From positions 31,586,505-31,650,504 of the forward strand of contig CM026571.1 in the NCBI GenBank assembly GCA_015143295.1: a stretch of DNA of 64,000 bases. The letters run 5' to 3'. The stretch is from Tetracentron sinense (taxonomy: Eukaryota; Streptophyta; Magnoliopsida; Trochodendrales; Trochodendraceae). Shown here piece by piece: positions 1 to 64,000 of the stretch (its first letter is position 1; the number at the start of each line of letters is the position of its first letter). Position numbers and translations under genes: made by a program. Below the pieces are notes generated by a model. It saw nothing but the letters and a program-made list of their open reading frames with translations, did no database searches and was not told the DNA's origin.

Positions 1-1613
1 AAAAACCAGAAATAGCGATACTGTGTTTACCGTTATTTCTGGATTTTCCCAGAAACTAATATTTTCCCCACAGTGGTGCACTGTGCTGCTTCCAGGGGAT
101 CCCTCATAAGCTGAGGGTCCCCTAGAAGGTCAGGAGATGTGCCATAGGCTATGAGGTTGGGATTGTTACCTAGGAGGGGTCCCCCATACCTATGAGGAAG
201 GTAAGGGGAGCCCCTGCTCTTGGGTTATGCAGTAAAATAGAATATGAAGTACCCTAGAGTAGGACCAGGGGCTCACAGAAATGTTTTTATAGAAAAAAGG
301 GGTAGGGGGAGGCCCTACCCTACTGCTACCCTTCACCAGTGGTGGTGACTTCGGTGGTGGTGATGAACAGTGGTGGTGGGCATGGTGGTGATGTTGCCCA
401 GCTGGGAGGAGGCCTAGGATGGTCTTGGGAACTTCTGGTGATGCTTGGGTGAGGCTGGAACTCAAGGGCAGCAAAGCAGAGGTTCGAATAGGGGATTCAA
501 CCATTGGAGATGAAGTGGGGAGCTTGAGATTTTATAGGAGGAGGTTTAGGGACACAGGGGAATAGTACATGTGTAGGCGAAGGCTTCAGGAGGGAATGAG
601 GGCTGTCAGAGGTGTTCTTGAGCACTGGGGGGAGCAGTTGAGCTGCAAAACACGCAAATAGGGAATGGTAGTAATTCCAGTACCGCTATTCCCCTTCAAG
701 GCTAAAGAGATAATGGCGGTAGAAACTCTACCGTCATTTCTGATTTTTACCCAGAAATGGGTCTGGCCCTGTTTACACGCGGTATAGCTTGGAGGATTTT
801 GAATTTTGGGCCTTATTTAGGCCTAGCTAGGGTTTAAGTCATAGGGGCCAAGGGTTTTGCATGGGTCTTGGGCCCATGCCCTAGGGTTGTTGGGTTAGGC
901 TAGGGCTAGTCCTAGGGTTGACTTCGATTGGACTAAGGTTGACCTAGGGCTAACTAGGGTTTAACCTAGAGTTTAGATGGGGTTCAACCTAGGTTTGACT
1001 AGGATTTATCCTAGGGTTAACCTAGGATTAAGAAAGGTTGACCTATGGTTTGACCTAGGGTTAACTAGGGTTTAACCTAGGTTTGACTAGGGTTTGTCAT
1101 AGGTTTAGACCTAGGGTTTATGTAGAGACCCCGAATCTTTTTCATGTTTTTACTTCATTGTATTAGGGGTATTATAGTCCTTGTGATGTTTTGATGTTTA
1201 TTGTATTATATATTTATTTGGTGTGGTGTAAACTAGGCTTAATCAAACTTGTAACGGAGGGATGTCATATCACACCCTAAACTTTAGGAAGCTCTAGTTT
1301 TGGTACCGTTTACTAGAATTGAGTGATTCTTGAATCATTAGAAAGGTGTTGGAACCCTCTTCGAAGTTCATGTTTAATGTTTTTCCTTATTTTGAGTTTA
1401 AGCCAAGTCAATGGTGGGTTTTATCTAATGGAATTGCAGATCAGTCAACTTTGGGGATAATTTAGTCTATTAATTAAGTGGAATTTAGAAATTCTAATGC
1501 CAAAAATGTTCGTTTTCGAGAGACGAATCCAACCCAAGTTGAATCGTCAAAATCCGTCGAGTGAGTCAAAAGTTATGGCCAAAACAGTAGAGTAGGTCAA
1601 AAATCTATAGGCA

Positions 1614-1818
1614 ACCGATCGCTCGGTCAGAAGTAGTGATCGATCGGTCCAAAACCGATCGATCGGTAACTATTGACTGGTCCAAAATTTTGTATGGGAA
1701 AATTTTCCAGAGAGTGTGTTTTTGACCGATCACTCGGTCATAAACACCGATCGATCGGTAGGCGACCGATCGATTGGTAGGCGATCGATCGCTTGGTCAT
1801 AACTACCGATCGCTCGGT
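1614..1818 (+). promoter_or_regulatory. S1 U3 palindrome array (ACCGATCGATCGGT)
   Basis: About eight copies of the 14-bp palindrome ACCGATCGATCGGT or near variants (for example at 1614, 1654, 1725, 1746, 1765 and 1805), spaced 20-70 bases apart and ending about 65 bases before the TATA box. Many variants differ by a C-to-T or G-to-A step, as expected from decay of methylated CpG. Position suggests a cis-regulatory role in the LTR promoter; this is inference. Confidence 0.7.
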
Positions 1819-1884
1819 CTTTCGTGATTTTTTACAGAATTTTAGTATGGGCGTTTTGGTCTTTTTGTTCTCAGACCTTGGGGC

Positions 1885-1893
1885 TATAAATAG
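1885..1893 (+). promoter_or_regulatory. TATA box of S1
   Basis: GGGGCTATAAATAGGGGG, a strong plant TATA box, lies directly downstream of the palindrome array. The same arrangement on the minus strand is found in S2, S4 and S5, which sets the orientation of each LTR. Confidence 0.75.
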
Positions 1894-2773
1894 GGGGTCC
1901 TACTCGAAATATTAAAATACTCTACCTATTTCTAACCTAATTTGGCAAAAAGGGGGAGAAAACCTAGGGTTTGAGGGAGAGGGTTGCTTGGAGAAGGAGG
2001 TTGCTAGAAGATTGAGAGGAAAGCTTGGAGATCGTCCTCAAAGCTTCTCCAAATCTCCTCGGGAGCATTTTGAATCCAAGGGAAGGATTCCTAAGGTCGA
2101 TATACTATCCTAATCAACTCTATTTTAATGTTTTGTGAATATTAATTTGATAGAATAGAGATTAAATGCATTTTTCCCAAATTTTCTATGAAGTAAGCTA
2201 ATTATTGATGGAAATGTGGATTGGATGTGGATAGAATATATGGAGGATGGGAAATGTATGGAGGATGGGATTAATATGTGGATGTGAATAGTGAATTGAT
2301 AGTATGGATGAATTATGGTTTGATGAATGCTTGAAAATATAAAAGGGAAATGGATTCATATTATGCGTACACAAGGTGTTTGTGAAAATGCTTGAAATGA
2401 TAAATGCTATTATACTCTTATGAAATGGTGGTAAATTGATTATGAATTGCGATATGAATTATGATAAGATATGTATATGTGAATTGTTTGATAAGTATGT
2501 CTAATTATTTGCATGGAAATTGATAGTCGGGAAGGTAAGAACTTAGAGGAACATCTCTCAAACCGGGAATTCTCTAACTTTTTGGTATGGGACAGTACAG
2601 TGGAGTTTCCATGGTGGGAGATCGGAATCTAAGCAATTACCAACTCGAATGTTAATTTCGACACTTAAGCACATATGCACGTGTATGTTAAGATAAGAGT
2701 CTCACAAGTCATACATGTGGACCACAAGCATGAACATGACATACGTATGATATTCTGAATAAGCATAAGCATG

Positions 2774-2957
2774 GCATGGTCCGTATCCGCCAAGAACGGC
2801 ATGTCAATTACATTTGATTCTTAGGCATGGTCCATATCCGCCAAGAACGGCATGTCAACCATTTGATTCTTAGACATGGTCCGTATCCGTCAAGAACGGC
2901 ATGTCAACCATTTGATTCTTAGACATGGTCCGTATCCGCCAAGAACGGCATGTCACA
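2774..2957 (+). repeat. 49-bp tandem repeat in S1 (about 4 copies)
   Basis: Four near-identical units of 49-51 bp with the core CATGGTCCGTATCCGCCAAG followed by AACGGCATGTCAACC. Units start near 2774, 2825, 2873 and 2922. It lies in the transcribed part of the solo LTR. Other solo LTRs here hold an unrelated tandem block in the comparable place. Confidence 0.85.
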
Positions 2958-3202
2958 TCATTGTATGATCTGAATAAGTGCATAAGCATAAGCATCTCAC
3001 AAGCACGTGGTCTTATAAGCATAAGCAACTCATAAGTGCATTGTCTTCTAAGTCTAAGATTCTCACAAGTACACGAGTCAAGGTAATGATATGATGTATA
3101 TGCGCACACGTTCTTCCGCACTCTGATTATGTTATTATGTTATTGGATATGTTTCTAACTAAGTGCAGGTATATTATTATTGTTGATTGGATTTTATATA
3201 CA

Positions 3203-3222
3203 CTGAGTACCTTTGTACTCAG
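3203..3222 (+). other. Conserved stem-loop of solo LTR S1
   Basis: Perfect 8-bp inverted repeat CTGAGTAC-CTTT-GTACTCAG. The matching place in S2 (27426-27442) has TGAGTAT-GGA-ATACTCA, and S5 (42573-42593) has GCTGAG...CTCAGC. Sequence varies while pairing is kept. It lies about 420 bases before the LTR end; a role in 3' end formation or RNA structure is only a guess. Confidence 0.6.
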
Positions 3223-3699
3223 CCGGACTTCGTCTTGGCAGGTTTAGAGCAGGAGTACACGGCGGAGCCGTGGGTTAAGGAACCAAACGCAGAGGAAGGA
3301 GGTGAAGGTGAGCCTTCTGAGGAGGGAGCCAAAGACTTGGGTGGCTACACCTCTTAGTTTTTATTTCATTTGATTGAGAGAGTGTATTAGACTTGAGTAG
3401 ATGTTGCTTATTAGACTTTTATAGTTGTGTATCAGACACTTTGGTTAGTGGGTTGTATTTGTTGACTATAGACTCGTGCTATTTAGTTGGTTACAGTTGA
3501 TATATCGAAAATTTTATTATCCTCATTTTTGGAGACTCGTATTAGTGTGCCTTGCATGTCATGGATTTTAAGCAGGTTTAAGTAATGTGGCGATCCCAAA
3601 GTCATATTTTAGCCTTGTAGGATTTTGGGGTCGTTACAGTTTAACTAGGGTCAGGAAGCTTAACTATGATTAAGAAGGGGTATAAATTAGGTGCTTATA

Positions 3700-3710
3700 G
3701 TTGCCCCTCT
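3700..3710 (-). other. Polypurine tract of element A
   Basis: On the minus strand AGAGGGGCAAC directly precedes the 3' LTR (TATAAGCACC...). Element C has the same sequence next to its LTR at 39878. Confidence 0.75.
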
Positions 3711-3974
3711 TTATCGGAGAGTGCCAATGTTGGCAATTGAACGACAAAAACTAGAATCATCCTATTTTTACACCGATATTGGATTTTGGGAATGCAGTAT
3801 GATGCGCGTGCATACTATGCGAATATGGGTACAATGTGCCCGCCTATATATGCTGGAGATATGGGTGACCTGTGGGAAGAAGTGGTTAGGGTCACTCATG
3901 CTGGGGATTGATGGATGTTAATGAAAGATGGCATATCCTAGAGGCACTGTCGGATTGGTTGTTATGGCATTACC

Positions 3975-4620
3975 CGGAGGTGTTTAACCAAAACGATCAA
4001 AGGACACGCGGTGTGTCGGAAGGAGGACATGCAGGAGGTGTTGCGGTATGATGAGTTTGTCAAAGGACACACAGGATGTCGAGGACACACAAGGGTGCAC
4101 AAGAGGGACATGAAGGAGGTATCATAGTATGACGGGTTGTTCAAGGGATACTCGAAATGTCGAGGACACACGGGGGTGTCACAGGGGGACATGCAAGAGG
4201 TAATTTCGTGGTATGACGAGTTTGTCAAGAGGCACACAGGATGTCGAGGACACATGGGGGTGTCAAGAGGGGGACATGCAGGAGGTAATACCGTGGTATA
4301 ACGAGTTTGTCAAGGGGCACACAGGATGTCGAGGAGACACGGGGGTATCACAAAAGGGACATACAAGTGGTATGACAGTAAGACGGGTATGTTAAGAGAT
4401 ACACGGGATGTCGAGGACACATGAGGGTGTCATAGGGGGACATGCAGGAGGTAAAGCCGAGGTATGAAGAGTTTGTCAAGGGGCACACAGAATGTCGGGG
4501 ACACAAGGGGGTGCCACAAGGGGGAAATGCAAGAGGTAATGCCATGGTATGACGAGTTTTTCAAGGGGCACACAAGATTTCGGGGACACACGGGGGTGTC
4601 ACAAGGGGATGTGGCATGTT
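3975..4620 (-). repeat. 81-85-bp tandem repeat in the 3' region of element A (about 8 units)
   Basis: Eight diverged units with the core GACATGCAGGAGGTAATGCC, then GTATGACGAGTTTGTCAAGG, then GCACACAGGATGTCGAGGAC. GAC landmarks fall at 4026, 4107, 4188, 4273, 4358, 4439 and 4524, i.e. spacings of 81 and 85. The block sits between the integrase and the 3' LTR, where Ogre/Tat elements are known to carry tandem repeats that can seed satellites. Some units read openly as short cysteine-rich peptides in several frames; these are products of the repeat, not genes. Confidence 0.85.
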
Positions 4621-6285
4621 CTGGAGGCACTAGCCGGATTGGTATTGAAATGGCCCGAAGGCACTGGATTTTGATCACGTTGAGTGATGTTGGGGAGTTT
4701 TTGTCACGCAGGGTGTGACGTTATGCAAAATGATGTCATGCAGGGGTAAAAGAGAGGATGCTTTTCCCATGAATCTCTTGACTGCGACTTGTGGTGGATG
4801 CGCAGCGTCAGCTTCTTCTGCTTGTCTTGTTGGGGCTGCTTAGTGCAGGTTGGTACAGTCGAACCTTGTTACCAAAAACTTCGTTTTGAAAACATTTAGA
4901 AGAAGTGTTGTGGACTTTTTTAAACAATTTTTGATTTTGACATAAAAATGCTTAGCTAGCTTTTAGATTTGCCAGCAAATTACCTTTGTCAGGGCTTAGA
5001 GGGGCCTTGTGGTCTATCTTTTACTCTCGGAGAGTGGAGTATGATTCAACAGAGAATTTTCCCTTCTACTAGGGATGTTGCTGGGAGTGGATAAGCCTGT
5101 CTTACTGCAGTTGAAGACTGGGGACTGTTGCTAGGAGTCCACTGAAGTGTAGAGAGCAACTCGTGACTTCTATTGGGGATCTGCTGGGGAGTAGAAAAAA
5201 CTGTTGGAGACCATTGTGGAATATTGTATTAACTGTCTGTTGGGGATTTGCTCTCGGAGGAGTCTCTGCTGGGGATAGACGGGAGTCAGGTGAGACTTAT
5301 TGCTACCGAATTTTGTTACCAAACTGTCTTTAAGCTTTTCTCCCTTTTTAACCATTTGAATGACCAAGTCATGGGATTCGCATAATGTTTGCAAAATGAG
5401 ACCATTGCCGGCTTTCCTCATGTCTACGAAGCTGATTGATTTTTGTCCATTTTTTACCCTTAGCTGCAAGATTAGGTCTGGGGTCGCATGATTTTTGCTC
5501 AATGGGGCCGTTGCCAGTTTTCACTCATACCCGCGATTTGTTGGGGAACTGGATCTTGCCCTTTATTACCCTGGATGGTGCTCTGCTGGAGATTATATTC
5601 CGCTGAGGATGTAGATGTGATATCGCGCTTGCATTCGCAGTTTCTAGTGAATCTAGGAGGACTTAGAGTGGGAGGAAATGTAAGCTAGGGGACCGAAGTT
5701 TGGGACACCCTGAGATTTTTCCTGCTACAATTGATTTCCACTCCCTTGGAAATCTTTTTTTGTCTTTGTAGGGGTGTCTCTATCTTTGAGAATGTTTTAA
5801 CTTCTATTTTGGGTTTTTCCTTTGACGGGAATTTCATACCCTTGAGTGTTGACTCCATTAGGGAAGCCGAGAGAGTTTGACTCTGTTTTGGGGAAGTTTG
5901 ACTCTACGGGGGAAACTCCGGAGAGGTTTTGACTTCACTTGGGGGATGATTCAGGAGATATCTTGATCTCTTTGGTTACCGCACCTGATTGTCAGGTTGT
6001 CGACGTACCCTTTACAGGATTAGGTTATGACGTAGTTCGAGCAAATGCCACAGATGGCAAGGGAGGGTGTCCCTGAAAAGGTTTTATGAAAGAAAGGCTG
6101 TTAAGCTTAAGGGGTTAACTAGCGGATTTCATTGATTTGAAAATGGCTTATAGTGCTAAGGATGAGGAGGGTGCCAAGGATGACCTTCTGTCATTTCCCA
6201 AAGAATCTACGAGTGTAAAGCGCCTATCAGATCTAGACCCTAAGCATAGTATTGTTTGAATTTGTCAATATTGACGGGCTCTAGG
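4621..6285 (-). other. 3' non-coding spacer of element A
   Basis: About 1.7 kb between the tandem repeats and the integrase. It is rich in TGCTGGGGAT/GTTGGGGA-type words, loosely repeated between 5040 and 5620. A 110-codon open stretch at 5170-5502 (minus) has no recognisable domain and lacks the composition of the neighbouring pol. I see no gene here. Confidence 0.6.
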
Positions 6286-6289
6286 AGGT

Positions 6290-7340
6290 CTTCGTCATCC
6301 ATCCGTCCGAGTCGAAGGGCACTGCCAGAGATTTTTTCTCAGACAATGTATGGGCCTTTGTAGTTGGGAGTGAACTTGCCCCTCGGGTCAGGGGGTTTGG
6401 CAACATCTTTCGGAGAACCAAGTCACCGACTTCGATGTTTTGGGGCTAGACTTTCTTGTTGAATGCCCTGGCCATGTGCCTCTCTAGTAGGCCTACGAAT
6501 GATTGATGGCTTTCAGTCACCACTCTTCTATCAGATTCAGTTGCTCATATCGGGTCTGTGCCCATTCTGCTTCTGAGATTTATGATTCCATTAACACTCG
6601 GAGTGATGAAATTTTTACTTCAATTGGGAGGATTACTTCCATAGCACAAGCTAGAGAGAATGGTATTACCCCAGTTGGGGTTCGGATAGATGTTCTGTAA
6701 GCCATGATTGCATATAGGAGCATTTCATGCCAGGTAGAGTAATTGGTTGCCATCTTTTCAATGATTTTCTTTATGTTTTTGTTGGCAGCTTCTACTGCAC
6801 CATTGGTCTGACGCCTGTATGGCGTGAAGTTATGATGTTGTATCTTGAATCTCTGGCAGAGATTTGTTATCCCCTTGTTGTAGAAATTGAGAGCATTGTC
6901 TGTTACAATTTCAAACGGGACTTCGTATCGACAGATGATATCCTTTTTCAGAAAACGCTGAACCACAAAGGCTATAACATTGGCATAAGAGGCTGCCTCG
7001 ATCCATTTGGTGAAATAATCGATTGTTACCAGGATAAACCGATGTCCGTTGGATGCTTTCAGGGCTATAGGCACGATGACGTCAATGCCCCAAGCTGAGA
7101 ATGGCTACGGAGCGATGAGATTGTGCAGCCTGGTTGGTGGTGCATTGATTTTGTTAGCATAGATTTAGCACTGGTGACACTTCTGTACATGCTGATAATA
7201 GTTAAATTCCATTGTAGAGCAGTAGTAGCCCAGTCTGAGTATCTTCTTAGAAAGCATTAACCCATTTATGTGTGGGCCACAGGCTCCTTTGTGGACCTCT
7301 TCGACTATCTGCGCAACTTCATGGGTATTGAGACACCTGA
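6290..7340 (-). pseudogene. Integrase remnant of element A
   Basis: The minus strand encodes the integrase region of a gypsy pol: remains of the zinc-binding N-terminus (about 7140-7330), then the catalytic core with the typical run FILVTIDYFTKWIEA near 7030, the ...IVTDNALNF... stretch near 6910 and ...TPYRRQTNGAVEAANKN... near 6800, and a C-terminal part to about 6290. No chromodomain is seen, as expected for Tat and unlike chromoviruses. The family function is insertion of the cDNA copy. It is broken in several places and matches the integrase of element D closely. Confidence 0.88.
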
Positions 7341-7479
7341 GCTAGATCATATTCGATGATCTCTTGTACAAGATTCCTCCTGAGAGGAGAAACTAAATAG
7401 CTAGTCTTCTGATTGCTCGGCGGTCTGTTTTGGTGGCATAGAGTGGGAAGGTCCTGTCCTCGAGATACTGCTTGATGTT

Positions 7480-8500
7480 TGTATACTAAGGCTTGTTGTT
7501 TGATACCTCTTCTATCTTAAGGCAGTAGGCAAGCTGATCCTGTTGCTGGATTTCGATTAGCCAGAGCATGATGCCCTTGGAAATCTGTACAATGGAGGCA
7601 AGAGTAGCCAGTGCGCCGGTAAATCTGTTGTGGTTTCTAGAGTTATGACTGAAGGTGATTCTTTTGAACTGAGTGATCAGCACGTTGAGGTAGGCTAGGT
7701 ATGGGACTAGCCTGGCTTCTCGGATGGCCCAAGATTCATTTGCCTGGCAGATTACTAAAGATGAGTCACTGTAAATGTCTATCTCTTCAATCCTGATGCC
7801 TAGGGTTTCCTTTAGTCCGGCTATGCATGCTCATATTCTACTCTGTTATTTGAACACCTGAATTTCAGCTTGACTGAGGTGGGCTCCCTTAGGAGAGATC
7901 AGGATTGCTCCTACCCCATGTCCATGACTGTTAGCAGCTCCATCGAGATATAGCTCCCAACCGAGGTATTCTCGCTCTTCAGTCTCTACATACAAGATGG
8001 ATTCTTCTAGGAATTGATCAGGTACTGAAATGTTGTCTGGTGCTGGATTATGGGCTAGGTGGTCTGTGATTGCCTGTCCCTTGATGGAATTTTGAGTCAT
8101 GTACGTGATGTCAAAATCAAATAACATCATGAGCCATCGGGTAGTCCTCCCGGTAATGGCTGGCTTTTCTAGTAAGTATTTTAGTGGGTCCATCCGAGAG
8201 ATCAGGATTTTCGGGTAGGAAAGCAGATAGTGCCATAGACGCTGAGTAGCCCAGACCCATACCAGACAAGTTTTCTCAAGCGGGCTGTACTTATCTTCAT
8301 ATTCTAGCAGGCGCTTACTGATGTTGTAGATGGCTTACTCTGTTTTGCCTGTCTCATCATGCTATGTCAGGATGCACCCCATGGAGGTTTCTTGTACTGA
8401 TATGTATAGCAATAGTGGCCGTCCTGGTGTAGGAGGCACAAACACTAGAGGGTGGAGAAGATACTGCTTTATCTTATCAAAGGCTTCCTGGCACTCGTCT
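7480..8500 (-). pseudogene. RNase H region of element A
   Basis: Minus-strand remnant after the reverse transcriptase. It has the connection segment with DPLKYLLEKPA and ...RTTRWLMML (about 8100-8190), then an RNase H fold starting WELYLDGAANSHGHGVGAIL (about 7900-7970). Tat-lineage elements are known to have gained a second, archaeal-type RNase H next to the original one; two domain-like blocks here fit this, but the assignment is by motif only. The stretch at 7480-7680 continues towards the integrase. Broken in several places. Confidence 0.75.
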
Positions 8501-9340
8501 GTCTAGACTGTAGGTATATTTTTCCTGAGAAGCTTGAAGATTAACTCGCATATCAGAGTGAGCTGAGAGATGAATTGACTAATGTACTAAATTCTGCTGA
8601 GGAATCAATGGATTTCCTTCTCAATCTGGGGAGTCGGTATTTTAATGATAGCCTTGGCGTTAGCTAGATCAATCTCAATACCTCTTTTACTGACTATGAA
8701 GCCAAAGAGTTTTTCTGATGAGGCTCCAAAAACACATTTGGTCGGATTCAGTCTTAGGCCAAACTCTCTAAGTCTGTCACATAGTTTCTTCAGGTCTTCA
8801 AGGTGTTGCCTGGCAATTGGTGATTTAACGATTATGTCATCCACATAGACTTCAGTTGTCTTATGGATCATGTCGTGGAACAGTGCCATCATGGCCCTTT
8901 GGTAGGTTGCCCCTGCGTTCTTAAGTCTAAAGGGTATTACCTTGTAGTAGAATGTGCCCCAAGGTATGATCTGGTTGTATCAGAAGAAACCATCCATAAA
9001 TGAGAGAGTCTCATGTCCTGTGGTATTGTCGAGCAAGATGTCCCGATATGCGGAGAGGAAAGTTATCCTTAAGGCTTGCCTTGTTCAGATTCTGGTAATC
9101 AATACACATTCAGACCTTGCCATCCTTCTTGGGTACCGGCAGGATGTTGGCTAACCATTCAGGGTAGGTTGATACTACCAGGAAGTCTGCCTTGCTTTGC
9201 TTCTCTACCTCTTCTTTGACCTTCTGTGACCATTCGGCTCCATCCGTCTCAGTTTCTACTTAACTGGTCTCATCAGGGTTCAAGGGCAGTCTGTGTTACT
9301 ACCAATGCTGGGTCCAGGCTGGGTATGCCTACATTTGACC
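8500..9340 (-). pseudogene. Reverse transcriptase remnant of element A
   Basis: The minus strand holds the gypsy reverse transcriptase: fingers region near 9100-9260, and palm with the catalytic YVDDIIVKS motif near 8830, followed by the thumb with ...LRLNPTKCVFG... near 8740. Order and spacing match element D (57095-57990). The family copies element RNA to DNA. Many breaks. Confidence 0.88.
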
Positions 9341-9890
9341 AGGCGAAGACATTGCTGTAGCTTTTCAGAAAGCTTGGGCTCATGGTTGTGCCGATCTTGA
9401 CGAGCTGAGGGTTCTCTTCAAATCCAAGGTTTATGGTCTTGGTGTCCTTGATGTTAGACTATAATATCCCTTCACTGCACTCTAGGAGCCCTAGGATCTC
9501 TTTATGCGGTTCCTCTTCCTGTTCTTCGTTATACTCCACTTCTGAAAGTTTAAGAAGGGTTTCAGGGGTAGCCCTGTTGGAGGTGATTTCCTAGCAAATC
9601 ATTAAACTTAGTTTAGCATGTTTTGTTGTTTTTGGTGACTTCAGGACACTAGGCCTTCTAGGGGAAGGGTCCGTGTGATTTCGTCACCAGCCAGTTTGAA
9701 ATGTTTATGCAAAGCATGATTTTGAGTCAAAACATCAGATTTTATTTATAAAAACAGGTGACTGCTGTTTACAAAAGCTTGAATCAAACAAAAATAGGCC
9801 TACAGTGGCCGACATTTGGATTTTTCAACAGGAGCAAAGAGAGAATAGAAGGGGAAGAAGTGTGTTTCTTGGTCACCGTCTGATCGAACC
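9341..9890 (-). other. gag-pro / pol boundary spacer of element A
   Basis: Mixed region between the reverse transcriptase and the gag-protease part. Positions 9560-9890 are non-coding and match 56620-56900 of D, including the shared run TTTATTTATAAAAACAGG-like tracts and AGGGCTACCCC. Ogre/Tat elements are known to separate gag-pro and pol by an intron or stop; this stretch is the likely counterpart. Confidence 0.5.
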
Positions 9891-11020
9891 AACCTGTCCT
9901 ACACTGTGCTTGCCCCAGCCCTGAATGGCCTCGATGGTGAGAGCCTCGATCCACCAATGGATTAGAGGTTGGTGACTGGATGATGCCTCGGTGCTGTTGG
10001 AGAGGCTGTGGACCTACTCTCCTGCTGGATCTTCTGCTTCTGCGGTGTCTTCGACAGTCAGCTCGTCGAACATTTGTACAATGCTGAAAACCTCAAGATC
10101 TGGAATCGCTGAAGATTCGGCACAGGCTAAGGGTATAAGATGATGGAAACTGGTGCAAGAGGGGAATTGGGGTAAGCTTTAAAGGTTCCAACTAGGAAGG
10201 TTAAAGAGATATGGGGTCGGGCCTCTAGTTTTGCCAACCAGTTACTCTTCTATGTTAGCTTGGAGAGATAGTCCTCAAACTTAGGCTTGTATCCTAATCC
10301 AAACAGTGATGTGTAGCGAGGAGGTACATATCTCTTCTTTATTTCCTAGTTTCTGACTCCCAGGCCTGACCCTGGTTGGTAGTTCATTCTGGCTATTATC
10401 CTGACAAATGGTGGTACTTCCTGTCTATTCTGTTCTTCTATTTGGACGATAGAACTGACTTGCTCGAACTGGTATGTCATGAAGGCAGTGTCTTACCCTA
10501 GCTCCTAGATGTCCCTGAAGGAACTTACCAACTCCTCTTATGGAATCACGACCATGTGATCATCCTGAATAAACTTGATTATCTGATGGAGAGACGAGGG
10601 AAAGACTCTAGCCATGTGGATCCAAGGCCTCCCATGGAACAAAGTGAATGAGGCTGGCATTATTGTAAACTGAGTAGGTCCGACCTCGATGGTTAGATCA
10701 ATGTCGCCCAAGTTCGGCCTTGTTGAGTTGTCGAAAGCCCTGCTGGTCATGAGTCTCTTCTTCACCTGATTTAGGTCCAGACCCAAGCTTTGCAGTGTAG
10801 ATAAAGTGCAGAAATTTAGGCCGAAAACGTTGTCGATTAACACCGATGATAAAGTCATGTCTATAAACTGAACTGTAATATAAAGAGCATGGGTATGGTC
10901 CTTGTCGTCATCCGGTATTTCTTCTTCTATAAAGGAGATGATTCTTGATTCTAGCACTTGCCCTACCATATGCCCTAGTTTCTTGGGCGTGATGTTTGGT
11001 GTTATATGGGCATTGTTAAA
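9891..11020 (-). pseudogene. Protease and linker remnant of element A
   Basis: Minus strand. A retropepsin-like domain spans about 10540-10970, with the region SSVLIDNVFGLNF at the expected active-site position and the downstream ...NLGDIDLTIEVGP... strand. Towards 9891 follows a low-complexity linker matching 56000-56600 of D. The family cleaves the polyprotein. Broken, like the rest of the element. Confidence 0.75.
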
Positions 11021-13060
11021 TACCCTGATTAGCTACTTCCGGTGATGCTCGAAAGTCAGGAGGAAACCCATGATGAACATCTGGGCTGGAGTTTTGCTCA
11101 ACTGTTGCATAATGTTGAACTCTTCTACTTTTTTTAAGATTTTCAGTAGAACTGATGAGTCTACTGCTTCTTTTTTTGGGTCTGATACCTTTGCTTTCTC
11201 TTTCTCTTTTCCTTTCTCTTTTTGCCGGCTTAGCCACCAACGATTGGTACACCCGACCAGATCGGGTGAGGTTGGCTATGCTTTCACTCTCAAGAATGAG
11301 AGAGTGAGGAGCGGGTACATGATTGAGGTTAAAAGGTTGAGAGGGGATGTAAGGGATCCTGATAGGACCTGTAAAGGTAGAGGCATGAGCTGGTGCTGTG
11401 GGCTAATTTACTAAACAAGGGATAGTTTAGACAATTTGCTCTTCTTCTGGTTCAAGAGCCGGAATCTGTATTGGAGACTGGATGGTTTGGATGTTTATTT
11501 GAGGGAATGGGATTATGTCAGGTGATTGGTAAGAGGGTCTGATTACACCATCATCCACTGTTGGTACGCTGGGCCTTGGCTACCCTGCCCCGTGCTCTTC
11601 CCACTCAATGAAATTCACTTGATTGTTGTGTGGGGGGCAGTGGTGCCTGGTTGATGCTAGTGTTCCTGGGGGCCATCTTAACCTTTCCCTCATCCAAGAG
11701 ATCTTGGATGGCACACTTTAGGCTGATGCAAAGGTCGGTAGCATGGCTTGGGCCTCGATGAAAGGCGTAGTGATGATCGGCTCTGTAATTCTTGTTTTGT
11801 TTGCCGAGGGGCAAGAGAAGAGTAGGGCCTCTCAAGGTGAGAAGACCCTGCTTGGTAAGAAAGTCCAATAAATAGCTAAGAGTGTATGAAAAATGGGTGA
11901 AGTTTCTGAGGGGTCGGTCCTGTTGATAATTTTACCCCTGGTTTGATCAGGCTGGCCGGGTGTTTCTAGCTGCAGGCTAAGACTGAGAGACTGCAGTCGA
12001 TAATCTGATTGGTGCTATGGGAGCCACCATCTGTACTTCCTCTTTTCTTCTTTGGTCCCTAGGACCGTTGTTTCTGCTGATTGGCACTGTCGTTTTGGGG
12101 GGAGCAAGCCCTAGACTAGATTGGATAGCTCCGCTTTTGATGGTGGTTTCAATGCGAGCATATGTATTGGCGATAGTGCCAAAGTCTACAACTGGTAGAG
12201 TTACCATCAAAGTGGAGTAAAGCTACTTTACGCCATGAACATACTTGCTAACTACTCCTTGGGGATCGGAGTAGGGATCTTTGCTGTCATCTCCCTCTAG
12301 CGGGTAGTATATTCCAAGAATGACTCATTGTTACGCTGGCTCATCAGCTCCAACTGGCTCCTCTGAGGTTAGAGTTCCTAGTTGAAGGAATATTGCTCCA
12401 CAAAGCTGTCCATGGCATCCTGCTAAGTCTTGATCTTCTGTTTGTCCACTGACATCCACCAAGTAAGGACAACTCCATTTAGACTCTTCTGGAAGTATTG
12501 GATGAGAAGAGGTTGGTTCTTATTAAGCTGAAGCATGTCCCCCAGGTACAGTTGTAGATGTTGCTTTGGGCAGCCTGTGCCGTCATGCTTGTCAAAGTTT
12601 GGTACTTTGAAATGTGGAGGAACAACATCCTCGGATGAGAATGTTAGGTCCTCAAGAGATAGACTAGAATTGGTAGATACCCATTTCATTCATCTCATCT
12701 CCTCTTTTATTTGCTTGATCTCTTCATGCTGGTCTGTAAGCGACAGCATTGGGTCTGAAGAAGATGTCCTATCTTGGTTGACATGAGAGGCCTTGGGCTA
12801 CTCTGCCCTATCAAACTGCTTATACTCTACTTCACCTCTGCCTGGCTCGGGTTTTGGGTTAGGGATGACAATAGGAATAGGCTAATGTGGTTCCGAGTGT
12901 GGCTATTCAGAGGATTCCTATGTAGGGTTTCAGATAGAGGATTCATCGGTTTAGGCACCAATAAGAATCTTCAAGGATTCCAGAACACTGTCGGGCTTGG
13001 CTTACATGGCTGCAATGTTTCTATCGTGAGACTGTAGGATCTCATTGGTTCTCTGATGTT
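11021..13060 (-). pseudogene. gag remnant of element A
   Basis: Minus strand. The retrotransposon gag domain lies at about 12300-12690, with FDKHDGTGCPKQHLQLYLGD and ...GVVLTWWMS...; the same words occur in C and D. A CCHC-like knuckle block (HHYAFHRGPSHATDLC) is near 11760. A proline- and serine-rich linker continues to 11021. Family role: particle shell and RNA packaging. Several breaks. Confidence 0.85.
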
Positions 13061-14129
13061 AATCTGCAGGTTTTGCCAATGAATTTGACTGGCTCTCTGA
13101 TAGGGCGATGTTGGGCACTTCTTCCGTGGTTGCACCCCAGTCAGAACTGCGTCTAAGGCTACTACTTCTACAAGAATTACAGTCATAGAGCAAGTCATGG
13201 GTCGGCTCATGCAACTGAAAAAAATGCAACAGTTAAACATGAATATGCATGATTTGCAAGAAAGAGAATGCTGAAAAATATTTTTCATTGATGCATGGTT
13301 GGTGAGTATAGGACTATGTAACTTAAAAAGAGAAAAAGACTCGATCCTAGGCAGGTCCGTTAGGGATGGAAAATTCAAGTGACCGGGGCACACCGTTAAG
13401 GTCCATGATTTATTGTTGGAGGGATGTGATCTCAACCTCCATGTTGTCAATTGTCTCAGTAGCATTAAACATTCAGGACCCGAACTGTCGGATCCGAGCG
13501 ATCATCTCAACATTTGCACTACTAAGCTGCTCTTGGTAGAAGTGTAGTTGGGCCCTGATGATGACTGTCTCTCTGGCATCGCCCCTACGTCTCTTTTGGA
13601 GAAAGAGGACTGTCTGCTCAAGCTGCTCGACCTATCCTTGCATTGCTTGAAGCTCGCAGTTTCGCTCTGCTTCCTGATGCCTGAATGCTTGCTGGGCTTT
13701 CCATTGCCTTCTCTCTTTCTCCTAGATCTGCAACTGCCTTTCCAGGAATATGTCTCTCCAGGGAACCACTATTTCAGCTATGGGTATAGTTCCTTTTGAC
13801 AGAACTGAAACTGGTGTAGGCAGTTCCCATGGTGCTGGCATACTGGATGGAATGTCAGGATCTTCCACCCAAAGTTAGTATGCTGAATCAGTTGGTGGTC
13901 CTATTGTAACCACAAAGTTTGGTCATTGTTTTCTTTTGGAGCTTTGCTAATCTACCTGGAAGCGACGAGTGAAGCATTCAGAATGCACAGTGAAGTCGAT
14001 AAAATCATTTCCCAACTTGTTTATTACCTGGATGTGCTGAGGGAGTCCGAACTGGTGAAGGACTCGGAGTGGTACATAGGCCGTAGAGCCGGTTAGACCT
14101 GCGAGGATCATTCACCATCTTCCTGTTAC
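13061..14129 (-). pseudogene. Gag-leading coiled-coil/linker region of element A
   Basis: Between ORF1 and the gag domain the minus strand has low-complexity, charged and glutamine-rich coding remnants that match 52140-53060 of D, where a Q/E/R-rich helical stretch (about 52300-52420) is easier to see. No catalytic domain is recognisable. Probably the N-terminal extension of gag. Confidence 0.5.
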
Positions 14130-14960
14130 GACAACGTGAGGTAGCTATTTCCAGACTAGCCACTCGCATTCCCATGTAATCTGTTCCTCTGTAAGGTCTG
14201 GGAGAAGCTGGTAAAGAGTTCTGACGTCTGTAGTCATAATTTGGCCCTGATTCTGAGAAATTTTCTTGGGTAGACTGTAAGCATCATAAAGATCGATAGG
14301 AACCAAGATGATTGTAGGAAGGTGTCCTACCAACCATAGGTGCAACAAAGGCGCACTGGCATAGGAGATACCCTTTCTGCGGTCTACAGCTTGGCTAAGA
14401 GCCCTGAGAATCTCTACAAGGATGACGGGACAACTGTTCTAGAGCTGCGCAAGTCTTCGATAACCCCGACCAGTACTGAGTCGCTGAGGGTGCAGCACCT
14501 TGGTAGGACCAACCAAGATTTGACTATCAGTGCAAAGGCGTTGAGACCAGGAAGTTCAGTTGTTAAGGTGTCAAGGTTCCACTTGCGGCTGTACTGATCT
14601 TCAAGATATCTCATAACTATCCGATCATAAGTGCCTTTAGGACCGTGCTGTAAGCAGGCGGACTTGATATGCAAAAATCTTGAGAGGTCTACCTGGTATG
14701 TTATCTTGTAGCATAGTACTATGGCTTCGCCGTCCATGGTTAAGCCCAGAAGGTGTTGGATTTCTTCCAATGTTTGACACAGCTCATTCTTACCAAAGTG
14801 GAACACCATGTATGATGGGTTCCAACACTAGATGACAGCATTTAAGAGGTGCCAGTCTGGTTTAACCATGAACAGGTCTAGGATGGACCCAATTTTGTAG
14901 TATTAAGTCCAAGTGAGATGCTGACTAGGAGTGAGGGCTTCAATTGGTTTTTGAAAGTTG
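14130..14960 (-). pseudogene. ORF1 of element A (extra protein upstream of gag)
   Basis: Minus-strand remnant with FHFGKNELCQTLEEIQHLLG near 14770 and a helical remainder to 14145. D (51180-52050) and C (46245-47060) carry the same ORF1. The ...FGKNELCPTLEE... pattern recalls the plant mobile-domain/DUF7745-type proteins linked to Ogre-like elements; this is from memory of the family and unverified. ORF1 of Ogre elements has no established function. Broken. Confidence 0.7.
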
Positions 14961-15918
14961 TCATCACATGCCGCTTGAGAGGTCAAATATACGGGCCGTG
15001 ACGGTTGACCCATTTACTTAAAATTCCCTAAAGGACCTGCCATCTACCTGGACAAAGACAGACTCTATGTGCGTGTACTGTGTATGCAAATGTAAATGCA
15101 AAGATGATGATGATTGTATATATATATATTTTTTTATTTTTTTATTTTGATTGGGTATGACATAGCACATGTGATCCGATAGGGCAGTCAGACAGAGGTC
15201 CGATATGATTTACCTGAGTTGTTGGATACCGAGAGCCTATCAGGTCAAGGCTAGGGGATAAGTCTTGTAAAGACCTGTTTACCTGGGATTTGAACCTCAT
15301 ATGCGATGTCAGGATGCAGAGTTGGATGTGTTTTATTACAAGCACAAGTATGACTCATTATATGCCCTTGAGTGGGTGCTTATCAGGGTAGGAGTACCCT
15401 GGTAGTTAACCATGATTGGAGATAGGTATAGGGTGTAAGCAGGTTAGGGTTTAGAGTATCCTTCCAGATGGGCTGCTTGTAGACTATACCTTAGCCTAGT
15501 CTATATGTTGAATGTTAGGGTAATGCAGGTGTTTTCCTAAAAGGATCAGGGTTACTTAACACCGTATATGCGACTCCCCGATATAGAATATACTTGAAAA
15601 TGGGCGATTGGTGTAAGTAAGAGCGTTCAAAATCCTTCCCTGAGGGTAATCACCCAGCAGGTGTAATTTCACAGACCTTCAAGACTTTTAAGCCTCTGAC
15701 ACTGAGGATAATCATTTAGTAGCCGTAAGCGTAACAAGCCTGTCTACTAGGTTTCATGGGTTATTACACTATTATGATATGTATGATATGCACAGTATAA
15801 AATACACCTAAAAAAGATAAAAGAATTAGTATTAGCCTAATTTCTAAGACATTTGAATAATATTGAAGTTTATTTGGCTTAAACCTAAGTTCCAGGTTGA
15901 ACCTTAAATATAATTTTT
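14961..15918 (-). other. 5' leader of element A
   Basis: About 950 bases between ORF1 and the primer site, non-coding, matching 50151-51100 of D and 47061-47697 of C. It contains a T/TA-rich run at 15118-15147. A 71-codon open stretch at 15764-15979 crosses the primer site and is not a gene. Confidence 0.6.
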
Positions 15919-15936
15919 CCAGTGGAGTCGCTAGAG
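15919..15936 (-). other. Primer-binding site of element A
   Basis: On the minus strand TCTAGCGACTCCACTGG begins four bases after the LTR end (...GTGTTCA). D has TCTGGCAACTCTGCTGGGG in the same place. Sites of the TGGCGACTCxxCTGGGGA type, described as complementary to tRNA-Arg, are typical of Ogre/Tat elements. Confidence 0.7.
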
Positions 15937-16389
15937 CTATGAACACGGATTTCGGCTCACCGGGATTAAGAATCGCCACCTATTTATTCTAAGGGATAGG
16001 TCCTAAGATTGCATGGATAAGGTCTTATGATCTGCATTAGAGTTCTAGGTAAGAGGTTCGGTTAAGTCCAAAGGAAGGTGTTAGGTACCCTAGGACCCCC
16101 ATTTTGCAATGGTTAACTACTCCCTAGGTATAAGTCAAATTAATGTCAAGTATCATTCAAATGCCTTAATATTTATTTTATACTAATCCAAGAAATGAAA
16201 AGTTAACTAAAGTCGAACCCAGGTTGGGTTGCCTACGTACTAACATGGGGTGAGATCAGACCGAGTGTAGTTCTGACACATGAGCCCGTGTTGAAGCTAA
16301 GGGGAGTGTGTGCACCGGAGTGGCTAAGGATCTAGCTCTGAGGCTAGGGTTTGGTTGACCGGGTTGGTCAAGTACAAGGTTTATGATGA

Positions 16390-16560
16390 TTTGGGACCGG
16401 AGGCCAAGGGTTAGCCCGGCAGGCTAAGGGTTTAGTCCGGTAGACTAAGGTTGGGCCCGATAGGCTAAGGATGGGCCCGATAGGCCAAGGGTTAGGCCGG
16501 TAGGCTAAGGGTTAGCTCGGTAGGCCAAGGGTTATGCCCAGTAGGCCAAGGGTTTGCTTA
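16390..16560 (-). repeat. GGCCAAGG/GGCTAAGG minisatellite in the LTR of A
   Basis: About eight units of 20-23 bp such as GCCCGATAGGCCAAGGGTTA with variants CCCGGCAGGCTAAGG and CCGGTAGACTAAGG. Counterparts are in the LTR of C (about 37800-38045) and of D (about 49430-49680, reverse orientation). Confidence 0.75.
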
Positions 16561-16861
16561 TGGGTTAATTCGATTAACCACAGTTAAGGAGGAGGGCTAA
16601 CCATGGTTAGGACTGTTAACCATGGTTATGAGGTCCAAATTCATGTTTTTGGTCTTTTTGAATTTTTTAGATATTTTAGAATTTTTTAGGATTTTTCCAA
16701 TGATTAAAGGGGTTTAACTATGGTTAAATGCTAACTAAAGTTTAGTTAACCCCAGTTAAGAGCATGGACTGGTTTGAATTGGACCCAGGTGACTTGGCAG
16801 GGCCTAGAATGACCTCCTACCAGGTTTGGCCCCTATATAAGGCTCATTTAAAAGAAAACTG

Positions 16862-17995
16862 GGATTGGTGGTAAACTATTTACTGCCAATTCCAATCCTT
16901 TAGAGATTTGGAATGGCGATTAAGAGTTCACCGCCATTCCCAGTCTTTTTTTAGAATGGCTTCGTAGGTCAGGGGAGGAGTTAGGGCTTAACCCAGGAGG
17001 TCATGGACCCTCAATGCTTGTTAGGGGACATTCCTAGGTGTTCAGGGCCTGTTGTGGGCCCTAGGCTTGGTCTTAAATGGGCCCACAGTGGCCATGTTTG
17101 CACTGTGAGACAAATCCCAAAATGGCGATAGACTGTTTACCGCCATTCTGGTCAATTTCAATTTTTTTAGATTTTAACCATGGTCAAGCAAATGGGGTCA
17201 GCCTAGACAGACCAGGGTAGGCTCAGGGAGGTGTAGGGACCAAGTCCAGCCCTGGAATGGACCAGGGCTCAACCAAATGGGGCATATGGCCACTGAAATG
17301 AGGAAGACCAGAAATTGCAGTACTGTGTTTACCGCAATTTCTGGATTTTCCTAGAAATTGATATTTCCCCCACAGTGGTGTACTGTGCTGCTTCCAGGGG
17401 ATCCCTCATGAGCTGAGGGTCCCCTAGAAGGTCAGAGGATGTGCTATAGGCTACGAGGTTGGGATTTTTACCCAGGAGGTCCCCCATACCTATGAGGAAG
17501 GTAAAAGGAGCCCCTACTCTTGGGTTATGTAGTAAAATAGAATATGAAGTCCCTTGGAGTAGGACCAGGGGCTCACAGAAGTGTTTTTACAGAAAAATGG
17601 GGTAAGGGGAGGCCCTACCCTACTGCTACCCTTCACTAGTGGTGGTGACTTCGGTGGTGGTGATGCATAGTGGTGGTTAGGATGGTCCTGGGAACTTCTG
17701 GTGATGCTTGGGTAAAGCTGGAACTCGAGGGCAGCAAAGCAGAGGTTCGGATAGGGGATTCAACCATTAGAGATGAAGTAGGGAGCTTAGGATTTTATAG
17801 GAAGAGGTTTAGGGACATAGGGGGAATAGTATAGGAGTAGGCAAGAGGCTGCAGGAGGGAGTGGGGGCTGCCAAGGCATGCCTAAGCACTGGGAGGAGCA
17901 GCTGAGCTGCAAAACATGCAAACAGGTAATTCCAGTACCGTCATTCCCCTTCAAGGCTAAAGAGATAATGGCGGTAGAAACTCTACCGCCATTAC
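16862..17995 (-). repeat. Stem-loop set in the 5' LTR of A
   Basis: Short inverted repeats with arms around AATGGCGGTA / TACCGCCATT: 16862-16892, 16911-16940, 17121-17148, 17308-17344 (CCAGAAATTGC...GCAATTTCTGG, 11-bp arms) and 17966-17995. The last lies upstream of the TATA box and the others downstream, so most would be in the transcript. The same sets occur in C and D. Confidence 0.8.
17793..17799 (-). promoter_or_regulatory. TATA box of the 5' LTR of A
   Basis: Minus-strand CCTATAAAATCC; conserved at 530-536 in the left LTR. D has CTCTATAAAACCC at 48256 in the matching place. Confidence 0.6.
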
Positions 17996-18412
17996 TGGTT
18001 TTTACTCAAAATTGGACCTGGCCTTGTTTGCACGCGGTACGGCTTAGGGGATTTTGAATTTTTGGGCCCAAGCTAGGGTTTAAGCCCTAGGGGCCTATGG
18101 TTTTGCATGGGTCTTGGGCCCATGCCCTAGGGTTGTAGGGCTAGGCTAGGGCTAGTTCTAGAGTTGACTTCGAGTGGACTAGGGTTGACCTAGGGCTAAC
18201 TAGGGTTTAACCTAGGATTTAACTGGGGTTCGACCTAGGGTTAACTAGGGTTTGTCCTAGGGTTTAACTAGGGTTAAGAAGGGTTGACCTAGGGTTAACT
18301 AGGGTTTAACCTAGGTTTGACTAGGGTTTGTCCTAAGGTTAGACTTAGGATTTAACTGGGGTCAGGGAGTTTAACTATGGTTAAGAAGGGGTGTAAAAAT
18401 TAGGTGCTTACA

Positions 18413-19013
18413 AGTGCACTCCTCAGTTGCTGATGAGTCAGGCTAAAAAAAATAGAACAGTAGCTTCTGCTACTTCACTTGTCAACGAGTACTAAGAGCT
18501 GAATCTCACTCATCAACGAGTCCTCTGATTTTTCTCAGAAAACTCATTTTTGCTTAACCAAATCGAAGAACATGATTTCCATGGTCTTATACCTTATCTT
18601 TAACAAGATATTTATCATGTTTTAGGTCCTTAGATTGATATTCAATTAGGTCTTTTGGCACCTATGGTCAATCTATGTATTGAGCAATTCAACCAACCAA
18701 ACTTTGAGGATTTCTTACATAAATCCTAAACTCTTTAAATAAACAATAAAACCTTCTAAAGACTTTAATCTTCATTCTTGATCATGAATGGATTTCTTCT
18801 TTAGCTTCAACATCCGACTTGGACCATGGGCATGATCTTGATCCAATTGCTTGGTTGCTATTTTTATCTTCTTACCTTTGATGATGTGTTAATGCTCTTC
18901 ATAAATTGAATTATACTTAAACTCAATAAAACATTAGTAACAAAAATGTTCTATTATTGTGTTATCATCAAAATCAAAGATGTTACCGTAGGTCAAAAAT
19001 CTAACCACTAACA
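18413..19013 (-). repeat. 3' LTR of B (partial)
   Basis: Matches 37070-37268 over its first 190 bases and then continues to the LTR end CCACTAACA. It includes decayed members of the ACTCGTCGACGAGT palindrome array (18420-18515). Confidence 0.75.
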
Positions 19014-19110
19014 ATCTCCCCCTTTTTGATGATGACATAATAATAGAATGAAATGGGTCAAGCTCCCCCTCAATATATGATTTAAATAGAATATTTGAAG
19101 TAAGGCTCCC
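19014..19110 (-). other. Multiple polypurine tracts of B
   Basis: On the minus strand, AAAAAGGGGGAGAT abuts the LTR, and two further tracts (GAGGGGGAGC near 19070 and TAGGGGGAGC near 19107) lie within 100 bases. Repeated polypurine tracts are a known feature of Sireviruses. Confidence 0.8.
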
Positions 19111-19656
19111 CCTAAACATATGCATCAATTAAATTTAAGAATTTCATTTATTTGCATAAAGTTTAGATCATCCATTTATGACAATGATATAATTAATTTT
19201 GTTAATTAGTCTCAAGATACCATTAATGATTCCAATAGGAGATTAAGTAAGATTTTAATCATTTTATTACATATTTCTCCCCTGTAGCAACATATAAAAG
19301 ATAGAACAATTTAAGCAGTAAATATTTTCAAGCATGAAACCAATTATTTCAATCAAGCTTATTCAAATTTATAAGATATTTATTTCAAAACATAAGTCCA
19401 TACATTCAATCTCTATTTAATATATTCAACCATATATCAAATTAAAGCACACATATCATTAAATAGTGAACAAGAATGTTCTAATTCTTGAGCGTGTTAG
19501 GTAGTTGCTTTGTAATAGTCAGTGTGGATACCAAAGACTTACAGCACCAATCAGTTGAACATTGTGCAGTGAAATAACAATTTCAAAGCATCACATATCA
19601 TTCATTCATTTCATAGCAGACTCATACCAATCAAAATTCAAGCATTCCATCCATAG
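19111..19656 (-). other. 3' internal non-coding sequence of B
   Basis: AT-rich sequence between the polypurine tracts and element F. No open reading frame or RNA gene seen. It ends in CATAG (19652-19656), the target duplication of F. Confidence 0.6.
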
Positions 19657-21785
19657 TGAAGGGAATCTAGATAAAAATTTATGCAGAAAACTGGATCCCG
19701 AGGATCTTTACACCATATAAAGCAACTAATACTATCTACAAATTTTAGTCAAATTACCTCGATGAATGATGTTCACCGGTGAAGCAAAAACCAACTCGAA
19801 CCGTCAGAACTCTTTGTAGAGATTTCTCGAAGAAATACTCGAAGCTCGATCCTTGTTCTTCACTATCCCCGCGAAGCTTTAGAATCTCTACTTAGAATTG
19901 ATGAAGCAAGAAGAAGAAGAAGATGGATGTTGGTGTAGACTTTCTACTACCCAAATACCCTAGAGTTCAAAACCCTAGGCTTCAAACAACTTGGAATAGC
20001 CTATGAGGCTCACGAAAATCTAAGGGGAACTCCCTTGGGGCTCACAGTTTGGAGAGAGAAAATTGAGAGAGAGAGTTGAATTCATCCTCTCTCACGATTT
20101 GGGGTATGTACATATATATAGGATTTGGATCATATCCCAATCCTAATCCAATTAGAAGTTTATCCCTTAGGAATTATTAATTAATAATAACTCTTATCAT
20201 TAATAAAATAAACTCCTGGTTTATCTATAACTACTATAGTTATGATAAACCTACTAATTAAGGAGTCCTTTTCCAAAAGGGATTCCTTAAATAAAGGGAT
20301 TAAACCAACTACCTCAAAATTGGAATCTTAATCCAATTAGGAAAGCATCCAAAGGGGGGGGATGGACCATAAGGGGCGTGAGCTATATAGGGGAGTCTTG
20401 GACTCCTAGTTTTAATACAATTCCATCTTATCTCAATCCTAATTGCATTCCAAGTATTGGAATTTAATTCCATAAATAAAAGAGTTATTATTCAATAATT
20501 ATTCAACTAACCTAATCCTAATCCAATTAGGAAAGCATAAGGGTCAAACCCATTTCCCCTTTCATTAGGTTAATTAAATAATTACTAATATAATCCTTTA
20601 ATTTAAATTAACAATTAATTTAAACCATAGATTAACATTTAATCTATTTAATTAATGATTAACATTTAATCATTTAAATAATTGATTAACATTTAATCAA
20701 TAGTTTGAGCTTGTATTTCTTATGTGAGCATCTCCACATATTGCTCTGGGACATTCAAACCGTGGCTTATCCAATGTTATCTCATTGACCCTAAACAGGA
20801 ATTACATCGGAATTGCACGTAACGTGAGATATCCATCTTACAATTGAATCCCAGTGTAAGAACATTAACCAATACACATGAAATTTTTAATTCAATTAAT
20901 CCTTCCAATTACATTATCCCTAATGGGCCTTTGAGATTATTTATACTATCTAACTCATAGCCCATTGCACATCATCTAGGTTTCCAAGAATTCTGATTAA
21001 ACCATAAGAAACATTTTTTCTTGTAAAATTTTTTGAGAAAAACATTTTTATACGTATAATATATTTTAATAAAAATATATTTCAAACTTATTTTGTTTCA
21101 AAATCATCTGCGCAGGATTTAAGCTTAATCGACTGTCTTACCCGAAACTTGGATAATCTATCAAATTAATGAGCATGGATTTCTTATTTGAAATTCATCA
21201 TGAATCGAACAGCTTTCTGACTATCCAACTGTCACCATATCGTAATCCCTAAGGTAGAGAATACTTTAGTGGAATCAAAATAGTCAGATTACTGCTCAGT
21301 TATAAATGAACTCATCAGATCTAAGGATCATTGAAACTGTTCAATGTGAATGAGAGACCAAGTATCTGATAGTATGTTTATGCAGGAGGTCTCTCATTGC
21401 ATGCAATCAGTCAGTGTACATTTAAGCACCCATATGCTGATGTGTAGTCTCCACTACAATAGTTTGAGATAAAATTATATCTCAACCAATGAGACAATCT
21501 TAGCATTGTGGCATCCATATAAGTGAAGTGCCTAGCTTTACCCATAGTTGTGACTATTTAAAGGTATAAGGAACTAGAAAGTTATATCTGCCTATGATAA
21601 TCCCATCACATAGCTTTCCTACAATATATCCTATGGACCTTTATCGATATCTCTTATCGTATAGATCATCTCATGATCATGGTCAATTACCCATAATGAA
21701 TACACAATAGATAAAGAAGTCTCTATTAATCAAATTAATAAGAATCTTACAATCTAAATGACTTTTTTGGGCATCATGTCTAACA
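19657..21785 (-). repeat. 3' LTR of F (2129 bp)
   Basis: TGAAGGGAAT...CATGTCTAACA on the plus strand; on the minus strand TGTTAGAC... at the start. TATA-like TATATATA at 20111-20121 (minus). It contains several copies of the near-palindrome CCTAATCCAATTAGG (for example near 20142, 20330, 20515). It lacks a segment of about 85 bp that is present at 30705-30790 in the other LTR. Confidence 0.92.
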
Positions 21786-21806
21786 ATCTCTCACTTGCCC
21801 TAAAAG
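21786..21806 (-). other. Polypurine tract of F
   Basis: Minus strand TTTTAGGGCAAGTGAGAGAT immediately before the 3' LTR, of the kind found in plant copia elements. Confidence 0.7.
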
Positions 21807-21849
21807 TGACTAGGTCATAGATTTCAATCTCATACTATCTAAATGTGTT

Positions 21850-22500
21850 ACAAATACTTTATCTAATAAAGCCTTAGTCATCGGGTTAGCAACATTAAGT
21901 TGAGACCTAATTTTTGTAACAATAATACCTTGCCTCTCAATGATCTCATGATTGAGATGATACTTTCACTCCACATGTTTCGTGGCTCCTTGGTTATTTG
22001 CTATGAGCTATTGCACCATTACTATCACAAAAGAGAGTAATAGGTTCAAGTGCTGAAAGAACATTTCCTAGCTCTTGCAAAAACCTTCTAAACCAGACTG
22101 CTTCTTTTACTGCTTCAGAAGCTGTAATATATTCTACTTTTGTGGTGGAGTCTATAATACTCTTCTGCTTTATACTGTGCCAACTGACAGCAGCATCACC
22201 CAGTGTGAACACATACCTAAATTTCGATGCTCTATTGTCCGGATCAGATTGGAAATCAGAATCAGTATAACCCAATCCAAATAGATCTTCTGATTGAAAA
22301 GTAAGTACATAATCCCTAGTCCTTTTCAGGTACTTCATGATGTGCTTCACAGCAGTCTAATGATTAACACCTGGATTGCTTTGGAACCGACTAACAACTC
22401 CTACTGCATGACAGATATTCGGTCTAGTACATAGAATGACATACATGAGGCTCCCAACTGCCGAAGCATAAGAGCACCTCTTCATCTACTCGATCTCATC
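21850..22500 (-). pseudogene. RNase H remnant of F
   Basis: Minus strand. Typical copia C-terminal pol: ...MKHIMKYLKRTRDYVLTFQ (near 22340), GYTDSDFQSDPDNR (near 22260), ...GAAVSWHS-like core and ...EYITASEAVKEAVWFR (near 22110), ending ...LFCDSNGAIA near 22010. Family role: degradation of RNA in the hybrid. Broken. Confidence 0.85.
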
Positions 22501-23640
22501 AGCTGATGTAGGGGCCATCTTGTTAGACAAAGTAACACTGTGTCTAAAAGGATTGAGAGTTGTCTTACAATCACTCATACTGTACCTCGACAAAATCTTG
22601 TCTATGTAGGAAGTTGGGCTCAATCCCACATTCGACATTTCCTATCTTCTAGAATCTTTATTCCGAGAATATAGGATGCCTCTCCCAAGTCTTTCATTGA
22701 GAAATGCTGAGAAAGCCAAATCTTGACTGATGACAACATCCCTACATCATTCCCAATGAGTAGGATGTCATCTACATAAAGAATTAGGTATACTACCGCT
22801 CTCGCACTATCCTTCTTGTATATACAAGATTCCTCTAAATTCTTTTTGAATTCAAATTCTTTGATCAAAAGATCAAATCTTTGGTTCCAGCTTCTGGAAG
22901 CTTGTTTCAAACCATATATCGACTTATTGAGCTTGCATACCAGGAGGTTAGGAGCAATGAAGCCCTTAGGTTTCTTCATATAGATGTCTTCATCTAACAT
23001 TCCATTAAGGAAAACAGTTTTGACATTCATTTGTCATATCTCATAGTCATGGTGTGCAGCTATAGCCAGCAATATCCTAATGGATTTGAGTATAGCTACA
23101 GGTGAAAAAGTATCTTCATAATCAACTCCTTGAATTTGAGTGTAACCTTTTACAACAAGTCTTATTTTATAGGTCTCCACGTTACCATCGGCACCCTTCT
23201 TCCTTTTGTAATTCCATTTGCATCCAATTGGCCTTATACTATCTAGTGGATCTACTAAAGTCCAGACGCCGTTGTCATACATGGAATCTATTTCAACATT
23301 CGTGGTTTTATTCCATTGAGATGCACCTACATCTAATGTTACTTCCTGATAAGTATTACAATCTGTATCCTCATCATCAGGGGTAACTAGATAAACCTCA
23401 TTATTATAATACTGAAGTCTATCTAGAGGTCTAGAAACTCTTTCAGACATTCTCAATGGAATATAATTAGAAGAATCAATAGTGGAAGTATTAGGTTCAT
23501 TTTTAATACTAGTTGAGTTGTCTTTCATCTCATGAAATTCAACTTTCTTAAGAAGATCAATTTCTTCATCCAAAAAGGTGGTATGATTCCTAACAACTAT
23601 TGTTTGGTCTGCCTTTGAGTAGAAATAGAAACCCTTAGTT
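22501..23640 (-). pseudogene. Reverse transcriptase remnant of F
   Basis: Minus strand. RVT_2-type copia reverse transcriptase: ...VRPIGCKWNYKRKKGADG-like block near 23210, KGYTQIQGVDYEDTFSPVA near 23130, then ...VFLNGMLDEDIYMKKPKGF near 23000, the catalytic YVDDILLIGND near 22760 and ...FSMKDLGEASYILGI near 22690. Order as in other plant copia elements. Broken. Confidence 0.9.
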
Positions 23641-24545
23641 TCCTTTGGATACCCTACAAAGTTCTATTTTTCTGTTCTAGATTCTAACTTAGTAGATTCA
23701 AGTTTGCAAACATGCGCAGGACAATCCCATACCCTTTGATGTTGTAAACTAGGTTTTTGCCCAATCCACAATTCATAGGGTGTAACCAGTATAGACTTAG
23801 AAGGAACCTGGTTCAGAATGTAAATGGTAGTTTGTAAAGCATACCCCCAAAGATAGGAAGGTACATCGGCATGACTCATCATAGAGCGAGCCATATCTAA
23901 TAAGGTCTGGTTTCTTCTTTCAGAAACACCATTTTGTTGAGGTGAGGCAGGACTTGACCATTGCGAGATAATCCCATTATCCCTTAAGTAATCCATAAAA
24001 TCGTTGGTGAGGTATTCACCACCTCGATCTGATCGAAGTGTCTTTATAGATTTGTTTGTTTGATTCTCAACTTCTAATCTGAATTCTTTGAACTTTTCAA
24101 AGGTGTCAGATTTGTGTTGCATCAAATAGACATATCCATATTTAGAATAATCATCGGTAAATGTGACAAAATATTGGTATTGCCCTCGTGTAACAATGTT
24201 AAATAGATCACATACATCACTATGTATGAGTCTCAACTTTTCTTCAACTCTTCCTACCTTTTTAGGGTAAGGCTTCTTGGTCATCTTCCCTTTGAGACAA
24301 GACTCGCAAGTAGGGAGTGGTTCTACCTTGAGAAAGTCAAGGGGACCATCTATTACCAATCTCTTGATCCTATCAAGATTAATATAACCAAGTCTCTTAT
24401 GCCAAAGATATGTAGACTCTGTGCAATGTCTCTTCATTCCAGACATTCTAGATGATGAGGCATTGTCACTTTGCAGACATTCATTATTTACCAAAGGAAA
24501 TATTAAATAAAGACCATTAATGAGATTACCAGTAATCACGACCAT
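23641..24545 (-). pseudogene. Integrase remnant of F
   Basis: Minus strand. Zinc-binding H...H...C..C block ([15 protein letters not shown]..., CESCLKGK) at 24270-24420, then the rve core: HSDVCDLF (near 24210), [15 protein letters not shown] (24120-24170), [10 protein letters not shown] (near 24030), [18 protein letters not shown] (near 23930), ending with ...[13 protein letters not shown] near 23760. Several key positions are readable. The gene as a whole is broken. Confidence 0.92.
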
Positions 24546-24755
24546 TCCATCTTTTTTAATTTTAACTATTTAATTAAAATTGATAAAAACTCCATAAAGT
24601 AAGAGTCTAGATACTGAAATCAAATTTCTATGTGCAGAAGGCACATAAAAGCAGTCTTCTAAAATTAATGTCTTTCCATCAGGTAAATAAAGAGTAAACA
24701 AGCCAATTGACTTTACTGCAACATTTGCACCCGAGCCAACTTTAAGTTTCTGCTC
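24546..24755 (-). pseudogene. Protease region remnant of F
   Basis: Short minus-strand stretch between integrase and gag. It has the typical copia protease end: a block like GSGANVAVKSIGLF followed by LPDGKTLILEDCFYVPSAHR. The N-terminal part with the ...SWCVDSGSTVHVCN motif lies near 24820. Broken. Confidence 0.75.
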
Positions 24756-25770
24756 CTATTTGGTTGGCTTTCTGGTTTCTTTGAACCCCTGCAAACAATT
24801 GCAAACATGTACAGTGGATCCAGAATCCACACACCATGAGTTAGGAGGACCATCCAGAATGTTTGACTCAACAGTAATCAATACATCAAAGCATCTCATA
24901 CCTTGAGTATTGGCGCCACCCTTCTTAAGAGTTGCGAGGAAAGTCCTACAATTCCTCTTCCAGTGGCCTATTTTACCACCGTGGAAACACTTTTCCTTGT
25001 CTTTGTTTTCTTTGCCAGCATCTCCTGAAAAACCTTTGGCAACTCTTGTCTTACCCTTTTTTTTCTTTAAACTTACCATTGCCCTTATTCCCTTTTCTAA
25101 ACTTTTTAGATCTCTTTGAGGTATTAGGTTTATCGACAATTAAAGATTCACCCTTTGTTGACTTTTTGATCAAATCTTCTGCAGTCACAAGTGAGTTCAT
25201 AAGCTCACTTAGTCACATTTCACTCTTGTTCATGTTATAATTTAACACGAACACATTGAAGGACGAAGGGAGTGACTGCAGAACGGTGTCAACTTGAGTG
25301 ATGGCATCCATATCTCCACCAAGAATTTCCAGCTCATTCAATAAGCCCATCATCTTTATGATGTGCTCTCTGACTAGAGTTCCCTCAGCCATCTTGGTGT
25401 TAACAAGGGTTTTCAACTTTACTTGTCGAGCTTACATATTTTGCTCACCAAACATCTCATGTAGGTTTTGCAAAATGTCAGAAGCCTTATCCATGTGTTC
25501 AAGCTGGCTTTGCAAAATGTTATACATCAAAGCCAGTATGTAATACTTGGTCATCTGATTGGACCTCTCCCATTGCTCTAACTCTGCCTTTTAGGCCGGT
25601 GATGCATCGATAGGAATTTCGGGTTTAGGGTTTAGGTGTCTTAAGACATAGGTCAAGGTTATACGCAGCAAATACTATTCTAATCTTTCTTTTCTAGTCA
25701 ACATAGTTAGTTCCAACTAACTTTTCATCACAAAGAATTTCAGTTAATGGGTGTAGGTCTGTCATAATCT
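24756..25770 (-). pseudogene. gag remnant of F
   Basis: Minus strand, starting near 25767 with MTDLHPLTEILCDEKLVGTN. A UBN2-type gag core with ...LVREHIIKMMGLLNELEILG (near 25370) and ...LQSLPSSFNVFVLNYN (near 25260) is followed by a zinc-knuckle region near 24990 and a lysine-rich linker. It leads directly into the protease, as usual in copia. Broken. Confidence 0.85.
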
Positions 25771-27425
25771 AATCAAATGACAAATAAGATAGTATTAGAG
25801 ATCTATTGAATTCATTATTTACTATTAGATTATGGGTCGGTTTCTAATAATATTGCCAATTCAGGACGTATCAATTGGCATCAAATACCTAGACACTGGC
25901 TTAATATAATCCTGCCTTTGGGCACAATATCACATTGCCTTGAATAGGCATAGAAACTATCTTCTCCATTTTCACAGATCTCATCTTGTGAATCTTGGAG
26001 CATTCGATCTACTGTCTAATCTATAAGGAATGTTATACTCACGCTTTGGCGTTATTGATGACACCTCTTATTCATGTGCCCACCTACCATGAACCTAATA
26101 AACAACTAGCGAAAGCTCACACTTTGGCATTGTTGCTCCCACTATTTGATTATAAATTTTTCACCATGATTTCACATAGGTGAGAGGGATTAGGCCCGGC
26201 TTTGGCCTGTTAGCTTACTCACACTCCCCACTATAAGATCACATAGTATATGGTAGAAGATCATAATACTTAGGGACTTGTCCCCAGTCTTATATACACA
26301 TGATATATCAACGGGCAATTATTTCAACAGAATAATTCGACATATTTAAACAGATATCATCTCATTATAAAATAAACAAGTATCATCTCATGATAATTAA
26401 ACAATAATAAATATCATATGAGATTAATCGCTATGGGTCAATAAAAAATTAAAATACATGGATGCAAGAGAATGGGATAAGAATAAAGGTAACTCGTAAA
26501 CTCCTTCACGATCCTCACCTTTATCATCTTATCAAGATCATCATTGCGGCATCCTCCTTCACAGCATCTCCACCAATGCATAATATGGAAATTAAATGGC
26601 ATTAGGGAAATCAGTTTTCCATTCGCTCTTTTCAGGAAACCGAATGAATCTGCCCTTTACAGATTTACCAAAATCTTACTACATATTATCATCTAATATG
26701 AATGCATGATAAACAATTTATCATAGAATAAATTTGACCCAAAACTATAATCTCATATAATTAGATGCAACATGGTGATGGAGTACTTTTTCTTATTTTA
26801 AAAGATTTAAAATTTTGATAACAATTATCAATTTGCTTGATTAAATCTATATCTCATATAGATCAAACTTCAGAAAATAAAACAATTATATTTTCCATAA
26901 ACAATTTTCATAAAATTATTTTTAAAATATAAGATAAGATTTTCTTAAATTTCTACATATTTTATTCCTTACTTGAATGCAAGATCCTTTCTCGAATGCA
27001 AGTGTCGTGCCCCAAAATGCCCCCTAGGAGTTTTGGGATACTTTAGGTGTGACTATACTTAACCTGTAATGAACAAAGCATAACATGATCTAATAGAGAC
27101 ATAACACAGAGTGCGGAAGCTAAAATATTGCGGAAGTGCAAACCAACTTTTTCTTTTCATAATCCATCTCAGTATTTCAAGTTTACATACACAAAACATA
27201 ATCATAAAGGTAAAGGTGGACATGCCCACCTATCAAAATACAAAAGTAATATAACTCTCTCTCTCAATAGTCACCCCCATAGTATCAAGATACAAAAGTA
27301 ACAATTATCAATTTGCTCTACCGCAGACTCCATATATGGCTCTTCGCCATAGTCCTCCTCTATCCAAGGACCCAGAGCACAAATGTCAAAAGGGACTCGT
27401 GTACCTGTCGACATGAAAGTACGGA

Positions 27426-27442
27426 TGAGTATGGAATACTCA
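27426..27442 (-). other. Conserved stem-loop of solo LTR S2
   Basis: TGAGTAT-GGA-ATACTCA, perfect 7-bp arms, in the same context (GTACTTT...CTCGTTGAGTA on the minus strand) as in S5, S3 and S4. Confidence 0.6.
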
Positions 27443-27599
27443 ACGAGTACAAGCTCCTATCTAATAGTAGTAATAACAAGCATAGCATCATAAGCAATTA
27501 TTTAAGAGAATACAGTCATAAATCATTATTAAAACAATGTACAATATCATTTGTCACAACATAATTCTCAAGAAAGTAAAGCATCATTTATGGTTCTTG

Positions 27600-28020
27600 T
27601 GAATTTCGATGAGTCCTTGTGAGATTTCTTACTAGTTCTTATGAGCTTATGAGCCTTATGAGATTTCTTACAAGTTCTTGTGAGCTTATGAGCCTTATAA
27701 GATTTCTTATGAGTTCGTGTGAGTTCTTAAGAGTTTTTGTGAGTTCTTATAAGCTTTGTGGGATTCTTATGAGCCTTCTTTTCGTTATTCTTGTGAGCAA
27801 GAGATTAGTACCCGTACAACCTAGGCTACCAATCTCCTTGACCATACATCAACTTATGAGCCTTTTCTTGTAAGCCAGAGGTTAGCACCCGCACATCCCT
27901 GGGCTACCAACCTCCTTGACCATGTACTTGTGAGCCTTTCTTATGAGCAACTTGTGAGACCTTTTCTTGCGAGCAAGAGGTTAGCACCCGCACATCCCTA
28001 GGCTACCAACCTCCTTGACA
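27600..28020 (-). repeat. Tandem repeat block in S2
   Basis: Two parts: a loose GAGTTCTTGTGAGCTTATGAG array (27600-27790), and about three units of 75-95 bp (27790-28020) with the core GAGGTTAGCACCCGCACATC followed by CCTAGGCTACCAACCTCCTT. S5 has the same core at 42871-43128. Confidence 0.75.
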
Positions 28021-28863
28021 TTTTTATTTCTTGTGAGCATTTCTTGTAAGTTCTTACTTATTTTTCTTACATTTACTTTTATTCATTTCAATTTTTAATG
28101 CTTATGAGAAAACTTCGGTCCATATATGCATGCGTGCTTGTGTGTAGCAAGTTGTGGCAATCAAAATGGCATGAACACTTAAAGGACATTATGGCATTTT
28201 ACCCATTCCATTAACATGTAATAGGCTTGATTCAACATACAAAGCATACAATTAAAACCACTAAAATTGGGGAAACTCCTAAGCATAACGTTCATAGCCT
28301 TGAGTTAAGGTTCCACACATAGCATTTCACACACGCATTTCATCAAACACCTATCATTCAACCTTTCTTTGAGTTTCTTAATGCGTGTTTTCATTGTTCA
28401 CATTAATCAACATCATTGGTGGGTTCATTGCCCTTCCAACATTTTCCATCACACCCATTCATCACATCCCAACGGCATCCAATCGCCACAACCATCTACA
28501 TTCCACACATCTATTTCTATTAACTCCGAAATCTTCACATTTTAGGGAACATGCTACATTTCAAGAAAGTGAACATACCAAGTCAACAAAACAAGGAAAT
28601 ATAGATTATTACTAAGCTATCTAGGAGGGTGTACTAACCTTGATTATCAAAGCTTGATCTGGGAGAAAAACCTTTGTTTGAAAACCCCCAACTTAATAGA
28701 AGATGCTCCAAGCTTGAAATGGGGAGAGATCCAACCTTGATCTTGCTTCTCTTGATCTTCAAATCCAAAACCCCTCTTTGGATTTCCCCAAATCTCTCCT
28801 CTCCTTTCTCACTTTTTCCCTCCTCTAGGTTTAGGGTAAGCCAAAACCCCCCAATTAGGAAGC

Positions 28864-28872
28864 CCTATTTAT
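28864..28872 (-). promoter_or_regulatory. TATA box of S2
   Basis: Minus strand TATAAATAGGGCTTCC, about 55 bases downstream of the palindrome array in the minus reading. Confidence 0.7.
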
Positions 28873-28927
28873 AAGCAAAGGGTTAAAACCCTTGATTTCG
28901 GGTCTTTAAAAAACAGAGTTTCGCGAT

Positions 28928-29105
28928 GACGATCGATCGCCGATCTTGGGACGATCGATCATCCACACACCAGCAAGCTTGTCTAGATTTCTGTCTCCAG
29001 ACGATCGATCATCAGTTTTGGACGATTAATCGTCCATGATCCAGTGAGTTGCCCAGGTTTCTGGGCTCGTGACGATCGATCGTCGCCATGTGGCGATCGA
29101 TCGTC
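28928..29105 (-). promoter_or_regulatory. S2 U3 palindrome array (GACGATCGATCGTC)
   Basis: Copies of GACGATCGATCGTC and variants at about 28928, 28950, 29000, 29021, 29070 and 29092. Same layout as in S1 but a different outer pair of bases. Confidence 0.7.
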
Positions 29106-29819
29106 AATCCCATTTTTTCATCCTTTTCCACCAGCAGACTCCTTGGGGCATTTTCAACCTTGCTTCCATGCTTTTTAGGGTCTTAAACTCCCTTCTTCAC
29201 GCTACCCATGAGTTACCGACATCCAATTCCTCATAAATTATTAATTGGACTACGTGAACGGCCAATTGACTACGAAAACGTTGTTCATTAGGTATGAAAA
29301 GTCATGGGATGCTACAGCAAGATCCTTTCTCGATTGCAAGATCATTTCATAAAGATTGATTCTATTATTATCCAATATTGGTTCTACTATTATCCAAGAT
29401 TAAAATAAAAAAATTAAGAGAATTGAAAATCCTAAATATGATCTCATCACAAAATAGGGTTTTTAAAATTTTCAAAAAAAAATTATTTATAAGAAAAATC
29501 ATTCATTAATTATTTTAAACAATTAATAAATATATATATTAAATGATCAAATCATTTAAAATGGATTTTCAAAATAAACTATTTATTTCGAAAATAATTA
29601 TATCACATATAATAATACTAGTTTTTAAAATTATTTAATTATCATTATCATATCTCATTCGATAATATAATAAAAATAATTATCTATTTATTCCTCTCAT
29701 GAACAAATAAAATAAAACTAGAGCATTATTAAATAGATCTAAATTAAATTCATCTCATGAAATAAATTATCCATTTAAATATCTTTTTAAAATAAACAAA
29801 AAATACTCCCTAACCATGA

Positions 29820-29831
29820 GCTCTGATACCA
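29820..29831 (-). other. Primer-binding site of F
   Basis: Minus strand TGGTATCAGAGC, complementary to the 3' end of initiator tRNA-Met, two bases after the 5' LTR. Confidence 0.9.
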
Positions 29832-32112
29832 CTAGAAGGGAATTCAGATAAAAATTTATGCAGAAAACTGGATCTCGAGGATCTTTACACCATATAAAGC
29901 AACTAATACTATTTACAAGGTTTAGTCAAATTACCTCGGTAAATGATGTTCACCGGTGAAGCAAAAACCAACTCGAACTGTCAGAACTCTTTGTAGAGAT
30001 TTCTCGAAGAAATACTCGAAGCTCGATCCTTGTTCTAATCTATCCCCGCGAAGCTTTAGAATCTCTACTTACAATTGAAGAAGCAAGAAGAAGAAGATGG
30101 ATGTTGGTGTAGACTTTCTATCACCCAAATACCCTAGAGTTCAAAACCCTAGGCTTCAAACAACTTGGAGTATCCCTATGAGGCTCACAAAAATCCAAGG
30201 GGAACTCCCTTGGGGCTCACAGTTTGGAGAGAGAAAATTGAGAGAGAGAGTTGAATTCATCCTCTCTCACAATTTGGGGTATGTGCATATATATAGGATT
30301 TGGATCGTATCCCAATCCTAATCCAATTAGAAGTTTATCCCTCGGGAATTAATAAATAATAACTCTTATCATTAATAAAAATAAACTCTTAGTTTATCTA
30401 TAACTACTATAGTGATGATAAACCTACTAATTAAGGAGTCCTTTTCCAAAAAGATTCCTTAAATAAAGGGATTAAACCAACTACCTCAAAATTGGAATCC
30501 TAATCCAATTAGGAAAGCATTCAAAGGGGGGGCGTGAACCATAAGGGGGCATGAGCTATAGGGGACTCTTGGACTCCTAGTTTTAATACAATTCCATCTT
30601 ATCTCAATCCCACTTCCATTCCAAGTATTGAAATTTAATTCCATAAATAAAAGAGTTATTATTCAATAATTATTCAACTAACCTAATCCTAATCCAATTA
30701 GGAACGCATATGTGGGCACCCCACCCTAAGGATCAAATCCATGGGCTTGGGTCCACATTTAAGGTCCATACTTTATGGGTTTATAGATATGGGTCAAACC
30801 CATTTCCCCTTTCATTAGGTTAATTAAATAATTACTAATATAATCCTTTAATTTAAATTAACAATTAATTTAAACCATAGATTAACATTTAAACTATTTA
30901 ATTAATTATTAACATTTAATCATTTAAATAATTGATTAACATTTAATCAATAGTTTGAGCTTGTATTTCTTATGTGAGCATCTCCACAGATTGCTCTGGG
31001 ACATTCAAATCGTGGCTTACCCAATGTTATCCCATTGACCCTAAACAGGAGTTACATCAGAATTGCAAGTAACGTGAGATATCCATGTTACAATTGAATC
31101 CCAGTGTAAGAACATTAACCAATACACATGAACTTTTTAATTCAATTAATCCTTCCAAATTACATTATCCTTAATGGGCCTTTGAGATTATTTATTCTAT
31201 CTAACTCATAGCCCATTGCATATCATCCGGGTTTCCAAGACTTCTGATTAAGCCATGAGAAACATTTTCTCATGTAAAACATTTTGAGAAAAACCTTTTT
31301 ATAAGTATAGTATATTTTAATAAAAATATATTTCAAACTTATTTTGTTTCAAAATCACCTGCGCAAGATTTAAGCTTAATCGACTATCTTATCCCGGAAC
31401 TTTGATAATCTCTCAAATTAATGAGCATGGATTTCTTGTTTGAAATTCATCATGACTCGAACAGCTTTTTGACTATCCAATTGTCACCGTATTGTAGTCC
31501 CTAAGATAGAGAATACTTTAATGGAATCAAAACAGTCAGATTACTGCTCAGTTATAAATGAACTCATCAGATCTAAGGATCATTGAAACTGTTCAATGTG
31601 AATGAGAGATCAACTATCTGATAGTATGTTTATGCAGGAGGTCTCTCATTGCATGCAATCAGTCAGTGTACATTTAAACACCCATATGCTAATGTGTAGT
31701 CTCCACTACAATAGTTTGAGATAAAACTATATCTCAACCATTGAGAACATCTTAGCATTGTAATAGCAATATAAGTGAAGTGCCCAGCTTCACTCATAGC
31801 TGTGACTATATAAGGGATAAGGAACTGGAAAGAAATATCTGCCTGTGATTCTAAAGCCTGAAAACTTTTTGTATATGTCTTGGAATGTGTGCCAAGACAT
31901 AATACCTTGTAATGTCAAATTTCATGATATGATAATTTGAAAACTTAGAGAATTGTCTCAAGGATACTATAATTAATTACATAAATTATCTAATAATAAA
32001 CTATAGCCTTACAAGTGTCCTAGGCAAGTTTGGAAGAGGTTAGAATAAAAGTAGGACAAGTCCAAGTAGTAGGAAATGATGAAATATGGACTCAGGGTCA
32101 AAACCTGCAGAC

Positions 32113-32298
32113 ACCGATCACTTGGTCCATTGTAGCGATCGATCGGTCCTCAACCGATCGATCGGAGGCTATCGACTGGTGAACTTTTTTGTATGGGAAA
32201 ATTTTCCAGAGAGCATGTTTTTGACCGATCGCTCGGTTAAGAACATCGATTGCTCAGTAGGCAATCGATCAATCGGTCATAACCACCGATCGCTCGGT
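32113..32298 (+). promoter_or_regulatory. S3 U3 palindrome array (ACCGATCGATCGGT)
   Basis: Six or more copies of the same palindrome word as S1 (for example at 32113, 32153 and 32285). The shared run TTTTGTATGGGAAAATTTTC between units shows S1 and S3 belong to one family. Confidence 0.7.
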
Positions 32299-33207
32299 CC
32301 CCCGCGTTTTACAGAAATTTCAGTAAGGGTATTTTTGTCTTTTGGGCGTTTTCACTCATGGCTTAAAGGCTTTGCCTGAGCATTTGAGGATTCATAAACC
32401 CTAAGTAAAGTGTTTTGAGAGATAGAGAGAGGAGAAAGGGGTTTCCTAACCTAGGGTTTGCATTTGGGGAGAAATCAAAGGGGTTTAAGAACCCTAGATC
32501 ATCCTCAAGCTCGTTTTTCTTCAAGTTCAAGGTTCAAGCTCATGAGGACTACACCCTCCAAGCTAGGGCAGCAACTCACTCATGTTTTGCAAGGGGTTTT
32601 CGTCCCTCATTTGTCAAGGTCGGTACCTTGTGCTACCCTCTTAGTTATAGTCTTCTCTTTTCTTTTCTATTCTTTGTTTTCCCCCATCTATAATCATATT
32701 ATGAGTTGTAATGTGTAACTGGTGTGAATGAGGATGGATTTGGGCGAATAAATGCCGTGTGAATGATGTGATGAATGAAATGGGGAGGCCATGTATCCAT
32801 AATAAACATACATGTGTGATGTGAACATCAATCCACCTAGAAAAGAATGATGTAGGTTTAATACATAATGAACACACCCTATGTTTGATGAAATGCCAAG
32901 GTGAATAAAATGAGTTGAAAATTAAGAGATGCATGCTTAATTAATCATGGAAATTCCTAGGGCCTATGATAGTGTGTTTCCTTACTTTCCCTAAAATTTC
33001 ATGAATATTGACTTGCTCAAACTATTGATGTCTTCTATATTGTGAATTACCCAAATGTCATATTTAATTCCAAATGTAAGTATGTACACGATCTCACGAG
33101 CACGGCATGCATGACATGATTTACCGAGGATTTTCAAGAACGAGAATTTGAGGTGGGACATATCCTACAATATGTTTTACCTCGCTTTTAGCAAGGACAA
33201 GACAATC

Positions 33208-33430
33208 ATGCATTTAGGAAGAAGGGTCTCCCTTCCCTCACAAGTAGTTTATTTTCCAAGCAAGCAAGATACATGGCATGGTAAGCATAAGCATTTAGGA
33301 AGAAGGGTCTCCCTTCCCTCACAAGTAGTTTATTTTCCAAGCAAGCAAGATACATGGCATGGCAAGTATGAGCATTTAAGAAGAAGGGTCTCCCTTCCCT
33401 CACAAGTAGTTTATTTTTCCAAGCAAGCAT
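33208..33430 (+). repeat. 81-bp tandem repeat in S3 (2.7 copies)
   Basis: Units start near 33211, 33292 and 33373 with the core GCATTTAGGAAGAAGGGTCT, then CCCTTCCCTCACAAGTAG, almost identical between copies. Recent amplification is likely. Open frames here only reflect the repeat. Confidence 0.9.
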
Positions 33431-33623
33431 GACATGGCATGACACGCATGACACGACATGATACGACAAGACAAGGCAGACAAGACAAATTTTCAAGCAC
33501 GAAAAGGGCAATTTGAAGTCAAGTCAAGTGCACGATATTTTCAAGGGTTTCATAAGCTTTTACGTAATGCAAGCATGACTATAAACTGCTTTATTTTCCT
33601 GTTATGAGATTAACTGCTTCCTG

Positions 33624-33626
<3 letters not shown>

Positions 33627-33663
<37 letters not shown>
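33627..33663. repeat. (TA)n microsatellite
   Basis: About 18 TA units in S3, likely to vary in length between individuals. Confidence 0.95.
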
Positions 33664-33665
<2 letters not shown>

Positions 33666-34353
33666 TTGTTGTTGTATTATGACTGTTGGTTAGCATTTGG
33701 TACAAGCTAAGTATTCCATGCTCAGTCGTACGTTTATGTCAGCAAGTTTTGAGGGAGTTGTTGCTCCATTTGATGTTTGTGCTCCCGGCCCATGGGTGGA
33801 GGAGGAGTACGTTGAGGAGCCTGTGGAGGATCCTCAGGGCAAGGGCTACTATTAGGTTGTGGTAGATTCTGAGTGAATACCTGTGGGTAAGCTTGAGAGT
33901 TATATTTATGTCTTTTGACGGGCATGTCTGTACTTTCTTTATCCTTATTTATTTTGTATCGAACTTGGATCATGTATGTATATATATAGAGGTTTATCAG
34001 ACTTCCGCTGTGCTTTGTTGTATGTTTCCGCTATTATTGTCCTCTGTTGTGTATGCTCCAGGTCTGTTGCAGGTTATTTTGGTCAAGCAAGTCATGCATG
34101 TCATGATGAGTCGTCCAAGATTCACTCTAACTCCTAGGGTGGGTTTTGGGTCGCTACAGTGATAGTCCCATCACATAGCTTTCCTACAATATATCCTATG
34201 GACCTTTATCGATATCTCATATCATATAGATCATCTCATGATCACGGTCAATTACCCATAATGAATACACAATAGATAAAGAAGAAGTCTCTATCAATTA
34301 AATTAATAAGAATCTTACAATCTAAATGACTTTTCTGGGCATCATATCTAACA

Positions 34354-34899
34354 CATAGAAAATATCATTATTCATTTTAAGCTCATACCAATTATTCATA
34401 CATCAAGGATTTCACATTCATATCATCATTCATTTCATCAAAGAAATTAAGCATCATTTATCAAATATACATTTCAATAAGTATCAATCATTATACACAT
34501 AATCAAGCAATCAAACACATATCATCAATTAATGCTTATCCAAATATTATCCAAAACATAATTCAAGCATATTAAGCATCATTAATCAACTTCTTTTTAC
34601 AAAAATTTTAATTTTAAAGAAACTTGACTTGGGCATTCTACTCCACAAGTTTAGGTAGAAATCTTTGGCACCCAAACAATTTTGGGTCCAACAACATTAG
34701 ACTTGGGAGAGGTTGTTTCTTTAGATACCCAAACTTACCTAATCCTCTTATTTCCAACAAATGTATAAATATTCTTTGAAGTATAAGAGATAAAAAAATA
34801 TTGATAGTTCTTTTGTCTTAAATTGATTATAGCCTAATCCGGCCTTACCAAAAACACACCTTTGTGGACCTAACATAATATCTAAGATCTTTTTGCCAT
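34354..34899 (-). other. Internal sequence of B right of element F
   Basis: Starts with CATAG, the target duplication of F. It is AT-rich, then from about 34620 (minus) shows a Sirevirus-type gag-pol junction remnant with GPKIVWVPK-like words. Nothing else recognised. Confidence 0.55.
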
Positions 34900-36240
34900 T
34901 AGTAAATTTAGTGACAATTTGAGTTAAGTCATTAACTTTAGCTTTTAAATTAGCACATTATTTGCATTTAATGGTTTGAACTAGAGGCATATAGATTAAT
35001 TCTTCATTTTTCTTTTTCAAAATTTCATTTTCTTCTTTTAAATTTTCTTTCTCCTTTTTCAAGAATTCATTTAGATTTACAGGAGAAGAGTTTTCTTTCT
35101 TAAGATTTTTAATCTTCGAAGCTATTTTCTCAAATTCAACATATAATTCATCATAAGCTTCTAGTACATCCTTATCTTTATGAACCATATAGCAAAGGTT
35201 TTCTCTTTCTTCCTCATCACTTGATTTTGAATCCGAGTCATTTCAAGTTGTAGCCTTCATTGATTTCTTGTATTTTTTGCTCTTCTTGAGTTTGGGGCAA
35301 TCTGGCATGATGTGTCCCGGTTCATTGCATTCATAGCAAATAATATCTTCTTCTTTGCTCTTTTTGCCATTGATGACTTCTTTGGAAAATTCCTTCTTGA
35401 AAGCCCTCTTTTTTAGATTATTTTTGTGCTTTAAGAACTTTCAGAATTTTCTTGTCATTTTCTCAATCTCCTGTTCTTCACTTTCCTCTTCACTTGAACT
35501 CATTTTTTAGGATTTCAAAGCATGACCCCTTCTTGATATAGGCTCTTCTTCTTTGGTTTCTTGATTCCTCATAATTGTCTCATGGGTCATTAAAGATACA
35601 AGAAGCTCATCCATCGATAATTTGGTGAGATCTTTCACTTCTTGAATTGTCGTGACTTTGGGAGCCCATTCCTTTGACAGTGATCGGAGGATCTTCCTTA
35701 TAATTTCTGGATTACTATAAATCTTACCAAGAGATTTTAATTCGTTAATAATGTTAGTGAATCTTGAAAACATAATTGAATTGGGTTCATTTTCTACCCT
35801 TTTAAACATTTCATACTTATGGACTAATATATTGATTTTCTCTTCTTTTACTTGATTAGTCCATTTAAAAGTAATTTGGAGTTTATCCCAAATTTCATTT
35901 GCGGAGTCACAAGTGGATGTTCTATTAAACTCTTGGGGACTGAAGACACAATATAAATTGCTTATAGCCTTAGCATTAATTTGAATGAGTTTAATATCAG
36001 CTTGAGTCCATTCATCCTCATCTTTAGGAATTTGAATTTCATTGATATTTTTAGTAGGGATGTGGGGACCATGAACTATGGTTTTCCCACAATTATAATC
36101 TAAAGCTTTAATGAAATACACAATTCTTACTTTTCAATAGTTATAGTTTTCACCATTGAATAAGGGAGGTCTAAGGGTTGATTTTTCTTTTCCTAGGGTA
36201 GATACATTTATATTAAACATATTTGTCATATAAAAATATG
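34900..36240 (-). pseudogene. gag remnant of Sirevirus B
   Basis: Minus strand from about 36230. A UBN2-type copia gag (36121-35507) contains ...WTQADIKLIQINAKAISNLY, ...STCDSANEIWDKLQ and ...SKEWAPKVTTIQEVKDL. Then comes a lysine-rich stretch, a CX2CX4HX4C zinc knuckle (CYECNEPGHIMPDC, about 35299-35340), and a coiled coil of K/E/L repeats (34958-35188). Domain order fits Sirevirus gag, which is longer than in other copia lineages and carries C-terminal coiled coils. Broken in a few places. Confidence 0.85.
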
Positions 36241-36279
36241 TACTCTAAGATGGTTAAATATTTTAAAACAGAAACCTAG

Positions 36280-36291
36280 GCTCTAATACCA
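36280..36291 (-). other. Primer-binding site of B
   Basis: Minus strand TGGTATTAGAGC, initiator tRNA-Met type, two bases from the LTR. Confidence 0.85.
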
Positions 36292-36293
36292 CT

Positions 36294-37268
36294 TGTTGCC
36301 TAAGGAATGGATCCTAGAGGGGGTTGATTAGGGTCTATGGCAAATTAAAAATTTGACTCCAATTCTCTAAGTGGAATTTCAACTTAATTAAGTTAAAAAG
36401 AATTGAAAGTAAGCAATTCTAAACATACATTCAAACAAGAATTAAAGAAATAGAGTTAGATAAAATGCAAACACAAGTTAACACACGATGTTTGTTCCCG
36501 AGGTTCGGCAACCTACCTACTCCCCCACCTTAAGCTCTCCTGCTTGAAGGATTCACCATGATTCATTCCAAATCCCCAATCTCTCTTCTAGGTCAAGACT
36601 AAAACCTTGCTAGGGAACAATCCTCCCTAGACTTAGTCCACTTTCCAAGTTGGGACCTAAGCTTTAACAAAGCTCTTCGGCTTCACGAACAAAACTCCCA
36701 TGGACATCTTGATTTTACTACCTCTTTGACAATAGTAGTTTTTGCATTTAGATAATGATCCTTACACGAGTTGATAAATGCCTATAACACTCTCTAGAAA
36801 TCCCCCAAGGATTGGAGTTGAAAAGCTCAAGAACTTGGATTTGGGGATTCTAGGTTATAACTCAATAGATTTAAAATCTTAGCTTTGGAGTAATGAATTG
36901 AATGATTAGAAGTATTGGAGTTATTTTTTTCATTCACACATCATCTAATTTTATAGCCCGTGCAAATATATAGCCGTTGGGGAAGCATTGAGAAAACTAT
37001 GGTCGTTAAAAACTAGTCGTTACAAGCCTTTCCCACAACCATTCGTCGACGAGTGCACCAGTCCACTCCTCAGTCGTTGACGAGTCAGACTAAAAAAATA
37101 GAACCGTAGCTTCTGCAACTTTACTCGTCGACGAGTGCTGAGAACTGAATCTCACTCGTCCACGAGTCCACTGATGTTTCTCAGAAAACTCATCTTTGCT
37201 GAACCAAATCGATGGACATGTTTCCATGGTCTTATACCTTATCTTTAACAAGATATTTATCATGTTTA
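36294..37268 (-). repeat. 5' LTR of B (incomplete)
   Basis: Plus-strand start TGTTGCCTAAGGAATGG. It contains the minus-strand TATA box GCTATAAAATTAG (36949-36955) and the palindrome array (37041-37169). It stops near 37268, where the other LTR continues; the missing part is not next to element C. Confidence 0.8.
37041..37169 (-). promoter_or_regulatory. B LTR palindrome array (CTCGTCGACGAG)
   Basis: Palindromes ATTCGTCGACGAGT, CAGTCGTTGACGAGT, ACTCGTCGACGAGT and ACTCGTCCACGAGT, about 90-220 bases upstream of the TATA box in the minus reading. The other LTR has the same units with more CG-to-TG/CA steps. Confidence 0.7.
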
Positions 37269-37330
37269 GAACAATGCATAGTACCTTCCTTCCAATAACT
37301 AAGTCAAACGTTATGGGTCAAATACCGGAG
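37269..37330. other. Unassigned junction sequence between B and C
   Basis: About 60 bases that match neither the Sirevirus LTR nor, clearly, the LTR of C. The start of C is uncertain by some tens of bases. Confidence 0.4.
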
Positions 37331-39877
37331 TAGGGTTAGAGACGGGATTTTCCAACCATGGTTAAAACAGTGTGTGAGCACGGGATTTTACTCCGCCTCA
37401 CGGGTAAAAAGGATATGTTGAGAGTCGCCACCTATTAATTCAGAAGAGATAAGTTGGATTGTGGATAAGGTCTTGGTCTACGAGAGAGTTCTAGGTAAGA
37501 GGTTCGGTTAAGTCCCAGGGAAGGTGTTAGGCACCCCAGGACCCCCATTTTGCAATGGTTCCCTACTCCCTAGGTATAAGCCAATTAAAGTCAAGATTAT
37601 TCAAATACCTAAGTGATTAAAGTAATACTAACCCAAGAAAGAGAAAGCTAACTAAGGTTAAACCCAGGTTGGGTTGCCTACGTACTCATAATGGTGAGAT
37701 CAAACCGAGCGTAGTTCTGGCACATGGGCCTATGCCAATGTGTGTGCACCGAAGTGGGTAAGGGTCTAGCTTAGAGGCTAGGGTTTGGTCGACCGGATTA
37801 GTCAAGTGCATGGTTTAGGCCCGATAGGCCGAGGGTTAGTCCAAGAAACTAAGGATTAGTCCGGTAAACTAGAAATGGGCCCGGTAGGCCAAGGTTAAAT
37901 TAAACCAAAGTTAGGGGTGCTAACCGGGGTTAAGGGTCAAACTAACCATGGTTAGGATTGCTAACCATAGTTGAGGGTAACAAAGTTAGGCCCGGTAGGC
38001 CAAGGGTAAGCCCAGTAGGCTAAGAGATTAGGCCCGGTAGGCCAAAAAAGAATTTAACCGGGGCTTAGGGTTGTTAACTGGGGTTAAATAGGAATTCAAC
38101 CATGGTTAGGATTGCTAACTATGGTAAAGGAGTCCAAAGCAAAACATTTTGATCTCAACAACAAGTTTTGGAAGTTTTTAGAATTTTCCAAATTTTTTCA
38201 AGGGTTAAGGGGGCCTTAACCATGGTTAAAAGTTAACCGGGTTGAGTTAACCCTGGTTAAGGGTCTGGAGTGAGCCTAGATAGCATGGCAGGGCCTAAAA
38301 TGGCCTCCTACCTGGTCTGGGCTCTGTGTAAAGCCCAAAACATAGAAAATCAGTAATGGCGGTAAAAGGATTACCGCCATTACCAAGCATTTCTAGCATT
38401 GGTTTGCAAGCCTGAGGAAGGTTGAGGGTGACGCCCCTGGGGTCAGGGACCCTTTAGGGTTGAAGAGGGGACTCCCTTGGAAGTCCTGGCCTTTGGTGGG
38501 CCCTAGATCTGGTCTAAAGTGGGCCCAAGGGGGCCATAAACACACTGTAAATGGAACTTAAGAATGACGATAGAGTATCTACTGCCATTTTGGGCAGTCT
38601 CTGGTTAGGGGTGTATTAACCATAGTTAAGCAACACTAGTGACCCTAGAAGGACCAGAGTAGATAGAATAGGATCTGAGGAATCTAACCATAGCCCTGGA
38701 ATGGACCAGGGCCTAGCTAAAAGGGTGTAACAGATGCTATAATGAAAATGGTCAGGAATTACGGTACTGAGTTTACCGTCATTCCTGATATTTTCCAGAA
38801 ATTAAATTTTTATCCCTTGGGTGCAACCAACTTGCATCCAGGGGATCCCTCATTGACTGAGGGTCCCCCAGATGATTAAAGGTGATACTATGCACGGTAA
38901 GGGCCCTTGTGGCCAGAGTTCTGAACCCTCAAAGGGTCCCCCATGCCAATAAAGAGGCAAAGGGGGCCCTGTCCTTGGGTGAGTAAGCAACACAACAATA
39001 AAAATAGAAGAAGAGGACCCCTAGAGTAGGACCAGGGGTCTTATATTACATTTACATAGAAAATAAAAGTTTAGGGAGGATCCTACCCTGCCGCTCAGCT
39101 CCTACAATGGTAGAGGCGTGGTGCACAGTGGTGGTACAAGGCTGGGATAGGCTGAGGTTAGGGCTGGGGTGGCCTGAGGTTGCTCCCTTGTTGGCCTAAG
39201 GTTTTCCCTTAGGTATTCTGGACTGAGAACAGAAGGGGTTTTGGGTTTCACAAAGTTCCAAACAGGGGTTTCACGTAAGTTTCTTGAAGTGGTCATAAAG
39301 CATGGAGAGGGGGAGTATTTACAGAGTTAGAAGGACCCAGGGGTACTCTAGGGATTAAAATGGAGGTTGAGAACCCCAGGGGGCGGAGCTGAGGAGGCCA
39401 GGGGGTGCCAGCTGCACTTTGAACCAGAAATCCAGTAATGGATGTAGAATTTCTACCACCATTTCTAGTTTTTTGCTAAACAAAGCCCAACCCTCTTCCG
39501 ATTGGTCTGATTCATTGTACAAATTACTAAATATGGAAATGGCGGTAATGTTATTACCGCCATTTCTGGATTTTTCAAAAATTGAACAGTGGGCCCCACC
39601 CCAACGGCTCCTGAAGGTATGTGGGCCCATGTTAGGGCCCACAGGATGATTTGGCTTTGATTTTGAGGTTCTTGGGCCCTAGAGTTTACCTAGGTTTAGG
39701 CTTAGGGTTAGATTAGGGTTTACCTAGGGTTTGACTGGGGTTTACCTAGGGTTTTACCTTGGGTTTGACTAGGGCTTTACCTAGGGTTTGGCTAGGGTTT
39801 ACCTAGGATTTTGGGTGACTAACCATGGTTAATATTTTTAACCATGATTAAGGGGGTGTAAAATTTGGGTGCTTACA
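37331..39877 (-). repeat. 3' LTR of C (about 2.5 kb)
   Basis: Ends GGGTGCTTACA followed by the polypurine tract (GTTGCCCCTCTTTGCC on plus). Same internal order as the A and D LTRs: AACCATGGTT and GGCCAAGG arrays (37790-38280), stem-loops at 38353-38383, 38573-38600 and 38752-38788, then 39434-39466 and 39537-39565, and CCTAGGGTTT-rich sequence (39680-39830). The left edge is placed by comparison with the end of the D LTR. Confidence 0.8.
38353..39565 (-). repeat. Stem-loop set in the LTR of C
   Basis: Five inverted repeats of the GGCGGTA/TACCGCC type. Two are perfect: 38353-38383 (GTAATGGCGGTAA, 5-base loop, TTACCGCCATTAC) and 39537-39565 (AAATGGCGGTAAT, 3-base loop, ATTACCGCCATTT). The others are decayed. 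Confidence 0.85.
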
Positions 39878-40200
39878 GTTGCCCCTCTTTGCCGGAGAGT
39901 GTCAAGTTGGAAATTGAACGGAAAAGACTAGAATCATCCTATTTTTATACCAAAATTGGATTTTAAGAAATGATGATATGTATGCATGCTGTGCAAGTGG
40001 TGGGGCAATGTGTCTGTCTACACTTACTAGGGACATGAGCGACTTGGGGAAAGAATAAGTGGTTAGGGCCACTCTCTAGGGAATGAAGCGTAGTCTGGCT
40101 ACTTATGTTTGGGATTAATGCATGCTATGAATGATGGCATGTCCTGAAGGCGCTAGCCAGATTAGTTGTTATGGCATTACCCGGAGGTACTCAGCCAAAA
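39878..40200 (-). other. Polypurine tract and 3' spacer of C
   Basis: Begins with the polypurine tract and matches 3700-4010 of A. The tandem repeats of A are absent here. Confidence 0.65.
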
Positions 40201-41504
40201 CAACCAAAGTGTAGGGGGATAGGTGTTGTTGTAGCCACCATCTGAACATCTTCTTTTCTTCTTTGGTCCCTGGGATCGCTTTTTCTGTTTACTGGAGCTG
40301 CTGCTCTGGGAGGAGCAAGCCCTAAGCTGGAGTGAATAGGTCTACTCTGGATGGCCGTCTCGATGCGGGCACCGGTTTTGCAATAGTGCCAAAGTCTACC
40401 ACTGGCAAAGTTACCATCAATGTTGAGTAAGGCTGCTTCAAGGTGCCCATAAATATGTTTGCTAACTCGTCCTTGGGGACCGAGATATCTTTGCTGCCAT
40501 CTCCCTCCAACGAGTAGCGTATTTAAGGAAGGACTCATTATTTCGCTGGTATATCTATTCTAATTGGCTTTTCTGGGGCCAAAGCTCTTGATTGAAGGAG
40601 TATTGATCTGCAAAGATGTCCATTACGTTCTGCCAACTCTTGACACGTTGCTTGTCAACTGACATCCACCAAGTAAGGTGTCACGCCCCAAAACCCACCC
40701 TAGGAGTTAGAGTGAATCTTAGACGAGAGTTGAGATCACTTGATAAACCATCTTAACAAAAGAGAGTTAGAGCATGCAATAGCAGAAGTAAATACATGAC
40801 ATAGTGGAAGCAAAATATCTATCTCATATATATATGTAATAAGGATTCCAAGTTATGTATAACATCCAAAAGACAGGGTGGACATGCCCACCATAAAATA
40901 TACAAGTATGACACTCTCACCCACCCTCAATGTCTGCTAAACATAATCTAAATAGGGCCACTTGTCCCCATCACCAGGCTGAGGCTCCTCCTAAGGTACC
41001 TCTTCAATGTACTCCACTTCCTCCCATGGACCGGGAGCACATATATCAAAAGGAGCGGTCGCTCCACTAACACCTGCCAACATCAAATGTACAGATGAGT
41101 ATTGAAACACTTAGTGGGTACCTACTACTAACCAACAAGTCATAGAAACAATGCATAATAATAATGATAACAATAAGCAGAACAATAACATTAAACAGAA
41201 CAACAAGCAATTGATATTCATGCATGCTTGAAATCATGATCGGTGAAACCTTGGTAAATCATCGTGTAATTGTCTTGCCTTGTTACTTACATTTTAAATA
41301 ATGTTTTCGTACTTGAGAAAACTTATCTTGTTACTTGTCTTTCCCTGTTTTGTTCTTGTCTTGTACTTGTGAAAACTTGCTTGCATGAACATGAATGTAA
41401 ATGTATGTATGCTTGTCATGACATGATATGCACATGCTTGCTTGCTTGCTTAAATTTAAACGTGCTTGCTTATCATGCATGCTTGGGATGTTAGTGCCCT
41501 TGAA

Positions 41505-41645
41505 CTACTTGAAGTCGGGAGTGTAGACTCCATTCATTGAAACATGTCAAACTACTTGAAGTCGGGAGTATAAACTCCCTTTAGCGAAAATGCAATAGAA
41601 GCAACTTGAAGTCAGGTGCGAGTACCCTTCATGGAAACATGCATG
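41505..41645 (-). repeat. Tandem block in S4
   Basis: Three diverged units of about 60 bp with the core AACTACTTGAAGTCGGGAGT followed by ...ACTCC. Comparable in position to the tandem blocks of S1, S2, S3 and S5 but unrelated in sequence. Confidence 0.65.
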
Positions 41646-42572
41646 CTTGAAATGCGCACTAACATCTTGTTTGTCCTTGTGAAAAAAACGAGGTATGACA
41701 TACCCGAGGATATGCCCTACCATTTTACCAACCCTTATGTTTGGCCTTGTCATGGTGTTTGAATCGAGATAATTACATTCTTGTATTTCGTGAAATCAAA
41801 ACCCAGTGTTCATGCTTGAAAATCCTAGTTCATGATCTACATGTCGTGCTCGTGGGTCGTGTACATTTCAACACATGGAGCAATTGAACATATCATTTCA
41901 AGGCAATAATTTATTTAAAGCAATTAAATCTACAAGCATGCAATTCTAGGAAGTGAGTAAATCTACAATCATGTTTTTCTAGAAAGCGAGTAAAACTCAT
42001 ATCATCCGTAAATCATAATGTCAAAATCTTAATTTAATTTCTCACACATACATTTCATCAAACACTTGGTGTTCACTATTTCCTTAAATCTTTTATTCCT
42101 ATTTTTATCCTTTACATTTCATCAAACATCTCATGTGTGTTTATTATGTCGCGCCCCAAAATACCCCTAGGAGTTAAGGGATACTTTAGAGGTGACTATT
42201 CGTATCGGTCAAACCATCCTGTAATAAACAAGGCTAACATGATATAATCACAACTATAATCAGAGTGCGGAAGCTATATCATGAATGCGAAAACGAGAAC
42301 TAACTTTTTCTTTTCTCATAAACCATCTTAGTATTCCAAGTTTATGCACAATACATAATCAAATTAAAGGTGGACATGCCCACCTATCAAAATACAAAAA
42401 GGAACTCTCTCACACTCTCCTCTCAACAGTAGTCGAGCTATGGCCATACATCCAAGTCCCTATCCTCCTGAGACTGTAGCGGAATAGGTGGCTCCCTCTC
42501 CTCTACGTACTCTTCCTCGACCCAAGGCTCAGGATCGAGGACATCCACGGAACCTGCCGACATAAAAGTACG

Positions 42573-42593
42573 GCTGAGCATGGAATACTCAGC
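42573..42593 (-). other. Conserved stem-loop of solo LTR S5
   Basis: GCTGAG-CATGGAATA-CTCAGC, flanked by GTACG and GAGTAC; the counterpart of the S1 and S2 stem-loops. Confidence 0.55.
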
Positions 42594-42870
42594 GAGTACA
42601 AGCTACTAGCTAACCATAGCAATAACAAAAGCATAACAATAGTTAACACAATACAAAATGTTGATTTAAAGCAATACTAGCAGCATAAGATAAATAGTAT
42701 TAAACATGAAGCAATATAATTATCTTGGCATGCGTGAATGAATGCGAAAACTCCGGTAAAACTCACATTGGAAAACCTTTTTCATGTCTCGGTCTTGCTT
42801 GTGACATATCATGCAGGCGTGTCTGTCTTGTTCGGGGATTCATGTCTTGACTTGTTCTTGACTTGTATAC

Positions 42871-43128
42871 TTGTGAGCCAGAGGCTAGCACCCGTACATC
42901 CCTGAGCTACCAACCTCCTTGATATTTCCTTCACTTGGGAGCCAGAGGTTAGCACCCTTCACTTGGGCTACCAACCTCCTTGACATGTAATTGTTTCATT
43001 TTCTTGTGAGCCAAAGGCTAGCACCCTTCACTTGGGCTACCAACCTCCTTGACATGTAATTATTTCATTTTCTTGTGAGCCAGAGGCTAGTATCCTTCAT
43101 TTGGGCTACCAACCTCCTTGACATATGC
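42871..43128 (-). repeat. Tandem repeat in S5 (4 units, about 65 bp)
   Basis: Units with the core GTGAGCCAGAGGCTAGCACC followed by CTTCACTTGGGCTACCAACC and TCCTTGACATG. Shared with S2 at 27790-28020. Confidence 0.85.
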
Positions 43129-44024
43129 TTGTTTTCTTGTTTGATTTATCATGTACAAATACTCTTGAAAAACCTGGTTCATGCATGCATGCGTGCTTGT
43201 GGGTGTGATTCGTGAACATAATAATGGCATGGAAAGAATGAGGATAACATATAGCATTTGAACAATTATAGGCATATGATAGGCATTGGGAAAATTCGTA
43301 AGGCATAGCATTATTTTTACTAACATTTGGGAAAAAGTCCTTAGTTCATATCTCATAGTTTTTATTCCACATTTTGCATATACATTATATCAAACATCTT
43401 GCATGCAATATTCAACCCTTTATTCATATTCCTTAATCTTAGGCTTTTTCATTCATTCATGCATTTTCTCAAACATGTGGCTTTCAATATCTTTTTATAT
43501 TTGTTCATTTCGTATTTTCTCATTCAACAATTCATTAATCACATGGGTGTATTCATTATGTGTACCAAGCCCTTCCACCATTTTCATCACACAACATCCA
43601 TCCCTACTTAGTTTGTCTTGCATTTTTCAAAGAATCAAAGTATTGAGGTAGAATAAGATACTCATTATCAATCATAACTCATTTCAAAAGAAGACCTAGG
43701 TTACTACTAAGTTAGTTAGTAAGGGTGTACTAACCTTAATGATCACACTTGATCTTGCAAGAAAACCCTTGTTTGAGAACCCCTCTTGATGTAGAAGGAT
43801 CCCACTTGAAGAAGATGCTTCAAGCTTAGAAGGGGTGATCCAACCTTGATCTTGCTCCAAAACCCCTCTTGGATTTCTCTAGGATCTCCTCTCTCCCTTC
43901 TCTCTCAATCTCTCTTAGTCTCCTTTAGGTTTTTGGGTAAACCATAACCCCCCATGAGGCCCCCTATTTATAGGCCAATGATAGAAACCCTAAAATTCCC
44001 GAAATAAAATTCTGGGTTCGCGAT

Positions 44025-44212
44025 CTACAATCGGTCGTAGGTTATCTACGATCGATCGTAAATATTCTACGATCGGTCGTAAGTTTCCACGATCGATCGT
44101 AAACGTTACCGAGATTTTTGTCCATTTATGAGATTCTACGATCGATCGTAAATTTCTACAATCGATCGTAGCTCACCTACGATCGTTCATAGGGTCTGTA
44201 CAATTGTTCGTG
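44025..44212 (-). promoter_or_regulatory. S5 U3 palindrome array (CTACGATCGATCGTAG)
   Basis: About eight units of TACGATCGATCGTA and variants between 44025 and 44212, upstream of the minus-strand TATA box CTATAAATAGGGGG (43963-43972). Confidence 0.7.
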
Positions 44213-44778
44213 ACTTGCAGAAAATTTTCAGATTTTCCTTCTTTCGTGTTTCGGTCATAACCTTTTACTCGTTCGTTGGATTTTGATGATTCAACTTGCG
44301 TTGGATTTGTCTACGAAAGTGCTATTCATTAAGTTCAGAAAAGTCTGGGGTGCTACAAATTATGTATACAATACCCTTCCCATTTGTTTTCATCATACCA
44401 CAACATCCATGGCATCCATCTCTTTCAACCCAAACCATCCATTCATGAAATCCATCTCATAGTATGTAAAAATTTGGGGGAAAAGCAAGAAAATAGGGAA
44501 ACATGATAAGAAATGGAAGAAAACGTGACAAGTTGGGGAATACGGGTACCGACCTTCAATAGATGAGGAAAAACCCTCAAAAGCATGCGTGGGGTTGCTG
44601 CCAATCTTGGAGGAGGTGCTCCTCGCGTGCTTTGCCTTGGATTTGAAGAATCCAAGGATTTGGTGATGATCTAGGTCACCCAATGTTGAATCTCTCTTGG
44701 AAACCCTCCTTCTTCTCCCTTTCTCTCCCAATCTCTCTTTCTAGGTTTAGGGTAAACCAAAACCCCCAAAAAGATCTT

Positions 44779-44787
44779 CTATTTATA
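44779..44787 (-). promoter_or_regulatory. TATA box of S4
   Basis: Minus strand CCTATAAATAGAAG, about 55 bases downstream of the S4 palindrome array. Confidence 0.65.
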
Positions 44788-44841
44788 GGCCAAGGGGTGA
44801 AAACCCCAAAAAAATCCTCCACAAAAAGTTTGGGTTGCGCG

Positions 44842-45033
44842 TCTATGATCGTTCATAGCATATCTACGATCGATCATGGACTAGATAGTGATTTTCCAGA
44901 GTTTTTGGGACTCTACGATCATCGTAGGCTTCCTACGATCGATCGTAGGTTGTCCAGTGAGTTTTCATCATTTTCAGCACTTTACCACCGTTTGTAGTTA
45001 TGATCGTTCGTAGGTCATTTGCGATCGTTCGTA
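44842..45033 (-). promoter_or_regulatory. S4 U3 palindrome array (CTACGATCGATCGTAG)
   Basis: Six or more units such as CCTACGATCGATCGTAGG (near 44931) and decayed forms TATGATCGTTCATA and GCGATCGTTCGTAA. Confidence 0.65.
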
Positions 45034-46244
45034 ATTCTGACAATGAGTTTTCCAGATTTTTCCCGCTTTGGTATTTCGGCCATAACTTTTGACTTCCTTA
45101 TTAGATTTTGACAATTCAACATGTGTTCGACTCGTCTTTCGAAAAAGAATAATTTTTTCTCTAATAGACAAATCCTAATTTTGAGTTTTTAATTACCTAA
45201 ATGGGCTCTAAAGCCAACTGGTCCTAAAATGGATTTCAAGAACCTAGATTTTCAGCAATCCGACTTCAGAAATCCCACTTTTAACTCCACCCTGACTCAA
45301 AATCTGGAAAATTGATCAACATGAACCTCAAAGAGGGTTCTAATACCTTTCCAAAAATTTAAGATTCACTCAATTCGGATAAGCGGTGACAAAACCATAG
45401 TTTCTTCAAGTTGAGGGTAATGTTAAGACATTCCCTTACACTTAGAACCCTTTCCACTTCCATTTTGACACCCATGAACATTCCTAAGACCTTTTTAATA
45501 CTAGAACACCTCATGTTAAGAATTAATTAAGACCACACAAGATTTTAAAATTCTCATTTCATAGAAAATTGAAGATTACAAAGGCGTAAAGCCTTGGCAC
45601 AAGATCCAATACATGAACAAAAGTTTTGGGGCTCTACATAAGGACTACTCCTTTCAGACTCTTCTAAAAATATTTGATGAGCAAAGGCTAGTTCTTGTTA
45701 TGCTGGATCATGTCCCCTAGATACAGTTGTAAATGTTGCTTTGGGTAGCCTGTGTCATCATACTTGTCAAAGTCTGACACTTTAAACCCTGGGGGAACAA
45801 CATCCCCGGATGAGAATGTCAAATCCTCAACAGACAAACTGGAGCTTGCAGAGGCTCCCTTCATGTGTCTCATATCCTCTTTCATTTGCTTGATCTCCTC
45901 ATGTTGGTCCCTGAGGAACGAAGTAGGGTCTGAAGATGACGGCCTGTCCTGATTGACGTGCGAGGCCTTAGGTTGCTCATCATACTGATCATATCCTGCT
46001 TCACCTCCGCATGGTGCGGGCCTGGGGTTAGGAATGATGATAGGATAGACTAATATGGCTCAGGATGAGGTTGTTCAGAGGATTCTCATATAGGGTTTCG
46101 AATGGGAGGGTCATCGGTTTGGACACCAATGAGAATCTTTAAAGATTCCAGAACACTGTCTAACTTGGCTTGTATGGCTGTGATGTCCCTATCATGAGAC
46201 TACAGGATCTCACTGGTTCTTTGATGCTGGTTGGAAGGTTCTGC

Positions 46245-47060
46245 CCTGCGGGTCTATCACGAGGTAGCTTTTTCAAGGTTAGCCACTCACATTGCCATAT
46301 GATCTCCTCCTCTAATAGGCTTTGGAGAAGCTGGTAGAGCGTTCTGACGTCTGTAGACACTATTTTGCCCTGATTCTGAAAAATCTTCCTGCGTAGACTG
46401 TATGAATCATGGAGATCAGCAGGTACTGAGATAATCGTAGACAGGTGTCCTACTAACCATAGGTGCAAGAGAGGTGCACTAGCTTGGAAGATTCTCCTTC
46501 TGCGGTCTGCTGCTTGGTTGAGAGTCCTAAGAAGCTCTACTAGGATGACAGGTACAACTGTTCTAAAGCTACGTATGTCTTTGATGAGTATTGATTTAGC
46601 AAGAGTGCGGAACTTCAAGAATACCAACTGAGACATAGCTATTAGTGCAAAGGCATTGAGACTGAGAAGTTCAGCTATTATGGCTTCAGGGTTCCACTTG
46701 TGGTTGTACTGATCCTCCAGATACGATACGGGTATCCGGTCAAAGGAGCCATTAGGACCATGCTATAAGCGGGCAGACTTGATAAGCAAAAACCTTGATA
46801 GGTCTGCATGATATGTTGTCTTGTAGCGTGGTATTATGGCTTCACCGTCCAAGTTTAAACCTAGAATACGCTAATTCTCTTCCAGTGTTGGACACAGTTC
46901 ATTCTTACCAAAACGGAACACGTGATGGATTCCAACACTAGATAGCAGCATTCATAAGGCACGCGTCTAGTTTAACCATGGACAGGTCTAGGATGGATCC
47001 CGTTTTGTAGTACTGAGCCAAAGCAAGACGCTGACTTGGAGTGAAAGCCTCAATCGATTT
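46245..47060 (-). pseudogene. ORF1 remnant of C
   Basis: Minus strand; matches the ORF1 of A and D, with words such as LLHLWLVGHLSTIISVPADLHD near 46440 and ...DVRTLYQLLQSL near 46340. Unknown function in Ogre-type elements. Broken. Confidence 0.7.
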
Positions 47061-47697
47061 TCGGAGGTTATCGTCACATGCCGCCTAAGATGTCAAATGC
47101 ACGGACAGACTTTATATGAGTGTACTGTGTATGCAGATGAAAAATGCAAAATGATTATGATTGTATTTTTTTGATTTTTGATAATTTTGATTAGGTGTGA
47201 CAAGGCACATATGATCCGATAGAGCAGACGGACAGAGGTTCGACATGCTTAACCCAAGTTGTTGGGAACCGGGGACCTATCAGGTCAAGATTAGGGATAG
47301 TTCCTATGACGGCTTGTTTGCTTGGGATTTGAACCTTATATGCTATGTCGAGATACGGGGTTGGATGTATTTTATTACAAGCGCAAGTTTGGTTCATTAT
47401 ATGCCCCGGGGTGGGTGCTTATCAAGGTAAAAGTATACTGATAGTTAACCATGATTGGGGACAGGTATAGAGAGTAAGAAGGTTAGGGTTCAGAGTAACC
47501 CTCTCCAGATGGGCTGCTTGTAGACTATACAATAACCTAGTATATATGTATGAATGTTGGGTTGATACAAGTGTGTTCCTAGAAAGATAAGCGCCACTTA
47601 ACACCGTATATGCGACTCCCCGGTATAGAAAATACCTGAAAATGGACGATAGGTATAAGCAGGAGCGTTCAGAATCCTTTCCTAAGGATAATCACCC
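47061..47697 (-). other. Leader of C, ending at the D junction
   Basis: Matches 14990-15660 of A. Stops abruptly at 47697, before the primer site would be reached. Confidence 0.65.
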
Positions 47698-48030
47698 AAG
47701 CACCCAATTATTACACCCCATCTAACCCTAGTTAAAGTCTTTTAACTATGGTTACACCCTGCCAAATCCCTCACAACCTAGGTAAGCCTTTACTAGCCTT
47801 AGGACCCACCCTAAGTCAAACCCTAGGAAGCCCTAGAACCAAAAACCCTAAACCCCAGGTAACCCTAGCCAAAACCTTAGTCTAGCCCTAGAGCCATTAG
47901 GGCTTGAACCATAGAGTCCAAGGCCCCTAAGGCCTAAACCTGGGGTAGGAGCCCGTAAGGCCCAAAAACCTGAGGACAACCCCCCATACCCGTATGTGTA
48001 GGGCCAGGCCCACTTTAAAATTAATCTCAG

Positions 48031-49090
48031 AATGTCGGTAGAAGGTCTACCGACATTTCATTTTGGCCTTGTTTCACAGTGTCGGTAGACCTTCTACTGA
48101 CAATATGCAAGTCTTGAGTTTCAGTCTACAAACACCCCTGCACACTCAACCCTCACCTCGGCCTCTCCCTTCAGGCCTCTTAGTCAACCTCCCCTTGGTC
48201 CAACCACCTCTTCCCCCTTCTCCTTAAACCCTTTTAGGTCCCTAGTCTTCTCCTCTATAAAACCCAATGCCTTCACCGGTTAAACTGTCTGCATTTTTTA
48301 AAGGAGAATCCCTGTTGCAAAAAACTGTGTTCCTCAGCCTCTCCTCTCCCCTGGTCTTGATCTCAGGACTTCCCTAGACCTACCTCTCCCCTCCCCTGTT
48401 CGTGTAGCACCACCAGGATGTACCACCACCGTGCATAGACCACCTCTTATTTCGGTGGAAGCAGAGCATTCGGGTAGGCTCATCCCCTACCCTCATTTTC
48501 TCCTTTTGTAATCAATGTGAGCCCTTGATCATCTCCAGGGGACGTTTTTATTACCTTCTTGGTGTGTAGATAGCATCCAAAACCCATACAGGGTGTTCAC
48601 TCACCTAAACCATAGGTGTGGTGAACCCCTACGGGTGTTCCCATTTCTCAGAGCATTGCAAGTCATCACAAAACCTTCTGGGGGTCCCTCAAATCATGAG
48701 GGAACCCCTAGTAACCTCTGTGCACAGACCCTATGGGCAGAAACCTGGTTTTCAAAAAATCAAGAATGGCGGTAATTCCAGTACCGCCATTCCTGGTAGA
48801 AACCTGTTTTCCTTTTGTCAGTGAGCTGTTTACCGACACCCTGTTTTTGGCCCAGTTTTGTATTGGCGGTAGAATAACTACCGCCAATATGAGCTTCCTG
48901 CTACAGCACTTTACAACCTAGTGGGGCCCACTCCAAGCATCCCTTGGGGCCCACACCAGACTCCCAGGAGTCCCCTTTACACTCCAATCACCTTGGTTCA
49001 CCTCAGGTTACACCTTAACCCTAGTTAACAGAGGCAAAAAACAATTCAAAAACATTACCTTTAATGTCGGTAATCCAATTACCGACATTA
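48031..49090 (+). repeat. Covarying stem-loop set in the LTR of D
   Basis: Perfect arms: 48031-48057 AATGTCGGTAGA / TCTACCGACATT; 48861-48889 TATTGGCGGTAG / CTACCGCCAATA; 49062-49090 TAATGTCGGTAAT / ATTACCGACATTA; 48764-48792 GAATGGCGGTA / TACCGCCATTC. Both arms change together (GGC with GCC, GTC with GAC). Loops are 3-7 bases. Confidence 0.88.
48256..48262 (+). promoter_or_regulatory. TATA box of the D LTR
   Basis: CTCCTCTATAAAACCCAATG, at the position matching the TATA box of A. Transcription would start roughly 30 bases downstream, placing three stem-loops in the RNA. Confidence 0.65.
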
Positions 49091-50129
49091 ACTTTGTTGT
49101 TATTTTAGGCTTTTACAGGGGCACAAGCCTAGTAGGAGGCCACTTTAGGCCCTGCCTAGCCCCCTGGGCCCACCTCAGACCGTACCAGACCCTTAACTAC
49201 GGTTAAATACACATCCGATTAACATTTAACCGCGGTTAAGCACCCCTTAACCCCACAAACTTTTGGGAAAATAAACAAAAATTCCTAAAATCAATCGGAC
49301 CATAAACCTGACTTTGGCCCCTTTTCTAACCTTGGTTAGCAATCCTAACCACAGTTAGACTACCCTTAACTCCGGTTAGCAACCCTAACCGTAGTTACTC
49401 TCGGTTTACAACCTACCGAGCCTAAAAACCAAGTCTATCGGACTATCTTTGGCATACCGGGCCTCCCCTTAGCCTACCGGGCTACGCATCACATCCCCTT
49501 AACTGTGGTTAGCAACCCTAACCATAGTTCAGCCTAACCCCGGGTAGCAACCCTAGCCCGTGCTGGATTCTATCCTAATCTACCGGACTCCCCCCCAAGC
49601 CTACCGGGCTTAAATACCATGCAGTTGACCCTCCTCGGTCAACCAAACCCTAATCTACCGAACTAGCCCATGTTAGCTACCTTTGGTGCACACACACGCC
49701 CTTAGCCTCGGCACAGGCTCACGTGCCAGAACTATGCTTGGTCTGATCTCACCCTGTGAGTACGTAGGCAGCCCAACACGGGCCCGACCCCATTTAGCTT
49801 TTCCTTTCTAGGATTAGTGTTAAATTAAACACTCCAACATTCTAATCAAGATTAACTTTAAATTGGCTTAAACCCGGAGAGTACGGAACCATTGTAAAGA
49901 CGGAAGCCTTGGGGTGCCTAACACCTTCCCCGGACTTAACCGAACCCCTTACCCTGATCTTACTCACAGACCAAGACCTTATCCAAACCTGGGGAACTTA
50001 TCCCTTCAGAATAAATAGGTGGCGACTCTTAAAAGATAAAATCCTTTCACACCCGTGAGGGTACACAGGTAATTCCAACCATCATCTCCTTTTTTATGAG
50101 TGGGAGGGAAAATTCCCGGCAGTCACAGC

Positions 50130-50150
50130 TCTGGCAACTCTGCTGGGGAC
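50130..50150 (+). other. Primer-binding site of D
   Basis: TCTGGCAACTCTGCTGGGGA two bases after the LTR end; the tRNA-Arg-type site of Ogre/Tat elements (family knowledge). Confidence 0.75.
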
Positions 50151-51120
50151 TGAACTATTCAGGGTTCAACCAGGAACCCGGGATTAAGCCAACTAAACCT
50201 TAATCTTGATTTAAATGTCTAAGTGTTTAACTTAACACTAATTATTTTACATCTCTTGGTTAATTGTGTACTGTGCATCCATACATATCATAGTGGTGTA
50301 ATTATCCAATTTAACCCAGTAGACAGACTTATTACGTTAACGACTGCTGGATGATCATCCTCAGTGTCAGAGACTTAAACGTCTTGGAGGTCCATGGAGC
50401 TACTCCTGTTGGGTGATTACCCTCAGGGAAGGATTCTAAACACTCCCTCTAACACCAATCGTCCATTTTCAGGTATGTTCTATACCGAAGAGTCACATAT
50501 ACGGTGTTAAGTGATCCTCCCATCCTGCTAGGAACACAACTGCATCAAAACCAGAATTCATACATGTAGTCTAGGCCAGGGTATAGTCTACAAGCAGTCC
50601 ATCCAGGGAGGGCTACTATAAGCCCTAACCTGCTTGCACCCTATACTTGTCCCCAATCATGGTTGACTACCCAGGCACATTCTACCGGGTAACCACCTAC
50701 CCAGGAGTATGTAATGAGCCAAACCTGTGCTTGTAATAAACTACATCCAACCCTGCTTCCCGATATAGCATATGGGGTCCAAATCCCAGGCAGACAGGCC
50801 TTCACTGGGCCTACCTGAACCTTGATCTGATAGGTCCCTCGGTTTCCAAATACCTGGGCTAAAGCACGTCGAACCTCCGTCCGTTTGCCCTATCGGATCA
50901 CATGTGCCTTGTCACACCTAATCAAAATCAAAAATCAAAAAATATTGCATCATCATTTTGCATCTCATCTGCATGCACAGTGCACTCATAGAGTCTGTAC
51001 ATTCTTTATCCAGGTAGATGACAGGTTCTTCAGGGATTGTTTAGTCAATGGGTCGACCATCAAGACCCGTGCATCTAACTTCTCAGGGGGCATATGATAA
51101 CAACCTCCAGGAAGTAATTG
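50151..51120 (+). other. Leader of D
   Basis: Non-coding, matching the leaders of A and C in reverse orientation. No separate gene seen. Confidence 0.6.
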
Positions 51121-52050
51121 GGGCTTTCACCTCGAGTCCGCATCTCGTTTGGGCCTAGTACTACAAAACCGAAACTATCCTAGACCTATCCATGGTTAAC
51201 CCGGACTCGCGCCTCATGAACGCTGTTATCCAGTGTTGAAGCCCAACTCACATGGTATTCAATTTTGGTAAGAACGAGCTCTACCCAACACTGGAAGAGA
51301 TTCAACGCATTCTAGGGTTGAACATGGACGGCGAAGCCATAGTATCGCGCTACAAGACAACATAAAAGGAAGACCAATCTAGGTTCTTGTATATCAAGTC
51401 TGCCTGCTTGCAGCCCAGTCCTAACGGCTCTTTTGATCGGATACTGGTGTCTTTTCTCGAAAAGAGGTACAAGCACAAGTGGAACCCTGACTCTATTTTA
51501 GCGGAACTCCCCGGTCTTAATGCCTTTGCACTGATAGTCATGTCTCAGCTGGTTTAGCCAAGGTGTCGTTCATTCGTTGAAGCAGTTCTGGTCGGGATCG
51601 ACAAGGACATACACAACTCCTACTCAGTTGTACCAGTCATCCTAGCCGAGCTTCTCAGGGCTCTCGACCAGTCGACAAACCACAGAAAGGGCATCTTCCA
51701 TAGCAGTACACCTCTCCTGCACCTCTGGTTGGTAAGTCATTTGCCTACAATCATATCGGTACCAGATGGCATCCACAATGCCTACAATCTACCTCGAAAG
51801 ATTTCTCAGAATCAAGGTCCGATAGCAACTACAGACGTTGGAAAGCTCTACCAGCTTTTCCAAGACCTTTCAAAGGAAGAAATCACTTGGCAATGCGATT
51901 GGCTTGTACTGAATAGGCTACCTCGTGTTGTCATCACCGGCAGACGATGCATAATTCTTGCTGGTCTAACAGGCTCCACAGTCTATACACCACTCCAAAT
52001 CCTCCGGAAGTTTGGATTCCCTCAGTGTATCCCAGTGATAGACCGATAAG
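51121..52050 (+). pseudogene. ORF1 of D
   Basis: Same extra protein as in A: FNFGKNELYPTLEEIQRILG-like block near 51255, ...GLNAFALIV... near 51510, and LSHLPTIISVPDGIHNAYNL-like words near 51740. Unknown function; resembles plant mobile-domain/DUF7745-type sequences from memory. Broken. Confidence 0.7.
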
Positions 52051-53060
52051 AAAATGATTGGATCACTTTCACAGTGCACTCTGACAACCTCACCCAACAC
52101 TTCCAGTCAGCTTAGCGCAGCTCCAGACGAGACTAGTGGCCAGACATCATGGTTACATCAGGACCACCGACCAACTCAGCATACCCACAGTGGGTAGAAA
52201 ATCCTGACATTCTACCCGGTATGCCTGCACCCAGGGAACTACCCACATCAGTTGTGGCTCCATCACAAGGAACCATACCCCTAGCAGAAATGGTGGTTCC
52301 CTGGACAGACTTCTTCTTAGAGAGACAGCTCCAGATCCAGCAGAAATGGAAAAGGCTACGGAAAACCCAGCATGTATTCAGGCAGCAAGAAGCGGAACAA
52401 GGTCGTGAACTCTAAGTTGTACAAGAGCAGGTTGAACAATTGGAGCAGACAATCAAGTCCCTTCACAGGAGACGTAGAGGCGACACCAGGGAAGCAGCCG
52501 TCATCCGGGCCCAACTTCACTTCCATCAAGAGTAGCTTGATAGTGCAAAGGTGGAGATGACCTCCTGTATCCAACAATTTGGATACTGCATGTTCAATGC
52601 TACTGAAACCCTTACGCACATGGAGGTTGAAGTCGCATCCCTCCAGCAACAGATCATGGATCTTAAGGGTGTGCTCCGGCCACATGACTTTGCGATCTCC
52701 GAAGGGCCTGCCTAGGATCGATTCTTTTTTCTTTTGAGTCTCACTATCCCTGTACTCACTGCACTCTTGATGCATCAATGAAAATCTAGTTTTCTAGCAT
52801 CTGCTTCTTGTCATCATGCATAATCATGTTTAGCCGTTGCATTCGTTTCAGTTGCATAAGCCGACCTGTGACTCATTCTCTGACTGCGATTCTCGCAGAA
52901 GCAGCAGCCGCAGATGTAGTCTTGACAGAGGTACCAATTACAGAGTTAGTACCTTGCACAGCCCAATCAGAGAGTAGCTCTTACACAGCACAATAAGAAA
53001 GCAGCACAGACTCAATGGCCGAATCTGCAGATCAGTACCAGTGAACCACTGAGATCTTAC
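52051..53060 (+). pseudogene. Helical linker before gag in D
   Basis: Proline-rich start (about 52149) then a charged helix (FLERQLQIQQKWKRLRKTQ, QQEAEQGREL; 52305-52412) and further Q/L-rich coding remnant to 52700. Non-coding from about 52700 to 53030. Confidence 0.5.
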
Positions 53061-54456
53061 AGTCACATGACAGGGACATAGCGGCCATGCAGTTAAAGCT
53101 TGACAGTGTTCTGGAATCCCTAAAGATTCTAATTGGTACCCGAACCGAAGAACCTTCCACCCGGATCCTGACCAGAGAACCAACCGAGCAACCTATACTA
53201 GAGCCTCGTCCTCCCCCCTTCATCATACTTGACCCCATACCCGCAACAGGTGGAGGAGAGGAGTATGAACAGTACGAAGAACAACCCAAGGCCTCACACG
53301 TTAACCAAGACCGGCCATCATGCTCAGACCCCACTTCATCCTTACAGGACGAAATCAAGCAGATGAAAGGGGAGATGAGAAGAATTAAAGGTGCATCCAC
53401 CAGTACAAGTCTATCACTAGAGGACTTAACTTTCTCATCAGGGGATGCTGTTCTCGCAAGTTTTAAGGTCCTAGACTTTGACAAATACGACGGCTCAAGC
53501 TGTCCAAAACAACACCTGTAATTGTACCTGGGGGACATGCTCCAGCATAACAGGAATCAGCCTTGCTCATCCAGTACTTCTAAAAGAGTCTGAAGGGGGC
53601 AGCCCTTACATGGTGGATGTCTGTAGACAAGCAGAAGGTCAAGACTTGGCAAGATGCCATGGACAGCTTCGTGGAGCAATACTCCTTTAACCAGGAGCTC
53701 TGCCCTCAGAGGAGCCAGCTTGAGTAGTTAAGCCAACATAACAACGAATCATTTCTGGAGTACGCCACCCGCTGGAGGGAAATGGCAGCAAAGATCCAGA
53801 CTCTTATCCCTAAGAAGGAACTGGCAGGCATGTTCATGGGCACTCTAAAGCAGCCCTACTCTACACTTATGGTGACCGTACCAGTGGTGGACTTCGGCAC
53901 CATCGTCAAGACAGGTGCCCGTATTGAGACTGCTATCAAGAGCGGGGCTATTCATTCCAGTCTAAGACTTGATCCCCCCAAGGCGACAGCCTCGTCCAGC
54001 AGAAACATCAGTCCCAGGGACCACAGAAAAAAAGAAGATGTACATATAGTTGCTTCTACAGAACCCATCCGACTACCAACTCCAGCAGCTCAGCAGCAAT
54101 TAGTTATCAGGAATACCCGACCAGCTCAGGCGTAAAACCGTCCTCCCAGAAACTTTACCCCTCTTCCATACACCCTCAGTTAGTTGTTGGAATTCCTCAC
54201 CAAACAGGGTCTTCTTGAGAGGCTCCACACCTCTTCTACCTCCAGATAAAAAAAACTATAATGCCAATCATCACTGCGCCTTTCATAGAGACCCAGGCCA
54301 TGCTACAGACTATTGCATAGGCCTGAAGTGTGTCATCCAAGATCTCTTGGATGATGAAAAGGTTGAGCTAGCTCCCAGCAACACCAGCATCAATCAGCTG
54401 CTACTACCCCCATAGAACAATCAAGTCAATTTTATCCAGTGGAAAGAGCCCAAATG
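53061..54456 (+). pseudogene. gag remnant of D
   Basis: N-terminal acidic linker (53087-53400), gag core with FDKYDGSSCPKQHL (near 53480), ...ALTWWMS... (near 53610), FNQELCPQRSQL-like words (near 53690), LVVTVPVVDFGTIVKTGARI-like stretch (53870-53930), and a CCHC-like knuckle CAFHRDPGHATDYC (near 54280). It continues after the organelle-like insert. Broken. Confidence 0.85.
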
Positions 54457-54892
54457 CATCATGGAGGGATTTTATCATGAATCCCTTGGTCCTATAGGAC
54501 TTATTACCACTTTATTCGGACATGGAGTCAAGGAGTATTTTATTTTTTACTTCACAAACGGGCATGCTGGATCATGCATCTATCTATATATTCTATATAT
54601 ACAGATAGATCCAAATATAGATTCACACCTGGAATGTTTCTACAGAATACTGAGGGTATCAACTCATATAGCTATGTTCTATTCGGTGGAATAAAAATAA
54701 AATATAGATTGTCTTCCGGAGAGATGGCCGAGTGGTTGATAGCTCCGGTCTTGAAAACCGGTATAGTTCTGAACAAAGAACTATCGAGGGTTCGAATCCC
54801 TCTCTCTCCTTTTACTCGTTGAATAGATTTGTTTCTTTATTGTGGTTTTGCCTGGCCCGGTATCATAAAGGGGAATGGCTCGGCTATTCCAC
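54457..54892 (+). other. Organelle-derived insert in D (plastid-like, about 435 bp)
   Basis: Comparison with A shows D sequence stopping at GGAAAGAGCCC and resuming at GGCAGCCAAGACCCAGC. The stretch between is absent from A. Its right part holds a plastid-type trnS-UGA with plastid-like flank (TTTTACTCGTTGAATAGATTTG). A 15-bp stem with ATCTATCTATATA/TATATACAGATAGAT near 54577-54612 looks like an organellar intergenic hairpin. The left 100 bases are not identified. Confidence 0.7.
54718..54809 (+). tRNA. trnS-UGA: Plastid-type tRNA-Ser (UGA), transferred copy
   Basis: Full class II cloverleaf: acceptor GGAGAGA pairs with TCTCTCC; anticodon stem CCGGT/ACCGG with loop CTTGAAA (anticodon TGA); long variable arm TATAGTTCT...AGAACTATC; T arm GAGGGTTCGAATCCCTC. 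No CCA is encoded. The sequence is nearly that of chloroplast trnS-UGA; the native mitochondrial gene differs more. The two-base shorter variable arm compared with the plastid form I remember suggests slight decay. It lies in a retrotransposon gag, so it is a nuclear plastid-DNA insertion, not expected to function. Confidence 0.88.
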
Positions 54893-55490
54893 CTAGGCAG
54901 CCAAGACCCAGCACACCCGTAGTAAATGACGGCATCATCAGGCCTTCTTACCGATCACCTATCATAATCCCCTTCCCCCAGTCAAATGTACAGACCATTC
55001 AGTCTCTAACTTCGATACCTGTCCCCGAACAGATCATCTACACAATTCCTTGTTCCACAAATTGGCCCACAGCTCCAGCTCAAGCCTCAACCTCTTCAGG
55101 CTCTATCCGGATCCCTTACATCCCAGAGCCTCCCCTTAACCTCAACCGAGTACCTGCTCCCCGCTCTCTCATCCTTGAGAGCGAGAGCATAGCCAACCTA
55201 ACCAGATCTGACCGGGTATATCAACCACCTGTAACTAAGCCAGGAAAGGTGAAGAGTGCAAAGAAAGAGAAAGCAGGGGTGTCAGACCCACAGAAGGAAG
55301 TAGCTGATTCAGTAGTTTTATTGAAAATCCTAGAAAAAGCAGAGGAGTTCAATATCACTCAGCAACTGAGCAAGGTCCCAGTACAGATATCCATCTTGGG
55401 TCTTCTTCTCACTTTAGAGGATCACAGGAAGCAACTGCTCCGAGTATTCCGCAATGCCCATGTAACACCAGACATAATGCTCGAGAAACT
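54893..55490 (+). pseudogene. gag-protease linker of D
   Basis: Proline/serine-rich stretch, then a lysine-rich block and a helix with LEKAEEFNITQQLSKVPVQI (near 55340-55390), typical of the segment before the protease in this family. Open over 222 codons. Confidence 0.7.
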
Positions 55491-55990
55491 ATGGTAAATG
55501 GTAGGGAAAATCCTCAAACCCAAAGTCATCTCCTTCACAGAAGAGGAGATACCGGACAGCGACAAGGACCATACCCGGGCTTTGTCCACGCAGTTCAGTG
55601 CATGGACCGAACGTTATCATCAGTGCTCATGGACAATGGCTCTGGCCTGAATGTCTGCACACTTTCCACGCTACAAACCTAAGCCTGAACCTCAGTCAAG
55701 TGAAGAAGAGACCCATGACCATCAGGGCCTTCGATAACACCACCAGGCAAAACCTGGGTGATATCGATTTGACCATCGGTCAGACCAGCTCAATTCTCAA
55801 CGAACTTCCAGGTTGTGAACATGCCAGCCTCTTTCACTCTGCTCCTAGGGAGGTCATGGATCCACACGGCCAGAGCCATTCGCTCCTCTTTACACCAAAG
55901 AATCAACTTCATCCAGGATGACCGTCTAGTTGTCATTCCTTCTAAGGAGTTGGCAAGTTCCTTTAGGGATGTATAGGAGCTGGGGTAAGG
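55491..55990 (+). pseudogene. Protease remnant of D
   Basis: Contains TLSSVLMDNGSGLNVCTLSTL-like active-site words near 55610-55670 (retropepsin DNGS-type triad region) and KKRPMTIRAFDNTTRQNLGD near 55710. Matches A 10540-10990. Broken. Confidence 0.8.
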
Positions 55991-56620
55991 CACTGCTTTC
56001 ATGACATTCCAATTCGAGCAGGTTAGTTCTATCGCCCAGGTAGAACAGCAAAGCAAGCAAGCAGTGCCGCCATTTGTCAGAATGATGGCTAGAATGAACT
56101 ACCAGCCCGAAAATGGTCTCGTTGCCAGGAATCAGGGCATGAAGAAGAAATACACACCTCCTCGCTATACCCCTCCCTATGGTTTGGGGTACAAGCCCAG
56201 ATACGAGGATTACCTCTCCAAGCTGACTAAGAAGAGCAGACAATTGGCGAAACCTGAGCCCTAATCACACATCTCTGTAACCTTCCTCATGGGAATCTTC
56301 GAAACCTACCCAGAAACCTCTGCCGCACCCATTGCCTTAACACCCCAGCCCAATACCGAGTCTTCAGGGATTCCAGATCCAGAAGCATTCAGCATGGCCC
56401 AGATGTTCGACGAGCTGACTGTTGAAGATGCTACTGAAGCAAAATATCCAGCGGGAGAGCAGGTCTGCACCCTCTCTAACAACGCCGAAGCATCCTCCAG
56501 TCACCAGCCACTGATCCGTTGGTGGACTGAGGCTCTCACCATCGAGGCCAGCCAAGGCCGGGGTAGGCACAGTGCAGGACAAGTTAGTCCGAGAAAGTAG
56601 TGAACCAGCATCACCCTTCT
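55991..56620 (+). pseudogene. Post-protease linker of D
   Basis: Coding remnant with RYTPPYGLGYKPRYEDYLSK near 56170 and an acidic tail to 56600, matching A 9890-10500. No known domain. Confidence 0.55.
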
Positions 56621-57090
56621 CCTTCATCTACCTCTCTTTTGCTCCCATTTGTAAAATCCAAAAGTCAGGCCACTGTCGACCTCTTATTGTTTGAGTCTTT
56701 TTGTAATAAGTCATCATTTTAATGAAAATTAGATTGTTTTGACTCAAAGATCATGTTTTCAAAAAAAAATATTTCATATCAGCTAATGACGAAATCACAC
56801 GGACTCTTCCCCTAAAAGGCCTAGTGTCCTGAAGCCAACAAAATCATCATCATCAAGCATGCTAAACTGAAGCTAATTGATTTGCCAGAAAATTACCTCT
56901 GACAGGGCTACCCCTCAAACCCTCCTTGAACTTCCGAAGTAGAGTATGACTCATAACATGAAGAGGAACCGCCTCAGGAAATTCTGGACCTCCTTGAGTA
57001 TAGCGAAGGACTCCTACAATCAAATAGGGAAGACACTGAAACAGTCAATCTGGGATCCACAGACAACCCCCGGCTAATCAAGATCGGCAC
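56621..57090 (+). other. gag-pro / pol spacer of D
   Basis: T-rich, non-coding at 56621-56900 (TTTTTGTAATAAGTCATC, A run at 56761), then a short coding remnant leading into the reverse transcriptase. It matches 9560-9890 of A. Ogre/Tat elements are known to splice in this region; this is the candidate intron-like segment. Confidence 0.5.
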
Positions 57091-58020
57091 AAGCATGAAC
57101 CCGCAACAGAGAGCAGATATGATCAGTTTCCTGAGAAGCTATAGAGATGTCTTCGCCTGTTCATATGCAGAAATGCTAGGCTTAGATCCAGCATTGGTAG
57201 TACACAGACTACCCCTGAACCTTAATGTCAGATCAGTTAAGCAGAAACTGAGACGGATGAGACCCAAATGGTCACAGAAGGTCAAGGAAGAAGTTAAAAA
57301 GCAGATCAACGCAGGTTTCCTGGCAGTTGCAACCTACCTTGAGTGGTTAGCCAACATCGTACCGGTACCCAAAAAGGAAGGTAAAGTCCGAATGTGTATC
57401 GACTACTAAAATCTGAACAGGGCAAGCCCCAATGACAACTTTCCTCTCCCACACATCGATATTCCGGTCAACAATACTGTTGTGCATGAGACTCTCTCAT
57501 TTATGGATGGTTTCTCTGGGTACAACCAAATCAAGATGGCAGAGGAAGACATGGAGAAAACCTCCTTCATCACATCTTGGGGCACATTCTGCTACAAGGT
57601 CTGCCCTTTAGACTCAAAAACGTAGGGGCCACCTACCAGAGGGCCATGATAGCCTTGTTTCACGACATGATCCACAAGTCCACTGAAATCTATGTGGATG
57701 ACATGATCAAGTCTCCTACTATTGAGCAGCACCCAGAGGACTTGAAGAGACTCTACGACAGACTCTAAGAGTACGGCTTGAGACTGAATCCAGCCAAATG
57801 TGTCTTTGAAGCCTCATCAAGAAAAGTCCTTGGCTTCATAGTCAGCAAGAGAGGCATTGAGATCGATCCAGCTAAAGCCAGAGCTATCATTGAAATGCCA
57901 GCACCCCAAACTGAAAAAGAAAATCTATGGTTTCCTGGGTATAATTCAGTACATCAGCAGATTCATTTCTCAGTTTACTCCGATATATGAGCCGATCTTC
58001 AAGCTTCTTCGGAAGAACAC
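57091..58020 (+). pseudogene. Reverse transcriptase remnant of D
   Basis: Blocks in order: ...FLRSYRDVFACSYAEMLGLD (57130-57190), NIVPVPKKEGKVRMCIDY (57350-57405), MDGFSGYNQIKMAEEDMEKT-like (57500-57560), the FRLKNVGATYQRAM block (57610-57650), the YVDD catalytic motif (57690), and LNPAKCVFEASS (57785-57820). Many breaks. Confidence 0.9.
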
Positions 58021-59060
58021 GCCGACAGTCTAGACAGAAGAATGCCAAGAAGCCTTTGACAGAATAAATCAGTATCTTCTGAATCCTCTAGTCCTTGTGC
58101 CTCCTACACCGGGACGGCTACTACTACTCTACATCTCTTTACAAGAGACCTCCATGGGATGCGTCCTGGCACAACATGACGGGACAGGCAGAACTAAACA
58201 AGTCATCTACTACATCAGTAAACACCTGCTAGAGTATGAAGAGCGGTACAGCCCTCTTGAGAAGACATGTCTGGCACTGGTATAGGCTACTCAGCGTCTC
58301 CGGTACTATCTACTTTTTTATCCGGTAATTCTGATCTCCCAGATGGACTCATTCAAATACTTACTAGAAAAGTCAACCACCACCGGAAGGACTGCCTGAT
58401 GGCTCATGATGTTGTCTGAATTCAACATTACGTACATAACACAGAAATCAATCAAGAGGCAGGCGATAGCAGATCATCTCACCCACAGTCCAGCACAGGA
58501 CTACGTGTCTGTACATGATCAGTTTCCAGACGAAACCATCTTGTGTACAGAAGCAAGCAAACATGAATACTCTGGCTGGGAGTTGTACTTTAACAAAGCT
58601 ACCAACAATCATGGGCATGGGGTAGGAGTAGTCTTGATCTCACCTAAGGGAGCACACCTCCATATCTCAGTCAAGCTGAAGTTCAGATGCTCCAACAATG
58701 AGGCAAAATACGAGGCATGCATCACTGGACTGAAAGAAGCCCTGAACATCGGGATTGAAGAGGTAGACATCTACGGTGACTCATCTTTAGTGATCTGTCA
58801 GGTGAATGAATCTTGGGCCATCTGAGAAGTAAAGCTAGTCCCGTACTTGGCCTACCTCAATCTTCTAATCAGTCAGTTCTGAAGAATCAGCTTCAGCCAC
58901 TGGTCCAGGAACCAGAACAGATTTGCTGAGCACTAGCTACTCTTGCTTCCATGGTAATGATCCCTACAGACATCATACTCTAGCCAATCAAAATTCAACA
59001 ACAGGATCAGCCTGCCTATTGCCTTCAGATTGAGGAGGTATCAGGCAATAAGCCTTGGTA
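58021..59060 (+). pseudogene. RNase H region of D
   Basis: Connection and first RNase H-like block (LYISLQETSMGCVLAQHDG, near 58125; YSPLEKTCLAL near 58255), then the second domain WELYFNKATNNHGHGVGVVL (58580-58640), EAKYEACITGLKEAL (58700-58745) and VDIYGDSSLVICQVN (58765-58810). The second block is the Tat-type additional RNase H (family knowledge). Confidence 0.8.
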
Positions 59061-60257
59061 TACAGACATAAAGCAGTATCTCGAGGATGGGACCTTCCCA
59101 CTCGATGCTACCAAGACAAACCATCGAGCAATCAGAAGACTGGTCATTCAGTTTGTCATCTCAGGAGGAATCTTGTATAAGAGATCGCCGAACCTACTTT
59201 GGCTCAGATGCCTAGATACCAGTGAAACAGCACGGGTAGTCGAAGAAGTTCACGGAGGAACTTGTGGCCCACGCATAAATGGGTTGATGTTATCTAATAA
59301 GATTTTGAGGCTAGGCTACTACTGGTCTACCATGGACTCTGACTGCTGCAGGCATGTACAGAAGTGCCACCAGTGCCAAATCTACGTTGACAGAGTAAAT
59401 GCTCCGCCAAATCAACTGCATAATCTCACTGCTCCTTGGCCATTCTCCGCTTGGGCCATCGATGTCATCGGACCCATAGCTCCGAAAGCATCCAACGGAC
59501 ATCGATTCATCCTGGTAGCAATTGATTATTTCACCAAATGGGTCGAGGTAGCCTCTTATACCAGCGTCACAGCCTCAATGGTTCAGCGTTTTTTAAAAAG
59601 AGATATCATCTGCCGATATGGGGTCCCGTATGAGATTGTAACAGACAATGCCCTCAACTTCTGCAACAAGGGGATGACGGACCTCTGCCAAAAATTCAAG
59701 ATCCAACATCACAACTCTACGCCATACAGGCCACAGACCAATGGTGCAGTTGAAGCCGCCAAAAAGAATCTGAAGAAGATCATCGAGAAGATGGCCACCA
59801 AGTACTCTGCCTGGCATGAAATGCTCCCTTACGCACTCATGGCCTACAGAGCGTCCATCTGAACCTCAACAGGAGCAACACCATTCTCTCTGACCTATGG
59901 TATGGAAGCAGTCCTCCCCGTCAAAGTACAGATTCCATCACTCCAGGTGTTAATGGAAGCAAAACTCTCAGAAGCAGAATAGGCCCAGACTCGCTATGAG
60001 CAGTTGAATCTGATTGAAGAGCGGCGACTGAAAGCCATCAACCACTCTCAGGCCTATTAGAGGCGCATGGCTAGGGCATTCAACAGAAAATTCAAGCCAA
60101 GAAGCATCAAGATCAACGACCTTATTTTCTGAAAAATGTTGCCAAACCGCCCTGACCCAAGGGGCAAATTCACTCCCAACTATGAAGGCCCATACGTCGT
60201 CCGAGACAAATTCTCTGGCAGTGCCCTTCGACTCGGGCGTATGGATGACGAAGACCT
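59061..60257 (+). pseudogene. Integrase remnant of D
   Basis: Zinc-binding part with HGGTCGPRINGLMLSNKILR (near 59250) and CRHVQKCHQCQIY (59350-59390), core AIDVIGPIAPKASNGHRF (59455-59510), AIDYFTKWVEVASY (59520-59560), IVTDNALNFCNKG (59635-59675), YRPQTNGAVEAAKKNLKKI (59725-59780), and C-terminal part with PRGKFTPNYEGPYVV-like words near 60165-60200. No chromodomain. Broken in a few places. Confidence 0.9.
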
Positions 60258-60514
60258 TGTTGGCCAGGAAATGACCCTAAAGGGAGGGTGAATAGGGTCT
60301 AAGGCAGATTTAAAAACAAATGAACTACAGGTTCAATGAGCAGAATAAAGAAAGATATGCAACAAGCTAAAACAATAGAATATCAAAAGAAGGAGAAAAG
60401 AGATAAGGAGAGGGCAAACTCAAGATTTGTTCTCGAGGTTCAGTAAACCAGCCTACTCCCCGCCTCAGCTTCCAGCTAGAGGATTCACCACGATTCTAAT
60501 TGATTTTATTCAAT

Positions 60515-62603
60515 GAAGGTAGGAATAACATTCACCTTTGCGACTTTGAAATTGTTAAGTCAAATCCACGTTAGAATAGTACTCGCAAAACTTCACAAGT
60601 CTCAAGTCTCAAGTCTCCTGTCGATTCACACGAACCTTCTTTTTCCTTTAAAGCTTTCTCTAATGGAAGCTAATGGCCCTTCCAAATTCTCATGCTCTTT
60701 TATCTTTTCTTTGATCCAAGAACCTTTCTTGATCAAACAAGATCCACTCTTGATCTTCAAAGAACTTGTTCTTGATCATCAAGATCAAAAACCAAACAAA
60801 AAGGAAGAAGGGGATGAGTGACCGTACACCCTCAAAGGGGGAGAGGGCTGGGCGTGAACTTGAGGAGAGGGAGAGAAGAAAAATTCTGGAGAATTATATT
60901 ATTTTAAAGGGCTGGGCATCCAATCCTTTATATATAAGTTCCCTCTTGGTTGCTTGAATTGTAATCCAATTATAATTCATTAACCTTATCCTAATCTAAT
61001 TAGGATTCCTCAATAGTTTCCTATATTGATTATTCTCCTAATCCAATTAGGATTAATCTTAAAAGAAACTAACCTTATCCATTAGTAACTAATCTTATCC
61101 TTATCCAATAAGGAATCTTAAATTAGTAACTAACTAATGGAATCCCTAACAATTAGGGAATCTTTAATTAGTAACTAAGTAACTAACTAACTAACCTTAT
61201 CCAATAAGGTGTTAATTAATTAGAAACTAATTAAACTAAAATTTCCTCCATGAAGTGGGCGTCCCACCCTAGGTGGGTCCCACCCCACACGCCTAAAGGG
61301 TTTCCAAAACCCTCTTGGTCACTTGAATTATTCTTTTATAATAATTCCCAATGGGTCCTACCCATTTGGTTTTTCACATCCAATGTGATTCCACCTTTTA
61401 GAGCTTCACTATACCATATAGTGATTACTTAGAGAAATTAATTAATTTAATTAATAATTAAATTAAATACTTTAAGAAAGTCCTTGTGTGTGGGATCTAA
61501 AGGGATCTCCTATTTCCGGTTGTGGGACCAAGTACTCAACATTTTTGGTTAAAGCATTGTTACTAGGAAACACCTTTCCTACACTCCATTAGGATTATAG
61601 AATTTTATCTATATCCCTGGACTTCCACCAATCACAATTAATGTCCATTAACACAATATGATTATCCTCCAGAAATTAGAGAATTACTTGTAAGTACCAT
61701 CTCACAATATATTACAAATAAATCCTTCCACATTCCGATATCACTTGTAAGCTTCCGGGATTGGAACAATTCCACTGTCTTAGTCTCTAGCTTATGAATA
61801 GAACTCTTTCTCATGATTACTTTTCATTGAACTGAACCTCCAAAACACTTTTGAAGAAACATTAGAAAATAACTGACATGTATATTTATATATACTTTTC
61901 CATATTAAAAATATCAACTTCGATAAAAACCATTTTACCGAAAAGCACAAGTACTGGATTTAACAGTTCAGCTCAATAAGTATCACCTTGATATTATTAT
62001 CTCCAATTAAGGAGTTGTGGATTCCTTATTGAGTGTTTACACACTTCTCCAAACATTGTGTACATGACCCAACGTACTCGGAGTTAATCCTGTGTATTGG
62101 ACATTACCGATTGGCACATCAAAGCCATATAGACAGATGTTTGAGAAGATGTTAACCTCTCAGGTCTAAGGACAATTTGTCAAATGGATAACCCTAATAC
62201 AATCTGACAGTGTATTCCATAGGGTATCCACTAGTGACCCCGTTCAGTATTATGTACTTGTTATATATACTCACATGTTAATCAAGAGTCACCACTCTCT
62301 GTGAATGAGATTCATCACACTATCTCATAGAACTACACATGTGCAAGTCATGATGAAGTACGGCGCCCAACCAGTACTCTAGAGGCTTCGAACAATATTA
62401 GGTTTACAAGGAACCGGAAAATCATATCTATTCGCAACCTTTGCATGATTTTCCTACAATGTTACCTATGGAACTTTATGTCTTCATCATATGAGACAGT
62501 AATTAATATAAATACCCATTATAGTTGGTTGTGTGAATATGATGCTTGTCTAATCAACATAGAAAAGTCTTTTATTGGCTTTCGAGGGCATATATGTCCA
62601 ACA
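60515..62603 (-). mobile_element. G: copia-type solo LTR or LTR fragment
   Basis: The right end TATATGTCCAACA (minus TGTTGGACATATATGCCC) and its layout parallel the LTR of F (TGTTAGAYATRATGCCC): stretches such as TTTCCTACAATGTTACCTATGG recur in F as TTTCCTACAATATATCCTATGG. TATA (minus) at 60927-60934 (TATATAAAGG). The left edge, placed at TGAAGG by analogy with F, is uncertain by about 100 bases and no target duplication was found. No coding region. Confidence 0.55.
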
Positions 62604-63123
62604 CCTTAATCATACTGCCTCCTTCACAGGTGGAGTCCAAACCCTTACAATCTCTCTTATAGGTCGAGATATTACCTTACAAGCTCTCCTTTAGGCCGAG
62701 CTGAAAACCTCTCAAGAGCACAACCCTCTCTTGGTATAACTGAAGCAACAACTTCAGTGCAAGAATCTTGGACTCTTGACTACTATCAAATAAATAAGTC
62801 TTGGATTGAGAATCCGAAATGAAAGCTCCTTAAATGAGCTGGATAAGAGTGAAATACAAACTCTAATAAAGTCCCTCAAAGGAAATGTGAATTGAATGAG
62901 CTCAAGAGAGACTTTTGGGGATTTTCTAAATGTGAGAGTGAGTGAGAATCAATAGCAATGAATAAGGGATCAATAGGAGTTATTGCAGTGATCAAGAGTT
63001 GTATGTAGTTCATAAATGAACTCCTTTTATAGCATTTTATCCAATAGTGCCGTTAGGGTAACATTAAATGATTTTGGGTCCGTTGCAAACTAGCCGTTAT
63101 AAAAAATTTCTGTTTCAGACATG

Positions 63124-63337
63124 ATTTCGTCAACGAAGTGGAGTTCCCACTTGAGTTCGTCGCCGAATTCAAAAGAAAGAATTGGATTCTAAAAAATCCT
63201 ATAATGACTTCGTCGTCGAATTTTAACCCAACCAAAGATTTCGTCGCCGAAATCAAGAGGCAGAACTGAATTGAGAAAATTATGTCATGACTTCGTCGCC
63301 GAATTCAATCTTCACAGAGAATTCATCGATGAATTCA
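63124..63337 (-). promoter_or_regulatory. E LTR palindrome array (TTCGTCGCCGAA)
   Basis: About six units: TTTCGTCAACGAAG, GTTCGTCGCCGAATTC, CTTCGTCGTCGAAT, TTTCGTCGCCGAAA, CTTCGTCGCCGAATTC and ATTCATCGATGAATTC. They lie 90-310 bases upstream of the TATA box in the minus reading. Confidence 0.72.
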
Positions 63338-63867
63338 GAGTAAAAATTCTGAATTCAGTCTAGAATCAGACCGAAGGGATGTGATTGATTTCCTAGGTCA
63401 ATTAGCTATACTCTTATCATAATTTTATGATTAATTAGAGCTTTAGAGTGATCTTCAAAAAGTGTCCTAGGCTCTTATGGTCAATCTATGATTCTTGAGC
63501 TTTTCAACTTACCATTCTTTTGAGGACTTTTTACATAAGTCCTATACATTCTCAGAATAACAAGTAAATACATTCAGAATGATGAGAGATGATCTTGGCT
63601 TGACTTGGGTCTTGTGATTTTGCCTTTTGTCTTCAATGGTCCTGACTTGGACTAAGGTCTTATCTTGAATCTTCATCTTGTATTCAGTGAGTTGAACTTC
63701 CTCTTGGGTAATTTCCATCCTTTTTCATGATTGGAGTGCTATCAACTTATGTGATCTGAAATGTTCACGCACTTAAACGGGTTTAGTAGTACCAAATATT
63801 TCATTATATTATTATGTTATTATCAAAATTATTAAGGGTACTTATGGTTGTAACCCTGAGGCTAATA

Positions 63868-63985
63868 ATCTCTCCCTTTTTGATGATGACATAACAATGT
63901 AATGAAATTGGGTTAAGCTCCCCCTCACAACATGTTTTTCATAAAATCTTTGAGATAAGCTCCCCCTAAATATATGCATTAAAAA
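63868..63985 (-). other. Multiple polypurine tracts of E
   Basis: Minus strand AAAAAGGGAGAGAT next to the LTR, followed within 110 bases by two AGGGGGAGCTTA tracts. Same arrangement as B at 19014-19110. Confidence 0.8.
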
Positions 63986-64000
63986 AATAATCACAGTTGT

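Follow-up and report, generated by a model that had tools for sequence, protein, structure and literature searches.

The window analysed here, a 64-kb nest of retrotransposon sequence, holds a family of palindromes in the long terminal repeats (LTRs) of three elements, A, C and D. The palindrome array is real, conserved and covarying: its members keep one fixed spacing, recur in three diverged LTRs and show matched changes in their two arms, and it is their function that we infer. Our preferred reading, held tentatively, is that the LTRs of this Tat/Ogre-like Ty3/gypsy lineage have inherited a set of about five palindromic modules, which act as symmetric cis-regulatory sites, most likely at the level of DNA. 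A host factor would read both half-sites of each palindrome in DNA, a role of the sort proposed for the Sirevirus LTR palindromes with their CGG-CCG core. Transcription of the LTR also allows the palindromes to fold as RNA, and such hairpin RNA, a possible by-product, may enter the small-RNA silencing of the host.

Three LTR retrotransposons and their palindromes

The LTRs concerned and their landmarks are as follows.

47695..50127, + strand: LTR of element D, its start eroded to CCCAAGCACC and its end TCACA (ends from comparison with A and C)
48256..48262, + strand: TATA box TATAAAA of the D LTR
50010..50015, + strand: AATAAA, candidate poly(A) signal of the D LTR
50132-50149, + strand: PBS-like TGGCAACTCTGCTGGGGA, after the D LTR
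15938..18412, - strand: complete LTR of element A
1..1120, - strand: second LTR of element A, partial, at the window start
37373..39877, - strand: 3' LTR of element C

In these Tat/Ogre-like elements the LTRs are 2.4-2.5 kb long. They are 64% (A-C), 56% (A-D) and 60% (C-D) identical over aligned bases, and thus represent old subfamilies rather than recent copies. The lineage was assigned from a domain scan that covered D, whose coding pieces, searched separately, gave RVT_1, RT_RNaseH_2 (E 1.5e-17), RVT_3 (E 3.3e-10) and rve (E 4.5e-15) in this order; the reverse transcriptase is broken into pieces, and its RVT_1 matches are weak and below the cut-off (E 0.01-0.04). RNase H and RVT_3 ahead of the integrase correspond to the Ty3/gypsy order with a second RNase H, which we take to be the mark of the Tat lineage and by which we place D in Tat. 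Judged by the domain order read in D, the host elements would therefore be Tat-like members of the Tat/Ogre Ty3/gypsy lineage. No solved structure matched the one D coding piece queried, an integrase query found no locus among viral contigs, and the D LTR had no match among plasmids in a distant search.

Other features lie in or beside these elements. An upstream ORF of D (51558-52049, + strand) resembles the plant mobile domain PF10536 (E 3.6e-07; 30.1 bits, below the cut-off of 34.9) and matches DUF7745 (E 3.5e-06), above the cut-off of the latter. Where its alignment to A breaks, the D internal region carries a tRNA-Ser(UGA) gene (54718-54810, + strand, 55.3 bits), and Rfam at gathering thresholds returned tRNA only; the gene and its flanks (about 54450-54896) look like what is presumably inserted plastid DNA. 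A PBS-like TGGCGAYTC lies inside all three LTRs (50020-50028 in D, near 15978 in A, near 37430 in C), some 30-110 nt before the LTR end and just after AATAAA (A, D) or AATTAA (C). The sequences at 18410-18622, before A's 5' LTR, and 37057-37267, after C's 3' LTR, are the same repeat (88.7%), A and C being two elements in one target repeat; the C copy of it carries a ACTCGTCGACGAGT palindrome.

A scan for half-sites like AATGGCGGTA, with spacers of 1-15 allowed and overlaps collapsed, returned 18 copies, all 18 of them in the LTRs of A, C and D, and two degenerate copies raise this total to 20. The copies are listed below; S1 and S2 are presumed equivalent across A, C and D by their order.

48031..48057, + strand: D S1, AATGTCGGTA GAAGGTC TACCGACATT, perfect 12-3-12, upstream of TATA
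48078..48104, + strand: D S2, AGTGTCGGTA GACCTTC TACTGACAAT, imperfect, upstream of TATA
48764..48792, + strand: D S3, AATGGCGGTA ATTCCAG TACCGCCATT, perfect 11-7-11
48814..48840, + strand: degenerate sixth D copy, TTTGTCAGTG AGCTGTT TACCGACACC, 27 nt, found by eye, below the scan filter
48861..48889, + strand: D S4, TATTGGCGGTAG AATAA CTACCGCCAATA, perfect 12-5-12
49061..49091, + strand: D S5, TTAATGTCGGTAAT CCA ATTACCGACATTAA, perfect 14-3-14
17967-17993, 17313-17339, 17121-17147, 16912-16938 and 16864-16890, - strand: S1, S3, S4, S5b and S5 of the complete A LTR
near 17944, - strand: truncated S2 of the complete A LTR
712-738, 664-690 and 11-37, - strand: S1, S2 and S3 of the partial A LTR
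39538-39564, 39437-39463, 38757-38783, 38563-38589 and 38355-38381, - strand: S1 to S5 of the C LTR

Five copies were detected by the scan in each of the C, D and complete A LTRs. The perfect stem-loops that the first-pass annotation had described in D are real (at 48031, 48764, 48861 and 49061; the stem at 48078-48104 is imperfect). The stem sequences it quoted are correct, but AATGGCGGTA is present in just one D copy, at 48765. Its placement of two stems upstream and three downstream of the TATA box is confirmed by TATAAA at 48256, and the degenerate copy is also downstream. In A, where TATAAA is at 17799, the upstream side holds the truncated S2 besides one detected copy, and four copies lie downstream; no TATAAA was found in the C LTR. 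About five sites recur overall, S1 and S2 upstream of the TATA box and S3-S5 downstream (TATAAA in A and D only), and D S3-S5 fall within R if the AATAAA at 50010..50015 serves as the poly(A) signal. Copies in U3 would be transcribed as well, at the 3' end of the RNA, and the transcript would not be limited to the downstream stems. The stems had first been tied to element D alone; the family is also present in both A LTRs and in the C LTR, so that, at the scale of the window, it is not confined to the few copies initially noticed.

Recurrence, spacing and conservation

The window contains seven matches to the pattern AATGNCGGTA-N0..20-TACCGNCATT, where 100 shuffles gave an expectation of 0.00. 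Counting perfect stems whose arms measure at least 10 bp, with a loop of at most 10 and an arm GC of at least 40%, we found 11, six of them from the palindrome family, against 0-2 per shuffle (20 shuffles); the stem at 49061, whose arm GC is 29%, is outside those 11. On Markov-shuffled sequence, the half-site scan gave 0-6 raw matches per shuffle with top scores of 22-24 (10 shuffles); without their location in an LTR, the weakest of the real copies would thus not be convincing by themselves. Of the 12 CGG..CCG dyads recorded, eight belong to the family. A pattern scan of IMG/VR returned seven stretches, with match lengths of 24 (three), 27 (two) and 32 nt (two); blastn at E up to 1e-3 aligned none of them to the window, and they were thus taken as unrelated stems, which show that a 27-nt stem of such sequence can arise elsewhere.

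The module has 10-14-bp arms around a CGGTA..TACCG core, and the spacer between the 10-bp arms is 7 bases long in 18 of 18 copies, its sequence being variable. Over the three element pairs, identity was 146/180 in the arms, 33/63 in the spacers and 160/449 in the flanks, a count limited to S3-S5 because MAFFT set A's S1 against C's S2. Within the LTR alignment, the hairpin 27-mers stand at the 67th-96th percentile of 27-base windows, other LTR stretches being equally conserved. Both CGG and CCG are kept in 9 of the 18 copies, one or both being changed in the other nine.

Recurrence could also arise if the 27-37-bp palindrome were a dispersing mini-element that had inserted several times in the LTR. 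Similar outer arms (CAGAAAT..) do recur at different sites, and the extra copies S5b in A and 48814 in D have no palindromic counterpart in the alignment of the other elements. Such insertion is nevertheless extremely improbable in our view, given that the scan found no copies outside the A, C and D LTRs in 64 kb and that the sites are common to old subfamilies.

The window contains a second CCG-CGG palindrome array, in another repeat family (1600-1850 and 32096-32290) with ACCGATCGATCGGT-type palindromes, which in the first copy of the repeat lie upstream of a TATAAATA.

Matched arms and the level at which they may be read

Across the alignment of 18 copies and 18 pairs, 42 cells were changed on both arms, against 20.0 (sd 3.8) after shuffling (0/500), and in the 10-bp core 8 cells against 1.8 (sd 1.2; 0/500). 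The number of pairs with any double change was less striking (11 versus 8.8, 36/500; core, 3 versus 1.5, 77/500). The proportion of paired cells was 81% and dropped to 28-50% when the partner was slid by 1-3 columns. To control for relatedness, the 3' arms were shuffled within site only, or within LTR only: the core contained 160/180 Watson-Crick pairs against 148.9 within site (P 0.0002) and 149.8 within LTR (0/20,000), and the same test without the left A LTR gave P 0.00045 and 0/20,000, respectively. The filter behind the 18 copies itself demands 7 of 10 positions paired, and the test was repeated on 20 copies, including the two degenerate ones that had been spotted by eye, giving 171/200 against 157.0 (0/10,000) and 159.2 (P 0.0001). 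The outer six pairs were weaker (56/108 against 47.5 within site, P 0.04; P 0.13 without the left A LTR), and positions 6-10 (CGGTA/TACCG) showed no double change. These counts, drawn from 18-20 related copies of three element lineages, a smaller basis than an R-scape test on a deep alignment would have, support the earlier claim of conserved pairing with changing sequence.

One core change occurs in concert. GTCGG/CCGAC (T-A at core position 5) is found in D S1, S2 and S5, that is, in 3 of the 5 detected copies of D, as well as in its degenerate copy, and is absent from all 13 copies detected in A and C. Such a switch is predicted by a changed reader or by hairpin-to-hairpin copying but not by independent pairing constraints; with many half-sites switching together, a trans-acting reader fits better than independent pairing constraints. 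A broader and, in our view, doubtful proposition is that arm matching itself is maintained while the palindromes of one LTR evolve in concert, either because a reader co-evolves with them or because the hairpins convert one another; the control regions of plant LTRs, in Ty1/copia as in Ty3/gypsy, would then have converged on CGG-CCG arrays as a rule, and the arm variant would serve as a family-specific address.

Arm covariation would also be produced if the stems were selected as RNA stem-loops of the element transcript, for packaging, dimerisation, strand transfer or translation, in which case S3-S5 would lie in R, at both RNA ends, and S1-S2 in U3, at the 3' end. Compared with 30 shuffles, the R regions gave z of -6.4 (A), -7.9 (C) and -6.7 (D) in sense and -6.6, -4.1 and -5.8 in antisense, so that the excess is larger in sense for C and D and about equal in A; U3 and U5 of D in sense also fold better than shuffles. 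No excess folding was seen in coding controls (z -1.7, -0.2, +0.75). The presumed LTR of B, named from direct repeats, reached -6.4 on one strand and -7.1 on the other (24 shuffles), and a high z is thus not peculiar to the palindrome family. A separate hairpin may come closer to an RNA structure.

48675..48711, + strand: hairpin X, GGGGGTCCCTCA..TGAGGGAACCCC, with one bulged A; differs from elements A and C by a double change

Located just upstream of S3, hairpin X is conserved in A, C and D with the bulged A kept, and is stabler in sense in 3/3 elements (-24.4/-31.5/-29.4 versus -21.4/-27.3/-24.3 in antisense); an RNA element may therefore coexist with the palindromes.

The palindromes themselves fit selection on RNA less well. 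Their one-sided core mismatches, read in sense over 20 copies, comprise 10 G.T/T.G, 8 A.C/C.A and 11 others, which gives no sense-strand wobble preference (10 G.U-type versus 8 A.C-type; small numbers). Among the eight double-changed core cells, six are transversions, for which there is no G.U route, three being the D switch and perhaps not independent. Sense is the stabler strand for three of the five stems of D and antisense for two (one of them by 0.1 kcal/mol), the alifold energy is no better in sense (-167.7) than in antisense (-175.6), and a hairpin loop does not need a fixed spacer length. Taken together, the wobble counts, both-strand folding and transversions argue against selection solely via sense RNA, and leave DNA symmetry or templated arm correction. 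An RNA-only reading was not favoured, given the wobble counts and a both-strand folding without sense preference, and we consider it unlikely that RNA stem-loops were what was selected.

Folding of the transcript could also matter to the host, if hairpin RNA were diced into miRNA-like small RNAs and the stems served silencing, their conservation being a by-product. Using the cut-off of PMC10760457 without that paper's randomisation, in steps of 5 and on the sense strand only, we found 110-nt windows below -40 kcal/mol in A (32/473), C (45/479) and D (23/465), confined to stretches holding palindrome sites, and none in the presumed LTR of B (0/367; an AT-rich control with 33% GC) or in the D coding region (0/839). 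This coincidence agrees with a silencing role, as does the small-RNA excess over Sirevirus palindromes (PMC10760457, citing Bousios et al. 2016). Being silenced would, however, select against an element that retains its stems. Single stems of about 10-16 bp are moreover short for Dicer, and we regard this explanation as highly unlikely.

As to templated correction, matching could be kept by mutation itself, with hairpin-templated repair or template switching copying arm onto arm and producing paired changes in one step. The prevalence of transversions among the core double changes would follow from this. Also consistent with copying is a matched A-T versus T-A double change at S3 (11-37 versus 17313-17339) between A's two LTRs, which are identical at 943/1055 compared bases (89.4%); it looks post-insertion and would be unexpected then unless by conversion or recombination, provided that the two LTRs belong to a single insertion, of which one end lies beyond the window. 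Inverted, D S1 comes close to D S2, a likeness for which, given palindromy, only the three central bases carry signal. Arm copying leaves unexplained the 7-base spacing, the retention of sites across LTRs of 56-64% identity and the lack of double changes in CGGTA; one-sided changes persist (29/200 core cells in 20 copies are not Watson-Crick), and no such matching is seen at the variable pair of the TAAC..GTTA palindromes that these LTRs also carry (9/25 versus 14.0 expected). We judge it decidedly unlikely. Structure selection and arm-to-arm conversion, the causes proposed in the first-pass annotation, hold up as candidates.

The TAAC-YNNR-GTTA palindromes (TAACYNNRGTTA dyads, for example at 49194-49511 and 16575-16758) form a second family, with 25 members in the window against 0.38 expected, all in the A, C and D LTRs. 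On the sense strand, their position 5/8 pairs are C-G in 9, C-A in 9, T-G in 7 and never T-A.

Symmetric sites read in DNA, the interpretation that we prefer, are favoured by the invariant spacer, by arms more conserved than flanks, by the D switch, by the lack of strand bias, by a CGGTA free of double changes and by the low-MFE windows; we also counted in their favour that another repeat of the window has ACCGATCGATCGGT-like palindromes upstream of TATAAATA. A simple dimer site would predict one arm sequence, but copies differ from one another in both their outer and their inner pairs, and the two arms of a given copy nonetheless tend to match. Further points against DNA dyads are that three of the five D copies lie downstream of TATA, that the hairpin 27-mers are no more conserved than other LTR stretches and that only half of the copies keep both CGG and CCG. 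TACCGACAT may be akin to DRE/CRT, a site of AP2/ERF factors, and GCGGTAATT to a GT-2 site; among the papers listed for TACCGACAT in LTR retrotransposons, none bore on it by title and abstract.

Comparison with palindromes of other plant LTRs

The first-pass annotation knew of no described element of this kind in Tat/Ogre LTRs. The repeated motifs (RM boxes) of Sirevirus LTRs are comparable, though they belong to Ty1/copia and not to Tat/Ogre: they are palindromes built on a CGG-CCG core that occur in several copies close to the TATA box (PMC2829016; Bousios et al. 2010). The core is present in 12 of the 13 motifs listed there, the palindromes are conserved amid divergent LTR sequence, and the 3'LTR column of Table 3 gives 3-14 copies; the authors suggest regulation, the factor sites found being mainly stress-related (PMC2829016). 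Among the matches listed in open-access literature, none described a palindrome array in Tat/Ogre LTRs, nor did the accessible text of PMC11963269.

As in the RM boxes, the palindromes studied here are dyad-symmetric, present in multiple copies per LTR and marked by the CGG-CCG signature (both halves kept in 9/18 copies), and their arms differ between elements and match within a motif. Five copies per LTR is at the low end of the 3-14 range, and the Inga motif AGCGGTASTACCGCT, from a Sirevirus, contains the same GCGGTA..TACCGC. In contrast, the host here is Ty3/gypsy, whereas Sireviruses are Ty1/copia with integrase before RT; the listed Sirevirus motifs measure 10-20 bp against 27 bp or more, and their CGG-CCG spacing is 4-6 in the table against 11. 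The Sirevirus cluster lies upstream of TATA and forms CpG islands, while the present copies occur on both sides of TATA in LTRs whose overall CpG o/e is 0.29 (A), 0.28 (C) and 0.41 (D). A single fixed-spacing dimer shared with Sireviruses was rejected, CGG-CCG spacing being 4-7 in the listed motifs and 11 here.

In maize, hairpin regions are concentrated in Copia LTRs, which have more small RNAs, and Ty3 elements are reported to show no obvious peak; losing structure is suspected to be costly, and the paper asks why palindromes are retained in plant LTRs at the price of exposure to small-RNA silencing (PMC10760457). The palindromes of the window resemble the maize Sirevirus region in that low-MFE hairpin windows are concentrated in the LTR, and the maize motif CACCGGACNNNGTCCGGTG has matched arms, a 3-base centre and a CGG-CCG spacing of 7. 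Small RNAs have been mapped to the maize Sirevirus region; the present comparison is one of sequence and predicted folding. A second superfamily with the CGG-CCG signature would suggest that such palindromes are needed and not accidental. With about five sites kept at fixed spacing in LTRs of 56-64% identity, and with lineage-specific arm variants, the retention question becomes testable, and matched-arm swaps would separate sequence recognition from pairing.

The domain order of D (RT, RNase H, a second RNase H-like domain, integrase) and its PBS-like TGGCAACTCTGCTGGGGA are like those of Tat/Ogre elements. What is new here is a palindrome array in a Ty3/gypsy Tat-like lineage, with long arms, a fixed 27-nt geometry and copies on both sides of TATA, such palindromes being already known in Sireviruses. 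By host lineage, position and CpG island, the array falls outside the Sirevirus motif class, but by analogy it may well work like RM boxes.
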